This document shows, in pieces, positions 1 to 64,000 of a stretch of 64,000 nt of DNA (within the stretch, counting starts at the first letter, position 1; the number at the start of each line of letters is the position of its first letter). The notes beneath the pieces are model-generated. The model did not search any database and had not been told where the DNA came from. It saw nothing but the letters and a program-made list of their open reading frames with translations. Source of the DNA: a candidate division WOR-3 bacterium (GTDB lineage Bacteria > Hydrothermota > Hydrothermia > UBA1063); the NCBI GenBank assembly GCA_039803545.1, contig JBDRYS010000001.1:685866-749865 (forward strand), written 5' to 3'. The position numbers were made by a program, and so were the translations under genes.

Positions 1-49
1 ATATAAGAAAAAACTTGAAGCCTTTTTGCAAAAAAAAGGAGCATTAAAT

Positions 50-568
50 ATGAACCCTTTTGCACTTACAAAATTAAGTTACGGCCTCTACATTGTAGCA
101 ACAAAAGAGGGTGAAAAAATAAATGGGCAAATAGCCAACACAGTCTTTCAAGTCACTGCAGAACCGATTAAAGTTGCAGTTGCCCTTAATAAACTAAATT
201 TAACCCATGAAATGGTTTCAAGGACCGGCAAATTTTCCGTTTCGGTGCTAACACAGGAAGCCCCCTTTACCTTCATCGGAAAGTTCGGCTTTAAAACAGG
301 AAGAGATGTAAATAAGTTTGAAAGCGTAAATTATAGAATTTCTGACAACGGCTTACCAATAGTTCTTGACTACACCTGTGCTTACATAGAATGTAAGGTA
401 GTAAACAGCTTTGATGCCGGAACACACACTATCTTTCTTGGAGAAGTTATTGACGCCGACATATTATCAGAAAATCCACCGATGACCTACGATTATTATC
501 ATAAAGAAGTCAAGGGGAAAACCCCCAAAACGGCTTCAACCTACATAAAAGAGGAAAAGAAGGAGTAA
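50..568 (+). CDS. Flavin reductase-like FMN-binding protein (Hrb/flavoredoxin type)
   Basis: About 172 residues with the split-barrel FMN-binding fold of the flavin reductase family, as in flavoredoxin and the N-terminal half of Moorella high-molecular-weight rubredoxin. Family hallmarks are the opening 'LSYGLYIVAT', the 'NGQIANTVFQVTAEP' stretch and 'FEAG/DAGTHTIFLGEV' near the end. It probably passes electrons from NAD(P)H or a carrier to the flavodiiron protein encoded 3 bases downstream. No rubredoxin CxxCG knuckles are present, so this is the flavin domain alone. I place the start at the ATG at 50, 8 bases after AAAGGAG, rather than at the TTG at 26. The window begins just upstream, so the promoter is not visible. 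The family is clear; the exact electron donor is inference. Confidence 0.85.
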   Translation: MNPFALTKLSYGLYIVATKEGEKINGQIANTVFQVTAEPIKVAVALNKLNLTHEMVSRTGKFSVSVLTQEAPFTFIGKFGFKTGRDVNKFESVNYRISDNGLPIVLDYTCAYIECKVVNSFDAGTHTIFLGEVIDADILSENPPMTYDYYHKEVKGKTPKTASTYIKEEKKE

Positions 569-571
569 AAA

Positions 572-1756
572 ATGGCGGTAAAGAAAATAAAAGAAGGGCT
601 TTATTTAATCAACACTCTACACTGGGAAAGGAGGCTCTTTGACGAATTAATACCATTACCCGATGGCACTACCTACAATGCATACCTGATAATCGGGGAG
701 CATAAAACAGCCCTTATCGATACCTCTGATACCTTAAAGGCTGAAGAATTCCTAAGGGATTTGGACACAATCGGGATAAAGAAAATAGACTACATCGTAT
801 CGAACCATGCAGAGCAGGATCATTCGGGCGCAATCCCTTCAGTCCTCGAAAAGTTTAAGGAAGCCGTTGTGGTAACAAACGAAAAATGTGCCGAACTCCT
901 TAAAACACACCTTCAAATACCATCCCAAAAGTTCTTAGTAATTAAAGAGAATGACACCATTGACCTCGGTGGAAAAACATTAAAATTTATTATGACTCCC
1001 TGGGTTCACTGGCCCGAGACTCAAACCACGCTGCTCCTCGAGGACAAAATAGCCTTTACCTGCGACTTCTTTGGCTCTCACCTTGCAACTACAGAATTCT
1101 TAAACAATGGTACTCCCGAACTCTACAAGGCTGCAAAACGATACTATGCCGAAATAATGGCGCCTTTTAGAAATATGATCCCAAAGAACATTGAGAAAAT
1201 AGAGGACTTTGGACCAGAAATGATCTGTCCAAGCCACGGGCCGATCCACACTAACCCACGATTTATAATAAATGCATACAAAGAATGGGCTTCCAGCAAG
1301 GTGAAAAACCTGGTGCTACTCCTTTATGTTTCAATGCATCACAGCACAGAAAGGGCGGTAAGATTCTTGGAACAAAAACTCATTGATGAGGGTGTTAATG
1401 TAAAGGTCTTTGGCTTACCAGTGGCTGACACAGGCGAAATAGCTATGGCTCTATTAGACGCAGCTACTCTTATCATTGCAACTCCAACCGTTCTTGCGAG
1501 TGCCCACCCACTTGCAATTTATTACACCTATCTCGCCAATGCCCTTAGACCAAAAACTAAATATCTGGCTATTGTAAATTCCTATGGATGGGGTGGAAAA
1601 ACCGCTGAAGACCTAAAAAATATTTTCTCCAACTTTAAAGGCGAAATTATTGATGTGATTTCTTTCAAAGGCTTACCCGATGAAAAAGCATACGAATCCC
1701 TCCAAAAACTGGCAAAAACCGTAGGTGAAAAGCACAGGGCTGAAGGGCTAATATAG
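572..1756 (+). CDS. fprA: A-type flavodiiron protein (oxygen/nitric oxide reductase)
   Basis: 394 residues, the standard length of a two-domain flavodiiron protein. The N-terminal beta-lactamase-like domain carries the diiron ligands H79, E81, D83 and H84 in 'NHAEQDHSG', a later His in 'WVHWPET', Asp in 'CDFFGSH' and His in 'SHGPIH'. The C-terminal part (about 250-390) is a flavodoxin domain, opening 'LVLLLYVSMHHSTERA' and ending near 'YGWGGK'. These cytoplasmic enzymes reduce O2 to water or NO to N2O in anaerobes. It follows the flavin reductase by 3 bases with its own AAGGAG site, so the two form an operon like hrb-fprA of Moorella. All ligands are intact. Confidence 0.97.
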   Translation: MAVKKIKEGLYLINTLHWERRLFDELIPLPDGTTYNAYLIIGEHKTALIDTSDTLKAEEFLRDLDTIGIKKIDYIVSNHAEQDHSGAIPSVLEKFKEAVVVTNEKCAELLKTHLQIPSQKFLVIKENDTIDLGGKTLKFIMTPWVHWPETQTTLLLEDKIAFTCDFFGSHLATTEFLNNGTPELYKAAKRYYAEIMAPFRNMIPKNIEKIEDFGPEMICPSHGPIHTNPRFIINAYKEWASSKVKNLVLLLYVSMHHSTERAVRFLEQKLIDEGVNVKVFGLPVADTGEIAMALLDAATLIIATPTVLASAHPLAIYYTYLANALRPKTKYLAIVNSYGWGGKTAEDLKNIFSNFKGEIIDVISFKGLPDEKAYESLQKLAKTVGEKHRAEGLI

Positions 1757-1758
1757 AA

Positions 1759-2646
1759 TTAACGAATTCTTATCCATTTATCCTTGAGCTCAGGCGAAAG
1801 CTTTTCGATGACTTCATAGGTTTTGGAATCATGGAAGTATCCTGAAGCATAAGGGATTTCATCTTCGTATCCTAAGGTTCTTGACAATGAAAACATCAGG
1901 GCTTCCCTCACATACTTTCCCACAATACCAGCAAACATAATGGGTAAATACTTTTGGTCACCATTCATTATAAAATAGAGACGCCTCGAGCCCTTAATTT
2001 CATAAGCGGAGTAATCGAATCTCTCCTCGAATACTACATAATCATAACTTAGAGTTTCAAAAAATCTGCCATACTTCGAAGTCCCACCAATTTTGCCCAT
2101 TAAAAAATGAGAAGAATCAAAATTCTCCATAAGCTCAGTAAAGAGTTTAAAATCCAGCAATGCCTTGTTGTCAAGAGAATTGATCAGCTGGTTAAATTTA
2201 TCGGCCATCAAAACTAAGAACTTCAAATCTGTGAACTTTATTTGACAATTCTCAAAATAATTGAGAAGCCTCTCATTAGCAAAACCACCAAAGATTGGTA
2301 TTTGCATATCAGTTATGCCATAAGATGAAAGGTCGATCAGATCCAAAGAGAACTCATTAATCAATCCTCGCAAACTACTCACCTCCCTACCGAGCATTTT
2401 GAGTATAGTCAAAACCACCGATTCCCCTATGCGGTAACTACCCTTACTCCTTTTAAAAAGCTCCTTGCTATCCCTTACAGGGATTGGGAATTTATAGCCT
2501 TCTACTTCAGAAGCTGTCAGTGGATCAGTACCTTTGACATTGACCTTGATGCCTGTAACCACCATTGGCCCAAGCAGTGGTCCGTACCCATTTTCATCAA
2601 TTCCAACAACTTCCCACTCCTTTGTATCAAAGATAAAGCCCTGCAT
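1759..2646 (-). CDS. Divergent RNase HII-like protein
   Basis: 295 residues from the ATG at 2646. The opening 'VGIDENGYGPLLGPMVV' matches the RNase HII/HIII signature GxDExGxGPLxGPVV, except that Tyr replaces the usual Arg of GRG. A 'DSKEL' motif follows, corresponding to the family's DSKKL. Later 'LVLMADKFN' could supply the third acidic residue, and 'MFAGIVGKYVREALM' resembles the conserved AAxIvAKxxRD helix. I therefore infer an RNase H fold that may cleave RNA in RNA-DNA hybrids, but the large middle region does not match a standard RNase HII. The longer reading with 26 more residues would run into the divergent gene and is rejected. TATAAT ends 7 bases before this ATG, which fits a leaderless mRNA. 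Fold fairly sure, activity unsure. Confidence 0.6.
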   Translation of the reverse strand: MQGFIFDTKEWEVVGIDENGYGPLLGPMVVTGIKVNVKGTDPLTASEVEGYKFPIPVRDSKELFKRSKGSYRIGESVVLTILKMLGREVSSLRGLINEFSLDLIDLSSYGITDMQIPIFGGFANERLLNYFENCQIKFTDLKFLVLMADKFNQLINSLDNKALLDFKLFTELMENFDSSHFLMGKIGGTSKYGRFFETLSYDYVVFEERFDYSAYEIKGSRRLYFIMNGDQKYLPIMFAGIVGKYVREALMFSLSRTLGYEDEIPYASGYFHDSKTYEVIEKLSPELKDKWIRIR

Positions 2647-2648
2647 AT

Positions 2649-2682
2649 TTTGAATTATAAGGGAAACCCAATATAATAAGTA
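2649..2682. promoter_or_regulatory. Overlapping divergent promoters of the RNase HII-like and SDR genes
   Basis: Only 43 bases separate the two start codons. On the plus strand TTTGAA (2649-2654), 17 bases and TATAAT (2672-2677) lead to the ATG at 2690. On the minus strand TATAAT (positions 2654-2659) lies 7 bases before the ATG at 2646; its -35 is weak. The two promoters interlock, so they may exclude each other. Confidence 0.65.
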
Positions 2683-2689
2683 AACATTA

Positions 2690-3667
2690 ATGATAGTAGG
2701 CGTTACTGGTGCTTCTGGTTTCATAGGTCAAAACTTAGTCCCTGAACTAATAAAAAACGGACACAGAATTAGAATATTGGTACGTTCCAAAAATCAAAAG
2801 ATCCTTTGGCCTGAGGTTGAAGCCTATTACGGCGACTTTTCTAACCCATCTTCTCTTGTTGACTTTGTAAAAGACCTTGAGGCCGTAGTTCATTGTGCAG
2901 GTGTAATAAAGGCACTGAGGAAAGAGGATTTTATAACGGGAAATTACAATGCAACAAAAAATCTCGTTGACGCTATAAATATTGCTAAACCTAACAATTT
3001 TAAACGTTTCATATTCCTCTCGAGCCAGAGTGCCCAGGGTCCATCAAAAGAGCTAATGCCAAGAAAAGTGGAGCAAACCCCCGAACCCGTAAGCTGGTAC
3101 GGAAAATCAAAGCTAATGGCAGAGAACTATATAATAAACTCCCTTCAATATCCCTACACAATCCTGAGACTCTCCACGGTTTACGGCCCCCACGATAGAG
3201 AAACTTTGCGATTTTTCCAATACGTAAAGTGGGGAGTTTTCCCCATGCCAAACGGGGAAAAATATCTCAGCATTATTTACGTAAAAGACGTTGTAAAGCT
3301 TATACTCATGCTATTAGAAAAAGAAGACGTCGGAATAAATCGGATATATTTCGTGGCGAATCCTGAATACACTACCCTATCTTCGATAATCGAAAACATC
3401 AAATCTCTATCTGGGAAAAGGAGAGTTTTGAAAATCCCCATATCTGAATGGATTTTTAGACCCGCGTTAAAATTAAGCGAAACTATTGCCAAAATTACAA
3501 AATCTCCAACCATCGCAAACAGCGACAAGGCCAATGAGCTCGCTGAGAAATACTGGATCGGAGATCCCACACCCCTTTACGAAGAAACAGGGTTTAAGCC
3601 GAACTACTCCATCATAGAAGGACTTTACGAAACCTTAATGTGGTATAAGGAAAATCGCTGGCTTTAA
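2690..3667 (+). CDS. NAD(P)-dependent epimerase/dehydratase (extended SDR)
   Basis: 325 residues. 'VTGASGFIGQNLV' at the N-terminus is the extended-SDR Rossmann glycine motif (GxxGxxG). 'YGKSKLMAE' holds the catalytic Tyr-x3-Lys pair and 'FLSSQSA' the upstream Ser. 'RLSTVYGPHDRE' and 'YVKDVV' are also typical. The family acts on nucleotide sugars, sterols or related substrates; nothing here fixes the substrate. It is divergent from the RNase HII-like gene and convergent with purM, so it stands alone. The start codon lies 12 bases after TATAAT without a clear ribosome binding site, so the leader would be very short. No pathway partner is adjacent. Confidence 0.85.
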   Translation: MIVGVTGASGFIGQNLVPELIKNGHRIRILVRSKNQKILWPEVEAYYGDFSNPSSLVDFVKDLEAVVHCAGVIKALRKEDFITGNYNATKNLVDAINIAKPNNFKRFIFLSSQSAQGPSKELMPRKVEQTPEPVSWYGKSKLMAENYIINSLQYPYTILRLSTVYGPHDRETLRFFQYVKWGVFPMPNGEKYLSIIYVKDVVKLILMLLEKEDVGINRIYFVANPEYTTLSSIIENIKSLSGKRRVLKIPISEWIFRPALKLSETIAKITKSPTIANSDKANELAEKYWIGDPTPLYEETGFKPNYSIIEGLYETLMWYKENRWL

Positions 3668-3743
3668 GCACCCTGAATTGCCCTATTGAACAATAAAGTT
3701 TTGAAAATTTGCGCACAAAAAGTTAAAAAAATTCAGCCACTAA

Positions 3744-4745
3744 CTATTTCAGAACCACCTTACCTGACCCTTCCGCTATTTCACCAATAATGTAATAACT
3801 TTCACCTCTATTTTGCAAAAACTGAGCAAGGTCCTTTAGCTCGTCCTTAGAGACGATGAAAATAAACCCTATTCCCATATTGAAAACACGCCACATTTCC
3901 CCATCGGGAACCTCACCCTTCTCCTGTAAAAATTTGAAGATCTCAGGAACTTCCCAAGAGCTCTTATCTATGACCGCATCGCAATCCTTTGGTATAACCC
4001 TTGAGAGATTACCAGGGATTCCACCACCGGTAATATGGGCAGCCCCTTTTATATCAAATTCTCTAAAAACCTCCTCTGCCAGGCCCACATAAATTCTTGT
4101 AGGTTTAAGCAGTATCTCTCGTAAAGTCCCGTCACCCAGTTTGTAATCAGCCTGAAGGCCACATTTTTCTATGATAGCCCTCACTAAGGAGTAACCGTTG
4201 CTATGAACCCCTGTAGAAGGAAGACCAAGCAAAAGGTCACCTGGCTTTACCTTGGAAGGATTAGGAAGTTTAGATTTTTCTTGAACGCCCACAATGAATC
4301 CAGCAATATCAAACTTTCCTTTTTCTAAAAGTCCTGGAAGTTCTGCAGTCTCTCCACCGACCAAAGGGCAATTGAAACTTTCACATGCCTCTACTAAAGA
4401 GCGAAGGACCGATTTGGAAACCTCTAAATCTAAATGCCCTGTAGCATAATAATCGAGGAAAAAGAGAGGTTTTGCGCCATAAACCCCTATATCATTGGCA
4501 CACATAGCAAAAAGGTCGTATCCGAGTCCCTCCAGTTTTCCCCACTGAAGTGCAAGATCGATCTTTGTTCCGATTCCGTCGGTAGATGCCACCAACACAG
4601 GCTCACTATACTCTTTTAGCACTTTAAGGTCTACGATCGCCGCAAAGGGCCCTATATTTTCCGGTTTCAGTTTAATAATCTTTTTCAAAAAATCTACCAG
4701 GCTGTCGCCCTTATCGATATCTACCCCTGAATCCCTATAAAGCAC
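3744..4745 (-). CDS. purM: Phosphoribosylformylglycinamidine cyclo-ligase (AIR synthetase)
   Basis: 333 residues, full length. It opens 'YRDSGVDIDKGDSLV', the family's typical start. 'ASTDGIGTKIDLAL' is the nucleotide-binding DGxGTK motif, followed by 'CANDIGVYGAKPLFFLDY' and 'LVGGETAELPG'. PurM closes the imidazole ring of AIR using ATP, the fifth step of purine synthesis, in the cytoplasm. The start is GTG at 4745 behind an AAAGGAG site. It lies 11 bases downstream of sufS on the same strand, so the two are probably cotranscribed. No other pur gene is in the window, so the pathway is scattered in this genome. Confidence 0.97.
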   Translation of the reverse strand: MLYRDSGVDIDKGDSLVDFLKKIIKLKPENIGPFAAIVDLKVLKEYSEPVLVASTDGIGTKIDLALQWGKLEGLGYDLFAMCANDIGVYGAKPLFFLDYYATGHLDLEVSKSVLRSLVEACESFNCPLVGGETAELPGLLEKGKFDIAGFIVGVQEKSKLPNPSKVKPGDLLLGLPSTGVHSNGYSLVRAIIEKCGLQADYKLGDGTLREILLKPTRIYVGLAEEVFREFDIKGAAHITGGGIPGNLSRVIPKDCDAVIDKSSWEVPEIFKFLQEKGEVPDGEMWRVFNMGIGFIFIVSKDELKDLAQFLQNRGESYYIIGEIAEGSGKVVLK

Positions 4746-4756
4746 GACCTGCTCCT

Positions 4757-5989
4757 TTAAAGATTCCTATACCTCTTGACAATGGCTTTCAAAGTATCTA
4801 CGAAATAATCTGCCTCTTCAAAGGTATTATATAGATAAAAGCTCGCCCGTGCAGTACCTGAGATTCCAAAATGTTCGTGCAGAGGTTGAGCGCAATGGCA
4901 ACCCGTTCTAATCGCTACACCCTCTTCATCAAGGGCCAATCCAACCAAATCCGGTGGAATATCTTCAAAATAAAAGGATATAACACCTATACGATCTTCC
5001 ACAGGACCAAGGATTTTAATTCCTTCTACCTCATTAATAAGCCTGTTTAAAGTATGTTTCGCAATTTCCTTTTCGTGTTCAAATATGCAATCCATTCCAA
5101 CCCTCTCAAGGTAATCAATTGCAACACCAAAGGCATAACCATCCGCGAAATTGGACGTACCAGCTTCAAATCTCCAGGGCAATTTATTCCAGTCAGGCCT
5201 TTCAATAGTTACCGTAGAGATCATATCACCACCTCGGAGGAAAGGCTCCATCTTTTCGAGAATCTCTTTTTTGGCATAAAGAACCCCAATACCAGTCGGA
5301 CCCAGCATTTTGTGAGAAGAGAAGGCAAGAAAATCCATATCCAGTTTTTGAACGTCAATGGGAAGGTGTGGTACGCTCTGTGCACCGTCCACAAGGCACA
5401 ACGCACCTTTTGAATGGGCCATTTTAACTATCTCTTCAATAGGATTGACGATTCCTAACACGTTTGAAACATGGGTCACCGCCACCAGTTTTGTCCTGTC
5501 TGTTATAAGTGAATTTAGATGGTCTAAATCGAGATATCCCTTTCCATTAAGCCTCGCAAACTTTAATTTAATTCCAAAATGGTCTCTTAACATTTGCCAC
5601 GGCACCATGTTGGAATGGTGTTCCATCACCGTTGTAACTATCTCATCTCCTGGCTTCAATTTAAAAGAGAGCGAATATGCCACAAGATTTATTGCCTCAG
5701 TAGTATTCCTGGTGAAAATAATCTCTTCAAAAAATCTCGCATTTATAAATCTTCTCACCTTCTCGTGGGCTTCTTCGTAAAGCTCCGTGGCTTCCCTCGA
5801 CAATGTATGAATGGCACGGTGAATATTAGCATTGTGCAGTGTATAAAATTCCTCCAGTGCTTTAATGACCTGAACCGGTCTCTGGGAGGTAGCAGCGTTA
5901 TCTAAATATACGAGGGGCTTGCCCCTCAATTTCCTTTGCAATATTGGAAAATCTTTGCGGACACTTTGAACATCAAAACATGGCATCAT
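4757..5989 (-). CDS. sufS: Cysteine desulfurase, SufS type
   Basis: 410 residues, the group II (SufS/CsdA) length. 'VYLDNAATSQRP' opens the fold, 'VTTVMEHHSNMVPW' follows, and 'SSHKMLGPTGIGVLY' carries the PLP lysine. 'RTGCHCAQPLHEHFG' holds the catalytic Cys that takes sulfur from cysteine. SufS normally feeds SufU or SufE and the SufBCD scaffold, none of which is adjacent; purM follows instead. A second desulfurase of the IscS class sits at 24357-25523, so this organism has both types. Two ATGs in tandem (5989 and 5986) could start it. TATAAT ends 6 bases before the first, with no Shine-Dalgarno site. Confidence 0.95.
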   Translation of the reverse strand: MMPCFDVQSVRKDFPILQRKLRGKPLVYLDNAATSQRPVQVIKALEEFYTLHNANIHRAIHTLSREATELYEEAHEKVRRFINARFFEEIIFTRNTTEAINLVAYSLSFKLKPGDEIVTTVMEHHSNMVPWQMLRDHFGIKLKFARLNGKGYLDLDHLNSLITDRTKLVAVTHVSNVLGIVNPIEEIVKMAHSKGALCLVDGAQSVPHLPIDVQKLDMDFLAFSSHKMLGPTGIGVLYAKKEILEKMEPFLRGGDMISTVTIERPDWNKLPWRFEAGTSNFADGYAFGVAIDYLERVGMDCIFEHEKEIAKHTLNRLINEVEGIKILGPVEDRIGVISFYFEDIPPDLVGLALDEEGVAIRTGCHCAQPLHEHFGISGTARASFYLYNTFEEADYFVDTLKAIVKRYRNL

Positions 5990-5995
5990 TGCTTA

Positions 5996-6001
5996 ATTAT
6001 A
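5996..6001 (-). promoter_or_regulatory. -10 box of sufS (leaderless type)
   Basis: TATAAT on the minus strand ends exactly 6 bases before the sufS ATG at 5989. No good -35 and no ribosome binding site are visible. Confidence 0.55.
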
Positions 6002-6057
6002 AAATCAAACAACGGGATTTGAAAAAGTGAGACGGTTAAAACAAAACCTCTAAAGGT

Positions 6058-6086
6058 TTGAAGATACTTACAAATCCCATTAAACT
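6058..6086 (+). promoter_or_regulatory. Promoter of the methyltransferase gene
   Basis: TTGAAG (6058-6063), a 17-base spacer and TAAACT (6081-6086) end 7 bases before the ATG at 6094. The TTG that could be read as an upstream start is better explained as part of this -35 box. Confidence 0.5.
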
Positions 6087-6093
6087 TAAAGCA

Positions 6094-6840
6094 ATGAATG
6101 ACCCATTCAGTCTGATTGCCGAATACTACGATGAGGTAATGGAAAAAGTAGATTACGACGAATGGGCACGATACATAAAGACCCTTTTCTCAATAGCGCC
6201 ATTAAAGCCAATAAAGAGAGTTCTTGACCTTGCTTTCGGTACCGGTAATTTATCAATAAAACTGGGGAATCAAGGTTACGAAGTCTTCGGACTTGACTAT
6301 TCAACAGGAATGGTAAGGGTTGCCAAGAAAAAGATCGTGGATAAACCTTTCACAATGCACATGGTAATAGCAGACTTCCGTAAACTCCCCTTCAGGAAAA
6401 ACCTGTTTGACGCTGTAATTTCGACTTTCGACAGTCTAAACAACATACTGGAGCCCGAAGAACTTTTAGAAACCTTCAGGGAAGTAAGGGAAGTGTTGCG
6501 CAAGGGCGGCCCCTTCATTTTCGACCTCAACACCAATTGGTCCTTCAAGACAGAATGGTACAATATGACCAGGGTCGAAGAAACGGCCAATACCGTCTCT
6601 ATCTGGAAATCCAGATATTTAAACGGAATCGTCTATCTCTACTTTACCCTTTTTGTGAGGATTGATAAAGGAGACACTTATAAGAAAATTTACACCGTTT
6701 TCCGGGAAAGAGGCTATGACCCGGACGAAGTTAAAAAATATCTTAAAAAGGCGGGGTTTAAAAAGGTTTATTGTTACGATCACTTAACTTTATCACCTGG
6801 TAAGGCAAAGAGCTCAAGAATTACTTACCTGGCTTACTAA
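6094..6840 (+). CDS. Class I SAM-dependent methyltransferase
   Basis: 248 residues from the ATG at 6094. 'RVLDLAFGTGNLSIKL' is motif I (E/DxGxGxG type) of Rossmann-fold methyltransferases, with 'VFGLDYSTGMVRVAKKK' giving the acidic residue that binds the SAM ribose. 'FDAVISTFDSLNNI' and 'VLREVLRKGGPFIFDLN' are motifs IV and post-I type strands. The C-terminal half is of the kind seen in small-molecule methyltransferases; the substrate is not visible. The gene is divergent from sufS and ends 15 bases before the amino-acid dehydrogenase operon, which it may precede in one transcript. A TTG at 6058 would add 12 residues with no homology and overlaps the promoter, so I reject it. Confidence 0.8.
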   Translation: MNDPFSLIAEYYDEVMEKVDYDEWARYIKTLFSIAPLKPIKRVLDLAFGTGNLSIKLGNQGYEVFGLDYSTGMVRVAKKKIVDKPFTMHMVIADFRKLPFRKNLFDAVISTFDSLNNILEPEELLETFREVREVLRKGGPFIFDLNTNWSFKTEWYNMTRVEETANTVSIWKSRYLNGIVYLYFTLFVRIDKGDTYKKIYTVFRERGYDPDEVKKYLKKAGFKKVYCYDHLTLSPGKAKSSRITYLAY

Positions 6841-6855
6841 AAAGGAAGGTAGCTA

Positions 6856-8946
6856 ATGAAAAACTTTAGGATAACTGCACATCCTATCTTAAAAATAACC
6901 CCTGCAAAAACCATAAAATTTAAATTTAACGGCGAAACGCTGGAAGCGAGAGAGGGAGAGACCATTGCCTCCGCTCTCTACGCCAATGGAATTAGAGTTT
7001 TTGGAAAACATCAAAAGGATGGGGCCCCCCTTGGCATTTTTTGTGCCAACGGGCAATGCGATCAATGTAAAGTTATTGCCGATGGAATCACTGTTAAAGC
7101 CTGTATGACTCTTGTAAAGGAAGGAATGGAAGTATATCCCTTGGAGAAATTGCCTAAATTGCCAGACTGGGATTTTGACGCAAAGGTTGAATTCCAGGAT
7201 ATTCCGGAGTACGAATACGACGTGCTGATCATTGGAGGGGGCCCAGCGGGACTCAGAGCAGCAACGGTACTGGGTGAAAAAAATGTAAAAACCCTTATAG
7301 TAGACGATAAAAATCAGCTGGGTGGAAAACTCGTGCTTCAAACTCACAAGTTCTTCGGTTCTGTAGAAGCATGCTACGCGGGGATGAGAGGTATTGACAT
7401 TGCAAGAAAATTGGAAGAGGAAGTAAGAAGCTTTCCATCTATCGATATATGGTTAAATTCTGTTGCTATCTGGGTATTCTCTGATAAAAAAGTCGGCATT
7501 CTGAAAGACCAGAGAGAATACGTTCTTGTGAAGCCCAAAATTTTGCTCGTTGCATCAGGTGCGAGGGAAAAGTCGATATTGTTCCCAGGAAATACCCTAC
7601 CCGGGGTTTACGGGGCAGGAGCCTTCCAAACCCTTGTAAACAGAGACCTTGTTAAGGCAGCCGAAAACCTTTTTGTAATTGGTGGAGGCAATGTAGGACT
7701 AATTGCAGCATATCATGCCCTTCAGGCGGGAATCAATGTGGTAGGCTTGTGTGAGATAATGCCAGAAGTGGGCGGCTACAGTGTCCATAAAGAAAAACTG
7801 CTCAAATTGGGGGTTCCTGTTTTCACCTCTCACACCGTTGTCAAAGTCCATGGAACTGAGAGGGTGGAAGCGATTACCATCGCTAAGGTAAACGAAAAAT
7901 CCGAAATAATTCCCGGTACAGAGAAAACCTTTAAGTGCGATACTGTTCTTGTTGCCGTTGGACTTGATCCAGTAAGCGAATTTTACGAAAAGGCTATAAA
8001 ATTTGGCCTTAAAGCTTATTCTGCTGGAGATGCAGAGGAAATTGCCGAGGCCTCTTCAGCGATCTTTTCTGGCAAGATAAAAGGCTACGAAATCTTAAAA
8101 GAACTTGGCTTATACGAAGGTGAAATTCCTCAGGAATTGTATGAAACCCAGAAGGTCTTGAAGTCGAGACCTGGAAAGATCTATGAAATGAAATACCCCG
8201 AAATCAAAGAAGGCGTTTACCCTGTTTTAAACTGTGTTCAAGAAATTCCCTGCAACCCCTGTACCACCATATGCCCCAAAAATAGTATCGTTATTGAAGG
8301 CAGTATTTTGAATCCCCCTGTTTATAAAGGCGGATGTATAGGATGTGAGATGTGCGTTGCTATATGCCCTGGCCTTGCGATTTCACTCGTTGACTTCAGA
8401 AAAGGTGAAGACCCCATCGTCACGCTACCTTTCGAATTTGGCGATGACAAAATTAAAGTTGGTGACACTGTAGAACTTACTGATAGACTGGGAAATGTCC
8501 TTGGAAAAGGAGAAGTTATTAGTTTCAGATTCGTGGAAAAGGTAAGGACGATCCCCGTGAAAACCAAATTAGTGAAGGTAAAAGTGCCACGGGAAATTGC
8601 GGAAAAGGTGAGCGGCATAAAAATTGTTGAAACACCAACCTTTGATGAAGAACCAGTTGAAGCAATCCCTGATGATGCAATCGTTTGCAGATGCGAAAGG
8701 GTAACAGCGGGTGAGATTAGAAAGCTCATTAGAGAAGGTGTGAGGGATATGAACGAAATCAAGGCATTAACAAGAGCAGGAATGGGGGCATGCCAGGGGA
8801 AAACCTGCACAAATCTCATCAAGAGGTTATTCAAAGAAGAGGGTGTAAAAGAGGGAGAATTCATCGAATGGGAAAAAAGGCCTCTTTTTATGGAAGTTAC
8901 CCTTGGAACATTAGCAGGTGCGAAGGAGAAGAAAAATGAGCAATAA
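6856..8946 (+). CDS. Fe-S/FAD oxidoreductase, alpha subunit of an amino-acid (proline/opine/HCN-synthase type) dehydrogenase
   Basis: 696 residues combining four modules. Residues about 18-90 form a [2Fe-2S] ferredoxin domain with C63, C68, C71 and C83 (HcnA/SoxA type). About 120-420 is a two-dinucleotide-binding flavoprotein, with 'DVLIIGGGPAGLRAATVL' for FAD and 'LFVIGGGNVGLIAAYHA' for NAD(P). About 455-515 has two ferredoxin clusters, 'CNPCTTICP' and 'CIGCEMCVAICP'. The C-terminus is a BFD-like [2Fe-2S] domain, 'VCRCERVTAGEI' with 'GACQGKTC'. Together with the next gene it resembles the alpha/beta pairs of dye-linked L-proline dehydrogenase, opine or D-amino acid oxidase and hydrogen cyanide synthase. 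The start has AAGGAAGG. The substrate is inferred only as an amino acid or N-substituted amine. Confidence 0.85.
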   Translation: MKNFRITAHPILKITPAKTIKFKFNGETLEAREGETIASALYANGIRVFGKHQKDGAPLGIFCANGQCDQCKVIADGITVKACMTLVKEGMEVYPLEKLPKLPDWDFDAKVEFQDIPEYEYDVLIIGGGPAGLRAATVLGEKNVKTLIVDDKNQLGGKLVLQTHKFFGSVEACYAGMRGIDIARKLEEEVRSFPSIDIWLNSVAIWVFSDKKVGILKDQREYVLVKPKILLVASGAREKSILFPGNTLPGVYGAGAFQTLVNRDLVKAAENLFVIGGGNVGLIAAYHALQAGINVVGLCEIMPEVGGYSVHKEKLLKLGVPVFTSHTVVKVHGTERVEAITIAKVNEKSEIIPGTEKTFKCDTVLVAVGLDPVSEFYEKAIKFGLKAYSAGDAEEIAEASSAIFSGKIKGYEILKELGLYEGEIPQELYETQKVLKSRPGKIYEMKYPEIKEGVYPVLNCVQEIPCNPCTTICPKNSIVIEGSILNPPVYKGGCIGCEMCVAICPGLAISLVDFRKGEDPIVTLPFEFGDDKIKVGDTVELTDRLGNVLGKGEVISFRFVEKVRTIPVKTKLVKVKVPREIAEKVSGIKIVETPTFDEEPVEAIPDDAIVCRCERVTAGEIRKLIREGVRDMNEIKALTRAGMGACQGKTCTNLIKRLFKEEGVKEGEFIEWEKRPLFMEVTLGTLAGAKEKKNEQ

Positions 8947-10087
8947 ATTCGACGTTGTTATTATAGGCGCTGGAAGTGTGGGGGGTCCCCTTTCATATTT
9001 TTTAGCCAAAAAAGGATTCAAAACCTTAGTGATTGACGAAAAAGCTTCCCCTGGACAAGGATCCAATAAAGCAGCCATTGGTGGAATTAGGGCTACTCAC
9101 TCTTCACCAGGAAAAATTCTGGTGGGTCTCAAAAGCCTCGAAATTTTTAGAAACTGGGAAAAGGAAACGGGAGACGACATTGAGTACTACGAAGGCGGCT
9201 ATGCCTTCGTAACCTACAGGGAAGAAGATAAAAACTCTTTAAAGGAACTGGTCAAATATCAAAGACAATTCGGCCTGGAAATTGATTTTTACGAGAAAGA
9301 AGAGATTTTGAACATCATTCCCGGCCTAAATCCAGAAGGCTTATTGGGAGGAACCTATTCTCCGCGGGATGGAAGTGCCTCTCCACTCCTTGCCATTGAA
9401 AGTTTTTACAAACATGCAAAAAAATACGGTGCAATTTTTAAATTTCGCGAAAAAGTAACGGGGTTTGAAACCGATAAAGAAAAAATAAAGGCCGTTAAAA
9501 CTGCGAATGGGACTTACAATGCAGATATAGTTATAAACTGTGCAGGGGGAAATGCATCAGAAATTGGAAAACTCGCTGGTGTTGAACTGCCTGTTACACC
9601 CGATTCCCATGAAGGAGGTGTTACTGAACCCGTAGAAAGATTTGTAAACCCAATGATCGTAGATATTAAACCTGAAAAAGGGAGCAAGAACTTCTACTTC
9701 TACCAGCACAAAACAGGGCAGATCATCTTTTGCCTAACCCCAGACCCACCGATATGGGGGACAGACCTGAGAGAAACCTCGGCATTTCTCCCAATGGTTG
9801 CAAAGCGTATGATAAAGGTTATGCCCAAGTTGAAACACATAAGAGTTAGAAGAACCTGGAGAGGCGTGTATCCTATGACCCCTGATGGGAATCCCATCGT
9901 TGGATTCAAAGGTTATAAAAACTTCCTCCAACTTGTCGGTATGTGCGGTCAAGGATTCATGTTGGGACCTGGACTTGGATATTACATTAGCGAATACTTA
10001 GAAGGCAAAACCAGCGAAGAAATAAATACAATTTTAAAAGAGTTCTCACCCTACAGGGATTTTGGCGTCCAGGAATTGTTGAAATAA
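8936..10087 (+). CDS. FAD-dependent amino-acid dehydrogenase, beta subunit (DAO/HcnC family)
   Basis: 383 residues from the ATG at 8936, preceded by AAGGAG; it overlaps the end of the alpha subunit by 11 bases, so the two are translationally coupled. 'DVVIIGAGSVGGPLSYFLAKKG' is the FAD-binding glycine motif, and 'VIDEKASPGQGSNKAAIGG' matches the DAO family's second conserved stretch. 'RRTWRGVYPMTPDGNPIVG' and 'GMCGQGFMLGPGLG' near the end are typical of sarcosine oxidase beta, glycine oxidase and proline dehydrogenase beta. This subunit should oxidise the amine and hand electrons to the Fe-S clusters of its partner. Substrate unknown; the N-terminal extension from 8918 is poly-Arg and unlikely. 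Confidence 0.88.
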   Translation: MSNKFDVVIIGAGSVGGPLSYFLAKKGFKTLVIDEKASPGQGSNKAAIGGIRATHSSPGKILVGLKSLEIFRNWEKETGDDIEYYEGGYAFVTYREEDKNSLKELVKYQRQFGLEIDFYEKEEILNIIPGLNPEGLLGGTYSPRDGSASPLLAIESFYKHAKKYGAIFKFREKVTGFETDKEKIKAVKTANGTYNADIVINCAGGNASEIGKLAGVELPVTPDSHEGGVTEPVERFVNPMIVDIKPEKGSKNFYFYQHKTGQIIFCLTPDPPIWGTDLRETSAFLPMVAKRMIKVMPKLKHIRVRRTWRGVYPMTPDGNPIVGFKGYKNFLQLVGMCGQGFMLGPGLGYYISEYLEGKTSEEINTILKEFSPYRDFGVQELLK

Positions 10088-10121
10088 AACAGAATCAAAA
10101 TACAAAAAGTTTAACCTTTCC

Positions 10122-10150
10122 TTGATTAAGCGCCGTTCTCTTTTTATACT
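10122..10150 (+). promoter_or_regulatory. Promoter of the PpiD/SurA-like gene
   Basis: TTGATT (10122-10127), a 17-base spacer and TATACT (10145-10150). A GGGAGGT ribosome binding site at 10161-10167 precedes the ATG at 10175, so this transcript has a normal leader. Confidence 0.75.
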
Positions 10151-10174
10151 TATCAACAAAGGGAGGTATTTTTT

Positions 10175-13525
<3,351 letters not shown>

Positions 13526-13546
<21 letters not shown>

Positions 13547-14413
13547 CTTCCCAGCAGTAGCTATATCTCTTGAAATCTGACTTCTAAGCTCGTCAATAGA
13601 GGAAAATTTCATATCATCTCGCAGAAAATCAACAAATTGAATAGTTACCAGCTCCCCGTACAGTTCACCATCAAAGTTGATGAGATGGACCTCAATGCTG
13701 AACCTTGAAAGGCCCAGTGTTGGACTCTCACCTATATAACAGGCACCTGAAAAGTTCTTACCACCTATGGAGACAATGACGGCATAAACTCCACTCTTTG
13801 GGACTATCTTTTTTTCTGGTATATCTAAGTTTATCGTTCTAAATCCAAGTTCCCTTGCTACTCCAGCACCTTTAACAACAATGCCAGAAATAGAGTAAAA
13901 TCTGCCAAGACACTTAGAGGCCAACTTAACATCTCCAGCATAAAGTAGACTTCTTATAAGGGAAGAGCTTACAACCTTATCCTCGATCTTCACTGGTGGA
14001 ACAATGGTCATTGCTAAGTCAAATTTGTCTATTACCTGAGATAAGTAGTGTACATCCCCTTTTCTATTCTTTCCGAAAGTGTGATTAAATCCGATAACTA
14101 AATGTTTGACATAATACCGCTTTTTTAAAAGGTTTAAAAACTCCTCAGGTTCCAGTTCCTCTATCTGCTTCGTAAATTCGAGAATTTCCACATTCCCATC
14201 AGCAATTTCCTTTAACAATGAAACCTTCTCTTCTTCTGTAGTTATGAGAAACCTTTCGGAATTTATCTGGTTAAACTTCGGGGGGTAGTTAAGCACAAGA
14301 ATCAAGGGTTCATAATTCAATGCCCCTGCAATTTTAAAAGTGGTGCTTACAATTTCCCTATGTCCAATATGGACTCCATCAAAAGTACCAATGGTAACGC
14401 AGGAATATTTCAT
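13526..14413 (-). CDS. ribF: Bifunctional riboflavin kinase/FAD synthetase
   Basis: 295 residues. 'VTIGTFDGVHIGHREIV' is the nucleotidyltransferase motif of the FAD synthetase half (HxGH type), and 'LVIGFNHTFGKNRKGD' is also conserved. The kinase half begins near 180, with 'GVVVKGAGVARELGFRTINLD' and 'GVYAVIV'; the family's usual GRxLGxPTAN appears as ARELGFRTIN. 'FSIEVHLINFDGELYGE' closes the flavin site. It makes FMN then FAD from riboflavin. Its ATG overlaps the truB stop by 4 bases, so rbfA-truB-ribF form one operon, as in many bacteria. Confidence 0.95.
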
Positions 14414-15294
14414 TCTTCAGGTATGTAAACTTTTTTGGGCTCTAAACCTTCCCATGTAAGGAAACCTACTCCCAAAAAATTATTTTCGTTATCAAAGACT
14501 TTTACAAGGGAAAATGCCCTTGCTTCCTGCGACAACCTGGAAATAAAACGTCTTGGAACCTTATTACCATTCATGAACATCGTAGCCCCTGAGGGGTTAA
14601 GGAAAACTGAAGTCTTCATAGGTAATCCCTCGTGTATTGGGATAATTGATTCGATTAACTTTTTACCATCGTCTATTTGCACTGCATTCTCAATCCTGTA
14701 ATCCCCTACCCTTAGCCTTGTAAGATCCTCAACAATCGCCACAGTCCCGAGTTTTTGACCAATATCCCTGGCTAAGGATCTCATGTAGGTTCCAGACGAG
14801 CACTCTACATCAATAAGAATGTAATCATTCCCTATCTCGAGCAAATCTATCTTATGGATCTTTACCTTTCTTGGTTTGGGGACCAAAAATACACCTTCTC
14901 TCGCGTACTCGTAAAGTCTCTTCCCCTCAAACTTAATGGCAGAAAAGGATGGGGGGACCTGTTTAATTTCCCCTTGAAATTGAGCAAGAACACTTAAAAG
15001 TTTCTCACGATCGAGGGTAGGAACAGGCATCTCTTGAATCACTTCTCCTTCAGAGTCAAGAGTAGTAGTTAAAATGCCAAACTTTACTTTGACCCGATAC
15101 TCTTTGGTTTCATTCATTATGAATTCAAGAAATCTTGTGGCCTTTCCAATGCCAACAACAAGAACCCCTTCTCCCATCGGATCAAGATTTCCAGCATGGC
15201 CTATTCTCTTTATTTTCAAATGCTTTTTAATGGCTCTTATAACATCGTAAGAAGTGGGGCCCTTTTTCTTATAAATATTGAGAAATCCATCCAT
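14410..15294 (-). CDS. truB: tRNA pseudouridine-55 synthase
   Basis: 294 residues from the ATG at 15294, which has an AGGG site 6 bases before it; the upstream ATG at 15315 lacks one. 'LNIYKKKGPTSYDVI' opens the fold and 'GHAGNLDPMGEGVLVVGIG' contains the catalytic Asp of the TruB motif GHxGxLDPxAxGVL. 'RTYDLE' of other TruBs appears as 'KIHKIDLLEI', followed by 'CSSGTYMRSLARDIG' of the active-site cleft. The C-terminal region (about 235-294) is a small PUA-like domain. It modifies U55 in the T loop of tRNAs. It overlaps rbfA upstream and ribF downstream. Confidence 0.96.
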   Translation of the reverse strand: MDGFLNIYKKKGPTSYDVIRAIKKHLKIKRIGHAGNLDPMGEGVLVVGIGKATRFLEFIMNETKEYRVKVKFGILTTTLDSEGEVIQEMPVPTLDREKLLSVLAQFQGEIKQVPPSFSAIKFEGKRLYEYAREGVFLVPKPRKVKIHKIDLLEIGNDYILIDVECSSGTYMRSLARDIGQKLGTVAIVEDLTRLRVGDYRIENAVQIDDGKKLIESIIPIHEGLPMKTSVFLNPSGATMFMNGNKVPRRFISRLSQEARAFSLVKVFDNENNFLGVGFLTWEGLEPKKVYIPEE

Positions 15295-15571
15295 TTTCGA
15301 CCCTAATAAATTCAAGCTCAGGAGTGAACCTTATATTTAACTCCCTTGCAACTACGCTCCTTAAAAACCCTTTGGCACTTTCCAGACCTTTCTCTACATC
15401 CTCCACGGAAGATTCATAATAAACTTTAGCCAATTTCAAATCCCCTGAAACATCTACTCTCACAATAGTAAGTCTGCTCAAACGCGGATCTTTAACTTCG
15501 AGCAAAATAGCCTCTTGTAAAATCTTCATAATTTCACGGGCAACTCGCTCACTTCTCTTGAATGGCTTCAT
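15269..15571 (-). CDS. rbfA: 30S ribosome-binding factor A
   Basis: 100 residues from the ATG at 15571. 'FKRSERVAREIMKILQEAI' and 'VKDPRLSRLTIVRVDVSGDL' are the conserved KH-like core of RbfA, with 'AKVYYES' and 'LRSVVAREL' after it. It binds the 30S subunit and assists 16S rRNA 5' end maturation, notably in the cold. A longer reading from 15691 would cross the divergent gltX start and is rejected. The start lies 6 bases after TATAAT with no ribosome binding site, a leaderless layout. It is the first gene of rbfA-truB-ribF. Confidence 0.93.
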   Translation of the reverse strand: MKPFKRSERVAREIMKILQEAILLEVKDPRLSRLTIVRVDVSGDLKLAKVYYESSVEDVEKGLESAKGFLRSVVARELNIRFTPELEFIRVENGWISQYL

Positions 15572-15577
15572 GTTTAA

Positions 15578-15642
15578 ATTATACTTTTCAAAATTCGAAA
15601 AACCAAATAAGAATTGAATGTCGTAAGCCATTGCCTTAAAAT
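15578..15642. promoter_or_regulatory. Back-to-back promoters of rbfA and gltX
   Basis: Minus strand: TTGGTT (15601-15606), 17 bases, TATAAT (15578-15583), then 6 bases to the rbfA ATG. Plus strand: TTGAAT (15614-15619), 17 bases, TAAAAT (15637-15642), then a leader with AAGGAAGG before the gltX ATG at 15664. The two -35 boxes lie 7 bases apart. Confidence 0.7.
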
Positions 15643-15663
15643 TTAGACAAAAGGAAGGTATTG

Positions 15664-17094
15664 ATGGTAAGGGTCCGCTTTGCACCTTCACCTACAGGTT
15701 ATTTACACGTAGGAGGGGCGCGCACAGCTTTATATAATTGGCTTTTTGCGAGGAAAAACAAAGGGGTTTTCATACTCCGCATAGAAGACACCGACAGAAC
15801 AAGGTACGTTCCGGGCTCTGTAGAAGATATCCAGGAAAGTTTGAAATGGCTCGGCTTACAATGGGATGAAGGACCATACTTCCAGAGTGAACGGATAAAC
15901 ATATACAGGCAACATGCGGAAATATTACTGCAGAAAGGGTATGCATACCGATGCTTTTGCTCTGAAGAAAGACTTGAAGCATTGAGGCAAGAGCAGATGA
16001 AACGAGGACTCAAACCGGGATACGATCGGAAATGTAGATACCTTACTCAAGAAGAATCCGATAGAATGGCAAAGGAAGGAATGCCTTACGTGATACGCCT
16101 TAAAGTGCCTTTAGATAAGGAAATCGTCTTTGAAGATTATTTGCGGGGAACCATTAAAGTGCATGGCTCAGAACTGGAGGATATAGTCCTTCTCAAATCC
16201 GATGGATATCCTACTTATCATTTAGCCAATGTAGTGGATGACCATCTTATGGGAATCACGCACGTAATGAGGGCAGATGAATGGATACCCAGTACTCCAT
16301 ACCATGTATTTATGTATGAGGCCTTCGGATGGGAACCACCCATTTTTGCCCACCTTCCCGTAATTCTTGCACCGGATGGTAAGGGAAAACTCTCAAAGAG
16401 ACACGGAGCAACATCGGTACTTGAGTTCAGGAAAATGGGCGTACTCCCTGAAGCCCTTGTCAACTTCCTTGCCCTTCTCGGTTGGTCACCTGGAGGGAAC
16501 AGGGAAATTATATCCCTCCAGGAAATGATTGAACTTTTTGACCTAAAAAAAGTAGGTAAGAGGGGATCTGTATTTGACTTCAACAAACTCTACTGGATGA
16601 ACTCCTACTATATAAGACAAAAGACGGAAGAAGAACTCTTTGAACTATCAAAGCCCTTCTTTGTTGAAAAAGGATTTGACATAGAGAAAATAGACCCAAC
16701 CCTTCTGAAAAACCTGCTTAAACTCTACAAAGAGAGGATAAAGATCTTATCAGAACTCCCCGACGCCTGCAAATTTGCCTTCACCGACGACATCGAGTAT
16801 GATGAAGAAGGTGTCAAAAAGTACCTTTCAAGTCCTGAAATCAAAACTTACCTGACAAAGTTTTCTGAAGTCTTAAAAAACATTGAAGGATTTACCAAAG
16901 AAAATATAGAGACTGCCTTAAGAAGCTTTGCGAATGAAGAGAAAATCGAACCTAAAATCATTATTCACCCCCTGAGGATCATACTAACGGGTAAAACCGT
17001 TGGACCCGGCTTATTTGAATTGATGGAGGCCCTGGGAAAGGAAGTTTGCATTAGAAAAATCAACATAGGGATTCAAAGGCTCTTCCAATCATGA
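15664..17094 (+). CDS. gltX: Glutamyl-tRNA synthetase
   Basis: 476 residues. 'VRFAPSPTGYLHVGGARTALYN' region holds the HIGH-class motif (here HVGG), and 'KLSKRHGATSV' is the KMSKS-class motif. 'LRIEDTDRTR' and 'GLQWDEGPYFQSER' are family signatures. The C-terminal helical anticodon-binding domain occupies about 320-476. It charges tRNA-Glu (and perhaps tRNA-Gln for an amidotransferase route; no gat gene is here to judge). The ATG at 15664 is preferred over TTG at 15661 by spacing from AAGGAAGG. Its stop overlaps the start of the Nudix gene (ATGA). Confidence 0.98.
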   Translation: MVRVRFAPSPTGYLHVGGARTALYNWLFARKNKGVFILRIEDTDRTRYVPGSVEDIQESLKWLGLQWDEGPYFQSERINIYRQHAEILLQKGYAYRCFCSEERLEALRQEQMKRGLKPGYDRKCRYLTQEESDRMAKEGMPYVIRLKVPLDKEIVFEDYLRGTIKVHGSELEDIVLLKSDGYPTYHLANVVDDHLMGITHVMRADEWIPSTPYHVFMYEAFGWEPPIFAHLPVILAPDGKGKLSKRHGATSVLEFRKMGVLPEALVNFLALLGWSPGGNREIISLQEMIELFDLKKVGKRGSVFDFNKLYWMNSYYIRQKTEEELFELSKPFFVEKGFDIEKIDPTLLKNLLKLYKERIKILSELPDACKFAFTDDIEYDEEGVKKYLSSPEIKTYLTKFSEVLKNIEGFTKENIETALRSFANEEKIEPKIIIHPLRIILTGKTVGPGLFELMEALGKEVCIRKINIGIQRLFQS

Positions 17095-17537
17095 AACCAG
17101 TGAAAAAGGTAAAAGAAGTATCAAGCGGATTTGTAGTTTATACCATCGATAGAGATAGAATTCTCTATTTGCTATTAAGGCACCCAACCCACTGGAGTTT
17201 TCCCAAAGGACATATCGAACACAAGGACAATAATAACCTTATTACCGCCGCTAAAAGAGAGATGATTGAAGAAACGGGGATTGAAAACTTTGAGATCATC
17301 GATGGATTTCACAAAGTTCTAAGCTACACTTTTGTAAAAGATAATGTTGAGGTTACTAAGGATGTTCATTATTTTCTTGCACGTTGCTTCAGAAAAGAAC
17401 CCATAAAACTGTCCAAGGAACATTTAGACTTTGGTTGGTTTCCACTCAGGCTTGCCTACATTAAACTAAAATTTGAAAACACAAGGGAGCTCCTACTGGA
17501 AGCTCACACATACATCAAAAAACTTCATGGAATTTAA
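17091..17537 (+). CDS. Nudix hydrolase (Ap4A hydrolase-like)
   Basis: 148 residues. 'SSGFVVYTID' and 'HWSFPKGHIEHKD' followed by 'REMIEETGI' make the Nudix fold; this arrangement resembles bis(5'-nucleosyl)-tetraphosphatases. The Nudix box is not canonical. The Gly (in KGHIE) lies 16 residues before the Arg of REMIEE instead of 14, and the usual first Glu is an Asp or shifted. The metal-binding Glu pair in 'REMIEE' is intact, so activity is likely. It overlaps gltX by 4 bases upstream and folC by 11 bases downstream, so it belongs to a gltX-nudix-folC operon. Substrate is inferred only. Confidence 0.82.
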   Translation: MKPVKKVKEVSSGFVVYTIDRDRILYLLLRHPTHWSFPKGHIEHKDNNNLITAAKREMIEETGIENFEIIDGFHKVLSYTFVKDNVEVTKDVHYFLARCFRKEPIKLSKEHLDFGWFPLRLAYIKLKFENTRELLLEAHTYIKKLHGI

Positions 17538-18798
17538 TGAGGCAGTTCAGTTTCTCTATTCTCTTATTGACTACGAGAAGAAGAAAGGGTATGTAGAATC
17601 TTTAGAGCCGTTTTTCGATTTCCTTAAAGAATTTGACAACCCTCACCTAAGGGTCCCACAACCAATTTTAATCGTTGGCACTAAAGGCAAGGGGTCCACA
17701 GCCCACCTGGTCGCAGGAGGTCTCGAATCTCTTGGTTTTAAGGTAGGGCTTTTTACATCACCTCACCTCGTAGATATCAGAGAAAGGATAAAAATAAATG
17801 GCATCAAGATACCAGAAAAAACTTTCGCAAAATACGTAGAAATTATAAAACCTCAATTGGTTGGCAAAAGGGGCTTTAAGACCGTCTTTGAAACTTTGAC
17901 CTCGATGGCCTTTCTCTATTTCACAGATGAAAAAGTCGATTATGCCGTTTTAGAGGCGGGACTTGGTGGAAGACTCGATGCTACTAATGTTGTAAATCAG
18001 ATTCTAACTATAATTACCAACATAAGTTATGACCATATGGATATTCTCGGACACAAAATGACTCAGATTGCTAAGGAAAAAGCGGCAGTAATTAAAAACC
18101 CAAACCCCGTGGTCGTTGCCTCCCAGCATCCAGCAGTTTACAAGGTTATAAGGGAATTCAGTGAAAAACACAACGCAAAATTGTATCTATTAAACCAAGA
18201 AGCTAAATACAAACTGATCGAAGCGAAATTGGACAAAACGGTTATAAAATACAAAGGTCTTTTTGATGAAAAGATTCTCACCTTGAATCAAGGTGGCACC
18301 TTTCAAGCAAAAAATATGGCACTTTCCGCACTGGCCCTTGAGGTTCTTGGCTTTAAGAACTTTAGCTTTGAAAAAGTAAAAATCGAGGGAAGATTCGAAG
18401 TGATCTCAGAGAATCCACTCATTATAATTGACGGTTCCCACAACTTCGACTCGGTAAGAAAGTTTCTCAGTTCTACCTTGGAAATAGTGGGAAAGGATTG
18501 TATCTTCATTTTTGGGATCAATAGAGACAAAGAATATGAGAAAATTGTACGGGAGATAATAAGAGTGGATCCAGATTATGTCATTGTTACAAACTCTCAA
18601 AGCCCAAGGGCACTCCAAAGTGAAGAGCTTCTTGAGGTATTTTTAAAAAACGGCATACAAAGGGAAAAAATTGAAAGTGCAAAAAGTGTACAGCAAGCCC
18701 TTGAAATTGCAATGAAAAGAGGTAAAACAATCCTCGTTTTTGGTTCCTTTTATCTCTCAGGGGAAGTAAAATCAATAGTGCAGTCCGTAAGTTTCTAA
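17527..18798 (+). CDS. folC: Folylpolyglutamate/dihydrofolate synthase
   Basis: 423 residues from the ATG at 17527. 'ILIVGTKGKGSTAHLV' is the P-loop of the Mur ligase-like family, and 'GLFTSPHLVDIRERIKING' is the FolC signature around the folate site. 'AVLEAGLGGRLDATNV' and 'ITNISYDHMDILG' follow, and the C-terminal ligase domain begins near 285 ('IEGRFEVISENPLIIIDGSHN'). It adds glutamate tails to folates, and in many bacteria also makes dihydrofolate. The ORF extends upstream to 17473 but those residues are inside the Nudix gene and lack homology. Length is normal for FolC. Confidence 0.95.
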   Translation: MEFNEAVQFLYSLIDYEKKKGYVESLEPFFDFLKEFDNPHLRVPQPILIVGTKGKGSTAHLVAGGLESLGFKVGLFTSPHLVDIRERIKINGIKIPEKTFAKYVEIIKPQLVGKRGFKTVFETLTSMAFLYFTDEKVDYAVLEAGLGGRLDATNVVNQILTIITNISYDHMDILGHKMTQIAKEKAAVIKNPNPVVVASQHPAVYKVIREFSEKHNAKLYLLNQEAKYKLIEAKLDKTVIKYKGLFDEKILTLNQGGTFQAKNMALSALALEVLGFKNFSFEKVKIEGRFEVISENPLIIIDGSHNFDSVRKFLSSTLEIVGKDCIFIFGINRDKEYEKIVREIIRVDPDYVIVTNSQSPRALQSEELLEVFLKNGIQREKIESAKSVQQALEIAMKRGKTILVFGSFYLSGEVKSIVQSVSF

Positions 18799-18820
18799 AA
18801 GTCAATAACTTATAATAAAC

Positions 18821-18849
18821 TTGACAAATTTGATAATTCCCGTTATAAT
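18821..18849 (+). promoter_or_regulatory. Consensus promoter of the secreted modular protein gene
   Basis: TTGACA (18821-18826), a 17-base spacer and TATAAT (18844-18849): both boxes match the sigma-70 consensus perfectly, the best promoter in the window. GGGAGGT precedes the ATG at 18868. Strong constitutive expression is expected. Confidence 0.88.
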
Positions 18850-18867
18850 TGCCACACGGGAGGTGTT

Positions 18868-21843
18868 ATGAGATTTCTTTTGTCCACACTAATAGTAGCC
18901 GGCATCCTTTTTGCGGGAAAGCCGGCAGAAGTAAAAAAGGAGGAAATTACTCTCTTCAGCGAAGCTGGGAGAGGCAGTGTCATAGTTCGTCCACGAGCCG
19001 AGTTTTCTGGGAAACAACCAACGGACACCTTATACTACTATCTCTCAGTAAATTACACTGCCATAGGATTAACTAACGGTGGAACTTATGAAGCTGCAAT
19101 AAGACTAACTCCAACAGAGCTCGGCCCCTACAACAACTGGAAGTTAATAAAAGTGAGATTTTACCACCACCAGGGTAGCCACAATGGTCAAGTTAAGATC
19201 TACGATCAGGGTACATCCTCTGCTCCTGGCAGTCTTATCACAACCCAGGCCTATTCTGCACCCATTGCGGGGTGGATAGAAATCCCTCTTACCACTCCTG
19301 TAACAATAAACAATACAAGAGACCTTTGGGTATCCGTTGAGATAACCCATGCAGCGGGAGAGTATCCCATTTCCGTGGACCAAGGTCCGGCAGTAGCAGG
19401 CAAAGGAGATTTTGTCTATGTCGCAAGCTCCGGATGGGGGGAATTGAGAAATTATAACCTCGATTACAACTGGAACATAGAGGCAATTGTTCAACTGCCT
19501 GGAGACCCTGGTGATCCCTTGCCACCTGAGAATTTAACGGCTTATTCTGATTGCAACATGCCAACAAGCATGAGAATTACCTGGACCGACCCTACAACCC
19601 GCGTGAATGGTACACCACTTGACAGCTTCAGAATAAAAATCCTTAGGGTATCAGAAACTAATCCAAACGATACGGTATTTGTCGATACTGTACGAAATGG
19701 AATTCAGCAATATGTGGACACGGGACTCACTGATGGTGTCAGATACAAATACATTGTCCAAACCTGGACTTATGATGACTCTTTGAGCGTACCTGCTTCT
19801 ATAAGTTGGTACGCAGGTGGAGACCCATGGCCAGCGCCTCCAACCCTGAACGCAGTAAATGTAGTTAATGACTCAACAATCGAAATTGTTGGCGTCACTC
19901 CAAGAACCCAAAGGGATGGAACACCCTTAGACGACTTGTCGGGGATCAAAGTTTACATAAACAACTCATTCCATCACCTATACCCAATCTCAGACACGGG
20001 TGTAACTTTTCGGGACACCGTTGTTGTAACTCCAGGGCGAGTTTCCGTTTACCTTACAGCTGTGGATAATGAAACACCGCCCCATGAATCTGATCCCTCT
20101 CAAACCATAACCGTTGTAACCAACGTTCACGCAGGTGGACCTGATGGATTCGGCTATACCTTCAAGGATTCCGATTACCCCACAGGTCCAGATTTCCTTT
20201 GGTACGATACTCAGGGGGGACAAGTTATTAGTTTAGGTGACGATGCCTATACAACCATTAACTTACCCTTCGCTTTCCCCTTCTACGACCGTACATTAAC
20301 GCAGATAAACCTCTGTTCCAATGGATTTTTGTCCACTTCTACTTTGACATCGTACTCAAACAGAGATTTGCCCTATGACACTATCCCTTACTTGATCGCC
20401 TTCTTCTGGGACGACCTCAATCCATCCGCCGGAGGCCAGATAAGATACCTTTCTACCCCAGATTACGCCGTAATCCATTTTGAAAATGTGCCACACTACG
20501 GCACAACCCAACCTGGTACTTATAATATGCAGGTAATCCTGTATCCCAACGGTGACATCGCAATGAGTTACCTATCAATGGTAGGCACACTAAACTCGTC
20601 TACCATTGGTATTCAGGGTAACGGTGGGCAAAACAACTGGTATTTGAAGTACACTTATAATGGTGACCCGACAGTGGTTCATGATTCCCTCACTATTTAC
20701 TGGAAGCGACCTATAAGCAGCCATGACCTTTCCGCCGGTGCATTTCTAAATATCCCGGATCTTATGCAAATAGAGCAAATTACACCTATGGCAACTATAA
20801 GGAACATTGGTGCAAGCCCTGAAAATAATGTAGGTGTCGAACTTTTAATCAAAAAAGGAACTGCACCTATATATGTAGACACTGTAACGATAGCTACCAT
20901 TGACACCAATGTAATAGATACCCTTACTTTCGAGCTCTTTACACCACCATCCACTGGATTTGACTATCAGGCTGTTCTAAACATCCTTTATACCGACGAC
21001 GATTCAACTAACAACTCTATTAACAAGAACTTTATAGTTTATACTACCCTTTACGACTTCGAAGAACATAATGGAGACTTTTCCGCTGATGCTGGAACTC
21101 AATGGGAGTGGGGAGTCCCAACGTCCGGTCCTGGCTCCGCACACTCTGGTCAGAAATGTTGGGCAACGGTACTATCCGGCGACTACCCTAACAGTGCAAA
21201 CTGGAGCCTGTATTCACCTTTACTTATAGCAACCCAGGACACCCCTTCTTTTGCCTTCTACCACTGGTACAACTTCGAGGCATATACTACTACTGCTTAT
21301 GATGGTGGGAACTTAGCGTTATCTGTCAACGGAGGACCTTATACATTGATAACTCCCCGGGGAGGTTACCCTCGAAACAGTGTAGTTGGCCTTGGAAATG
21401 AGCCCGGCTATTCCGGCAGTACGGCGGGCTGGGAACTTGCCATTTTTGACCTTCCTCAAGTCCATACTAACGACACCTTCAGGATAAGATTCCGCTTCGG
21501 TTCCGACGCCTCCGTAACAAGACCCGGTTGGTATATTGATGACTTCATCTTTGGAGATTTCATATCAAGCGTAACCGAAGGTGAAAACCTGCCACTTTCA
21601 GTCTCTATGCCCACGATCTTTAAGGGAGTAATCACATTTGCTATCAATTCTGATAAGAAACAAAAAGTTGAAATCACCCTTTATGATGTGTCTGGAAGGG
21701 AACTTGCTACTATCTTCAGGGGCCAGCTTAATCCAGGGAAACACAATATAACCTACAATGGAGGACTTGCAGGCGGCGTTTACTTTGTTAGGATCTCAAC
21801 GGAAAGATCCAGCGAAATAAAGAAGATAATGGTGACAAGATAA
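18868..21843 (+). CDS. Secreted modular protein with C-terminal sorting tail
   Basis: 991 residues. A signal peptide covers about 1-17 ('FLLSTLIVAGILFAG'). Several beta-rich regions follow. One near 60-210 is jelly-roll-like. FN3-type modules lie near 215-420 ('PENLTAYSDCNMPTSMRITW', 'YVDTGLTDGVRYKYIVQTW'). A beta domain near 425-610 has 'NLPFAFPFYDRT' and 'LCSNGFLS'. A CARDB-like module lies near 615-720 and a MAM/immune-inhibitor-like jelly roll near 730-895 ('WYIDDFIFGD'). The last 80 or so residues ('VEITLYDVSGRELAT', 'GGVYFVRISTE', 'KKIMVTR') resemble type IX secretion sorting or FlgD-like tails. No catalytic signature is seen. It is probably surface-attached or released. It is monocistronic, between a perfect promoter and a strong terminator. 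Confidence 0.85.
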   Translation: MRFLLSTLIVAGILFAGKPAEVKKEEITLFSEAGRGSVIVRPRAEFSGKQPTDTLYYYLSVNYTAIGLTNGGTYEAAIRLTPTELGPYNNWKLIKVRFYHHQGSHNGQVKIYDQGTSSAPGSLITTQAYSAPIAGWIEIPLTTPVTINNTRDLWVSVEITHAAGEYPISVDQGPAVAGKGDFVYVASSGWGELRNYNLDYNWNIEAIVQLPGDPGDPLPPENLTAYSDCNMPTSMRITWTDPTTRVNGTPLDSFRIKILRVSETNPNDTVFVDTVRNGIQQYVDTGLTDGVRYKYIVQTWTYDDSLSVPASISWYAGGDPWPAPPTLNAVNVVNDSTIEIVGVTPRTQRDGTPLDDLSGIKVYINNSFHHLYPISDTGVTFRDTVVVTPGRVSVYLTAVDNETPPHESDPSQTITVVTNVHAGGPDGFGYTFKDSDYPTGPDFLWYDTQGGQVISLGDDAYTTINLPFAFPFYDRTLTQINLCSNGFLSTSTLTSYSNRDLPYDTIPYLIAFFWDDLNPSAGGQIRYLSTPDYAVIHFENVPHYGTTQPGTYNMQVILYPNGDIAMSYLSMVGTLNSSTIGIQGNGGQNNWYLKYTYNGDPTVVHDSLTIYWKRPISSHDLSAGAFLNIPDLMQIEQITPMATIRNIGASPENNVGVELLIKKGTAPIYVDTVTIATIDTNVIDTLTFELFTPPSTGFDYQAVLNILYTDDDSTNNSINKNFIVYTTLYDFEEHNGDFSADAGTQWEWGVPTSGPGSAHSGQKCWATVLSGDYPNSANWSLYSPLLIATQDTPSFAFYHWYNFEAYTTTAYDGGNLALSVNGGPYTLITPRGGYPRNSVVGLGNEPGYSGSTAGWELAIFDLPQVHTNDTFRIRFRFGSDASVTRPGWYIDDFIFGDFISSVTEGENLPLSVSMPTIFKGVITFAINSDKKQKVEITLYDVSGRELATIFRGQLNPGKHNITYNGGLAGGVYFVRISTERSSEIKKIMVTR

Positions 21844-21863
21844 CACAAAAATGTCTCCAAAAC

Positions 21864-21897
21864 AAAAAGGCCCCCTTTCGGGGGCCTTTTTGTTTTT
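21864..21897. terminator. Bidirectional rho-independent terminator
   Basis: AAAAAGGCCCCC (21864-21875) pairs with GGGGGCCTTTTT (21880-21891) around a TTTC loop. T-rich runs follow on both strands, so it can end the secreted-protein transcript on the plus strand and the isc-nadA operon on the minus strand. Confidence 0.93.
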
Positions 21898-21912
21898 AGA
21901 AAAATTTCCACT

Positions 21913-22557
21913 TTACTTGACTGCCTTTAGCACATAGTCGAGGAACATCTCTTCGGGCAAAGCTCCTTCGAAGGAGACCTTCTCGTTAATCACAACCTTG
22001 GGAACTCCATAGACTCCATACTTCTGCGCAAGGAATGGAAATTCGATGGATTCAATAACTTCAGACTTTATCATCTCGCTTTCAAAGGCCATCTTATGAG
22101 CGGTGATCGCCGCTGTAGGGCAATAAGGACAGGTAGGAGTGATAAAAACCTTGATATGCACAGGTTTTACCAGGGTAGCAAGCTTTGCCCTCGTTTCGGG
22201 CTTTAATCCAGAATCCCTTTTAGAAACCATTATTATATCTTCAAGGAGCGTTGAGAACTCGTATCCTGAGGGAATACCGTAGTAGCGAATTCCATAGTCC
22301 TCATCTCCCTCTATAATAATAGCAGGAATTTTGTCCTCAATACCGTAACTATTTGCCTCCTCTTTGTTTTCCATATGATTTAAAACCTCCAGCGTGATAA
22401 GATCGGAGAGCTCCGCTACCTCTTCCAGAATTTGTCTTGTTTCGCGGCAATAAGTGCACTCAAGGGTCTGGGTGAAATTGATAATCTTGACAGGATGGAC
22501 CATTTCGGCGAACATCGCCCTTATTTCCTTTTTGTCGGCTTCTGAGAGAAATCCCAT
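21913..22557 (-). CDS. Protein disulfide oxidoreductase (double thioredoxin/glutaredoxin fold)
   Basis: 214 residues made of two thioredoxin-fold halves, each with a redox motif: CTYC in 'LECTYCRETRQ' near residue 33 and CPYC in 'TPTCPYCPTAA' near residue 145. This matches the PDO family of hyperthermophiles such as Pyrococcus and Thermotoga, cytoplasmic enzymes that handle protein disulfides. Cis-Pro positions are visible in 'KIPAIII' and 'YGVPKVVI'. It is the last gene of the minus-strand operon, 25 bases after nadA, with GGGAGGT before its ATG. Its presence supports a thermophilic host with intracellular disulfides. Confidence 0.9.
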   Translation of the reverse strand: MGFLSEADKKEIRAMFAEMVHPVKIINFTQTLECTYCRETRQILEEVAELSDLITLEVLNHMENKEEANSYGIEDKIPAIIIEGDEDYGIRYYGIPSGYEFSTLLEDIIMVSKRDSGLKPETRAKLATLVKPVHIKVFITPTCPYCPTAAITAHKMAFESEMIKSEVIESIEFPFLAQKYGVYGVPKVVINEKVSFEGALPEEMFLDYVLKAVK

Positions 22558-22582
22558 AATTTTACCTCCCTAAATTTTTATT

Positions 22583-23494
22583 TTATGAAAGTTCAAGCAT
22601 TTTATTTAAAGCCCTTTGGGCTTTTTTAATAATCTCGGGTTCTAAAACCACCTCATACCTCTCGTAAAGGAGAGATTCATAAATTTTTTCCAAGGTGATT
22701 TTTTTCATTTGCTGGCAAATTGCAGTTCTTGGCGGTTTATAGAACCTTTTGTCTGGCATTTCACGGACTGCCCTGTCTACAAGACCTTCCTCAGTGAAGA
22801 AAACATATTCAGGAGCATTCAAAAGTTTCGCAGTTCTAATCATCCCCTGAGTAGATTCGACATAATCAGCGTTCATCACAACCTCTTCCCTGCACTCGGG
22901 ATGGGCAATAATCACTGCATTGGGATGCTCATCCTTTGCCTTGAAAAGGTCCTCCTCAGTGAAAGAATCATGAACATAACAATATCCGTCCCAGGGAATA
23001 ATTTCCTTGTCTTTTACATAAATAGAAACGTAATTAGCCAGGTTTTTATCAGGAACAAAAATAATCTTTTTTGCATCCAGAGCCCGTACAACTTTAACTG
23101 CATTGGCACTGGTTACACAAACATCTGCAATGGCCTTAACGTCGGCATTGGTATTTACATAGGCGACGATAGCTGCATCAGGGTGCTGTCTCTTTAACTC
23201 AAGCAAACTTTCCACATTAACCATATCTGCCATAGGACATCTGGCAGCCGGCTCCGGAGTTAAAACCTTTTTATCCGGTGATAATATCTTCGCCGTCTCA
23301 GCCATAAAGGTTACACCAGCAAACACTATGATGTCTGCTTCGGCCTCCTTTGCCTTCCTCGATAGATCAAGGGAATCGCCTAAAAAGTCGGCAATTTCCT
23401 GAATTTCTGGCCTCTGATAATTATGTACCAAAAGAACCGCCTTTTTCTCCTTTTTAAGCCTCAGAATTTCTCTCTTTAATTGTTCCTGATCCAT
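22583..23494 (-). CDS. nadA: Quinolinate synthase A
   Basis: 303 residues. 'LLVHNYQRPEIQEIADFLGDSL' region, 'FAGVTFMAETAKILSPDKKV', 'VAYVNTNADVKAIADVCVTS' and 'VFVPDKNL' are NadA signatures. Conserved cysteines of the [4Fe-4S] cluster are in 'DVCVTSANA', 'HPECREEV' and 'AICQQMKK'. NadA condenses iminoaspartate with dihydroxyacetone phosphate to quinolinate for NAD synthesis. Its cluster need explains its place after iscS and iscU in the same operon; nadB and nadC are not in the window. It starts 3 bases after the TusA-like gene, with GGAGTAGGT before the ATG. Confidence 0.97.
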   Translation of the reverse strand: MDQEQLKREILRLKKEKKAVLLVHNYQRPEIQEIADFLGDSLDLSRKAKEAEADIIVFAGVTFMAETAKILSPDKKVLTPEPAARCPMADMVNVESLLELKRQHPDAAIVAYVNTNADVKAIADVCVTSANAVKVVRALDAKKIIFVPDKNLANYVSIYVKDKEIIPWDGYCYVHDSFTEEDLFKAKDEHPNAVIIAHPECREEVVMNADYVESTQGMIRTAKLLNAPEYVFFTEEGLVDRAVREMPDKRFYKPPRTAICQQMKKITLEKIYESLLYERYEVVLEPEIIKKAQRALNKMLELS

Positions 23495-23496
23495 AC

Positions 23497-23724
23497 CTAC
23501 TCCTTCTTGAACTTCACTTCCCAGCGGTTACCATCGTTCTTGACATATTCTATTTTCGTTTTCATGAACTTAGCAATCTTAAGGATCTCATTGAGCCCCT
23601 CAAAATTGTCACCTTCCATAATGAAGGATTCTCCAACGGGAGTTTTTACATAGGCATTTCTAAATTTCACAATATGTTCTGTTACACAACCTTCGCCAAT
23701 ACAGCTGTACCTCGCCTCACTCAT
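23497..23724 (-). CDS. Small TusA-like protein
   Basis: 75 residues between iscU and nadA, overlapping the iscU stop by 8 bases. I do not recognise it as a named family. The pattern resembles TusA/SirA sulfur carriers: an N-terminal Cys in 'YSCIGEGC', then a helix, 'VKTPVGESFIMEGDN' as the second strand, a helix, and a closing 'IEYVKNDGNRWEVKFKK' strand. Two cysteines (C8 and C13) are present where TusA has a CPxP motif, which is absent here. Its position suggests a role in sulfur or persulfide handling for cluster assembly. That role is inference from context. Confidence 0.55.
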   Translation of the reverse strand: MSEARYSCIGEGCVTEHIVKFRNAYVKTPVGESFIMEGDNFEGLNEILKIAKFMKTKIEYVKNDGNRWEVKFKKE

Positions 23725-24355
23725 TGGAAAAGATCACCTCCACTTCCTTAATATCCCATAACGGTGAGATCCTCTCAATAATCTCTTCTTTCAAGTGTTT
23801 TGCAAACTCTTCATCCTCTTTCATATCGAGATATATTTTCGCTACACCGTCCTGAACTTCTACATCTTTCACAGTCTTAGCCCTAATAACATCAATCCCC
23901 TTCCGAGGGTCTATAACATGCTTCAGACGGTTTATAACAACCTCTTTCGTCGTTGGAACCTTCTCCTTTAACAGTCCGTGCTGGTGTTCATAATTCTCTA
24001 TGGCCGTATGGAGCGCATCAACAGCGAGCACCGCACAGTGAATCTTCGTAGGAGGCAAACCGCCCAGTTCCGCATCCGCATCTTTCCATGTAATCTTTTT
24101 GGCTTCCTCAAGGGTTTTCCCCTTTGCCAGCTCTGTTACGATAGAAGCTGTAGCAATATTAGAGGCACAACCGTAGGATTTAAACTTGATGTCTACAATC
24201 CTTTTGGTCTCGGGATCAACTTTTAAAAAGAGCTGCACCATGTCACCACAGGCAGGAGAGCCTTCCGTTGCCTTTGCATCAGCATCAGGAATCTCTCCCA
24301 CATTTTTAGGGTGAATAAACAATTCAATCAATTTCTTAGAATATGGTAAACTCAT
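23717..24355 (-). CDS. iscU: IscU/NifU-type Fe-S scaffold fused to a MIP18-like domain
   Basis: 212 residues. Residues 1-130 are the IscU scaffold, with C36 in 'PACGD', C63 in 'YGCASN' and C107 in 'LPPTKIHC', the three cluster ligands. From about 137 to the end there is no NifU CxxC domain. Instead 'VINRLKHVIDPRKGID', 'VKDVEVQDGVAKIYLDM' and 'DIKEVEVIF' follow the MIP18/DUF59 pattern found in SufT, PaaD and the start of Mrp/ApbC carriers, but without its usual Cys. It receives sulfur from IscS, encoded one base upstream. The fusion suggests that assembly and transfer are joined in one chain. The IscU half is certain; the second domain assignment is fairly good. Confidence 0.88.
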   Translation of the reverse strand: MSLPYSKKLIELFIHPKNVGEIPDADAKATEGSPACGDMVQLFLKVDPETKRIVDIKFKSYGCASNIATASIVTELAKGKTLEEAKKITWKDADAELGGLPPTKIHCAVLAVDALHTAIENYEHQHGLLKEKVPTTKEVVINRLKHVIDPRKGIDVIRAKTVKDVEVQDGVAKIYLDMKEDEEFAKHLKEEIIERISPLWDIKEVEVIFSNE

Positions 24356-24356
24356 A

Positions 24357-25523
24357 TTAATTTCCTCCCAAAGGGCTAAGTTCCCTCAATTGTTTTATAA
24401 CTTCTTCTAAAACGGAGACGGTGTAATCCATCTCCTCCTTAGTATTGTACTTGCTTAACGAAAATCTGATTGACCCATGGGCATCTTCATGAGAATGACC
24501 CATCGCCATTATTACATATGAAGGTTCGAGTCCCCTTGAAAAACAGGCAGACCCCGAAATAACTGCAACCCCTTTCATATCCATATAGAGGACAACGGAT
24601 TCACCCTCCACATATTTGAAAGATAAATTGAGATTTGCAGGATGTCTTTTTGTAAAATCTGAAGGGCCAAGTAAAATCACCTCTGGAATCTTTGAAATGA
24701 TCACCTCATAGAGATAATCCCTCAATTTCCTAACCTTTTCCACATCATCCCAATCAAGGATCTCAATTGCCTTTGCAAAACCTACAATACCAGGGATATT
24801 TGGCGTACCACCTCTTAAATTGAATTCTGCATATCCACCATCCATTTGCTTCTCTATAGCGATACCTTTTCTAATGTAAAGAGCCCCAACCCCTTTAGGT
24901 CCGTGAATTTTATGGGCAGTAAAGCTGGCAAGATCAACCCCTAAATTTTTCACATTAAAGGGAAGCCATCCTATTCCATATGTAGCATCAGTATGAACGA
25001 CGGTGTTTGGATTTTTGGAGTTCACAATCTTAACAACTTCCTCAAGGGGTTGAATGGTTCCCACCTCATCGTTAACCATCTGAACAGAAACGAGAATAGT
25101 CTCCTTTGATATGGCCTTTTCCAAAGCTTCTAAATTCACAAAACCATACCGGTCAACAGGTACGATATCCACTTTGAAACCCCACTTCTCCAGCTTCCTA
25201 ACAGAGTCCAGTACCGCTCTTCCTTCAACAGCTGTCGTTACTATGTGCTTCCCATTCTTTGCCATCGCAAAAGCAACACCCTTTATAGCCAGATTGGTAG
25301 CCTCAGTTCCACCAGAAGTAAAAACTATCTCCGAAGGCTCTGCGCCGACAAAATCGGCAATCTTTTTTCTTGATTCTTCAACCAATTCCTTCACCCTTTG
25401 ACCAGGTGTGTGAACAAATTCAGAGGTAGGAAGTGCAATGTCTTCATAAAAGGTCCCCAACATTGCTTCAACTACCCTTTCATCAACCCTTGTACTACTG
25501 GCGTTATCCAGATAAACATTCAT
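24357..25523 (-). CDS. iscS: Cysteine desulfurase, IscS/NifS type
   Basis: 388 residues from the ATG at 25523. 'VYLDNASSTRVDERVVEAM' opens the fold, 'VFTSGGTEATNLAIKG' is the PLP phosphate site, 'TAHKIHGPKGVGALYIRKG' carries the PLP lysine, and 'GSACFSRGLEPS' the catalytic Cys loop (typically SACSS; here SACFS). It removes sulfur from cysteine for the IscU scaffold downstream. The ORF opens 10 codons earlier, but those overlap the Rrf2 gene; GGGGAGAAA precedes the chosen ATG. It is a group I enzyme, distinct from the SufS at 4757-5989. Confidence 0.95.
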   Translation of the reverse strand: MNVYLDNASSTRVDERVVEAMLGTFYEDIALPTSEFVHTPGQRVKELVEESRKKIADFVGAEPSEIVFTSGGTEATNLAIKGVAFAMAKNGKHIVTTAVEGRAVLDSVRKLEKWGFKVDIVPVDRYGFVNLEALEKAISKETILVSVQMVNDEVGTIQPLEEVVKIVNSKNPNTVVHTDATYGIGWLPFNVKNLGVDLASFTAHKIHGPKGVGALYIRKGIAIEKQMDGGYAEFNLRGGTPNIPGIVGFAKAIEILDWDDVEKVRKLRDYLYEVIISKIPEVILLGPSDFTKRHPANLNLSFKYVEGESVVLYMDMKGVAVISGSACFSRGLEPSYVIMAMGHSHEDAHGSIRFSLSKYNTKEEMDYTVSVLEEVIKQLRELSPLGGN

Positions 25524-25524
25524 C

Positions 25525-25920
25525 TTAGTTTCTCCCCAGTTTCGTTTCCTCAAAAATTTTCATAATTTTTTCCTGCAATTCTTTCCAAAAGGCCTCTGCA
25601 GAGCAATACTCTGCAAAAGGGCATTCTTGTTTTACAAATTCAAAGCACCTTGCAAGTTTAACATCTTCTTTTAAAGCCCTCATAACATCATAAAGGGAAA
25701 TTTCGGATAGATTCTTTTTCAACTTATAACCACCCTCGGCACCTCTCTTTGATTCTAATATGTCAGCTTTCACCAAAGCGGCAAATATCTGTTCTAAGAA
25801 TTTTAATGGAATATTTTCTTTAAAAGAAATTTGTTTTAAAGTAGCCCCTTCGGTCCCGTAACTACTAAGCCTCATAAGAGCCCGCACAGCGTATCTTGTC
25901 TTTTGCGAAATCTTAACCAT
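25525..25920 (-). CDS. Rrf2/IscR-family transcriptional regulator
   Basis: 131 residues. The N-terminal winged helix ('SQKTRYAVRALMRLSSYG', 'KENIPLKFLEQIFAALV') is the Rrf2 signature, with 'SKRGAEGGYKLKK' as the wing. Three cysteines, C92, C100 and C106, could bind a Fe-S cluster as in IscR, though the first spacing is wider than in E. coli (C92-C98-C104). As first gene before iscS it probably senses cluster status and controls this operon. The stop ends one base before the iscS ATG. The operon promoter lies just upstream; I could not identify a clear operator palindrome. Confidence 0.9.
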   Translation of the reverse strand: MVKISQKTRYAVRALMRLSSYGTEGATLKQISFKENIPLKFLEQIFAALVKADILESKRGAEGGYKLKKNLSEISLYDVMRALKEDVKLARCFEFVKQECPFAEYCSAEAFWKELQEKIMKIFEETKLGRN

Positions 25921-25943
25921 AATTTCCTATTAGTTTAGTATGA

Positions 25944-25972
25944 ATTATACCGGGGTTTAGGTGAATAGTCAA
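25944..25972 (-). promoter_or_regulatory. Promoter of the rrf2-iscS-iscU-nadA operon
   Basis: Minus strand TTGACT (25967-25972), 17 bases, TATAAT (25944-25949), then a leader of about 20 bases to the Rrf2 ATG at 25920. This is where an IscR-like protein would act. Confidence 0.8.
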
Positions 25973-25979
25973 GTCCCTT

Positions 25980-26897
25980 CTACTTAGATATAAGAACCCT
26001 GAGCAAATTAAGATAAGCTAAAGACGATAGAGTGCTTACAAGGATCAAATTTGCAAACAAATCTACCTCAAAATCGTACTTTTGGGTAAGGGTTATTAAT
26101 GTAAGGGCCACGGGCATAGCAGAAAGCAATACAGTTATCGACAAAGAGGTGGAGGTAAGCCCAAAAAGGTGGGCGAAAACATAAGTTAAAAAAGGCATTA
26201 GCAACATCCTTGGAAGGCTAAGAAGAACCCCCTGCCAGATTTTCTTATAGGTTCTACCATAAAGGAAAAGGCCTAACATAAAAATAGCGATAACTGCTGT
26301 GGATTTCCCAATCATGTCAAGGCCTTTATAAATACCCCCTCCTACCTTTAAACCCAAAACATTGGAAAGGAACCCTGCTATTATGGATAGAATAAGAGGG
26401 TTGCGTTTAAATCTGTTTATGATAACTTTCAACAACTCTTTTAACTTTAAGCCGGGCACATAGTAAAGTTCAAGAAGGGAAACAACCGTTGAAAGTCCAA
26501 AAATTCCTGAAACTGATGCTATTAAAGCCGCAAGCTGCAAAGATTCTCTCTGAGGATAAGCAAAAGTAATATACGGAATGCCAAAGAATGCCGTGCTCCC
26601 AAAGGCAGTCGATAGAGCGAGGGTTGTGAATAGTTTTCTATCGAGCTTAAAGAGTCTAACAACAATCCAGTAAACCATTAAAATAATTATTATCGGCAGG
26701 GCAACGACGGCAACTACTTTCAATGTTTCCTTGCGAAGAGGTAGATGATTAAGTTCGAGAAAGATAAAGGCCGGGAGTGCTACGTAATATACATAGGCGT
26801 TAAATACCCTCTCATCTCCAGCTTTAAAGATCCGAAGATGACGAAAAAGAAAACCAATTGCAATTACCAGAATAATTTGAAGACTAACTGAAAACAC
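25980..26897 (-). CDS. AEC (auxin efflux carrier) family transporter
   Basis: 305 residues, almost entirely hydrophobic, with about ten transmembrane helices in two five-helix blocks. 'VFNAYVYYVALPAFIFLEL' and 'STAFGSTAFFGIPYITFAYP' are the conserved AEC segments, and 'IAGFLSNVLGLKV' and 'IFMLGLFL' follow in the second half. The family exports organic acids such as malate or malonate in bacteria; the substrate is not visible here. The start is GTG at 26897 with a weak GTAGGTG site. It is 45 bases downstream of ferritin and may share its promoter. It is followed by the rrf2 operon promoter. Confidence 0.85.
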   Translation of the reverse strand: MFSVSLQIILVIAIGFLFRHLRIFKAGDERVFNAYVYYVALPAFIFLELNHLPLRKETLKVVAVVALPIIIILMVYWIVVRLFKLDRKLFTTLALSTAFGSTAFFGIPYITFAYPQRESLQLAALIASVSGIFGLSTVVSLLELYYVPGLKLKELLKVIINRFKRNPLILSIIAGFLSNVLGLKVGGGIYKGLDMIGKSTAVIAIFMLGLFLYGRTYKKIWQGVLLSLPRMLLMPFLTYVFAHLFGLTSTSLSITVLLSAMPVALTLITLTQKYDFEVDLFANLILVSTLSSLAYLNLLRVLISK

Positions 26898-26942
26898 GAA
26901 AACACCTACTAAAAAAACTTTTTCTAAAAGCCGTTATTCTAC

Positions 26943-27440
26943 TTAGTCTTTTAATTTTCTCTGGGCCAATTCCCTATCGAGCATCAGTAAGCCCTGCTTA
27001 CTTTCACCAACCATCTCAAGCCTTGCTAAGATCTCTGAAGCGTTGGCCTCCTCCTCTACCTGCTCATTCACAAACCACTGCAACATTGCGAAGGTCGCCC
27101 TGTCCTTTTCCTTCTCTGCAAGATCAACCAGCTCATTAATCTTACCTGTGATGTACCTCTCATGTTCCAAGACGGCCTTGAAGGCGTCCACAGGGTCTTT
27201 CCATTCGAATTGAGGTTCTTTTATTTGAAATAACTTGACTCTTCCACCCCTCTCGATGATGTAATTGATAAATTTTTTCGCATGTTCTAATTCCTCATGG
27301 AACTGCACGTACAACCAGTTGTAAAATCCCATAAGATTTTTATCGGCGAAGTAGGCAGCCATAGAAAGGTAAAGATACGCCGAAAAGAGCTCCTCATTTA
27401 CCTGCTTATTGAGCGCTTCCTCTATATTTTTGCTTAGCAT
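26943..27440 (-). CDS. ftnA: Ferritin (FtnA type, non-heme)
   Basis: 165 residues. E17 in 'QVNEELFSAYLYLSMAAYF', E50 and H53 in 'FHEELEHAKKF', E in 'EHERYITGKIN' and 'WFVNEQVEEE' form the diiron ferroxidase site of bacterial ferritins. No heme-binding Met of bacterioferritin is obvious at the expected place. It forms a 24-mer shell storing iron as ferric mineral and also removes Fe2+ that would react with peroxide. AGGAGGAAAG precedes the ATG. With the flavodiiron and rubrerythrin-like proteins it fits an oxygen-wary anaerobe that also carries a large Fe-S load. Confidence 0.95.
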   Translation of the reverse strand: MLSKNIEEALNKQVNEELFSAYLYLSMAAYFADKNLMGFYNWLYVQFHEELEHAKKFINYIIERGGRVKLFQIKEPQFEWKDPVDAFKAVLEHERYITGKINELVDLAEKEKDRATFAMLQWFVNEQVEEEANASEILARLEMVGESKQGLLMLDRELAQRKLKD

Positions 27441-27463
27441 GTCTTTCCTCCTGTTATGATTTA

Positions 27464-27523
27464 ATTTTAATGCGACGATGAAATAAATTCAAACTTTGTT
27501 TTTCGCATCTCTACCTCTACAAT
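27464..27523. promoter_or_regulatory. Back-to-back promoters of ferritin and the TPR gene
   Basis: Minus strand: TTGAAT (27487-27492), 17 bases, TAAAAT (27464-27469), then a leader with AGGAGG to the ferritin ATG. Plus strand: weak TTTGTT (27495-27500), 17 bases, TACAAT (27518-27523), then 6 bases to the ATG at 27530, a leaderless layout. Confidence 0.6.
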
Positions 27524-27529
27524 TCAGCC

Positions 27530-28369
27530 ATGGCAAATATTAACTATGAATTAGCAAAGGAGCTTCATCAACACGGAAAGCTTGAGGAAGCAAAAAATTA
27601 TTTCCAAAAAGCCTTGGAAGAAGAGCCGGATTCAGCCACAATTTTAAGGGATTATACCATACTTCTAATAGATCTCGAGGAGTACGTTAATGCTTTAAAC
27701 CACTTAGAGAAAGCGCTTCAGATCTCTGAAGATCCCTTTTCTCACTATTACAAGGGAATTGCTCTTTACAAAATGGGTAATCTTGAAGAGGCAGAAAAAG
27801 AATTACTTAGCGTAAAAGACGCACTAAAGGGCGCAATGAATGTCGATGCGGACCTGGGTGATCTTTATTATGATATGGAAAATTTCGAAAAGGCCATCGA
27901 ATATTACAAAGAGGCTGTTGAGTTCGATCCCTTTGATCCAATTCTCCTTAACAATCTGGCCTTAAGTTACTTTCAAAATGAGCAAATTGACTTAGCAATC
28001 GAAACAATAAAAAAAGCTATCGAGTTAAACCCTTACGAAGCCGAGTATTATGATAATCTTGCAATGATGCTCTATGAAAAGGGAGAAGTGGAAGAGTGTT
28101 TAAAGGAACTTTACAAGGCAATTGAAGTAAATCCTTCTTTCTCGCAGGCCCATGCAGACCTCAGTCTAATTTACTACGACCTTGAGAAATACGAAGATGC
28201 TGAAGAAGAAATCAAGAAAGCCATCGAGATAGAACCAGATAACGCGGTATATCACGCCATCCTTAGCAACGTATATCTTAAACTGGGTAAATACGAGGAA
28301 GCCCAAAGGGAATCACAGACAATCTTAAGGCTAATTAAACCCGATGAGCATCCAGAAAAAGCAAGTTGA
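27530..28369 (+). CDS. Tetratricopeptide repeat protein
   Basis: 279 residues made of about seven to eight TPR units of 34 residues from the N-terminus on. Typical units read 'AKELHQHGKLEEAKNYFQKA', 'LGDLYYDMENFEKAIEYYKE' and 'AIEIEPDNAVYHAILSNVYL'. There is no signal peptide or membrane segment, so it is probably a cytoplasmic scaffold. The partner is unknown. The next gene, an RNase-H-fold nuclease, overlaps it by 26 bases, so the two may work together. The start codon lies 6 bases after TACAAT, with no ribosome binding site. Confidence 0.88.
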   Translation: MANINYELAKELHQHGKLEEAKNYFQKALEEEPDSATILRDYTILLIDLEEYVNALNHLEKALQISEDPFSHYYKGIALYKMGNLEEAEKELLSVKDALKGAMNVDADLGDLYYDMENFEKAIEYYKEAVEFDPFDPILLNNLALSYFQNEQIDLAIETIKKAIELNPYEAEYYDNLAMMLYEKGEVEECLKELYKAIEVNPSFSQAHADLSLIYYDLEKYEDAEEEIKKAIEIEPDNAVYHAILSNVYLKLGKYEEAQRESQTILRLIKPDEHPEKAS

Positions 28370-29120
28370 TGCTCTGATCAAGGAGATCTTAGAAAGAACC
28401 CAGGGTGAACGGTTCTTTGAAGTTTCAAGTATAGACAAGCACAAAGGGTATCAGATTATCAAAATCGAGGTTGAGAATACAATACCAATTTTTCAGGATG
28501 AAATAAACTCCCTTGAACTATTGACTTCCACTAAAAAGAATTCCCAAAAGTTAAGCCTGCTGGAAGAACTTCATAGAACATCTTACGAAGACCTCGCAAT
28601 TTTTGATATAGAAACTCGTGGAATTTTTTCTGACGGTCAAATTTTCCTGGCCGGTTTTTACTTCCCAGGAAAAGAAAAGTCAATATCCGTTCAATTTGTA
28701 GCCAAAACGCTAAGCAAAGAGAAAAATCTTTTACGATGGGTTATTAACCACTTTAAGAAGTTTAAAGTTATAACCTATAACGGTTCAGTTTTTGACCTTC
28801 CCTTTGTTAAAAAGCGATGTGAATTGCACAAATTAGATTTTGTAAATCCCGCCTTCCACCTTGATATTCTGCCCCTGGCAAGATCAATTTGGAAAGAAAC
28901 TTTCGCATCAAGAAAACTCACAATACTCGAGCGCAATCTAATTGAAATTTATAGAGAGTTTGATGTCCCCTCAAATCTCCTCCCCACCATAATTAAGCTC
29001 TACGAAAAAACAGGGGATGAAAAATACCTGAAAATTGTTTCAAGGCACAATCTCTACGACCTCCTGACAACCTTCAAACTCATCTTTGAGATAAGGAAAA
29101 GCCTGATGCTTACAAACTGA
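28344..29120 (+). CDS. RNase H-like (YprB-type) exonuclease domain protein
   Basis: 258 residues. 'YEDLAIFDIETRG' gives the DxE of a DEDD exonuclease fold, 'VITYNGSVFDLPFVKKR' is the second motif with Asp, 'HLDILPLARSIW' contributes an Asp, and 'SRHNLYDLLTTFKL' a final Asp. This is the YprB ribonuclease H-like family, related to the 3'-5' exonuclease domain of DNA polymerases. Its natural substrate is unknown in most bacteria. The N-terminal 80 residues are unassigned. It overlaps the TPR gene by 26 bases, and the start ATG at 28344 has only a poor ribosome binding site, so it may depend on translation of its neighbour. Confidence 0.8.
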   Translation: MSIQKKQVDALIKEILERTQGERFFEVSSIDKHKGYQIIKIEVENTIPIFQDEINSLELLTSTKKNSQKLSLLEELHRTSYEDLAIFDIETRGIFSDGQIFLAGFYFPGKEKSISVQFVAKTLSKEKNLLRWVINHFKKFKVITYNGSVFDLPFVKKRCELHKLDFVNPAFHLDILPLARSIWKETFASRKLTILERNLIEIYREFDVPSNLLPTIIKLYEKTGDEKYLKIVSRHNLYDLLTTFKLIFEIRKSLMLTN

Positions 29121-29141
29121 GCATTAACGTTAGAGACAGTC

Positions 29142-29147
29142 TATAAT
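29142..29147 (+). promoter_or_regulatory. -10 box of the rfbC-rfbD operon (leaderless type)
   Basis: TATAAT ends 6 bases before the ATG at 29154. The -35 is weak and no ribosome binding site is visible. Confidence 0.6.
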
Positions 29148-29153
29148 TAAAGT

Positions 29154-29717
29154 ATGGAAAATTTCAAGTTTTATAACATGGAGCTGCCTGGGGTAGTCCT
29201 TATCGAGCCGAAGGCCTTTGAAGACCACCGAGGGTACTTTATGGAAATTTTCAAGGAAAACATATATTACGATTACTTAGGAGTGCGTTTTGTCCAGGAT
29301 AACCTTTCCTTTTCCAAAAGGGGTGTTTTACGGGGACTTCATTTTCAGAAAAGGCCCTCCGCTCAGGCAAAACTCGTCATGGTAGTCCATGGTGAAATTT
29401 TTGACGTAGCAGTAGATATAAGAAAAGGTTCACCAACCTTTGGCAAATGGGTTGGAGTTATCTTATCAAGCACTAATAAGCTTCAGCTTTTTATCCCTGA
29501 GGGCTTTGCCCACGGCTTCTGTGTTCTTAGTGAAACCGCCACGGTGCTTTACAAAACCTCCGCCTTTTACGACAGGGAAAATGAAAGGGGAATAATCTGG
29601 AACGATCCCGAAATTGCAATTGACTGGCCTATCAAAGACCCGATTTTGTCAGAAAAAGACAGCAAATTACCCCCACTTGCAGAGGCGGACATAAACTTTT
29701 ATTATTCCGAAACATGA
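29154..29717 (+). CDS. rfbC: dTDP-4-dehydrorhamnose 3,5-epimerase
   Basis: 187 residues, the normal cupin-fold length. 'VVLIEPKAFEDHRGYFMEIF', 'FVQDNLSFSKRGVLRGLHFQ', 'KLVMVVHGEIFDVAVDIR' and 'FIPEGFAHGFCVLSE' are the family blocks; the last contains the substrate-binding His and 'GLHFQ' the catalytic His. It epimerises dTDP-4-keto-6-deoxyglucose at C3 and C5 on the way to dTDP-L-rhamnose. rfbD follows with a 4-base overlap. The first two pathway genes, rfbA and rfbB, are not in this window. Confidence 0.96.
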   Translation: MENFKFYNMELPGVVLIEPKAFEDHRGYFMEIFKENIYYDYLGVRFVQDNLSFSKRGVLRGLHFQKRPSAQAKLVMVVHGEIFDVAVDIRKGSPTFGKWVGVILSSTNKLQLFIPEGFAHGFCVLSETATVLYKTSAFYDRENERGIIWNDPEIAIDWPIKDPILSEKDSKLPPLAEADINFYYSET

Positions 29718-30574
29718 AATTTGTTATATTTGGCTCAAAAGGTCAGTTGGGAAGGGAACTTGCTAAGAATTTAATGGAAAGGAACTTTGAAGTAGTTGGC
29801 TTTTCACACGAGGAAATAGACATCACTGATTACCGAAAAGTCGAAGAAGTTTTAAAAGATTTTAAACCCGATGTAATCATAAATGCTACAGCTTACAACA
29901 ATGTAGATAAGGCCGAAGAAGAGCCCGAAAAAGCCTTCAAGGTAAATGCCTACGCCGTTAGAAATCTGGCAGAACTCGCTAATAAATACAACTCCATCCT
30001 AGTCCACTTCAGTACCGACTATGTTTTCGATGGGGAAAAAGGTGCCCCATATACCACACTTGATCTTCCCAACCCGATAAATACTTATGGGAAAAGCAAA
30101 CTTCAGGGGGAAATCTTTGTACAGGAAATTGCAAAGAGGTACTTTATCATAAGGGTAAGCTGGGTTTTTGGTTTTGGAAAAACAAATTTCCCCTTGAAAT
30201 TAATTGATATGGCTGAGAAACAAAAAATAATAAAAGTGGCGACAGACCAAACAAATTCCCCCACATATACCATCGACGCCGCAAAGGGAATAACAGAACT
30301 AATCCTCAAAGGCAAATTCGGATTGTACCACCTTACCAACAGTGGATATTGTTCGAGATACGAATGGGCTGAAGAAATATTAAAAGACTGGGGATGGGAA
30401 GGTGAATTATTGCCGGCAAAAACCGAAGACTTTCCCTCTCCCGCAAAAAGGCCACTCTTTACCGCCCTCGACTCCTCAAAATTTGTTGAAGAAACGGGTT
30501 TTATAATGCCTGATTGGAGAGATGCAGTTAAACGTTTTATCAAAAAACTCCGTGAGAGTAAGAATGTTCCATGA
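29714..30574 (+). CDS. rfbD: dTDP-4-dehydrorhamnose reductase
   Basis: 286 residues. 'FVIFGSKGQLGRELAKNL' is the NADPH-binding motif (GxxGxLG), 'VIINATAYNNVDKAEEEPEKA' is the family signature, 'VHFSTDYVFDGEKGAPY' holds the Thr, and 'NTYGKSKLQGE' the catalytic Tyr-x3-Lys. It makes dTDP-L-rhamnose. Its end overlaps the start of the CapD-like gene by 11 bases, so the three genes form an operon for surface sugar donors. Confidence 0.96.
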   Translation: MKFVIFGSKGQLGRELAKNLMERNFEVVGFSHEEIDITDYRKVEEVLKDFKPDVIINATAYNNVDKAEEEPEKAFKVNAYAVRNLAELANKYNSILVHFSTDYVFDGEKGAPYTTLDLPNPINTYGKSKLQGEIFVQEIAKRYFIIRVSWVFGFGKTNFPLKLIDMAEKQKIIKVATDQTNSPTYTIDAAKGITELILKGKFGLYHLTNSGYCSRYEWAEEILKDWGWEGELLPAKTEDFPSPAKRPLFTALDSSKFVEETGFIMPDWRDAVKRFIKKLRESKNVP

Positions 30575-31760
30575 CTTTGATGCCTTGAAAATCATTGGAA
30601 GGGAAAATTCCCTCTTTGAGGAAGAGGAATCCCAATACAAAGAATTAATTTCAAGGGAAATAGAAGCAACCTCCTTCCTGATAATTGGCGGAGCAGGGAG
30701 TATCGGTAGAAGTGTTGTAAAGGAGTTAATAAAACTAAAAGCAAAACAAGTACATGTGGTTGATATCAATGAAAACAACTTAACCGAGCTTATAAGGGAA
30801 ATAAGAAGTTCGGACATAGATATTAAGTCCGATTTAAAAACCTACGTACTGGATGTGGGTTCACCCGAGTTCTATAACTTTTTTAACAGTAACTCACCCT
30901 ATGATTTTGTTTTCAATCTTTCCGCATTAAAGCATGTAAGGAGCGAAAAAGACCCTTACACTCTTATGAGAATGATGCGGGTAAATATCCTCAACGTGGA
31001 GTTTTTAACTGAGCTTCTACCTCAAAGGGGATCAAAAAGATTTTTTTCTGTATCTACTGATAAGGCAGTAAACCCCGTCAATCTTATGGGAGCATCGAAG
31101 AGGGTGATGGAACTTCTGCTTATCTCGAAGATGGACAACCTGCGGGTCTCCTCTGCCCGTTTCGTCAACGTTGCTTTTTCAGAAGGGAGCCTCTTATGGG
31201 GATTCCTGAGAAGGATTGAAAAAGATCAACCTATCGCTGTTCCAAAAGGAATCAAAAGATACTTTATTACCCTCGACGAATCTGCCCTTTTTTGTATCCT
31301 TACTGCCATTCTCGCCGAGTCAGGCGAAATTTTCACCATGAAATTGGAAAAATTGAGGCCCGTACCCCTTGTTGATATCGCCGTTAGACTATTGGAATTC
31401 TACGGATTTGAACCTTTCTTTACTGAAGATGAAAAGGAGGCGAAATCGAAAGTTAGAGAATTAATTAAGGCTAAGAAGTGGCCCATTTATCTATCTCCTC
31501 CAGATACCACCGGAGAAAAGGAACTTGAAGAACTTTACTCCGAAAGTGAAAAGGTTGATCACCAGAGGTTCAAAAACCTTTCGGTGGTACTACCCGATAA
31601 AAGCTACGCAGATTCCATCTCTCCACAAATAATTCAAGGGCTTAAAAGTCTGATCGAAAGAAAGAACTGGACAAGAGAAGAGATAATAGACCTCTTTAAA
31701 ACATACCTCCCAGAATTCAACCACTTAGATACGGGAAAATTTCTCGACGATAGAATGTGA
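30564..31760 (+). CDS. UDP-GlcNAc 4,6-dehydratase-like protein (CapD/PglF/FlaA1 family, soluble)
   Basis: 398 residues from the ATG at 30564. 'FLIIGGAGSIGRSVVKELIK' is the Rossmann motif, 'DFVFNLSALKHVRSEKDPY' and 'FSVSTDKAVNPVNLMGASKR' are CapD-family signatures with the Lys of the active site. No transmembrane helices precede the catalytic domain, unlike PglF. The N-terminal 40 residues and a C-terminal region after 340 ('NWTREEIIDLFKTYLPEF') are extra. The chemistry should be 4,6-dehydration (with or without C5 epimerisation) of a UDP-HexNAc, feeding surface glycans. Upstream reading to 30522 is inside rfbD and not supported. Confidence 0.84.
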   Translation: MFHDFDALKIIGRENSLFEEEESQYKELISREIEATSFLIIGGAGSIGRSVVKELIKLKAKQVHVVDINENNLTELIREIRSSDIDIKSDLKTYVLDVGSPEFYNFFNSNSPYDFVFNLSALKHVRSEKDPYTLMRMMRVNILNVEFLTELLPQRGSKRFFSVSTDKAVNPVNLMGASKRVMELLLISKMDNLRVSSARFVNVAFSEGSLLWGFLRRIEKDQPIAVPKGIKRYFITLDESALFCILTAILAESGEIFTMKLEKLRPVPLVDIAVRLLEFYGFEPFFTEDEKEAKSKVRELIKAKKWPIYLSPPDTTGEKELEELYSESEKVDHQRFKNLSVVLPDKSYADSISPQIIQGLKSLIERKNWTREEIIDLFKTYLPEFNHLDTGKFLDDRM

Positions 31761-31761
31761 A

Positions 31762-32331
31762 TTAAAGAACTCCCAAGTGTTCAAGAAGAATCTTTAAACC
31801 TAACAAAATCAATATGACTCCTCCAATGGCCTGAGAGTACTTAATTTTCTTTGCAAACTTTGAAAAACTGGACCCAAGGAAAACCCCTGTAAAGCTAATC
31901 AAAGAAGTTAAAGCAAAAACCAGAAAGGCAAAGAGGGCAAGGGTCTTTAACAAAAGAGAAGTAACAAGTCCAATGGCAAAGGCATCAATGCTAACTGCCA
32001 TAGCAACCCCAACGAGAGTCTTAAAATCTCCGGAAAAACCTTCCGCCTCCTTTTCCTGTTGAAATTCTTCAATGATCATATGAACTCCAATGGCAAGCAA
32101 CACAAAAAAGGCTACCCAGTGGTCAAAGGAAAAAATCCAGTTTGCTGCAAATCTTCCTCCCAAAAAACCAAAGAGGAAGAAGAGAGCGTGAACAAGGCCA
32201 AAGGTGATGCCAATTTGAAGAAACCTTTTATAATTTATTGACTTAAGCAGAAAACCTTCAGTTACCGAAGAGGTAAAGCAATCCAGATTGATAGAAATCA
32301 CGAGAAGTAGAAAATAGATGATTTCTTTCAT
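31762..32331 (-). CDS. mntP: MntP/YtaF-family manganese efflux pump
   Basis: 189 residues with six hydrophobic segments in two repeats. The paired motifs 'ISINLDCFTSSVTEGF' and 'AVSIDAFAIGLVTSLL' contain the Asp residues that define MntP. The proteins export Mn2+; the close relative YtaF has the same fold, so the metal is inferred. The ATG overlaps the stop of the DegT-like gene by 4 bases, so it is cotranscribed with it although no functional link is clear. Confidence 0.86.
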   Translation of the reverse strand: MKEIIYFLLLVISINLDCFTSSVTEGFLLKSINYKRFLQIGITFGLVHALFFLFGFLGGRFAANWIFSFDHWVAFFVLLAIGVHMIIEEFQQEKEAEGFSGDFKTLVGVAMAVSIDAFAIGLVTSLLLKTLALFAFLVFALTSLISFTGVFLGSSFSKFAKKIKYSQAIGGVILILLGLKILLEHLGVL

Positions 32332-33503
32332 TTTGCGATAAGGGTCTCCCGTAGCGAGTCGACCACATACGAAACATCGAATTCTGTTAGATCCCCATGG
32401 AAAGGTAAAGACAAAAGGCGTGAGGAAATTTTCTTCGCCACCTTTAAATTAGCGGAATCGAATTCCCTAAAATTTTCACGGTAAAACTTAAGGTCAGTAA
32501 GAAGAGGGTAAAATACCTTTGTAGGCACCCCCATCTCCATTAAACGCCTAATAAGTCCATCCCTATCAACTCCCTCTGGTAAAAGAACTGTTAGACTATA
32601 CCACGATACCTCCGAATCCTTTGGTGCACCGATAAGTCTTATACCCTCGATTTTACTAAGCTCTTTTTCATATAGTTCACGAATCTTTTTCCTCTTGTTT
32701 AGAATTTCAGAAATCCTCATCATCTGGCCAAGTCCAATGGCACTGGAAAGCTCGTCCAAATTGTAATTGTAACCTCCAATAATCGCCTGATACTCTACAT
32801 ATTCGGTGGGAACTCCATAGTACCTGAGACTCTCCCCTACTTCGTAGTGTTCTCTACTTTTAAAGGCAATACCACCTCCCTCTCCAACATTAACAGCGCC
32901 ATACCTTGTAAAACTGAAAACACCGACATCACCTGTGATACCGGTTAAAACCGCTTCCCCTGCAAACTTATACGTACTACCAAAACTCTCCCAGCACACC
33001 TCTAAAAGGTCAAGGCCAAATTCTTCTTTGAGTTTCAAAAAAGCTTTAAGATCACATGGAATACCGTAAAGGTGATAGAGAACAATCCCTCTTAAAACCC
33101 TCCCTGTAACCTTATTCTTTAAACCAGATTTATCCTTCTCATAGTTGTCCATAATAAATTCCCTGACCTTCTCAGGGTCTAATGTAAAACGGTCCTGTTC
33201 AATGTCAACGACCTGAAGACCTATCCCCTCGGCACAAAGTGCGTTCGGCACCCCCACATGAACAAGAGGAGACAAAATAACCTCGTCCCCACGTCCCCAA
33301 CCTAAAACCTTAATGGCAATGTGCAAGGCCGAAAATCCACTGGACGTTGCAAGGAAATAAGGGGCCTTCAGATACCGGCGTACCTCTTCCTGAAATCTCC
33401 AAAGAAAAGGCCCTGCCGTTAAAATCTTTGACTCAAGAACGTTTTCAATCAAATTTTTCTCAAGCTCTGTCACATCGGCCTTGTAAAAGCTAATCCTTTC
33501 CAT
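32328..33503 (-). CDS. DegT/DnrJ/EryC1-family protein lacking the PLP lysine and aspartate
   Basis: 391 residues with the complete DegT fold: 'YFLATSSGFSALHIAIKVLG', 'VILSPLVHVGVPNAL', 'FGSTYKFAGE' and 'GVFSFTRYGAVNVGEGG'. In sugar aminotransferases of this family (such as ArnB) an Asp in EDAAH binds the PLP ring nitrogen and a Lys in FSFHxxKN forms the Schiff base. Here the two positions are V169 ('LLEVCWES') and G202. Both essential residues are missing while the fold and the phosphate-site loop remain. The reading frame is open and unbroken. It therefore cannot be a normal aminotransferase. It may be a structural or regulatory partner, or may act without PLP. It lies 3 bases after an intact class V aminotransferase gene. 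Confidence 0.85.
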   Translation of the reverse strand: MERISFYKADVTELEKNLIENVLESKILTAGPFLWRFQEEVRRYLKAPYFLATSSGFSALHIAIKVLGWGRGDEVILSPLVHVGVPNALCAEGIGLQVVDIEQDRFTLDPEKVREFIMDNYEKDKSGLKNKVTGRVLRGIVLYHLYGIPCDLKAFLKLKEEFGLDLLEVCWESFGSTYKFAGEAVLTGITGDVGVFSFTRYGAVNVGEGGGIAFKSREHYEVGESLRYYGVPTEYVEYQAIIGGYNYNLDELSSAIGLGQMMRISEILNKRKKIRELYEKELSKIEGIRLIGAPKDSEVSWYSLTVLLPEGVDRDGLIRRLMEMGVPTKVFYPLLTDLKFYRENFREFDSANLKVAKKISSRLLSLPFHGDLTEFDVSYVVDSLRETLIAK

Positions 33504-33506
33504 TCT

Positions 33507-34607
33507 CTAAAACCTCTTTAATAAATTAATCAAGGTGTTTACCTCGTCTTCGGTGTTGTAAAAATGGGGAGAAACCCTTATAAAACCGTTGCGCAAAGAT
33601 GTTCTAATGCCTTCCCTTTGTAAGGCAAGATGGAGCTCTAATGAAGATAAGTTAGGTAATCTGAAAGTAAAGATTCCCCCACGCCTTTCGGGGTTTTTTG
33701 GAGTAATAACATCAGCAAAGGTTAACTCTTCAAAAAGGGTATCTAAAAATCCCTTTATACGCGAAAAAATTTTCTCCACGCCCATATCGAGGATCATCTC
33801 CAAGTTACCACTCAAATAAGAAAGTCCCCAATAGTTCTTTGTACCTGTTTCAAAAACCCTCGCATCATTAAAGGGTTCGGGCAAATGGGAAAAATCTGAG
33901 AACCCACTCCAGGGACAAGATAGCCATCCGATAAAAGCCTTCGACAATTTATCAAAGGCCTTTTGATCTATGTATAATATCCCAATACCCTGAGGTCCTA
34001 AGAGCCACTTTGAAGCCCCTGCAACTAAAAAGTCCACTGAAAATTCCTTAGGATATAGGGGGACAGCTCCCAATCCCTGAATAGCATCTACAAGGACAAA
34101 AAAGCCATACTTCTGCTTGAGACTGCTTAGCCTTTCGAGATCAAATCTCTTTCCAGAAAAATAGTCAATCCATTCTACTGCAACCATTCTTGTTTTTGGT
34201 CCAATGGCCTCTTCCAGCTTATTTTCACTAACCTCAACGACCTTTATACCATGTCTATTGTACCTGAAGGGGTAAAGGAGAGCAGGGAAATAGCCCACCA
34301 AAACAACTTCGTCATCTGGCTCCCATTCAATAGACTCTATTATCAAGTTGATCCCAATGGATGTATTCTGAACAAGGGCTATTTCCGAGGATTCGACTCT
34401 TAACAGGTTGGCCACATACTTCCTTGTGGTTTCCGATATTTCTTGAAGCAAATCCCATCCCACTTCACCTTCTTCTCTTAGCACTTCGAGGTAACGTTCC
34501 GTCTTGCCAAGAGAATAAGTATTCAAAGGAGTGGTACTGGCGTGATTAAAATAGATATACTTCTGCGTTATAGGAAAATATGACCTGTATTCCTCAAATT
34601 TTTTCAA
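33507..34607 (-). CDS. Class V aminotransferase (cysteine desulfurase/isopenicillin N epimerase-like)
   Basis: 366 residues. 'IYFNHASTTPLNTYSLGKTE' is the class V opening, 'LVQNTSIGINLIIESIEW' the PLP phosphate region, 'LVDAIQGLGAVPL' gives the Asp and Gln at the PLP ring, and 'AGASKWLLGPQGIGILYID' the PLP lysine. No CysSS-type catalytic loop is present, so it is not a standard desulfurase. Candidate activities are an epimerase, a lyase or an aminotransferase. It follows tRNA-Arg by 12 bases on the same strand and precedes the PLP-less DegT protein, which suggests they act together. Substrate unknown. Confidence 0.82.
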   Translation of the reverse strand: MKKFEEYRSYFPITQKYIYFNHASTTPLNTYSLGKTERYLEVLREEGEVGWDLLQEISETTRKYVANLLRVESSEIALVQNTSIGINLIIESIEWEPDDEVVLVGYFPALLYPFRYNRHGIKVVEVSENKLEEAIGPKTRMVAVEWIDYFSGKRFDLERLSSLKQKYGFFVLVDAIQGLGAVPLYPKEFSVDFLVAGASKWLLGPQGIGILYIDQKAFDKLSKAFIGWLSCPWSGFSDFSHLPEPFNDARVFETGTKNYWGLSYLSGNLEMILDMGVEKIFSRIKGFLDTLFEELTFADVITPKNPERRGGIFTFRLPNLSSLELHLALQREGIRTSLRNGFIRVSPHFYNTEDEVNTLINLLKRF

Positions 34608-34619
34608 ACATTAAAACAA

Positions 34620-34693
<74 letters not shown>

Positions 34694-34694
34694 G

Positions 34695-35192
34695 CTACAA
34701 GAATACATGATCTAACCTCAATATCTTACCATTCTCTACTTCCATAACTCCATAGGACCTTCTCGGCGCGAAGATAGTATCCGTCGGTGAGCCAGGGTTA
34801 AAAAGAACTAAACCCTTCTCCTCCTTCTTTAGAGGCCTGTGAGAATGTCCAAACACTATCAAATTCAAATCTTTATCATCTTGAAATTTCTCCAGCACCT
34901 TCTTCTCAATGCCCCAGGGCGCACCTATTCCATGATAAAGGCCAACTTTTAGTCCCTCAATTGCAAAAACAAGTTTTTCAGGAAGTAGAGAAAAAAGGTC
35001 GTCGTCATCCATGTTTCCCCTAACGGCGTAAATAGGCTTTTTCAAAAGCTGGAGATCTTGATAAAAATTATAGGAAGTAAAATCCCCTGCGTGTATTATT
35101 GCATCACAGCTCGAAATTTCAGCCTTTATCTCCTTTGGCAGTTCTTTCGCCCTATGGGGAATGTGGGTATCCGATAGGATAACAATCCTCAT
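34695..35192 (-). CDS. YfcE/MJ0936-family metallophosphoesterase
   Basis: 165 residues. The metal ligands are visible as D7 and H9 in 'LSDTHIPHR', Asp in 'HAGDFTSY', Asn in 'RGNMDDDD', His in 'LYHGIG' and the pair in 'FGHSHRP'. The family hydrolyses phosphodiesters, with cyclic nucleotides or artificial substrates in characterised members, using two metals. It lies in an operon: its ATG overlaps the stop of the 29-residue gene upstream (TAATG), and tRNA-Arg follows after one base. Its natural substrate is unknown. Confidence 0.9.
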   Translation of the reverse strand: MRIVILSDTHIPHRAKELPKEIKAEISSCDAIIHAGDFTSYNFYQDLQLLKKPIYAVRGNMDDDDLFSLLPEKLVFAIEGLKVGLYHGIGAPWGIEKKVLEKFQDDKDLNLIVFGHSHRPLKKEEKGLVLFNPGSPTDTIFAPRRSYGVMEVENGKILRLDHVFL

Positions 35193-35281
35193 TATTTCTT
35201 TTTATGCCTGTCTCTTTTTCTTCTCTTTTTTAGTTTGTGCTTTTTAATCTTTTTTCTCTTTCTTTTCCTTCCGCAAGGCAT
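35192..35281 (-). CDS. 29-residue basic ribosomal-type protein (AURKAIP1/COX24, bS22-like)
   Basis: A tiny gene between HU and the phosphodiesterase. It encodes MPCGRKRKRKKIKKHKLKKR and nine more residues, RKRDRHKKK: 22 of 29 residues are Lys, Arg or His. The 'KKIKKHKLKKRRKR' core matches the AURKAIP1/COX24 C-terminal motif found in mitochondrial mS38 and in bacterial bS22. Such proteins bind rRNA in the small subunit near the decoding region. Its start overlaps the HU stop and its stop overlaps the phosphodiesterase start, both as TAATG, so all three are translationally coupled. The tight coupling argues that it is expressed. Assignment to bS22 is by motif. Confidence 0.75.
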   Translation of the reverse strand: MPCGRKRKRKKIKKHKLKKRRKRDRHKKK

Positions 35282-35559
35282 TACTCTTCCTCCTTCAACC
35301 CTTTAACAAGTTTTGATGGTTTAAAAGTCACAACCTTTCTTGCAGGGATTTTGATAACCTCTTTAGTTTTGGGATTCCTTCCAACCCTGCTTTTCCTTTG
35401 TTTTACCTCAAAAACCCCAAAACCTCTCAACTCAACTCTCTCGCCCCTGAAAAATGCTTTTTTAACGGTGTCAAGGAATAGATTCACCACGAGCTGAATA
35501 TCCTTCTTTGGTAAACCTGTCTGCTGGTAAATTTCATCTACTATATCCTGCTTCCTCAT
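35281..35559 (-). CDS. hup: HU/IHF-family DNA-binding protein
   Basis: 92 residues, the family norm. 'MRKQDIVDEIYQQTGLPKKD' opens the helical dimer part, 'RGFGVFEVKQRKSRVGRNPKT' is the conserved beta-arm start, and 'IPARKVVTFKPSKLVKGL' the end. It bends and compacts DNA. AGGAGGT precedes its ATG. It heads the operon with the 29-residue gene, phosphodiesterase and tRNA-Arg under a clear promoter. Confidence 0.97.
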   Translation of the reverse strand: MRKQDIVDEIYQQTGLPKKDIQLVVNLFLDTVKKAFFRGERVELRGFGVFEVKQRKSRVGRNPKTKEVIKIPARKVVTFKPSKLVKGLKEEE

Positions 35560-35585
35560 TGAAACCTCCTGATTTTAATGGCAAT

Positions 35586-35614
35586 ATTATAAACAATAGC
35601 GCTTAGACAATCAA
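35586..35614 (-). promoter_or_regulatory. Promoter of the HU operon
   Basis: Minus strand TTGATT (35609-35614), 17 bases, TATAAT (35586-35591), in the short gap after gcvT. AGGAGGT follows before the ATG at 35559. Confidence 0.8.
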
Positions 35615-35615
35615 T

Positions 35616-36710
35616 TTAAGCCTTTTTGACGCTCCCTTCCTTGTAAAAAGGAAGTTTTACAATCTCGGCAGGGACTTTCTTCCCTCTAATTTCAACAAAT
35701 ATTTGAGTTCCTGCCTTTGAGTAGTCCTTCATGACATAGCCCATACCAATGGGTACATTCAAGGACGGAGATATATTGCCACTGGTCACAACCCCGATTT
35801 CATTACCCGCTTCATCAAAAATCTTATAGCCGTGTCTTGGGATATTGCCACTTTCTTTAACCACGAATCCGACTCTCTTCCTGGAAACGCCTTTTTGATC
35901 AATCTCGACAAGTGCCTCTTTCCCAATAAAATCAGGCTTTTCGAGTTTTGTAATCCACTTAAGTCCTGCTTCTATCAAATTGGTTGTTTCATCAATATCG
36001 TTTCCATAAAGGCAATATCCCATTTCCAGCCTCAATGAGTCCCTCGCACCAAGGCCGGCAGGTTTAACTTCTGGAAACTCCAGAAGTTTTCTAAAAATCT
36101 CCACTATGTGTTTATTATCAGTATAAATTTCAAAGCCATCCTCGCCTGTGTAACCAGTTCTCGATACCAGTGCTTCTTTCCCCAGAATATTAATCCGTGC
36201 AGACCAGTAATACTTGATTTGTGATAGGTCCCCATCAACGATCCTCTGCAAAACCTCTTCAGCCTTGGGCCCCTGAAAGGCAACTTCACCAATCTCATAA
36301 GACATATTTATAATCTCAACGTTTCCCCTTTTGTGATTTAAAATCCAGTTAAAATCTTTTTCAATGTTGGAAGCATTTACCACTAACATAAAATAGTCTT
36401 CCAGTCTATACACTAAAAGGTCATCTACAATTGTCCCTTTCTCGGTAGGAAGGGCCGAATATTGAGCTTCCATAATCTCAAGCTTCGAAGGGTCATTGGA
36501 CGTGATATAAGATACAAACTCGAGGGCATCAGGACCTTTGATAATGATTTCTCCCATATGAGAGACATCGAAGATACCGACACTCTTTCTTACCCACCTA
36601 TGTTCCTCAATAATGGAGGAGTATTGCAAGGGCATCTCAAAACCACCGAAAGGCACAATCTTTGCGCCCAGTTTTACGTGTTCATCAAAAAGTGGTGTTC
36701 TACGAAGCAT
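35616..36710 (-). CDS. gcvT: Aminomethyltransferase (glycine cleavage T protein)
   Basis: 364 residues from the ATG at 36710, which has AAGGAGG before it; the upstream M at 36761 overlaps the promoter and is rejected. 'LFDEHVKLGAKIVPFGGFEMPLQYSS' region, 'GIFDVSHMGEI', 'SRTGYTGEDGFEIY' and 'PAGLGARDSLRLEMGYCLYG' are GcvT signatures, including the folate-binding Glu and the Asp that assists catalysis. It takes the aminomethyl group from lipoyl GcvH to tetrahydrofolate. gcvH and gcvP are not in the window. No glycine riboswitch fits in the 95-base gap upstream. Confidence 0.96.
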   Translation of the reverse strand: MLRRTPLFDEHVKLGAKIVPFGGFEMPLQYSSIIEEHRWVRKSVGIFDVSHMGEIIIKGPDALEFVSYITSNDPSKLEIMEAQYSALPTEKGTIVDDLLVYRLEDYFMLVVNASNIEKDFNWILNHKRGNVEIINMSYEIGEVAFQGPKAEEVLQRIVDGDLSQIKYYWSARINILGKEALVSRTGYTGEDGFEIYTDNKHIVEIFRKLLEFPEVKPAGLGARDSLRLEMGYCLYGNDIDETTNLIEAGLKWITKLEKPDFIGKEALVEIDQKGVSRKRVGFVVKESGNIPRHGYKIFDEAGNEIGVVTSGNISPSLNVPIGMGYVMKDYSKAGTQIFVEIRGKKVPAEIVKLPFYKEGSVKKA

Positions 36711-36732
36711 ATAGCCTCCTTTTTGTTGCAAA

Positions 36733-36793
36733 ATTATAAATTCCACAATGAATTTAATCAAATGTTGATTTTTCCTGAAGGGAGTGTTATATT
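36733..36793. promoter_or_regulatory. Back-to-back promoters of gcvT and the sigma-54 activator
   Basis: Minus strand: TTGATT (36756-36761), 17 bases, TATAAT (36733-36738), leader with AAGGAGG. Plus strand: TTGATT (36765-36770), 17 bases, TATATT (36788-36793), then 12 bases to the ATG at 36806, with no ribosome binding site. The two -35 boxes are 3 bases apart. Confidence 0.75.
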
Positions 36794-36805
36794 TTATGTA
36801 AACAC

Positions 36806-38632
36806 ATGCTCAAGAGGTTAAAAGTTGAGGAGTCTTCCTATTCGCAAGTCTTATCAGAGCTCATAGAGTTCGTTTTTCAACTCCTCTCAGAGGTCTTCCA
36901 GGATTTTAAATACGGCGTCGTTTTAACCAAGCCAACAGGAAAGCCCATTCAAATAATTTCAAAGGGAATAAACGAGGCAGAATTAAATGGACTCATACAA
37001 CAGTTGGAACTTTCCGCCACTCCAAAGGACTCTCCCTTCAAGATCAACGGATTTAAAATTTACCCATTAAAAGGAAAACTGGGCTCTTATGGTTACATCT
37101 TTGTTGCAGAAGGCGCTGGATCCGAATCTGCCTATTTGGAAAGGGCTTCAGAAACCTTTTCCAAAATCACGGAACTCTTAAGCCTTCTCGATTACCATTT
37201 TGTGGATCCAGGAACGGGGCTTCCAGGGAAAAAATATCTCCTCGACCGCATTGATGAGCAGATTCAGAGGAAAATAAGGTACAAGGAAGACTTTTCATTA
37301 ATAATCATAAAGTTAGATAACTTCGAGGAACTTTCGAGAAACCTGCCTGAGGAATCCTTCGATGCTCTCATCAGAGATATTGCACGTTTTATCACAAGAA
37401 TGAAAAAAAAAAGTGACATCCTATGCAGATTTGACTTAGACAAGCTTGCAATCTTGATGCCGCACACAACATCTGAAGGTACAAAAACCTTCATAGAAAG
37501 GTTAAGCTCTGCACTAAATTTTGAATCCTTTCATATAAACCACACTGCTGTAAAATGCAAATTTTCTCTTGGATACATCAATTCAGAAGACTTACACACT
37601 TTAGAGCACGACGAATTCGTCCTAAATGCTCTACTACAACTAACTACTAAAGGCAAAAAGGCACAATCTCAGGAAAACCTTTTCACCGTTGAGATTATCG
37701 GGAACTCCAGCAAGATGGCAAAAATAAAGGAGGAGATCCTAATTGCCTCCCAAACTGATATGACCGTTCTTATACTGGGGGAAACTGGCACGGGTAAGGA
37801 GCTTGTTGCAAGAAAAATCCATGAATTGAGTGCGAGGAGGGATAAACCCTTCGTAATAATTGATTGTGCTTCAATACCCGAAACCCTCTTAGAGTCTGAA
37901 CTTTTCGGACACGAAAAGGGAGCCTTTACGGGAGCGACCTCAAGAAAAATTGGGCTCTTTGAATCCGCAGCCGGTGGCACTGTGTTCCTTGATGAAATTG
38001 AAGCCACATCGCCAGGTATGCAGGCAAAATTACTAAGGGCCATCGAAGAAAAGACTATAAGAAGAGTGGGGGGTACAGAGCTCATACCCATCGATGTAAG
38101 GATAATTTCAGCATCAAATGTCGATCTTGAAGAGGAAGTTAAAAAGGGAAACTTTAGAAAAGACCTCTATTACAGAATCTCTGGAATGGTGATAAAGTTA
38201 CCACCCCTCAGAGAAAGGAAAGAGGATATTCCTGAACTGGTGAACTACTTTATCAAAAAATACTCCATTGAAGAAGGCAAAATTATAAAAGGGGTCACAC
38301 CTGCTGTCTACGAACTTCTAAAATCCTACGACTGGCCTGGAAATGTGAGGGAGCTGGAAAAGGAAGTTGAGCGAATGATCGCCTTTACGGAGGACGGTGG
38401 ATATATTACCGTTGACAAACTGTCCCCCAAAATTACAGCCATGGAATCCCATGTCTTCTCCCTCGACGAGCTCGTGGAAAACTATGAGAAAAACATTCTG
38501 ATCGATGCCCTTCTCAGCTGTGATTGGAATGAGACGAAGGCGGCAAAGATGCTGGGGATTTCAAGAACCAGCCTCATTGCAAAGATGAGAAAGTACAACA
38601 TTAAAAAGAGGGAAAATGGAACCTGGAATTAA
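36806..38632 (+). CDS. Sigma-54-dependent activator with degenerate GGDEF domain
   Basis: 608 residues. About 1-125 is an uncharacterised sensory-type region. About 130-275 matches the GGDEF fold ('[16 protein letters not shown]', '[14 protein letters not shown]') but the signature is replaced by '[13 protein letters not shown]', so cyclase activity is not expected. About 290-525 is an AAA+ sigma-54 activator domain with Walker A 'GETGTGKE', the GAFTGA loop intact ('[10 protein letters not shown]') and Walker B '[10 protein letters not shown]'. The C-terminus is a Fis-type helix-turn-helix ('[19 protein letters not shown]'). It overlaps the first prepilin gene by 17 bases, so it probably controls the pilus genes. 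No receiver domain is present. The degenerate GGDEF might bind c-di-GMP or GTP instead. Confidence 0.9.
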
Positions 38633-39083
38633 TAGGTTAAGGAAGGCATTCACTCTGCTGGAATTGGCCATAGTGTTAATACTTATTGGCATTCTTATCG
38701 GAATTGTTGTGAGGGGTATGCAAACAAATTACACTGCTAAGGTCAACGCGACTGTTGAATCTTATAGAGTTAATCTCTACGCCGTTGAAAACTATTTTAA
38801 TACTTACAGAAAATACCCGGGTGATAATAATAGCGACGGTAAGATCGAAAGTGATGCGATACCTGTTTTGCGAGCCAGCGGCTTTGATGTGAAAACTACC
38901 AATCCCTTTGGCGGCACCTTTACCATTTTATGGAGAAACTTCGTGAGTGACAGCGGGAACTACATTTATTCCGATAGAATTCCCCTTAGTGCCGATTCTC
39001 TGATTGATGCTAAAATCGATGATGGGGACCTGGATGCAGGAAGATACAGGAGAATCTCCAATGTCTCCTACCTCAAATTTTAA
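38616..39083 (+). CDS. Type IV prepilin-like protein with Ca-loop motif
   Basis: 155 residues. The 11-residue leader '[11 protein letters not shown]' precedes '[18 protein letters not shown]', the class III signal with Glu at +5. The residue before the cleavage point is Ala rather than Gly. The globular part contains '[15 protein letters not shown]', an EF-hand-like D-x-N-x-D-G-x-I-x-x-D loop shared with the other small prepilins at 48995 and 49487. It is probably a pilin or minor pilin processed by a prepilin peptidase. It overlaps the activator upstream and the next prepilin downstream. Confidence 0.85.
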
Positions 39084-39906
39084 AAAAGGCTTCAGCCTTA
39101 TCGAACTCTCCGTCGCCTTAGTAGTAATGGGACTCCTTACCGCCGTTGCCATCCCAATAACTCTAAGTGTAACGAGAAATCAAAAGATAAGGCAAGCAGA
39201 AAGTGAACTCGAAAACATTAGAGGGTTAATAATCTCCTCTTACAATGTTAACGGTAAACTCCCATCCCATGACGCAACGTATACCCTTCCCACAGCAAAG
39301 CTCGGTATTCCCGACCAATACAAGAATGATCCTATAAAAGGTATCCCTTACCTCTATTATGCGGACACCGTATCAGGGTCTAACGATACAATTTATGTCG
39401 ATGGCATCCCCCTTGGAGGCCTTTCGGCAGTGATTATTAGCGCTGGACCAAATGGAAAATTCGATGGTGAAAATGCGACGCCGGGAGATCGAAGATTTGC
39501 ATCCACAGGAACAGGGGACTTTGATGATGTTTTATATTATGTGTGCGAGTTGGACTTAGCCCCCTCCACAACTAATACCTCAACCAATATCTGCAATAAC
39601 TATACTCTTATTGTGCGAAACAAAAACCAGAGGTCTAAAATAACTGAATATGGCCGAGTGCTTTCAACAACTACAACCAACTTTTCAGTAGCCTATCTTT
39701 CAAGTTACACTCTCACCGGTATCTCGCCTGTGGCTTGTATTCAACTTTCACCCGATAATACATATCAGCAAAATAGAACTTACTGGTTTAATATAGCGAC
39801 TTACAATGAGGGCTCCGACTGTACAGTTGAGGTGGTGATTTACACTGACCAATATAATGTTGCGGGCAGTGACCCACCCGCTATAACGAGGGATCTATAC
39901 AGATGA
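39061..39906 (+). CDS. Large prepilin-like protein (paralogue 1)
   Basis: 281 residues from the ATG at 39061 (AGGAGAA upstream). 'NFKKG' then 'FSLIELSVALVVMGLLTAV' is a canonical prepilin leader with cleavage after Gly. The globular domain has 'GKLPSH', 'NDPIKGIPY' and 'SAGPNGKFDG', then 'GTGDFDD'. The next gene has the same blocks, so the two arose by duplication. The SAGPNG block recalls the calcium-binding end of GspG pseudopilins. The C-terminal 100 residues contain a beta-rich module of unknown function. It overlaps the preceding prepilin by 23 bases and the next by 4. Confidence 0.85.
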   Translation: MSPTSNFKKGFSLIELSVALVVMGLLTAVAIPITLSVTRNQKIRQAESELENIRGLIISSYNVNGKLPSHDATYTLPTAKLGIPDQYKNDPIKGIPYLYYADTVSGSNDTIYVDGIPLGGLSAVIISAGPNGKFDGENATPGDRRFASTGTGDFDDVLYYVCELDLAPSTTNTSTNICNNYTLIVRNKNQRSKITEYGRVLSTTTTNFSVAYLSSYTLTGISPVACIQLSPDNTYQQNRTYWFNIATYNEGSDCTVEVVIYTDQYNVAGSDPPAITRDLYR

Positions 39907-40694
39907 AACGCGGATTTACTTTAATAGAAATTTCCATCGCCCTGATTCTTTTAGGCATAATAGCCGGTATTTCCATACCCCTCTTAACACAGACAAGGAG
40001 ATCAAAGGGCATCGAAGAAACCCAACAGGAACTTCAAACCTACAAAAAGCGTATAATAACCTATTACAAAACCTACGGTAAACTTCCTTCCCACACCACT
40101 AATTACAGACTACCATCTTCTCTTTTACAAATCCCGACAAAATTCTTAAACGATCCAATCAATGGGATACCATATTTTTACTTTGCTGATACAACCAATA
40201 CCTCCGATTCAATTTATATAGACGGCATCCCTATCGGCAGTATTGGAGCGGTTATAATTTCGGCAGGACCAAACGGTAAATTTGACGGTCAGAATTCTGA
40301 CATATCAAGTCCAGATAGGTATTTTCAGAGCAAAGGCACGGGGGATTTTGATGACATCTTAATAGCAATCTCTCAAGCAGAACTTATCACCAGTGGAACA
40401 TCTACCTGTCCAAATTACCTCGTAATTGTAAGAAACACCAGCGGTTCAACCATTTACGCTTTCCCAACTCAACTACAAACAGGTTATACAACCATTAATA
40501 ACAACTCCAGTGCGATCTTTGGAAATGTGAAACCAAATGAAGTAATTCTTCTTTCGATATCTTCAAACTTTCCCCCTCATCAGACCAACGCCTTTGTGCC
40601 GATAATCCTTGACTGGAATGGTAACTGCATTGTGGACGTGAGAATTACAACAAGAAACAATGATGTGCCGATCTACACCCTCGATAACAATTAA
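39903..40694 (+). CDS. Large prepilin-like protein (paralogue 2)
   Basis: 263 residues. 'MKRG' then 'FTLIEISIALILLGIIAGI' is a short prepilin leader with Glu at +5. It shares 'GKLPSH', 'NDPINGIPY', 'SAGPNGKFDG' and 'GTGDFDD' with the preceding paralogue, but the C-terminal module differs. Its ATG overlaps the stop of that gene by 4 bases. It ends the plus-strand pilin cluster, 30 bases before the convergent end of the biogenesis operon. Likely a minor pilin or pseudopilin of the same machine. Confidence 0.85.
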   Translation: MKRGFTLIEISIALILLGIIAGISIPLLTQTRRSKGIEETQQELQTYKKRIITYYKTYGKLPSHTTNYRLPSSLLQIPTKFLNDPINGIPYFYFADTTNTSDSIYIDGIPIGSIGAVIISAGPNGKFDGQNSDISSPDRYFQSKGTGDFDDILIAISQAELITSGTSTCPNYLVIVRNTSGSTIYAFPTQLQTGYTTINNNSSAIFGNVKPNEVILLSISSNFPPHQTNAFVPIILDWNGNCIVDVRITTRNNDVPIYTLDNN

Positions 40695-40724
40695 TTAATT
40701 TGAAAAAATTTCGCAGATGTCAAA

Positions 40725-41918
40725 TTACCTTATACTCCCTATGGTCTGGTAAATAGGCAAAAGGACCGAGACAAAAATCAATGCGGCGAATACGCCGATG
40801 AAAATAATTAAAACTGGCTCCAAAATGGCCTGTAATCTCTCAACGGTGCGGGTCAGTTCAGATTCATAATAGAAAGAGAGGCTGTTAAGCTGCTTAGGTA
40901 AAGTCCCCGTTTCCTCACCAATGGAAACCATCGAACAGAAAAGGGGCGGAAAACCCAGATTCCTCACCGCCTCCCCGAGCCTCTGTCCCGAAGTCACGAG
41001 AGTTTTTAATCTCTCGATCAGATTGACAAGGTATAAATTCCCTGTACTGAAGGTCAAAAGCTCAAGGGCGGTGCTCATATCGATTCCAGCCTCCAACATT
41101 AAGGCAAGGAAGGTCGTAAAATGGGCATAAAAGGATTTAACAAGTACATCCGACAGAATGCCCAACTTTTCCACCAAAACCTTCTCAATGATTACTCTGG
41201 TAGATTTTTGCTGATACATTAAAATCAAAGCCCCTATAACTACAATCAAGAGGATCACAAAAAGGAAAACAAATTTTTTAAGAAACCCTACAACGGTGAT
41301 TACGAAAACCGTTATAAAAGGCAGGCTGGTTCCAAGACCCTTAACCAGATCAATCACCCTCGGTAACACATAAAAGAGGTAAAAAATAGCCGCGATAGAT
41401 ATCGTAGTAACAGCAAAGGCTGGATAAATTAAGGCTTTGATGGTCTTATCCTTCTGCTCCTCCTCCCTCTGCATAACATTCACAATCCTTTCTAAGGTCT
41501 TGGGAAGAGTTCCGCTCTCCTCACCTACTTTCAAAGCCCCAAGGTAGTAAGGCGGAAAAACTGTTTTAAAACGAGAGAATGCCTCATAGAGAGAACTTCC
41601 TTGAAGAAGGGCAAGACGTATCTCTTCAATAACCTTTTTCAAGTCTTTGCTCACCGCTTCATCCCTTAAACTTTCCAGTCCCACCGTAATTGGAACGCCA
41701 GAACTTATAATAGAATGGAGTTGCATTGTGAATAAAATTAATTCCTTCCGCTTTACCCTGTACCTTGGCTTAAAGGAAAATATTGTAGACTTTCTCACTT
41801 GTAAAGGGGTTAGTCCTTGCTCCTTCAAGATTTTTACGGCGACCACTTCATTCTCAGCCTCGATATAACCTTTTACCTTTTCACCCCTTGCGTTTAATCC
41901 AATGTAAACGAACTCCAT
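40725..41918 (-). CDS. mshG: Inner-membrane platform protein (MshG/PilC/GspF)
   Basis: 397 residues with two T2SSF domains. 'KRKELILFTMQLHSIISSGVP' opens the first and 'FYAHFTTFLALMLEAGIDMS' the second; three hydrophobic segments separate and end them. 'KVGEESGTLPKTLERI' and 'SIGEETGTLPKQLNSL' are the matching repeat motifs. It anchors the pilus assembly motor in the inner membrane. It is the last gene of the ten-gene operon and follows the ATPase by one base, in the E-G order of MSHA loci. Confidence 0.94.
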   Translation of the reverse strand: MEFVYIGLNARGEKVKGYIEAENEVVAVKILKEQGLTPLQVRKSTIFSFKPRYRVKRKELILFTMQLHSIISSGVPITVGLESLRDEAVSKDLKKVIEEIRLALLQGSSLYEAFSRFKTVFPPYYLGALKVGEESGTLPKTLERIVNVMQREEEQKDKTIKALIYPAFAVTTISIAAIFYLFYVLPRVIDLVKGLGTSLPFITVFVITVVGFLKKFVFLFVILLIVVIGALILMYQQKSTRVIIEKVLVEKLGILSDVLVKSFYAHFTTFLALMLEAGIDMSTALELLTFSTGNLYLVNLIERLKTLVTSGQRLGEAVRNLGFPPLFCSMVSIGEETGTLPKQLNSLSFYYESELTRTVERLQAILEPVLIIFIGVFAALIFVSVLLPIYQTIGSIR

Positions 41919-41919
41919 A

Positions 41920-43584
41920 TCAACCTATGACTCTCAAAACCTCACTTAGATTGGTAATCCCCTCTTTTACCTTTTTTATTCCGTCCTCCAACATCGTTTC
42001 ATATTTGACAACAGTCTCAATCTCATGAAGGGGAGCACCTCTCTGGATTAGTTCCCTTACCTCTTCTGTTATTTCAAGAATCTCAAAAATTCCCGTTCTG
42101 CCACGATAGCCAGTGTGGAAGCAGTGGGAGCAGCCCCTACCAACGTATTCCTTCTCATCCTTAGCAAAGTACTTTTCGAGACCAAATTTTTTAACTAAAT
42201 TAATATCCACAGGCTGAGCCACCTTGCAGTTTTCACACACCCTCCTCACCAACCTCTGCCCGATGATAGCAATGAGCCCCACTGACATTATGTATGGATC
42301 AACACCAAGATTTAAAAGTCTCGGAATAGCCTGAATCGCCGTATTGGCATGAATAGTTGTTAAGACCAAATGCCCGGTAAGGGACGCCTGGAAGGCCAAT
42401 TCAGCCGTCTCTCGGTCCCTCATTTCACCTACCAGAATAACATCAGGGTCGTGCCTTAAAATACTCCTTAGGGCGTTGGCAAAGGTAAATCCCGCCTTTT
42501 CATTGACCTGGGACTGTTTTATCAGCGATAACCTGTACTCTATAGGATCCTCTATGGTCATAATGTTCTTTTCAAGGGAATTTAGCTCTAACAAAATGGA
42601 ATTCAAAGTCGTAGTTTTACCTGATCCCGTTGGTCCACATACCACAATAATCCCAAAGGACTTTTGGATCAAATTTCTTATTCTCACGAGTTTTTCCTGG
42701 GAAAGGCCCAGTTTCTCAAGCCCCAGTATAATATTTGTCCTCTCGAGAATCCTCAAAACCACACTTTCCCCATAAGGCGTTGGATAGGTAGATACCCTTA
42801 TGTTTATATTTTTCATACCCAACTGGAAGTTAAACCCCCCATCCTGTGGAACCCTCTGCTCGCCAATATCGAGGTTAGACATAATTTTAATCCTGGTGAC
42901 AATGGAGGGATGGAGTCTCCTTGGAATGGTGTAAATGGGATGCAATACCCCATCAACACGGTACCTTATCCTGGAAACCTTATCCGATGGCTCAATGTGG
43001 ATATCTGTAGCATCCAACTGGATTCCTTTTAAAACGATCAGATTGACAATATTTGCAATGGGAGCCACTTCTGCGCCAAGTTGTTGGATCCTGATAGCCT
43101 CTCTTATATTGGCTTCAAAGTCTTCATCGGAACTAACATGGAGACCGTAAATATTTTCAATAGTTCTCAAAATCTGCTCTTCCCTTGCCACTTTTACTAT
43201 GACTCTAAGTCCAGTGATTTGCTCAATAGTGTCAATAGCCTTGAAATTAAAGGGATCCTGGATGGCTACGACAATTGATTTACCATCGGTAGTTATCGGG
43301 ACAACCTTATTTTCTCTTGCAACATTATAAGGAACGAGCTTAATTACCGCTGGATTAATTATCACCTCTTCCAGATTTATAAATTCAACGCCAGCCTGGT
43401 GGGCAATAGCATAAGAAATTTCCTCTTCTGTAACAAGGCCGAGCCTCAAAAGTATCTCCCCCAGTTTTTCCCCTGTCCGAGTTTGTTCCTCTAAAGCAAG
43501 CTTAAGCTCTGTCTCGGTAATAAAACCCATGTTGAGCAATATTTCCCCGAGTTTTAAGGTGTACTTTTTACTTTCCACCTGCAA
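41920..43584 (-). CDS. mshE: Assembly ATPase (MshE/PilB/GspE)
   Basis: 554 residues. An N-terminal MshEN-type domain carries repeated 'LGEILLNMGFITETELKLAL' and 'LGEILLRLGLVTEEEISYAI' motifs, which bind c-di-GMP in MshE. The ATPase core has Walker A 'GPTGSGKTTT', the Asp box 'TIEDPIEY', Walker B 'ILVGEMRDRET' and 'HANTA', and a four-Cys zinc site 'CENCKV' with 'CSHCFHTG'. It powers pilin polymerisation. Two N-terminal MshEN copies make c-di-GMP binding possible; the key residues would need alignment to confirm. Confidence 0.95.
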   Translation of the reverse strand: MQVESKKYTLKLGEILLNMGFITETELKLALEEQTRTGEKLGEILLRLGLVTEEEISYAIAHQAGVEFINLEEVIINPAVIKLVPYNVARENKVVPITTDGKSIVVAIQDPFNFKAIDTIEQITGLRVIVKVAREEQILRTIENIYGLHVSSDEDFEANIREAIRIQQLGAEVAPIANIVNLIVLKGIQLDATDIHIEPSDKVSRIRYRVDGVLHPIYTIPRRLHPSIVTRIKIMSNLDIGEQRVPQDGGFNFQLGMKNINIRVSTYPTPYGESVVLRILERTNIILGLEKLGLSQEKLVRIRNLIQKSFGIIVVCGPTGSGKTTTLNSILLELNSLEKNIMTIEDPIEYRLSLIKQSQVNEKAGFTFANALRSILRHDPDVILVGEMRDRETAELAFQASLTGHLVLTTIHANTAIQAIPRLLNLGVDPYIMSVGLIAIIGQRLVRRVCENCKVAQPVDINLVKKFGLEKYFAKDEKEYVGRGCSHCFHTGYRGRTGIFEILEITEEVRELIQRGAPLHEIETVVKYETMLEDGIKKVKEGITNLSEVLRVIG

Positions 43585-44338
43585 GGTAATCTACCCTCCT
43601 CTTTATATTAAAATACAAATCCCCTGTATCTGCAACATTAAGATAAGCCCTGTAATACTTTATAGCACTATCCTTAAGGCCCAGGTTGTCGTAAAGAGAG
43701 CCCGTTTTTGCAAGGAGAATAGGATCAAAATTTCCTGCAAAATATGATCTTCTGTAATAATAGGCTGATACGACCCCATTTTTTTGTTCAAAATACTTCG
43801 CAAGTTCAAGCAGTAGATCTGCATCGAGTTTCCCCGCTTCATCCGCTTTATGAGCTATTTCATTAACAACCCGGTAATCATCAAGGGTCATAAAGATCCC
43901 GAGGACTCTCTTAAAATCTTCAAAGGATAAGGAATCGGGGTTATTAAGGGCAAGTTCTTTCAGGAGTTCTGTATTACCAGTGTTGAGAGCTCTATTAAAG
44001 CTTTCACGGAAGTTTATAAGATTAGTCTGAGCTGAGTCCACAGCACTAACAAATTGATTTGATGTTAAAGAATCGTTCTCTAAGGATTGATTTTTTGAAT
44101 CTTCTGCCCTGTGTAACATCACAAAAGCAGCGATACCCGTTTTTAAGTTTCTCATTTTCTTAAACACTCCAGTATCGAGCAGAAACACAAGGGCTATGAC
44201 AACTAAAAATAAAAGACCAAGAATCACAGGCCACCAAAAGACCCTCCTTTTTCTTTCTTCTCGAGCCTCAACCTTTTTAAACTCAACCTTACTCGGGCTT
44301 TTCTTGGCCTTTTCTAAGGCTTCATGGATGAGGCTCAT
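43568..44338 (-). CDS. mshN: MshN-like bitopic protein
   Basis: 256 residues. It opens 'MSLIHEALEKAKKS', close to the 'MSxIxxxLKxLEK' start of MshN and GspB proteins. One transmembrane helix covers about 33-55 ('PVILGLLFLVVIALVFLL'). The rest is periplasmic, with helical repeats near 150-250 of TPR type ('GSLYDNLGLKDSAIKYYRAY'). In MSHA systems MshN sits between MshM and MshE, as here. Its ATG overlaps the mshM stop by one base. Sequence similarity outside the first residues is low, so the name rests on topology and order. Confidence 0.72.
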   Translation of the reverse strand: MSLIHEALEKAKKSPSKVEFKKVEAREERKRRVFWWPVILGLLFLVVIALVFLLDTGVFKKMRNLKTGIAAFVMLHRAEDSKNQSLENDSLTSNQFVSAVDSAQTNLINFRESFNRALNTGNTELLKELALNNPDSLSFEDFKRVLGIFMTLDDYRVVNEIAHKADEAGKLDADLLLELAKYFEQKNGVVSAYYYRRSYFAGNFDPILLAKTGSLYDNLGLKDSAIKYYRAYLNVADTGDLYFNIKRRVDYLAGGK

Positions 44339-45180
44339 TAGCCTTCCCCCATCAAACTCTCAATTGCCCTTTTGATGTGTCTCGGACGGATTATCTTGTT
44401 CTCGTCAACGAATGCAGCAAGCATAGCTCGTTCCATTAGCGCATTGATTAGCCTTGGAATCCCCTTTGAGAAATTGTAAACTTCTCCTACAATAAAATTA
44501 TCAAAGATTCTCCCCGCCCCAGCCCTTTCAAAACGCACTACCAGGTAAGGTTCTATTTCGTCAATATCCAACGGCCTTAGTTTCACCCTCACCCAAATTC
44601 TCTGATTTAGCTGTCTCAACTCATACCGTTCCAATTTCTTCTCAAGTTCAGGTTGTCCAACGAGAATGATGTCGATGAGTTTTGAATCCTCTGTTTCAAA
44701 ATTGGAAATAAGCCTTAGCGATTCCATAGTATCAAGGGGTAGGTCCTGGGCCTCGTCAATAAAAACAACGACTCTTTCCCCCTCCCGAGCTTTCTTCAAA
44801 GTAAAATCGTAAAGCAGATTCGTCAACACGCTGATTTCTTTAACTTTTGAAGCCTCTTTCACGCCAAAATCTGACAAAATTAATTTAAAAAGGTCCTTAG
44901 GCTTAACAAGAGGATTCAAAACCAAGGCTGAAGACATCTTAAAAGGTGAAGTTTTTAAAAAGTACCTTAAAAGCTGGGTTTTTCCAGTGCCTACTTCTCC
45001 CGTGATCAATGCAAAGCCCAACCTCCTACTTATCACGTAGTAGAGGGCAGAATATCCTTCCTGAAAGGACTTAGATTCATAGTGAAAATCTAAATTTGGG
45101 GTATTGGTAAAAGGATTAACCTTAAGGCCGAAAAACTCTAAAATGGCCTCGTTTAAATAAATCAGTTCTTGTGATTTCAT
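44338..45180 (-). CDS. mshM: MshM/ExeA-type AAA ATPase
   Basis: 280 residues. 'FFGLKVNPFTNTPNLDFHY' is the ExeA/GspA family opening, 'LITGEVGTGKTQLLRYFL' is Walker A and 'VVFIDEAQDLPLDTMESLR' is Walker B. 'LVGQPELEKKL' and 'LRQLNQRIWVRVKLRPL' are typical of MshM and ExeA. These proteins help position the secretin or the peptidoglycan-associated part of the machine. Its ATG overlaps the mshL stop by 4 bases. Confidence 0.9.
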   Translation of the reverse strand: MKSQELIYLNEAILEFFGLKVNPFTNTPNLDFHYESKSFQEGYSALYYVISRRLGFALITGEVGTGKTQLLRYFLKTSPFKMSSALVLNPLVKPKDLFKLILSDFGVKEASKVKEISVLTNLLYDFTLKKAREGERVVVFIDEAQDLPLDTMESLRLISNFETEDSKLIDIILVGQPELEKKLERYELRQLNQRIWVRVKLRPLDIDEIEPYLVVRFERAGAGRIFDNFIVGEVYNFSKGIPRLINALMERAMLAAFVDENKIIRPRHIKRAIESLMGEG

Positions 45181-46529
45181 TCAATTTGAGGGGTAATAAA
45201 AATGACCAGTTCAGTCCGCTCTTTAAACTTCTCCTGACTCTTGAAGAGGTGACCAATAATGGGAATCTTTGAGATAATCGGAATTCCCCTCTCCACTGTA
45301 TTTTCTTTATTGGAGATTAAACCACCAAGGATAATGGTCTCACCCGACTTAACTTTTAGCATCGTATGGGCTTCCCTAATATCAACGGAAGGTGCTTCAA
45401 GTAACTGTCCCTGCCACTGGTAAGATTCCCACTTAGAAACATCGGCAAGAATAGGCGTAATCTCCATGGTAACAGAACTATCAGAGCTTACGAAAGGCGT
45501 AACTGAGAATAGAAGCCCCTTTAGAATGCTTTTCTGGACAGGATAAACTACGGGTGTACCGACCTGGGCACCTGCTGCCTGAGCGGTAAGTTCCCAGTAA
45601 GTAAGCAGACGACCCACTGAAAGTAACGCATTTTCGCCATTCATAAGCAACAAGGAAGGCTGGGATAGAAGGTTTACTTTACCGTAAGTGGACAAAAAGT
45701 TGAGCAGTGTTGTAAACCCACCTCCTGCTAAGTTAACACTGAAAACCTTTTGAGTTAAAGCAGTATTCTGATCAAGCTTCAGATTAAAATTAGTGGAATT
45801 TGCGGAAAAGTTCTTCATAAAGCTCCAGTCAATCCCGTAGGAGTCTGTATTGTCCAAGGAAACTTCAACAATTTTCACCTCAATCCGAACCTTCCTATCC
45901 TTGGACTCCCGTACCTTATTTATATAATACTTAACCCTCTTTAGGGCAGAGGCACTATCAGAAACCAAGAGTACCCCGGAGCTCCTATTTAAAGAAAACT
46001 TTCCAGCAGGAGATAAAAGGGCTTTAACATCGTTTTCTATAGCGCTGTAAAGGTCAGCCTGGCCACTGCTAAACTCACTACTAACTTTTGCACTACCCGA
46101 CAAATCACTCGCAGGTATCACGCTACCACCGATGCTTATAGAAGATTTATTCGATCTTGCAGGGAAATCAATCTCAAAGGTCCAGGTGTCATAATTTTTC
46201 AAAAGAATTTTATTACCTTCAATTCTGTAGACAAGGTCGTAATTAGCCTCTAAAAAATCCAAAAGCTCTTTAATTGTTGCATCCTTGAAATTCAAGTTGG
46301 CAACAACCAAATTTGAAATACCGGGGTCTATATAGTAACTCAGATTCGACTCTTCCGAAATTAGTTCCATTATGGATGCAATAGGAATGGATTTACCCTG
46401 GATACTGATCCTCTTTGATAAGGATGTCTTGACCTCGTCCACCTCCACCCTCGGAATCGAAGGCTCCTCAGCAAAAATGGGTTTAAAGGAAACAAACATC
46501 AAAACTGCAATCAAAATTAGTCTCTTCAT
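45177..46529 (-). CDS. mshL: Secretin (MshL/PilQ/GspD)
   Basis: 450 residues with a signal peptide (about 1-20, 'LILIAVLMFVSFKPIFA'). A secretin N-domain follows near 60-200 and the C-terminal secretin domain near 200-450: 'VRIEVKIVEVSLDNTDSYGI', 'LLSQPSLLLMNGENALLSVG' and 'GETIILGGLISNKENTVERG' with the closing 'FKERTELVIFITPQI'. It forms the outer-membrane pore for the pilus and shows that the cell has an outer membrane. MshL-like lipid tail is absent: no Cys lipobox is seen. It overlaps the mshM gene downstream by 4 bases. Confidence 0.94.
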   Translation of the reverse strand: MKRLILIAVLMFVSFKPIFAEEPSIPRVEVDEVKTSLSKRISIQGKSIPIASIMELISEESNLSYYIDPGISNLVVANLNFKDATIKELLDFLEANYDLVYRIEGNKILLKNYDTWTFEIDFPARSNKSSISIGGSVIPASDLSGSAKVSSEFSSGQADLYSAIENDVKALLSPAGKFSLNRSSGVLLVSDSASALKRVKYYINKVRESKDRKVRIEVKIVEVSLDNTDSYGIDWSFMKNFSANSTNFNLKLDQNTALTQKVFSVNLAGGGFTTLLNFLSTYGKVNLLSQPSLLLMNGENALLSVGRLLTYWELTAQAAGAQVGTPVVYPVQKSILKGLLFSVTPFVSSDSSVTMEITPILADVSKWESYQWQGQLLEAPSVDIREAHTMLKVKSGETIILGGLISNKENTVERGIPIISKIPIIGHLFKSQEKFKERTELVIFITPQIE

Positions 46530-46530
46530 A

Positions 46531-47088
46531 TTACTCTCCTGACTTTATTTTCAATATTTTACCTGAAGGATCCCTTAGAGTAACATATCCAGACTCGACC
46601 TTTAACACCGTGTACCCACTAAAACTCCCGCCTTCACTAATCCAGCGTTTTTCTGCACCATTATCAAGAAGTGCCCTAAAGCTTCCTCCACCCTCCGAAA
46701 CAGCAAGTACCTTTACTCCTCCTATACTTGAGACCGAATATCCTCTTTCCTTTCTCAAGCTATCAATCTGGGCCTCCAACCTCAGCTTCTCAAGTTCCAA
46801 TTTAAGTAATTCAATTTCGGTATTTCTCAATTCCATCTGTTCCTGCAACTTAGTGGCTTCAAGAACCTTAGAGGTGAAAGGGTCGTATAGGGAAGATGCT
46901 TTTTCAAAAGTGTAAGGTTTTGTTTGAATCTGTTCCTTTTTAGAGGTCTCAACAGGGACTGTGACCTGTACCTGAGGAACCGGCGGCACAGGCCTCCGAA
47001 GCGTTGGAATGAAAAGGGTAATAATTAAAACTACCCCAATCACAAAAGCCAATATGAGCAATGCTATTAATAAGCTCTTACCCTTCAT
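46531..47088 (-). CDS. mshK: MshK/PilP-like bitopic protein
   Basis: 185 residues. A transmembrane segment ('LLIALLILAFVIGVVLIITLF', 5-25) is followed by a proline-rich linker ('RRPVPPVPQVQV'), a helical stretch rich in Glu and Leu, and a C-terminal beta module with 'GGSFSGYTVLKVESGYVTL' and 'GKILKIK', like PilP and GspC/MshK homology regions. This part touches the secretin. The position after mshJ and before mshL agrees with MshK. Identity by order and topology; direct sequence similarity is weak. Confidence 0.68.
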   Translation of the reverse strand: MKGKSLLIALLILAFVIGVVLIITLFIPTLRRPVPPVPQVQVTVPVETSKKEQIQTKPYTFEKASSLYDPFTSKVLEATKLQEQMELRNTEIELLKLELEKLRLEAQIDSLRKERGYSVSSIGGVKVLAVSEGGGSFRALLDNGAEKRWISEGGSFSGYTVLKVESGYVTLRDPSGKILKIKSGE

Positions 47089-47090
47089 CT

Positions 47091-47633
47091 TTACTCCTCA
47101 TAGGTTTCAACAAATTGAAAGGTTAATTTTATATACCCCTTTTTTTCACCACCTGTACCAGCCTCAAAATTGTCTATAACTACTGGAAAATTTTTTAAAA
47201 ATTTTAAAAACTCTAATAAAGCGGGCAGGTTACTATAGTTTTGAATTTCCATATTTACCCTATAAACCTTGAGCAACCCACCTGCCGAAGATAAAACATT
47301 CATCCAGTCGAAAAATTGACCACTTTCTACTTTAACTTCCGTATCAAGGCCGTATTGTTTTGCCGAACTCTGAAAATAGTCTTTAAGAAAACTCATCTTT
47401 CTGCCGTCGTCGCCTAACTCACGCATATCTATAAACAAAAAGCTCCTACTCGCAGGGAGGCTGAATTGATAAACATAATTCTTATAGGTACTGAACTCCC
47501 TGAACTGATTTATAAGTTCATTCTCCATCCTTTCGATCTTTGAACTTTGCTTCTGAACAATCTGATACTCTATATAACCAAGGGTGCCAAAAATAAGCAA
47601 GAAAACTATAAGGTAAATCGGTCTTCTTAGCAT
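47091..47633 (-). CDS. mshJ: MshJ/PilO-like pilus assembly protein
   Basis: 180 residues. One N-terminal transmembrane helix (about 4-22, 'IYLIVFLLIFGTLGYIEYQI') leads into a coiled-coil-prone segment and a ferredoxin-like domain ending 'YSNLPALLEFLKFLKNFPVVI' and 'GYIKLTFQFVETYEE', the PilO/MshJ pattern. It forms the inner-membrane alignment complex with the MshI product. Its order between mshI and mshK matches the MSHA locus. Confidence 0.8.
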   Translation of the reverse strand: MLRRPIYLIVFLLIFGTLGYIEYQIVQKQSSKIERMENELINQFREFSTYKNYVYQFSLPASRSFLFIDMRELGDDGRKMSFLKDYFQSSAKQYGLDTEVKVESGQFFDWMNVLSSAGGLLKVYRVNMEIQNYSNLPALLEFLKFLKNFPVVIDNFEAGTGGEKKGYIKLTFQFVETYEE

Positions 47634-47635
47634 TC

Positions 47636-48955
47636 TCAGCTACTCCCCTTAACCATCACGCCTTTAACAAGGTACTCCCTCTTATCCCCCTGGGTTTGGA
47701 CTTCGTAACGAAGATTTTGAAATGTCCCGTGGGAATTTAAACGATTTATAAAGGATTCGAGCAAGTCTGCTTTCTTAAAATCTGGAACATTTTCAAAATC
47801 AAAGGTTAATGAAAAGTTAAGCCCGGTAACTTGTCTCTCCGCTTTGAAATAAGATACCCTCATCCCTCTCTCTAAACTGGCAGATACTGCTTTGAGCAGT
47901 TCCTCCAAAGGAACATCTGCTTGACTCAACCCACTGGTTAACATCAACATCCTGTTTTCTCTTATATAGGTGAGATTTTGATAAACCCCTGACCTAAGGT
48001 TGTCAAGGGTTCTTGATAGGGTACGTTCGTATCTTAAAAGGCGTCCGTAAGAATAGCCAAAAAGTGCCGAGTAAAAGAGAAAGGAAAGTAGTAGAATCAA
48101 ATAAATGTAAGGCGAAATTTCCCTATAGCTCACAATAGGCGGAAGTATATTTAAGATAAACTCCTTTGGATTCTTCTGTGAAACGATGTATGGTGCAATA
48201 TCTCCACCTCGGTAAATAGGGAGTTCTATTTCTTCTGAAACCACGCCAAACCTGCCAAATAAAGTGCCGGCCTTCTTATCTTCCGCAAAATAGTACAATT
48301 TTCTTAGTTCAAAGGTTCTATCGTAATTCTGCCTTACATAGTATGTAATTCGTTCTATCTCCTCCCTTAACCTTAAAGTTAAGTCTTCAGGAGTTACCCT
48401 TTGAGAGCCAACGGGAATTGTCCGGTAAAGAACCACGGCGCCACCCATTAAAACGGTCATCTTAGTCTTATCTTCGTAAAGTTCCACTATTAAAGCACTC
48501 TTGCCCGTGTCAAAGTTATAGTACGAAATAGGATAGGAAACTATAAGCTCAATGAGGTCACGATAGTTCTTTAAATATTCAACAAGTTCATTAAAATAAG
48601 ACTCTTTAATCCCATTAACCAAAACCAAAGAGGAAATACCCGCCTCATCCTCTTTGACTGCCACCGTTTCAAAGGCAAAGCGCGCCTTCTCGCCCAAAAT
48701 TGAAATAAGCTCGTAATTCACCGTCTTTTTCAATTCAGAAGACCTCAAATTGGGGAGTCTCAAAAGGTTTAAATAATAAATACCCGGGTCATCTAATAAG
48801 ACATAAACTTTGTCAACTCCCCTCATCCTTGAGGGGAATTTCGACGCCTTAAATTCTTCTCCACTTAAAAAGAATAACCCTTCTAAAACTCCATCTTCAA
48901 AGATATAGAGATCTGCGGAGAAATTCTGTTTTATAAGAAATACTGCAATTTTCAT
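47636..48955 (-). CDS. mshI: MshI-type PilM-PilN fusion
   Basis: 439 residues. About 1-275 is an actin-like cytoplasmic domain of the PilM/MshI kind ('SALIVELYEDKTKMTVLMGG', 'EEIERITYYVRQNYDRTFEL'). A single transmembrane helix near 285-303 ('YIYLILLLSFLFYSALFGY') is followed by a coiled coil and a PilN-like periplasmic domain. PilM and PilN are usually two proteins; here they are one chain. No ribosome binding site lies before the ATG at 48955. A perfect 11-bp hairpin ends 4 bases upstream instead. It begins the biogenesis part of the operon. Confidence 0.85.
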   Translation of the reverse strand: MKIAVFLIKQNFSADLYIFEDGVLEGLFFLSGEEFKASKFPSRMRGVDKVYVLLDDPGIYYLNLLRLPNLRSSELKKTVNYELISILGEKARFAFETVAVKEDEAGISSLVLVNGIKESYFNELVEYLKNYRDLIELIVSYPISYYNFDTGKSALIVELYEDKTKMTVLMGGAVVLYRTIPVGSQRVTPEDLTLRLREEIERITYYVRQNYDRTFELRKLYYFAEDKKAGTLFGRFGVVSEEIELPIYRGGDIAPYIVSQKNPKEFILNILPPIVSYREISPYIYLILLLSFLFYSALFGYSYGRLLRYERTLSRTLDNLRSGVYQNLTYIRENRMLMLTSGLSQADVPLEELLKAVSASLERGMRVSYFKAERQVTGLNFSLTFDFENVPDFKKADLLESFINRLNSHGTFQNLRYEVQTQGDKREYLVKGVMVKGSS

Positions 48956-48959
48956 AGAT

Positions 48960-48986
48960 TCAGGGGCCCCTTAAAGGGGCCCCTGA
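48960..48986 (-). promoter_or_regulatory. Perfect hairpin between prepilin and mshI
   Basis: TCAGGGGCCCC (48960-48970) pairs perfectly with GGGGCCCCTGA (48976-48986) around TTAAA. On the minus strand it lies just after the second prepilin stop and 4 bases before the mshI ATG. No T-run follows in the direction of transcription, so it is not an ordinary terminator. Probable roles are protection of the pilin mRNA, or damping translation of the downstream genes. Confidence 0.75.
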
Positions 48987-48994
48987 GATAGTAA

Positions 48995-49459
48995 CTATTC
49001 AATGACGTAAACCAGAGTAGTATCAGCTGATTGTGTAAACACAGCTCCTTTTGTAGTGTCACCGTCATCGATAAGGTTATCAATATCCGATTTCGCGGCA
49101 GGATCCACTAGCTTAACTTTAATAATGTTTCTTAAAGTACCACTAACTGTTAAAGTATCAAGTTTGTAATTCGTTCCATACGGACTGGGTTTTTTGAAAG
49201 CAATGCTATACTTAGCTAAGGAATCCCATGCGGCTGCGTCGCTATCTATATAACCATCCCCGGTAGTATCGCCCGGATATATGTTCTTCTTGCTGTAGTA
49301 CACCATCACAGCAGTGTGGATATTTCTGAGGTCTCCGGCAGTCCTCTTAACCTTCGCACTCGATTGGAGGGTCATGCCCCTCATCACAAGGGCTATGAGG
49401 AGCCCTATGACCACCAGCACAATGGCCAGTTCCAGCAGTGTGAAGCCTTTACGCCTCAT
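48995..49459 (-). CDS. Type IV prepilin (pilin 2)
   Basis: 154 residues from the ATG at 49459, which has AAAGGAGGTAAC before it; the ORF start at 49483 is not used. 'MRRKG' then '[19 protein letters not shown]' is a classical leader with cleavage after Gly and Glu at +5. 'YPGDTTGDGYIDSDA' is an EF-hand-like loop as in the prepilins at 38616 and 49487. Its strong ribosome binding site, its place at the head of the operon and the hairpin after it suggest it is a major pilin. It follows pilin 1 by 27 bases. Confidence 0.9.
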   Translation of the reverse strand: MRRKGFTLLELAIVLVVIGLLIALVMRGMTLQSSAKVKRTAGDLRNIHTAVMVYYSKKNIYPGDTTGDGYIDSDAAAWDSLAKYSIAFKKPSPYGTNYKLDTLTVSGTLRNIIKVKLVDPAAKSDIDNLIDDGDTTKGAVFTQSADTTLVYVIE

Positions 49460-49486
49460 AATGTTACCTCCTTTTAAAGACAAGCG

Positions 49487-50008
49487 CTAAAGTTTCCAAT
49501 ATAATGTCAGGGTGTCCGAGGTATAGGCCCTCGACCCCTGAATATAACCTGTGTTATAAATTCCGTCATCATTTTTCTTATCTATTTGTTCAGAAATGTT
49601 ACCCGGGATCCCGGTTCCCCCCACAAAATTTCCAAATCCATAGGTAGAGCCAAAATTCATACTACCAAATATGTAATTTCCATAAGGGCCTCTTGGCATT
49701 CCCTGTACATATCCACCCTTCAACATATGGCTCCAGACGTAAGGGGCCTCTCCCGGATCTACATACCCATTTCCATTACCGCTTACCTCTCCGGGCCACC
49801 TTGTTCCAGCAGCTGAATCATCGCCGGGGTACATTCCATATCTATCATAGTAAGAGTAAAAAGCTGCCTGAATCCCCTGAAAATCTCTGGTCAACTTCGA
49901 AATCCTTGCATTTTCCACAAGCCCTTGCCCTCTGAGGACTACTACAATGATGAGACCAATTACTATCAAAACTATTGCAAGTTCAACCAATGTAAATCCT
50001 TTCCTCAT
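49487..50008 (-). CDS. Type IV prepilin (pilin 1)
   Basis: 173 residues. 'MRKG' then 'FTLVELAIVLIVIGLIIVVVL' is a canonical prepilin leader. 'YPGDDSAAGTRWPGEVSGNG' and 'NGYVDPGEA' match the Ca-loop region of the other two pilins with an insertion. The C-terminal part contains several Gly-rich loops ('FGSMNFGSTYGFG'). It is the first gene of the ten-gene pilus operon, under a good promoter at 50042-50070 and with AAGGAGG before its ATG. Confidence 0.9.
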   Translation of the reverse strand: MRKGFTLVELAIVLIVIGLIIVVVLRGQGLVENARISKLTRDFQGIQAAFYSYYDRYGMYPGDDSAAGTRWPGEVSGNGNGYVDPGEAPYVWSHMLKGGYVQGMPRGPYGNYIFGSMNFGSTYGFGNFVGGTGIPGNISEQIDKKNDDGIYNTGYIQGSRAYTSDTLTLYWKL

Positions 50009-50041
50009 GAAGCCTCCTTTGCTCTCAAAATGTTTTATTTT

Positions 50042-50124
50042 AATATAATGCCCCCCTTCGGTATTGTCAAGAATTCTGCACTTTCAAATTGCCATTTGAC
50101 TTGATTTTTCAGAGGATTTACAAT
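50042..50124. promoter_or_regulatory. Divergent promoters of the pilus operon and the phosphate genes
   Basis: Minus strand: TTGACA (50065-50070), 17 bases, TATATT (50042-50047), then a leader with AAGGAGG to pilin 1. Plus strand: TTGACT (50096-50101), 17 bases, TACAAT (50119-50124), then GGAGG before the ATG at 50144. Both are sigma-70 type. The 135-base gap holds nothing else that I can name. Confidence 0.78.
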
Positions 50125-50143
50125 CAATCCCCTGGAGGTGAAT

Positions 50144-50791
50144 ATGTTAAGCGTTTGGAAAAAAACTAAAGAATTAGAAGGGAAAATTGATGCCTACCTT
50201 GATTTTTTCATCGAGGCCTCTCTAAATTTCAAAGAGGGCTTACTTATGTACCTTAAAAATTATTGCGAAAAGTTCGAGGAAAAGGTAAAAAAAGTGGATG
50301 AACTTGAAAGTCGTGGAGACTCCTTAAGGAGAGAAATCGAAAATGTGATTTACATGGAGCTTCTAATTCCCGAGTCGAGAGGCGATGTGCTTGGAATTAT
50401 CGAGAACGCAGATTCTGTCCTAAACTCTATGTCACAGGTGATGATTGAATTTGATATTCAAAGGCCCACAATACCAGAATCTTTGAAAGAATCCTTTGAG
50501 CTTTTAATTGAAAATACCGTATTTTCCGTTCAAGAGATGGTCTCTGCAATCCGTATGTATTTTAAAAACATCCAGGAGGTAAGAAACCATATAAAATCAG
50601 TCATGCACTTTGAACACGAATGTGATGAAATTGGAAACGAGATAAAAAGAAAAATTTTCGTGGACACCACCATTGAGCCCTGTTGTAAAATCCAATTGTC
50701 AAACTTTATCTCAATGGTTCAACAGGTCTCTGACAAGGCCGAAGATGTCTGTGACAGGCTCTCCATTTACGTTATCAAAAGGATAGCATGA
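50144..50791 (+). CDS. PhoU-like DUF47 phosphate transport regulator
   Basis: 215 residues from the ATG at 50144, with GGAGG before it. The all-helical DUF47/TIGR00153 fold is seen in 'VDELESRGDSLRREIENVIY', 'LIPESRGDVLGIIENADSVL' and 'HFEHECDEIGNEIKRKIF', with acidic clusters (ExxxD) that bind metals in PhoU. Members sit beside PiT transporters and probably control them. The next gene is a PiT carrier overlapping by 4 bases. The sensing of phosphate is inferred from the family. Confidence 0.88.
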   Translation: MLSVWKKTKELEGKIDAYLDFFIEASLNFKEGLLMYLKNYCEKFEEKVKKVDELESRGDSLRREIENVIYMELLIPESRGDVLGIIENADSVLNSMSQVMIEFDIQRPTIPESLKESFELLIENTVFSVQEMVSAIRMYFKNIQEVRNHIKSVMHFEHECDEIGNEIKRKIFVDTTIEPCCKIQLSNFISMVQQVSDKAEDVCDRLSIYVIKRIA

Positions 50792-52254
50792 ACTTCATTC
50801 TCTTAGCTGGTGGCCTCATTCTTGGCTGGTCTCTCGGAGCCAACAATACTGCTGATATCTTTGGTACAGCGGTTGGCTCTAAGATGGTTAGGCTTCGCAC
50901 AGCCCTTGTCGTTGCCTCCCTATCGGTCATTTTAGGTGCCATACTGCAGGGCTCGAATACCACAAAGAGTATAGGGGAACTGGGAAAAATTAATGCAATA
51001 GGGGGGGCTTTTACCGTATGTCTCGCCACGGGCCTTACAGTCATATGGATGACAAAGGCAGGATTCTTAGTATCAATTACACAGGCCCTCGTGGGTGGAA
51101 TAATCGGATGGACGCTATTCGCTGGAGAGATACTTAACGTTAATTCACTGGTACAAATTCTTAAAGCCTGGATTATCTCGCCACTTATAGCCTTCGTCCT
51201 TGCCTTTCTACTTTACAAATATTTTCACAGATGGCAGGTTAGAGCAAAAATGAACCTTTTTACGATGGATTATTTGTTCCGGTTAGCCTTCATTATCCTT
51301 GGCGCCTTTGCAGCCTTCAGCTTTGGAGCGAACAATATTGCAAATATAGTGGGGGTTTACATCTTCTCGAACCCCTTTAAAAATCTAAACATTGGACCTG
51401 TTGAAATCTCTGCCTTTAAAATTTTAATATTTGTTGGATCACTTTCAATCGCTCTTGGAATTCTCACAGGTTCAGAAAGGGTTATAAAAACTGTTGGTGA
51501 AAGAATTTTAAAACTCACGCCCTTAGCCGGCCTCGTGGTAGTTTTGACCCAGGCTATTGTCTTACTCCTCTTTTCTTCAGATGTAATAAGGAAACTTTTA
51601 TTAATACTCCATCTTCCAACCCTTCCCCTTGTCCCTATCTCCAGTTCACAAGTGGTTATTGGTGCAATGATAGGCATAGGTATGGCAAGGGGAGCAGGCA
51701 GACTAATAAACTTTGGAGTCCTTAAGGACATTGTTCTCGCATGGATTATAACTCCCATTTCCGCTGGAATTCTCTCTTTCTTTATGCTTTTCTTCACACA
51801 GAATGTATTCCAGCTTACCGTTAGGCACCCGATAAGATACAGTCTTGAAAGCTCGGTAATTAAAGAAGTTGGAAAATTGGGAATTGACACATTGCCTCTT
51901 AAACCCCTTAAAGGTAAAATCTTTCAAAACACAACCAATGCCAGAAATACCCTCTTAAGTCTTGGAAGTTATGATAAAAACCAGATTTATACGATCCTTG
52001 ATCATATGAGGATTGATTCCATTGTAGTCGATTCCTCCAAACTCCAGGAAATAAACATAAAGTGGTTTACTTCGGAAGAATTATCAGAAATAAAGAAGTT
52101 GCACGGAAAAGTTTACATTCATGCGTGGGAGTTTAGGAACGAGCTGCTGAAAAGTAACATTTTTAGCGAGAAGGTCAAAAATCCAGACGGCGAAAAAGAG
52201 TTCAGGAAACAGTATGAACTTCTTGTACTCCTCTTTAGAAAGCCTTACAAATAG
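50788..52254 (+). CDS. pit: PiT-family phosphate transporter with C-terminal extension
   Basis: 488 residues. The duplicated PiT signatures are 'SLGANNTADIFGTAVGSKM' (first half) and 'SFGANNIANIVGVYIF' (second half), with about 10 hydrophobic helices to residue 345. It imports phosphate with H+ or Na+. The last 140 residues (from about 348, 'VIKEVGKLGIDTLPLKPL') are soluble, highly charged and not part of the standard PiT fold; I do not recognise them. It overlaps the DUF47 gene by 4 bases. Confidence 0.9.
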   Translation: MNFILLAGGLILGWSLGANNTADIFGTAVGSKMVRLRTALVVASLSVILGAILQGSNTTKSIGELGKINAIGGAFTVCLATGLTVIWMTKAGFLVSITQALVGGIIGWTLFAGEILNVNSLVQILKAWIISPLIAFVLAFLLYKYFHRWQVRAKMNLFTMDYLFRLAFIILGAFAAFSFGANNIANIVGVYIFSNPFKNLNIGPVEISAFKILIFVGSLSIALGILTGSERVIKTVGERILKLTPLAGLVVVLTQAIVLLLFSSDVIRKLLLILHLPTLPLVPISSSQVVIGAMIGIGMARGAGRLINFGVLKDIVLAWIITPISAGILSFFMLFFTQNVFQLTVRHPIRYSLESSVIKEVGKLGIDTLPLKPLKGKIFQNTTNARNTLLSLGSYDKNQIYTILDHMRIDSIVVDSSKLQEINIKWFTSEELSEIKKLHGKVYIHAWEFRNELLKSNIFSEKVKNPDGEKEFRKQYELLVLLFRKPYK

Positions 52255-52255
52255 T

Positions 52256-52284
52256 TTGATAAGCCCTGGTTTTTAGCTTATTAT
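52256..52284 (+). promoter_or_regulatory. Promoter of ftsK (leaderless type)
   Basis: TTGATA (52256-52261), 17 bases, TATTAT (52279-52284), then exactly 6 bases to the ATG at 52291; no ribosome binding site. The -35 overlaps the end of the PiT gene by its first part only. Confidence 0.68.
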
Positions 52285-52290
52285 TTTAAT

Positions 52291-54591
52291 ATGGAGCTTT
52301 TGAGCCTTCTTTTCCTTTTCGCTTTCACAGGATATCTTCTATACATTAGCTCAGAAAACAAAATTCTAATCACTGAACGTATCGCTTCTTTAATTTTTTC
52401 CTTTGCCTTTTTGTTCTTGTTAATCAGCATAGCCTCTTACTTTCCCGAAGGTGAACTTACAAACTGGGGAGGCAAAATTGGATACATAGTTGGATCGATC
52501 CTTGTCACAAAATTGGGTTACTTGCTTTCTGCCCTAATTTCTTTAATCTTCGCCCTTTACGGTTTCTTGGTGTTTATAAACAAGGCAAAAAAGAGCCTCC
52601 TTTTAGAACTTTTAGCCCTCTTCGTCATTCTTTTCGCCTTTTCATTATATTTGCCCGTTCCTCTTGCAGGTAGCCTCTCAGTAAGAATCTCTATATTCCT
52701 CTTAAATAACCTTGGTATAGCAGGTAAAATTATCGTTTCCCTTCTATTCGTCATCATGTCCTCCTTCATCATCAGTTTTCCTAAACTCATAAGCCGGAAA
52801 AAGAAAAGAGAAGAAATAAAGGAAGAAATCGGTAAAGTGCAAGAATCTCCAGAGTCGGAGCAAAAAAAGAAGGAAATTAAAACAAAAACAGCAGCAAAAG
52901 TACAAAAGCCCGAAATTAAGGTAGATGAAGAAGAACTAAACCCAAATACCTTAATTAATCTTTTAAAACCTGCCGAACCCTTCGATGCTACAGAATCCAA
53001 GCAAGAACTGGAAAAGAATAAGATACTAATCGAGGAGAAACTTCGGGAGTTTAACATAGAGGGAAAAGTCGTAAACTATTATCCGGGCCCCGTCGTTACA
53101 AGATACGAATACGAACCTGCTCCCGGTGTAAGGCTTTCAAAAATCTCATCCCTTGCTGATGACATCGCACTAAGGATGAGATCCAATGCAATTAGAATAA
53201 TAGCACCGTTACCCAATAAGGGGCTCGTGGGTTTTGAAATTCCAAATAAAAATAGAAAAACAGTTTATCTCAGGGCCTTAGTAGAAAGAGATGAATTTTT
53301 CCAATTAGATTCTCCTTTGGCCTTTGCCCTTGGAGTCGATACCGCTGGAAATCCTGTATATGCTGACCTTTCAAACATGCCCCACCTCCTCATCGCTGGA
53401 TCTACAGGAAGTGGAAAGTCGGTATGCATTAACACGATTATTACCAGCATCATTTTCAGAAACAAACCCGAACAGGTTAGGTTTGTGCTGATTGATCCAA
53501 AACGTATAGAATTGTCACTTTACGAGGGTATACCCCATCTTCTTTTACCCGTTGTAAAGGACAGGAAATTGGCAGTAGAGGTTCTTAAAAAGGCAGTTAA
53601 ATGGATGGATTACCGCTATAAATTATTTGCAAAAGAAACGGCGAGGGACATTTCCAGTTACAATGAGAAAATGATTAAATCCGGTGGCGAACCTATTCCT
53701 TATCTTGTTATCATAATTGACGAATTTGCCGACCTTATTATCACTACTGGAAGGGAGATTGAAGAACCTCTTGCAAGGCTTGCACAGATGGCAAGGGCAG
53801 TGGGAATCCACTTGATTGTGGCTACTCAAAGGCCTTCAGTAGACGTTATTACAGGTATGATAAAGGCAAATTTCCCTGTAAGAATCGCTTTTAAAGTCCC
53901 AAGCAAAGTCGACTCAAAAACAATCTTAGATGAGAATGGAGCAGAAAAGCTTCTTGGAAGAGGAGATATGTTATTTATACCTCCAGGGACTTCCGAAAAA
54001 GTAAGGCTCCACGGACCTCTCATCACCGAGGAAGAGACCAAAAAAATTTCACGAACCTTAACCCAACACTACCTCACACAAATTATTAAGAGTTACTTTG
54101 ACCTTGACGCTCTTAAAGCTAAGGAACTTGTAGAAGAACTTATGGATGAGAACCTTTACATGCCTTTTATTAGGATTGACGAACCGGGACTTTCTGAATT
54201 GGAGGAAAAGGCGATCGAGTTCCTTTCAGACTATTTGGAATTGGAACCAGAAACAATAAAGGAGAAGCTTTCCGAAATCAGAGACAATTACTATAGGAAA
54301 ATCCCGGAAATGACAGAAATTCCGATAACAGAAGCAGAAGAAGAAATTAGTGTGGAAGAAGGCGAGTGGGATCCGATGCTTGAAGAAGCCGCCAAAGCAG
54401 TCATCCTTGAAGGCAAAGCCTCGGCAACCCTTTTGCAGCGTAGGCTTAAACTGGGGTTTGCGAGGGCTGCAAGAGTAATCGATCAATTGGAACAACTCGG
54501 AATTATCGGCCCCCAAGAGGGGACAAAACCCAGAAAGGTTCTTGTGAAGTTCGAAGATCTTGAAAGGATTTTTAAAAATGAAAAGAATTGA
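52291..54591 (+). CDS. ftsK: FtsK/SpoIIIE DNA translocase
   Basis: 766 residues. About 1-165 has four transmembrane segments. A charged linker of about 165-250 rich in Lys and Glu follows. The motor has Walker A 'AGSTGSGKSVCINTII', Walker B 'LVIIIDEFADLI' and 'VATQRPSVDVITGMIKANFP'. The C-terminal gamma winged helix ends 'LGFARAARVIDQLEQLG', which reads polar sequences such as KOPS. It pumps chromosome DNA at the division septum. The N-terminal linker is shorter than in E. coli FtsK. It is followed 25 bases later by a rubrerythrin-like gene. Confidence 0.96.
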   Translation: MELLSLLFLFAFTGYLLYISSENKILITERIASLIFSFAFLFLLISIASYFPEGELTNWGGKIGYIVGSILVTKLGYLLSALISLIFALYGFLVFINKAKKSLLLELLALFVILFAFSLYLPVPLAGSLSVRISIFLLNNLGIAGKIIVSLLFVIMSSFIISFPKLISRKKKREEIKEEIGKVQESPESEQKKKEIKTKTAAKVQKPEIKVDEEELNPNTLINLLKPAEPFDATESKQELEKNKILIEEKLREFNIEGKVVNYYPGPVVTRYEYEPAPGVRLSKISSLADDIALRMRSNAIRIIAPLPNKGLVGFEIPNKNRKTVYLRALVERDEFFQLDSPLAFALGVDTAGNPVYADLSNMPHLLIAGSTGSGKSVCINTIITSIIFRNKPEQVRFVLIDPKRIELSLYEGIPHLLLPVVKDRKLAVEVLKKAVKWMDYRYKLFAKETARDISSYNEKMIKSGGEPIPYLVIIIDEFADLIITTGREIEEPLARLAQMARAVGIHLIVATQRPSVDVITGMIKANFPVRIAFKVPSKVDSKTILDENGAEKLLGRGDMLFIPPGTSEKVRLHGPLITEEETKKISRTLTQHYLTQIIKSYFDLDALKAKELVEELMDENLYMPFIRIDEPGLSELEEKAIEFLSDYLELEPETIKEKLSEIRDNYYRKIPEMTEIPITEAEEEISVEEGEWDPMLEEAAKAVILEGKASATLLQRRLKLGFARAARVIDQLEQLGIIGPQEGTKPRKVLVKFEDLERIFKNEKN

Positions 54592-54615
54592 GTTAATAAG
54601 ATAGGAGGTGTGAGC

Positions 54616-55083
54616 ATGTTTACTCAATCTGAAATAATCACTATAGCTATAGCGGTTGAGGAAAGCGGGTTAGAGTTTTACAAAGAGGCAGAAAAGATCG
54701 CTCCTAAGGATCTTAAAGAAGTTTTTGAATTTATTGCGAAAGAAGAGATAAAGCACAAGGAACTCTTTGAAGAAATCCTTAGGGGGCTTGAGGGAAAGGA
54801 GGAAAGAAGAATAAACGATGAAGATTACGAACAATACGTAAAAGCTATCGGTCACCTCGCCGTATTTAAGAAAAACGAATTAAAGGAAAAAATCGCAGGC
54901 CTCAATACCCCAGAAAAAATTATTAGCTTTGCTATAGAAATGGAAATCACCAGCATCAATTACTACACTTTCCTACTGGAAGTAGAACCTGATAAAAATA
55001 GACCCTTGCTTAGCCAAATAATTGCAGAGGAAAGAAAACATTTAAAAACGCTCACGGGCATACTTGAAAAACTTCAAAAGTAG
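54616..55083 (+). CDS. Rubrerythrin-like diiron protein
   Basis: 155 residues from the ATG at 54616 (GGAGGTG upstream). 'AIAVEESGLEFYKEAEK', 'FIAKEEIKHKELFEEIL', 'AIEMEITSINYYTFLLE' and 'IIAEERKHLKTLTGIL' are the four helices with the ExxH and Glu ligands of a ferritin-like diiron domain. No C-terminal rubredoxin Cys is present, so it is the erythrin half only. It probably reduces peroxide with an external electron donor. With the flavodiiron protein and ferritin it makes an oxidative-defence set. It follows ftsK, from which it may be transcribed. Confidence 0.83.
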   Translation: MFTQSEIITIAIAVEESGLEFYKEAEKIAPKDLKEVFEFIAKEEIKHKELFEEILRGLEGKEERRINDEDYEQYVKAIGHLAVFKKNELKEKIAGLNTPEKIISFAIEMEITSINYYTFLLEVEPDKNRPLLSQIIAEERKHLKTLTGILEKLQK

Positions 55084-55111
55084 AGCTTAAATTTTTCAAA
55101 ACACAAAATCC

Positions 55112-55140
55112 TTTGAAGTATTCAGAATCCTCTTTATAAT
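55112..55140 (+). promoter_or_regulatory. Promoter of metG (leaderless type)
   Basis: TTTGAA (55112-55117), 17 bases, TATAAT (55135-55140), then AAAAGC and the ATG at 55147. No ribosome binding site is visible. Confidence 0.68.
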
Positions 55141-55146
55141 AAAAGC

Positions 55147-57159
55147 ATGCCAAGATATTTAGTTACAAGCGCATTACCTTACGCAAATGGCCCTCTTCAC
55201 ATTGGCCACATAGCGGGGGCTTATCTACCCGCAGATATTTACACGCGATACCTCAAACTAAAAGGCGTAGAAGCCATCCATATCTGTGGAACCGATGAAC
55301 ACGGGGTCGCGATTACTATCAAGGCGGATAAGGAGGGTAAGACCCCTAAGGAAATAGTCGATTACTACCATCAGAACATTAAGGAAAGCTTCGATGGACT
55401 TAATATAATCTTCGATAACTTCTCGAGGACCTCTAAACCTTTACACCACAAATTATCTCAGGAATTTTTTCTGAAGATTTACGAAAAGGGATACATTTAC
55501 AAGAAGGAAATTGAACAACTTTACTGTTTAAATTGCCAGAGATTTTTACCTGATAGATATGTGGAAGGCACATGCCCTTACTGTGGAAACGAAAAGGCCA
55601 GGGGTGATCAGTGTGAGCAGTGTGGCAGATGGCTGGAACCAAAGGACTTGATTAATCCAAGATGCACTATCTGTGGTGCAACACCGGTCGTGAAAACTTC
55701 CTTCCATTACTATTTCAAGTTAAAAGAATTTGAAAAGCCTTTAAAGGATTGGCTTTCTTCAAAAACCTACTGGAAAGAGAATGTACTGAACCAGGCCCTT
55801 TCCTGGGTTAGAGATGGACTTGAGGATAGAGCTATCACCAGAGACCTTTCTTGGGGAGTTCCCGTTCCTCTGGAAGAGGCAAAGGGTAAAGTACTGTACG
55901 TGTGGTTTGACGCACCTATTGGATATATCTCCTCAACAATTGAGTGGGCTGAAAAAATTGGAAAACCCGATGAATGGAAGAAATATTGGCTTGACCCTGA
56001 AACAAAGATAATCCACTTCATCGGTAAGGACAATATTATCTTCCACACCCTCATATGGCCAGCAATGCTTATGGCCCATGGTGATTACAATTTACCTGAC
56101 AATGTTCCGGCCAACGAATTCTTGAACTTGATGGGTGCCAAATTATCAACATCCAGAAACTGGGCCATTTGGATCCCAGACCTTTTAAAAGAGTATCCTC
56201 CGGACTACATTCGTTACGGGCTCGCCAATGTTATCCCTGAGACAAAGGATTCAGACTTCTCCCTCGAGGAATTCCACACCAGGATTAACAGCGAGCTCGT
56301 TAATAACCTCGGAAACTTTGTAAACAGAACCCTCACCTTCATTAAAAATTATTTAGGGAAAATTCCTGCAGGCACTAACGGTTTCAAAGATATGGATTTA
56401 GAGGTAATTGGGGAAATTGAAGCACTTCCCGGAAAAATAGGTAGTTACATCGAGAACTTTGAGTTCAGGAAAGCATTAAAAGAAATAATGGCATTCTCTC
56501 AAAAGGGAAATCAATATTTCGATTACAAAAGGCCCTGGAGTACAAGAAAAACAGATTATAAAGAGGCGGAAAGAACCCTTTACCTTTGCTCTTCGATGGT
56601 GAAAGCGCTCAGTATCGTTATAGAACCATACCTCCCCGATTCAGCAAAAAGGATTAGAAAAATGCTTGGCATCTCAGACATTACCGTAAGTTGGGATGAT
56701 GCGGGAAATTGGAGGTTTCCGAAAGATATTGAGCCACAGGATGTAGAAATTCTTTACAAGAAGGTTGAGAACAAGCCTTTAGAGATAGGGATTAAAACAG
56801 ATGCAAAGAAAGAAAAAGAAGAGGAAAAGCCTATGGAATACATAAAATTTGAGGAATTTAAAAAACTGGAGCTAAAAATTGGGGAAATCGTTTCCGTGGA
56901 AGACATTCCTGGAGCAGATAAGTTGTACAAACTACAAGTAAATCTTGGAGATAAAGTGGTAGAACTGGTAGCTGGCTTAAAGACATCCTACACAAAGGAA
57001 GAACTTTTGCACAAAAAGGTTCCCGTTTTAGTAAATTTAGAACCCAAAACGGTGAGAGGCGTCACTTCCAATGGCATGATACTCGCTTGTGATCTCGATG
57101 GAAAACCGGTACTACTTACACCCGATAAAGACGTTCCGCCCGGCTCCATAATAAAATGA
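55147..57159 (+). CDS. metG: Methionyl-tRNA synthetase with C-terminal tRNA-binding domain
   Basis: 670 residues. 'SALPYANGPLHIGHIAGAYL' has the HIGH motif. A double zinc knuckle follows in 'CLNCQRFL', 'CPYCGN', 'CEQCGRW' and 'CTICGA'. The KMSKS motif reads 'KLSTSRNWAIW', as in archaeal-type MetRS. The anticodon domain runs to about 530. The last 110 residues ('YIKFEEFKKLELKIGEIVSV') form an EMAP-II/Arc1p-like tRNA-binding domain. A charged linker near 545-565 separates it. It charges initiator and elongator tRNA-Met. The next gene overlaps by 4 bases. Confidence 0.97.
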   Translation: MPRYLVTSALPYANGPLHIGHIAGAYLPADIYTRYLKLKGVEAIHICGTDEHGVAITIKADKEGKTPKEIVDYYHQNIKESFDGLNIIFDNFSRTSKPLHHKLSQEFFLKIYEKGYIYKKEIEQLYCLNCQRFLPDRYVEGTCPYCGNEKARGDQCEQCGRWLEPKDLINPRCTICGATPVVKTSFHYYFKLKEFEKPLKDWLSSKTYWKENVLNQALSWVRDGLEDRAITRDLSWGVPVPLEEAKGKVLYVWFDAPIGYISSTIEWAEKIGKPDEWKKYWLDPETKIIHFIGKDNIIFHTLIWPAMLMAHGDYNLPDNVPANEFLNLMGAKLSTSRNWAIWIPDLLKEYPPDYIRYGLANVIPETKDSDFSLEEFHTRINSELVNNLGNFVNRTLTFIKNYLGKIPAGTNGFKDMDLEVIGEIEALPGKIGSYIENFEFRKALKEIMAFSQKGNQYFDYKRPWSTRKTDYKEAERTLYLCSSMVKALSIVIEPYLPDSAKRIRKMLGISDITVSWDDAGNWRFPKDIEPQDVEILYKKVENKPLEIGIKTDAKKEKEEEKPMEYIKFEEFKKLELKIGEIVSVEDIPGADKLYKLQVNLGDKVVELVAGLKTSYTKEELLHKKVPVLVNLEPKTVRGVTSNGMILACDLDGKPVLLTPDKDVPPGSIIK

Positions 57160-58028
57160 CGAAAAGTTTTAAAATCCCTCTTGTGTTTCTCCTTTTTAAC
57201 TCTCTTCTTTTGGCAAAGGATATTTCCGGAAAACTTGAAGAATTAATATCAAAGGGTAAACTTGATCAAGCAGAAAACCTCATCTACCAAGCCCAGGCAG
57301 AAGGCGAATTTTCTCCATCAATTCAAATTTACCTCGCAAAGATCTACTTTCTAAGAAAAAATATGAAATCGGCCTATGAAACTTTGATGGGCATTGAACC
57401 TCCGGAGGATAGTAAAACCAGGTCAAAACTCGTTCAGCTTCTTTTGGAGTTTGGTGATAGTGCCCTCAATCTGAAATATAAAGATATGGCTATAGACGTC
57501 TATTACAAGGCTTACAAAATATCCCCAGATATTCCTTTAGGTCGCAGGTCAAAGCTAATTGCCCAGAAGCTAATGGATGATGACAACTACATTGAGGCTA
57601 AAAAATTTTTCGAAAAATATGTTTCGGAAGGCGGAAATTTTGACGAAATCGCCCAGTACTATATTAAGTGTCTCTACCTGCTTGGCCAATGGGAGGAAAT
57701 TGTTAAGAACTCTGACAAAATAGTAAAATTCAGAGAAGACGCAGAGTTACAATTTATACTTGGGGAAGCTTACTTCAATTTAGCAAAAGACTACATGGAA
57801 AAGGAAATGTATGAGAATGCCCTTGAAATGCTCGATAAGTTCATACAGTGGGGCATACCAAAGATATACCTTGACGACGCTTATTATATCAAAGGGCAAA
57901 TTCTTGAAGATATTGGAAATAAAAAGGAAGCCCTCGAGTGTTATTACAAAGTACTAACATTAGCTCCACCACGATCTATTTACGCAAGAAAAGCAAAGGA
58001 AAGGATAAGTGAGTTGGAGAAGAAATAA
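57156..58028 (+). CDS. Secreted TPR/helical-repeat protein
   Basis: 290 residues with a signal peptide (about 1-19, 'FKIPLVFLLFNSLLLAK'). The rest is made of TPR-like helical pairs, such as 'LIYQAQAEGEFSPSIQIYLAK', 'AYFNLAKDYMEKEMYENALE' and 'DDAYYIKGQILEDIGNKKEA'. The domain probably acts as a periplasmic scaffold. It overlaps metG by 4 bases and the next gene by 20, so translation is coupled. No catalytic motif is seen, and the partner is unknown; the SpoIID-type protein next door is a candidate. Confidence 0.8.
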   Translation: MTKSFKIPLVFLLFNSLLLAKDISGKLEELISKGKLDQAENLIYQAQAEGEFSPSIQIYLAKIYFLRKNMKSAYETLMGIEPPEDSKTRSKLVQLLLEFGDSALNLKYKDMAIDVYYKAYKISPDIPLGRRSKLIAQKLMDDDNYIEAKKFFEKYVSEGGNFDEIAQYYIKCLYLLGQWEEIVKNSDKIVKFREDAELQFILGEAYFNLAKDYMEKEMYENALEMLDKFIQWGIPKIYLDDAYYIKGQILEDIGNKKEALECYYKVLTLAPPRSIYARKAKERISELEKK

Positions 58029-59613
58029 TTTAATAAAAATCCTGCTTTCGATTTTAGTAATTTTCTCAACTTGTGCGAAAAGAAAAGCGGTTAGAGAAAA
58101 ACCGGAGGAATTGGAAAAATTCGAACTTCCCCAAATTCCTTTTACTTGGCCCACTAAGGAACTTACCATAAGAGTGGGACTTGGAGAATACAATGAAGTC
58201 TATTTAATGCTGGAAGATTCCTTTTATGTCTATGAGGGAAATATCCTCAAATACAAAGGCACCAAGTCCCCCTTACAAGTCACTATTACAAAGTCAAAGC
58301 CTGCAAGTTTTTATTACTATGTAAGCTATGGCGATTATGAAACTTTAAGCGAAGCTCTCGAAAAAGGAAGGGAAATTGCTGGAAATGGTATAAAAGTAAA
58401 TGTAAAAGAAATCGGGATGACCTTCAAAACAAAGAAGGGGACCTATTCAACCATCTCCTACCTCGTCTATCAGGGCCCTTTTGATAGCCAGGATGAAGCT
58501 CTAAGAAAATCTTCTCCATTGAGAAAAACTATCTTCAAAGAGTTAAAAACCCCACCATCAGGAACGTTAATACTGCGTTTTGGAGACAAATCTTATGAGG
58601 CACATGATATAATTAAGATCGTCTCAAAAGCCCCGATGAAAATAATGAACTTTCAGAGGAAAAACCTGTATTACGGCGGATCTGATCGAAAGCCTTTCCT
58701 TGCTGGAGGAATCTTAGAAGTACGACCATCAAATTCAGGCAAGATATACGTTATTAACGAACTACCCGTTGAAGATTACGTTGAAGGTGTTTTAAAGGGA
58801 GAAGTACCTTTATCTTTCCCTAAGGAAGCCCTGAAAGCTCAAGCAGTGGCCGCAAGAACCAACGCCATTTCTACAATGAAAAAGAAACTCACCCTATTTT
58901 CGGAACCTTTTGACGCTACGGCGGACATATTCACCCAAAATTATGAAGGATTCAACAACAATCCATATTTGAAAAGCATAGTATATGAAACACGAGGAGA
59001 AGTCATCACATGCGAAAACAAATTAATTTCGGTTTTCTACCACTCAAGTTGCGGTGGGGCATTAGCTTCATCCGAAGAAATTTTTGGTAAAAAACTTCCA
59101 TACTATAAGGCAAGACGCGATATTTATAACAAGGACAATCCACTTTATCTTTATTCTGATGCCGACGTTAGAAATTTCATAGACTATCCGACTTCTGCCA
59201 ATTGTAATGAGGGAAACCGATATTTCAGGTGGGAAAGGACAATAAGTTCAACAGAGCTTTCTCTCAACATCAGGAACAAATTTGGAAAATCCTTAGGGAG
59301 AATCTTAGATGTAAAAGTCACAAAGAGAGGACCCTCAGGAAGAGCTCAAGTTGTATTTATTGAAGGAGAAAACGGATCAACCTTTATTGAAGGAGACTTT
59401 GACATTCGAAGGGCATTAGACACAAATATGTTACCTTCTTCCCTTTTTTATGTTGACAAGGTTGGAGATATCTTCGTTATAAGAGGAGCCGGTTTTGGTC
59501 ATGGAGTCGGGATGTGTCAGTATGGGGCCGCCGGGCTTGCCTCAAGTGGAAAAAGTTATAAGGAAATTCTAACATTTTATTTTTCTGGTGCACAGGTTGA
59601 GAAAATTTATTGA
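58009..59613 (+). CDS. SpoIID/LytB-domain lipoprotein with SPOR-like region
   Basis: 534 residues starting with GTG at 58009 inside the preceding gene. The hydrophobic N-terminus 'IKILLSILVIFSTCAKRK' ends in a possible lipobox Cys. A SPOR-like repeat region lies near 105-185 ('YYYVSYGDYETLSEALEKG', 'YLVYQGPFDSQDEAL'). The SpoIID domain spans about 240-534: 'LPVEDYVEGVLKGEVPLSFP', 'LKAQAVAARTNAIS', 'YHSSCGGALASSEEIF' and 'GHGVGMCQYGAAGLASSG'. Family members are lytic transglycosylases acting on peptidoglycan stripped of peptides. A SPOR region would direct it to denuded septal glycan. The end overlaps the GH15-like gene. Confidence 0.85.
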   Translation: MSWRRNNLIKILLSILVIFSTCAKRKAVREKPEELEKFELPQIPFTWPTKELTIRVGLGEYNEVYLMLEDSFYVYEGNILKYKGTKSPLQVTITKSKPASFYYYVSYGDYETLSEALEKGREIAGNGIKVNVKEIGMTFKTKKGTYSTISYLVYQGPFDSQDEALRKSSPLRKTIFKELKTPPSGTLILRFGDKSYEAHDIIKIVSKAPMKIMNFQRKNLYYGGSDRKPFLAGGILEVRPSNSGKIYVINELPVEDYVEGVLKGEVPLSFPKEALKAQAVAARTNAISTMKKKLTLFSEPFDATADIFTQNYEGFNNNPYLKSIVYETRGEVITCENKLISVFYHSSCGGALASSEEIFGKKLPYYKARRDIYNKDNPLYLYSDADVRNFIDYPTSANCNEGNRYFRWERTISSTELSLNIRNKFGKSLGRILDVKVTKRGPSGRAQVVFIEGENGSTFIEGDFDIRRALDTNMLPSSLFYVDKVGDIFVIRGAGFGHGVGMCQYGAAGLASSGKSYKEILTFYFSGAQVEKIY

Positions 59614-60688
59614 GTATATAAAATCCTCCTGTATAAATGGAGGTTTTTTGGCATCTCCCACCTACAAACCTTACCAAAAAGTATGGCTAAGGGACCACTC
59701 TTTCATAACCCTTGCACTGATGGAGTTTGATGTAGATCTCACTAAAGAAGTTAAATGGCTTAAAACTATCCTGGAATTGGAACAAAATAAAATCCGAGTT
59801 ATCTTAGAAAAAAACAAAAACGATCCCGACTTTCTTGATCAAGAACTCCACCCACGGGCTCGATATTCACCAAACTTTAAAAAATACAACGACCCCTGGT
59901 CTGAAAGGCAATATGATGGCATCGCCCTCGCATACGCAACAGTGTTGAAATATGAAGTGTTAAAAAATGAGCAGGTTCTTAAGGAAGAATTAAAATCACT
60001 TTACGATGAGTACTTTTTCAAAGTATATGATACGCCATGTGCAGATGCTTGGGAAATGCATGATGAGTACCTTCATGCCTATACCCTGGGTGCCATCTAC
60101 TACAGCCTCAATGTTAGAAAGGATCAACTAAGAAGATTGCCCGCTAAACACGTTGAATACTCAAATTTTCTGGAACATCTTCATGATGAAATTCTGAAAT
60201 TCGAGAAAAATGGAGTTATCTTAAAAATGAAAAGAAGTTTTAGAGATGAACCTGCAGGTATTGATGCATCCAACCTTTTGCTATTCACGTTCTTCGACGT
60301 AATTAAAGATTTAGACCTTTTAGAAACTTCGTTAAGGGGGATTTACAACGAACTTTCACCGGATGGATTAGGTCTCAGAAGATTTGTTATAAACACCGAA
60401 AAAGATGTTTATTTTGGAGGTGGAGTGTGGTTTATACTGAACTACTGGGCTGCAGAGGCCTTTTTGAAGCTGAAAAATAAAAGAATGGCTGTAGAATTAG
60501 TGAAATACCGCTATAGATTCCCATTGCCCGAACAAATTATTGACGATAATCTGATTTTTTCGAAAGAAGGGAAAAAATTCTGGATCGAGAAAAGTAAATT
60601 AGAAAATGACGGTATACCCGGGCCTGCGGATCCACTAACCTGGAGTAATTCCGAATTCCTCAGGGTGGTTTCTAATGTAATTTTCTAA
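59588..60688 (+). CDS. Glycoside hydrolase family 15-like protein
   Basis: 366 residues. An (alpha/alpha)6 barrel of the glucoamylase type is suggested by 'YQKVWLRDHSFITLALMEF', 'WSERQYDGIALAYAT', 'DAWEMHDEYLHAYTLGAIYY' and 'PGPADPLTWSNSEFLRVVS', which match the order of GH15 motifs with the acidic residues in 'WEMHDE' region. It has no signal peptide, so it is probably cytoplasmic. The substrate could be glycogen, trehalose or an oligosaccharide. The start is uncertain: GTG at 59588 or TTG at 59597, both inside the SpoIID gene. Its 3' end overlaps the opposite-strand Gfo/Idh gene by 54 bases. Confidence 0.7.
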   Translation: MHRLRKFIEYIKSSCINGGFLASPTYKPYQKVWLRDHSFITLALMEFDVDLTKEVKWLKTILELEQNKIRVILEKNKNDPDFLDQELHPRARYSPNFKKYNDPWSERQYDGIALAYATVLKYEVLKNEQVLKEELKSLYDEYFFKVYDTPCADAWEMHDEYLHAYTLGAIYYSLNVRKDQLRRLPAKHVEYSNFLEHLHDEILKFEKNGVILKMKRSFRDEPAGIDASNLLLFTFFDVIKDLDLLETSLRGIYNELSPDGLGLRRFVINTEKDVYFGGGVWFILNYWAAEAFLKLKNKRMAVELVKYRYRFPLPEQIIDDNLIFSKEGKKFWIEKSKLENDGIPGPADPLTWSNSEFLRVVSNVIF

Positions 60689-61624
60689 GTTTTCATTCAC
60701 CTTCTTGCTAATGGCGAGAGCTACCTTAAGGGCTCTTAACCCATCCTCACCAGTAACAGGAGGCTGCTTGAGCTCACGCAATGAATCGATAAAAGCCCTT
60801 AATTCAAGATTAATTGGTTCTACAGTGGTGTCAATCTCAGGAAAATAAGGTAGAATTTCATCGTTATGCCTGCGAAACATTTCAACGGTTTTTTGAAGAT
60901 AATCGATAGCAATGTAAGAGTTAATCTGGAAAAACCGCGCCTTTCTAATCTTCTTGAAAGAGACCCTGGATGCTGTAAGCGTTGCCATAGCTCCTGACGA
61001 AAAAACTAAGCGAGAATTGGCAATATCGATTTTTTCTGTAATAATTGGAGCTCCAACTGCGTCAATGGAGACTGGTTCTTCCTTAAAGAAAAGCAGAACG
61101 ATATCAATATCATGAATCATTAAATCCAATATTACATCCACATCAACACCCCTCGGATTGAAAATTGAAAGGCGGTGGATTTCAGCAAATAGAGGCCGCT
61201 CAATGTATTTCGCAACGGCCGTAAAAGCAGGATTAAACCTTTCTACATGCCCTATTTGTAGGATAAGCCCTTTCTTCTTAGATAGGTCTAAAATTTCTTC
61301 GGCCTCCTCATAAGTTTTGGCCATCGGTTTCTCAAGGAAGAGGTGTTTACCCCTTTCAAGGGCCTCTTTCCCCACCTGGTAATGAAATTGAGTTGGAACT
61401 ACACACACCACTGCGTCAACATTCTGGAGCAAATCATGATATGTAGGAAAAACTTTTACCTTATACCTTTCTCCAATCTCATTGGCTCTCGCGAGATTTA
61501 CATCAAAAATGCCAGAAAATTCTACGAAAGGTGTATCGAGGGTTATATTTTTCAAATTTCTCACATGAATTTCGCCAAGGTGCCCAACGCCAACAACGCC
61601 GATCCTAATCTTCTTCTCGCTCAT
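60635..61624 (-). CDS. Gfo/Idh/MocA oxidoreductase beside lpxA (GnnA-like?)
   Basis: 329 residues. 'IRIGVVGVGHLGEIHVRNLK' is the NAD(P)-binding motif, 'VVPTQFHYQVGKEALERGKH' and 'LFLEKPMAKTYEEAEEIL' contain the family's EKP catalytic Lys, and 'MIHDIDIVLLF' the HxxD. Its ATG overlaps lpxA by 20 bases, so it belongs to the lipid A operon. In Acidithiobacillus and Leptospira a Gfo/Idh protein (GnnA) oxidises UDP-GlcNAc at C3 for amide-linked lipid A, and lies near lpxA; a partner GnnB transaminase is needed, and none is adjacent. The GnnA assignment is therefore tentative. Confidence 0.87.
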   Translation of the reverse strand: MSEKKIRIGVVGVGHLGEIHVRNLKNITLDTPFVEFSGIFDVNLARANEIGERYKVKVFPTYHDLLQNVDAVVCVVPTQFHYQVGKEALERGKHLFLEKPMAKTYEEAEEILDLSKKKGLILQIGHVERFNPAFTAVAKYIERPLFAEIHRLSIFNPRGVDVDVILDLMIHDIDIVLLFFKEEPVSIDAVGAPIITEKIDIANSRLVFSSGAMATLTASRVSFKKIRKARFFQINSYIAIDYLQKTVEMFRRHNDEILPYFPEIDTTVEPINLELRAFIDSLRELKQPPVTGEDGLRALKVALAISKKVNENLENYIRNHPEEFGITPG

Positions 61625-62402
61625 TCGCTGGTCTCCTCAACACGCCTCTCTTTGAACTGGATATAAAATCGAGAAGATACTTGATATCGTCATTCAATGG
61701 CAATTCGCTCTTTATTGTATCAATTGCCGAAGGCAAGGAAAGGCCCTTTCTGCAAAGTATATCAAAGGCCTTCTTTAAAACCGCTATCCTTTCCTTAGAG
61801 AAGCCCTTCCGCCTTAGTCCGACAATATTAAGGCCGTAGACCTTTGGTGGGTCCCCCGCTACCATCATAAAGGGAAGAACATCTTGAGAAACCCTTACCC
61901 CGCCTCCAACAATTGAGTAACCGCCTATTCTTGCGAATTGATGCACTCCAACAAGTCCCGATACAAAGGCATGGTCATCCACTTTTACATAACCTGCCAG
62001 CTGCGCAGCGTTCACGATAATACAATGGTTTCCCACTTCTACATTATGGGCAAGATGGGCATATGCCATAATATAATTAGAATCACCCACCTTAGTAAAG
62101 TTACCCTCTCCAGACGCAGTATGAATGGTCACAAACTCTCTAATGGTGTTGTTATTACCTATCTTGATAAAACTCTTCTCCCCTCTGTACGAAAGGTCCT
62201 GAGGATGTCCACCGATATACGCATGAGGATAGATCAAATTCTTCTCACCTATCTCCACATTTCCTTCGATAACCACGTGAGAACCAATTTTAGTATCTTT
62301 TCCAATACTAACATTACCTCTAATCACGGTATAGGGTCCAATTTCAACGCCTTCACCTATGACTACATCTCCCTCAATTATGCAAGTTGGGTGAATTTTC
62401 AC
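61605..62402 (-). CDS. lpxA: UDP-N-acetylglucosamine O-acyltransferase
   Basis: 265 residues. It begins with left-handed beta-helix hexapeptide repeats ('IIEGDVVIGEGVEIGPYTVI', 'VIEGNVEIGEKNLIYPHAYI'). 'YAHLAHNVEVGNHCII' contains the catalytic His of LpxA. 'GLNIVGLRRKGFSKERI' is the typical start of the C-terminal helical part. It transfers a 3-hydroxyacyl chain from ACP to UDP-GlcNAc, the first step of lipid A synthesis. If UDP-GlcNAc3N is the substrate, the acyl link would be an amide. Its ATG overlaps the lpxC-fabZ stop by 4 bases. Confidence 0.96.
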   Translation of the reverse strand: MKIHPTCIIEGDVVIGEGVEIGPYTVIRGNVSIGKDTKIGSHVVIEGNVEIGEKNLIYPHAYIGGHPQDLSYRGEKSFIKIGNNNTIREFVTIHTASGEGNFTKVGDSNYIMAYAHLAHNVEVGNHCIIVNAAQLAGYVKVDDHAFVSGLVGVHQFARIGGYSIVGGGVRVSQDVLPFMMVAGDPPKVYGLNIVGLRRKGFSKERIAVLKKAFDILCRKGLSLPSAIDTIKSELPLNDDIKYLLDFISSSKRGVLRRPANEREED

Positions 62403-63664
62403 CTTTCAACCTCCGTAATCTGAGCCATAAGCTCTGCCTCAGCAACTACTTCACCTTGACACTTCGCAACAGCCCTTACCTTCGCCATCTTCCCACCAAA
62501 CCTTAACAACTCGGCCTCTATTATCAAAGTATCACCGGGCTTGACGGGCTTGCGAAACCTTGCATTGTCAATACCTGCAAATAAAACAAGAACGTTGTTA
62601 ACGTCTTTAACACGTTTTAAAATCAGAAAACCTCCTACCTGAGCCATCGCCTCTATGATCAAAACGCCCGGCATTACAGGGAATTCTGGGAAATGCCCCT
62701 GGAAGAAGGGCTCATTTATGGTCACATTCTTAATACCAACAACCTTTTTTTCCGTTAGTGATTCAATCTTATCTACAAGGAGGAATGGATACCTGTGGGG
62801 CATGACTTTAAGAATATCGTAGACGGAAAAATTGGCCCCACCAAAAAGTTTATCAAGTTCCTTGACGAGTTCCAGATGGGCCCTATGCCCTGCCCTCTCC
62901 AGCACAAGCTTGCCACGAACCCTCTTCCCAAGAAGAGCAATGTCACCAATTAGGTCAAGAATCTTATGCCTCACAGGCTCATCGGGGTAATAAAGTCCGC
63001 CCTTAGCCTTAAATTCATTACTACCTACGACAACCACATTGTCGAGGCTTCCACCTCTCCCCAGCCCTGAGCTTAAAATAGTATTCACTTCCTCCTCTAA
63101 CAAAAAGGTCCTTGCCTTGCTAATCTCGCTAAAGTAAGTCTCAGGGGTAATTCTAAAATATGCATACTGGTAAGAGAGTAATGGATGGCCTGAGTATTGT
63201 ATGCCGTAACTCACTTCGAAGTCCCTTGAAGGAAAGGCAGAGATGGTAAAATCCGTTGAGGCAATATTAATTGGCTTTCTTATTTCAAGGTATTTTCTAT
63301 CCTTAGCTTGCTCAATTATTCCAACATCCATAATCGCCTTTGAAAATTCATAAGCAGAACCATCCAATCCAGGAATCTCAGGACCATCCACAACTATATA
63401 GGCGTTATCAACTCCACACCCCCACAGAGCAGAAAGGAGATGCTCAACGGTCATAACCACTGCATTCCCTTTACCCAGGTTCACTCCTCGGTTTATACTG
63501 TGGAGATTCTCATAATGAGCAGGAATCTGAACATCTTCAGGATACTTATGGAAAATTATTCCTGTGCCTTCCTCTGCCGGCTCAACAACTACAGTGCTTT
63601 CCTGTCCTGAATGTAATCCAATTCCTTTAAAATCAATCCTTTTCCTTATTGTCCTTTCCTTCAA
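62399..63664 (-). CDS. lpxC: LpxC-FabZ fusion (UDP-3-O-acyl-GlcNAc deacetylase/3-hydroxyacyl-ACP dehydratase)
   Basis: 421 residues. About 1-275 is LpxC: 'RIDFKGIGLHSGQESTVVV' opens it, 'MTVEHLLSALWGCGVDNAYI' holds the zinc His and catalytic Glu, 'HKILDLIGDIALLG' gives the second zinc His and the Asp, and 'GHRAHLELV' the catalytic His. About 278-421 is FabZ: 'ILKVMPHRYPFLLVDKIE' and 'FFQGHFPEFPVMPGVLIIEA' with the catalytic His and Glu. One removes the acetyl group for lipid A; the other dehydrates 3-hydroxyacyl-ACP for fatty acids. This fusion is well known in Bacteroidetes relatives. Both halves look intact. Confidence 0.96.
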   Translation of the reverse strand: MKERTIRKRIDFKGIGLHSGQESTVVVEPAEEGTGIIFHKYPEDVQIPAHYENLHSINRGVNLGKGNAVVMTVEHLLSALWGCGVDNAYIVVDGPEIPGLDGSAYEFSKAIMDVGIIEQAKDRKYLEIRKPINIASTDFTISAFPSRDFEVSYGIQYSGHPLLSYQYAYFRITPETYFSEISKARTFLLEEEVNTILSSGLGRGGSLDNVVVVGSNEFKAKGGLYYPDEPVRHKILDLIGDIALLGKRVRGKLVLERAGHRAHLELVKELDKLFGGANFSVYDILKVMPHRYPFLLVDKIESLTEKKVVGIKNVTINEPFFQGHFPEFPVMPGVLIIEAMAQVGGFLILKRVKDVNNVLVLFAGIDNARFRKPVKPGDTLIIEAELLRFGGKMAKVRAVAKCQGEVVAEAELMAQITEVER

Positions 63665-64000
63665 CTTTTTCCTCCAGCCTCTTTAACCTTTCATAGATCT
63701 CAGGTAACTTTTCCTCAAGGGCCCTTATTTTCAAAAATTTAGATCTTTCCCGAGCAAAGTATCCTCCGTAGATACCAGGCCCTTCAAGGCTCTTTGCAAC
63801 CCCTGCCTTTGCCAGTATGATAATGTTATCTCCTATTTCAAGATGATCGGCAATACCTACTTGGCCACCCATCATTACCCAGTTACCAACCTTAGTACTT
63901 CCAGCAATTCCCGTTTGTCCAGCAATAACCGTATGCTCGCCAATTTCAACATTGTGGCCAACGTGAACCTGATCATCAAGCTTGGTCCCTTTCTTAATAA
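63633..64000 (-). CDS. lpxD: UDP-3-O-acyl-glucosamine N-acyltransferase, C-terminal part (cut by window edge)
   Basis: The minus-strand frame is open to the right edge, so the gene begins outside the window; 121 residues are visible. They are hexapeptide repeats with 'VHVGHNVEIGEHTVIAG' containing the catalytic His of LpxD, then 'GSTKVGNWVMMGGQVGIADH' and the C-terminal helix 'LKIRALEEKLPEIYERLKRL'. It adds the N-linked acyl chain to lipid A precursor. The stop overlaps the lpxC start by 32 bases. The M at 63875 is internal, not a start. Confidence 0.9.
   Translation of the reverse strand, partial: IKKGTKLDDQVHVGHNVEIGEHTVIAGQTGIAGSTKVGNWVMMGGQVGIADHLEIGDNIIILAKAGVAKSLEGPGIYGGYFARERSKFLKIRALEEKLPEIYERLKRLEEKVEGKDNKEKD

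Follow-up and report, generated by a model that had tools for sequence, protein, structure and literature searches.

The window analyzed here is a stretch of 64,000 nucleotides from a candidate division WOR-3 bacterium (contig JBDRYS010000001.1 of assembly GCA_039803545.1). Its minus strand carries a gene for a DegT-family protein, referred to below as the divergent DegT protein, which lies among the following features:

30522..31760, plus strand: UDP-GlcNAc 4,6-dehydratase gene (3pvz family), running towards the operon, with an intact STDK...MGASK motif
31762..32331, minus strand: MntP-like membrane exporter gene, whose ATG overlaps the end of the divergent DegT gene by 4 bases
32328..33503, minus strand: divergent DegT gene, encoding a likely DegT-fold pseudo-aminotransferase without Asp169 (Val) and Lys202 (Gly) and with Trp171
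32874..32912, minus strand: rewritten Lys motif segment, residues 198-210, reading FTRYGAVNVGEGG where relatives have FYxxK..TTGEGG (coordinates from residue numbers)
32943..33002, minus strand: rewritten Asp motif segment, residues 168-187, with EVCWES in place of the usual E-D-A/S-A/C-Q/E/H (coordinates from residue numbers)
33507..34607, minus strand: class V PLP-fold enzyme gene directly upstream of the divergent DegT gene, Asp174 and Lys200 intact, without the desulfurase Cys
34620..34693, minus strand: tRNA-Arg(CCG), upstream of the class V gene, kept in all four sampled species
34695..35192, minus strand: YfcE-type phosphodiesterase gene, part of the conserved gene order

The frame at 32328-33503 had been described as open in an earlier note on this DNA, and it indeed encodes 391 amino acids from an ATG start with zero internal stops. 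The Pfam profile DegT_DnrJ_EryC1 (PF01041) covers the protein over its full length (residues 12-385; 238.9 bits against a cut-off of 19.8), and the only other full-length match to this profile in the genome lies away from the locus. Orthologues in three congeneric species are 74, 60 and 57% identical. The same note had placed an intact class V gene 3 bases before the divergent gene; the junction reads TAG AGA ATG, an AGAGG ribosome site lies inside the 3' end of the class V gene, and both catalytic residues of the class V enzyme are present. All four sampled species keep the order YfcE, class V, divergent DegT, MntP and convergent dehydratase, and in the two congeners compared over a long stretch RmlD, RmlC and further flanking genes also follow in the same order. 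Because its position, about 12 bases before the class V start and 1 base past yfcE, is the same in all four species, the tRNA gene may share a transcript with the operon. The stem of the class V protein is ordinary, and its family occurs in several WOR-3 lineages; the analysis turned up no function for this family. Elsewhere in the window, at 38616-43584, translations alone point to three pseudopilin-like genes facing PilC- and PilB-like genes of the type II secretion/type IV pilus kind.

The convergent dehydratase scores 385 bits to the family of structure 3pvz, and among 147 WOR-3 genomes its close relatives occur only in the genus that carries the divergent DegT protein. It is 45% identical to a protein encoded on a Rhodobacteraceae plasmid, and horizontal gain is possible; it was not found in a scan of viral contigs, and phage records gave only partial matches of 27-30%. 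On the plasmid, a LegC-family aminotransferase with intact residues directly precedes the dehydratase of the same family, an arrangement which suggests, though it does not prove, that the divergent DegT protein and its dehydratase formerly made up an ordinary pair for sugar amination. LegC (TIGR04181) is also the best NCBIfam match of the divergent protein, at 203.3 bits, short of the curated 420-bit cut-off, and the two share an NKxTG insert and the E-S that follows the Asp motif. However, the catalytic residues of LegC are gone from the divergent protein, and the plasmid LegC does not join it in the tree.

The loss of both cofactor residues claimed in the earlier note (V169 for the PLP-ring Asp, G202 for the Schiff-base Lys) holds in an alignment of 100 proteins, comprising the four divergent DegT proteins and 96 from outside the subfamily (WOR-3 DegT proteins and the one plasmid LegC). 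V169 and G202 fall in the Asp and Lys columns, and all 96 comparison proteins have Asp and Lys at these positions. Across the four sampled species of the genus, position 169 is V, V, V and A and position 202 is Gly throughout, and in all four the gene is encoded together with an intact class V enzyme. Among 73 viral DegT proteins, gathered with patterns containing the Asp or the Lys motif and hence biased to intact sites, Asp is present in every one, Lys in 70 and His in place of Lys in 3. The last three, which keep Asp and resemble ColD/E1, lie on viral contigs at L220:2501-3619, L237:2501-3625 and L247:2501-3616. A third substitution, missed in the note together with coordinated changes at 82, 143, 214, 228-231, 248 and 336, affects position 171, two residues past the Asp: it is Trp in all four divergent proteins, whereas the 96 comparison proteins all have A, C, S or T and the 73 viral proteins all have A or C. 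In fold type I enzymes the Asp+2 residue (Ala224 of aspartate aminotransferase) lies packed on the pyridine ring, and by analogy we propose that Trp171 should block the PLP ring sterically. The divergent DegT protein cannot transaminate by the family mechanism.

The remainder of the pocket is a mixture of altered and retained positions. Phe82 to His, Val143 to Tyr, Thr214 to Phe and Arg248 to Asn are fixed changes in the alignment, while His336 is replaced by Thr or Phe and the NQGR motif (228-231) is altered as well. The NQGR motif, Arg248 and His336 are conserved in the family and are likely sugar-nucleotide contacts; with these changed, there is no assurance that the ancestral ligand still binds. 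Retained are Ser55-Gly56, Ser197, Asn246 and the GEGG loop, in agreement with the earlier statement that flanking motifs such as NVGEGG are intact. In ArnB-type structures these elements serve phosphate binding and the dimer, Asn246 being the cross-subunit phosphate contact of the DegT family. Within the genus, His82, Tyr143, Cys170, Trp171, Arg200, Tyr201, Asn205 and Asn248 are fixed, and the assigned pocket positions, picked from family motifs and not from coordinates, are 69% invariant across the four species vs 42% elsewhere, a value matched by 3 of 10000 random sets.

The AlphaFold model of the divergent protein (51 sequences) has an intact fold, with a pLDDT of 96 and a pTM of 0.93, and the loop that formerly bore the Lys is predicted confidently (blocks at 95-98). 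Among solved structures, its fold comes closest to those of ArnB and GDP-perosamine synthase (TM 0.87-0.90, 25-26% identity). Judging by the titles of the structure records, crystals of ArnB K188A contained PLP and UDP-Ara4N, and those of GDP-perosamine synthase K186A a sugar ligand, so loss of the Lys is by itself compatible with cofactor binding.

In a quick tree of the 100 proteins, in which deep placement of the clade is not firm, the divergent DegT proteins form a fully supported clade whose stem, at 1.57 changes per site, is longer than any other internal branch. Branches inside the clade (0.1-0.3) are like those of the ordinary DegT of the genus. Compared with the nearest species, the gene in the window has a dN of 0.18 and a dS of about 2.2, which is near saturation, for an omega of about 0.08. 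The pattern is one of rapid change and then constraint, and not of decay. The gap in bit score from 755 to 285 confines the subfamily to the genus within the 147 WOR-3 genomes. A scan of 84,980 species with two N-terminal peptides, which diverged relatives could escape, recovered close orthologues only in two WOR-3 genomes with the divergent protein, named UBA1063 and UBA5631, plus one remote DegT. The protein is known from four species, and independent losses were sought among the sampled WOR-3 proteins and the viral proteins.

Several explanations can be weighed against these data. The missing catalytic residues could mark a recent pseudogene or an assembly error, but the identical state in four separate genomes, the open frame, the omega of about 0.08 and the more strongly constrained pocket make this a reading with next to nothing in its favor. 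Since three congeneric orthologues carry V/V/A and G/G/G at the two positions, an error in one genome is excluded. The changed site reflects neither a sequencing error nor decay, and against simple decay the earlier note had argued too. Retention of a B6 cofactor as a PMP co-substrate, in the manner of ColD- or E1-like enzymes that have exchanged Lys for His, is highly improbable. It would agree with membership in the same family and with a phosphate cup in which Ser197 and Asn246 are kept, yet the residue here is Gly and not His, the Asp is lost while all three Lys-to-His viral proteins keep it, and Trp171 would collide with the ring. The ColD/E1 dehydrases thus resemble the divergent protein in their altered Lys, and differ in using His with PMP and in keeping both Asp and cofactor binding; the combination of His for Lys with a conserved Asp is not what is seen here (Gly and Val/Ala).

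The earlier note had suggested a non-catalytic partner of the class V enzyme or a binding protein. A partner like the LCB1 subunit of serine palmitoyltransferase would form an obligate complex with the class V protein, shaping its active site or stability. This has some appeal, given that the two genes sit side by side with little space between them in all four sampled species and that their products change at similar rates (74/60/57% identity for the divergent protein, 77/61/61% for class V); LCB1/SPTLC1 is likewise a PLP-fold protein without the Lys that is proposed to work with an active partner. However, LCB1 and LCB2 are close homologues (PMC3794620), whereas the divergent and class V proteins have no significant similarity (BLASTP E 0.58; profile comparison probability 3.7%). 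Class V relatives in other WOR-3 lineages also had no DegT neighbor in the 1.5 kb flanks inspected. A read-through fusion of the two proteins, a weak stand-in for a heterodimer, was modelled from five sequences with a pLDDT of 53 and a pTM of 0.39, values too low to count for or against a complex. A physical complex is possible, but we regard the obligate-subunit reading as unlikely, and of that part of the note's claim only the shared operon stands.

Slightly less likely again is an enzyme that works independently of PLP, for instance by isomerizing a keto-sugar nucleotide from the dehydratase through His82, His144, Cys170, Glu172, Arg200 or Tyr201. None of these six residues varies among the four orthologues, each of the four species has the dehydratase as a neighbor, and the plasmid pairing of an intact LegC-family aminotransferase with a dehydratase of the same family points in the same direction. 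On the other hand, the likely nucleotide-contact residues have changed, the dehydratase lies on the opposite strand, and we know of no DegT-fold enzyme without a B6 cofactor. The fuller version, a B6-free enzyme with a new pocket on a sugar-aminotransferase scaffold, taking either the keto-sugar nucleotide of the dehydratase or the product of the class V enzyme as its substrate, is a little more doubtful still. A cofactor-free enzyme would be the more exciting outcome, and it is less likely than a binding or regulatory protein.

The binding or regulatory protein is accordingly the part of the note's proposal that fits best. The divergent DegT protein is likely a PLP-free pseudo-aminotransferase with a rebuilt, conserved pocket. 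It would descend from a DegT-family sugar aminotransferase of the usual PLP kind. By this account the ancestor of the genus saw the Schiff-base Lys and the PLP-ring Asp disappear and a Trp arise at Asp+2, so that PLP should no longer fit. A dimer with its phosphate cup was probably retained, because the fold, the GEGG loop, Ser197 and Asn246 are kept. With the rest of the pocket rebuilt from residues fixed in the genus, a ligand different from that of the family is very probably bound; on sequence grounds, the protein would no longer bind PLP and would hold this other ligand in its predicted pocket. Since selection has kept the protein intact despite the lost cofactor contacts, it very probably has a new role. 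Most likely it serves the pathway of the operon that it shares with the class V enzyme and the MntP-like exporter, as a binding or regulatory protein that does not transaminate. As a whole, this sequence of cofactor-site loss, pocket rebuilding and a binding or regulatory function is the account we consider probable, though by no means assured.

The divergent protein remains like other members of the DegT/DnrJ/EryC1/StrS family (PF01041; ArnB, GDP-perosamine synthase) in its full-length profile and fold, but differs from them in having no Lys, no Asp, a Trp at Asp+2 and a rebuilt pocket. Literature searches made here for DegT members without the Lys, or with joint loss of Asp and Lys, returned none. 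There are few pseudoenzymes of PLP fold type I. The divergent DegT protein is a clade-wide case, with abrupt change followed by constraint in a conserved operon, and lends itself to a clean test of how an enzyme with a cofactor turns cofactor-free.
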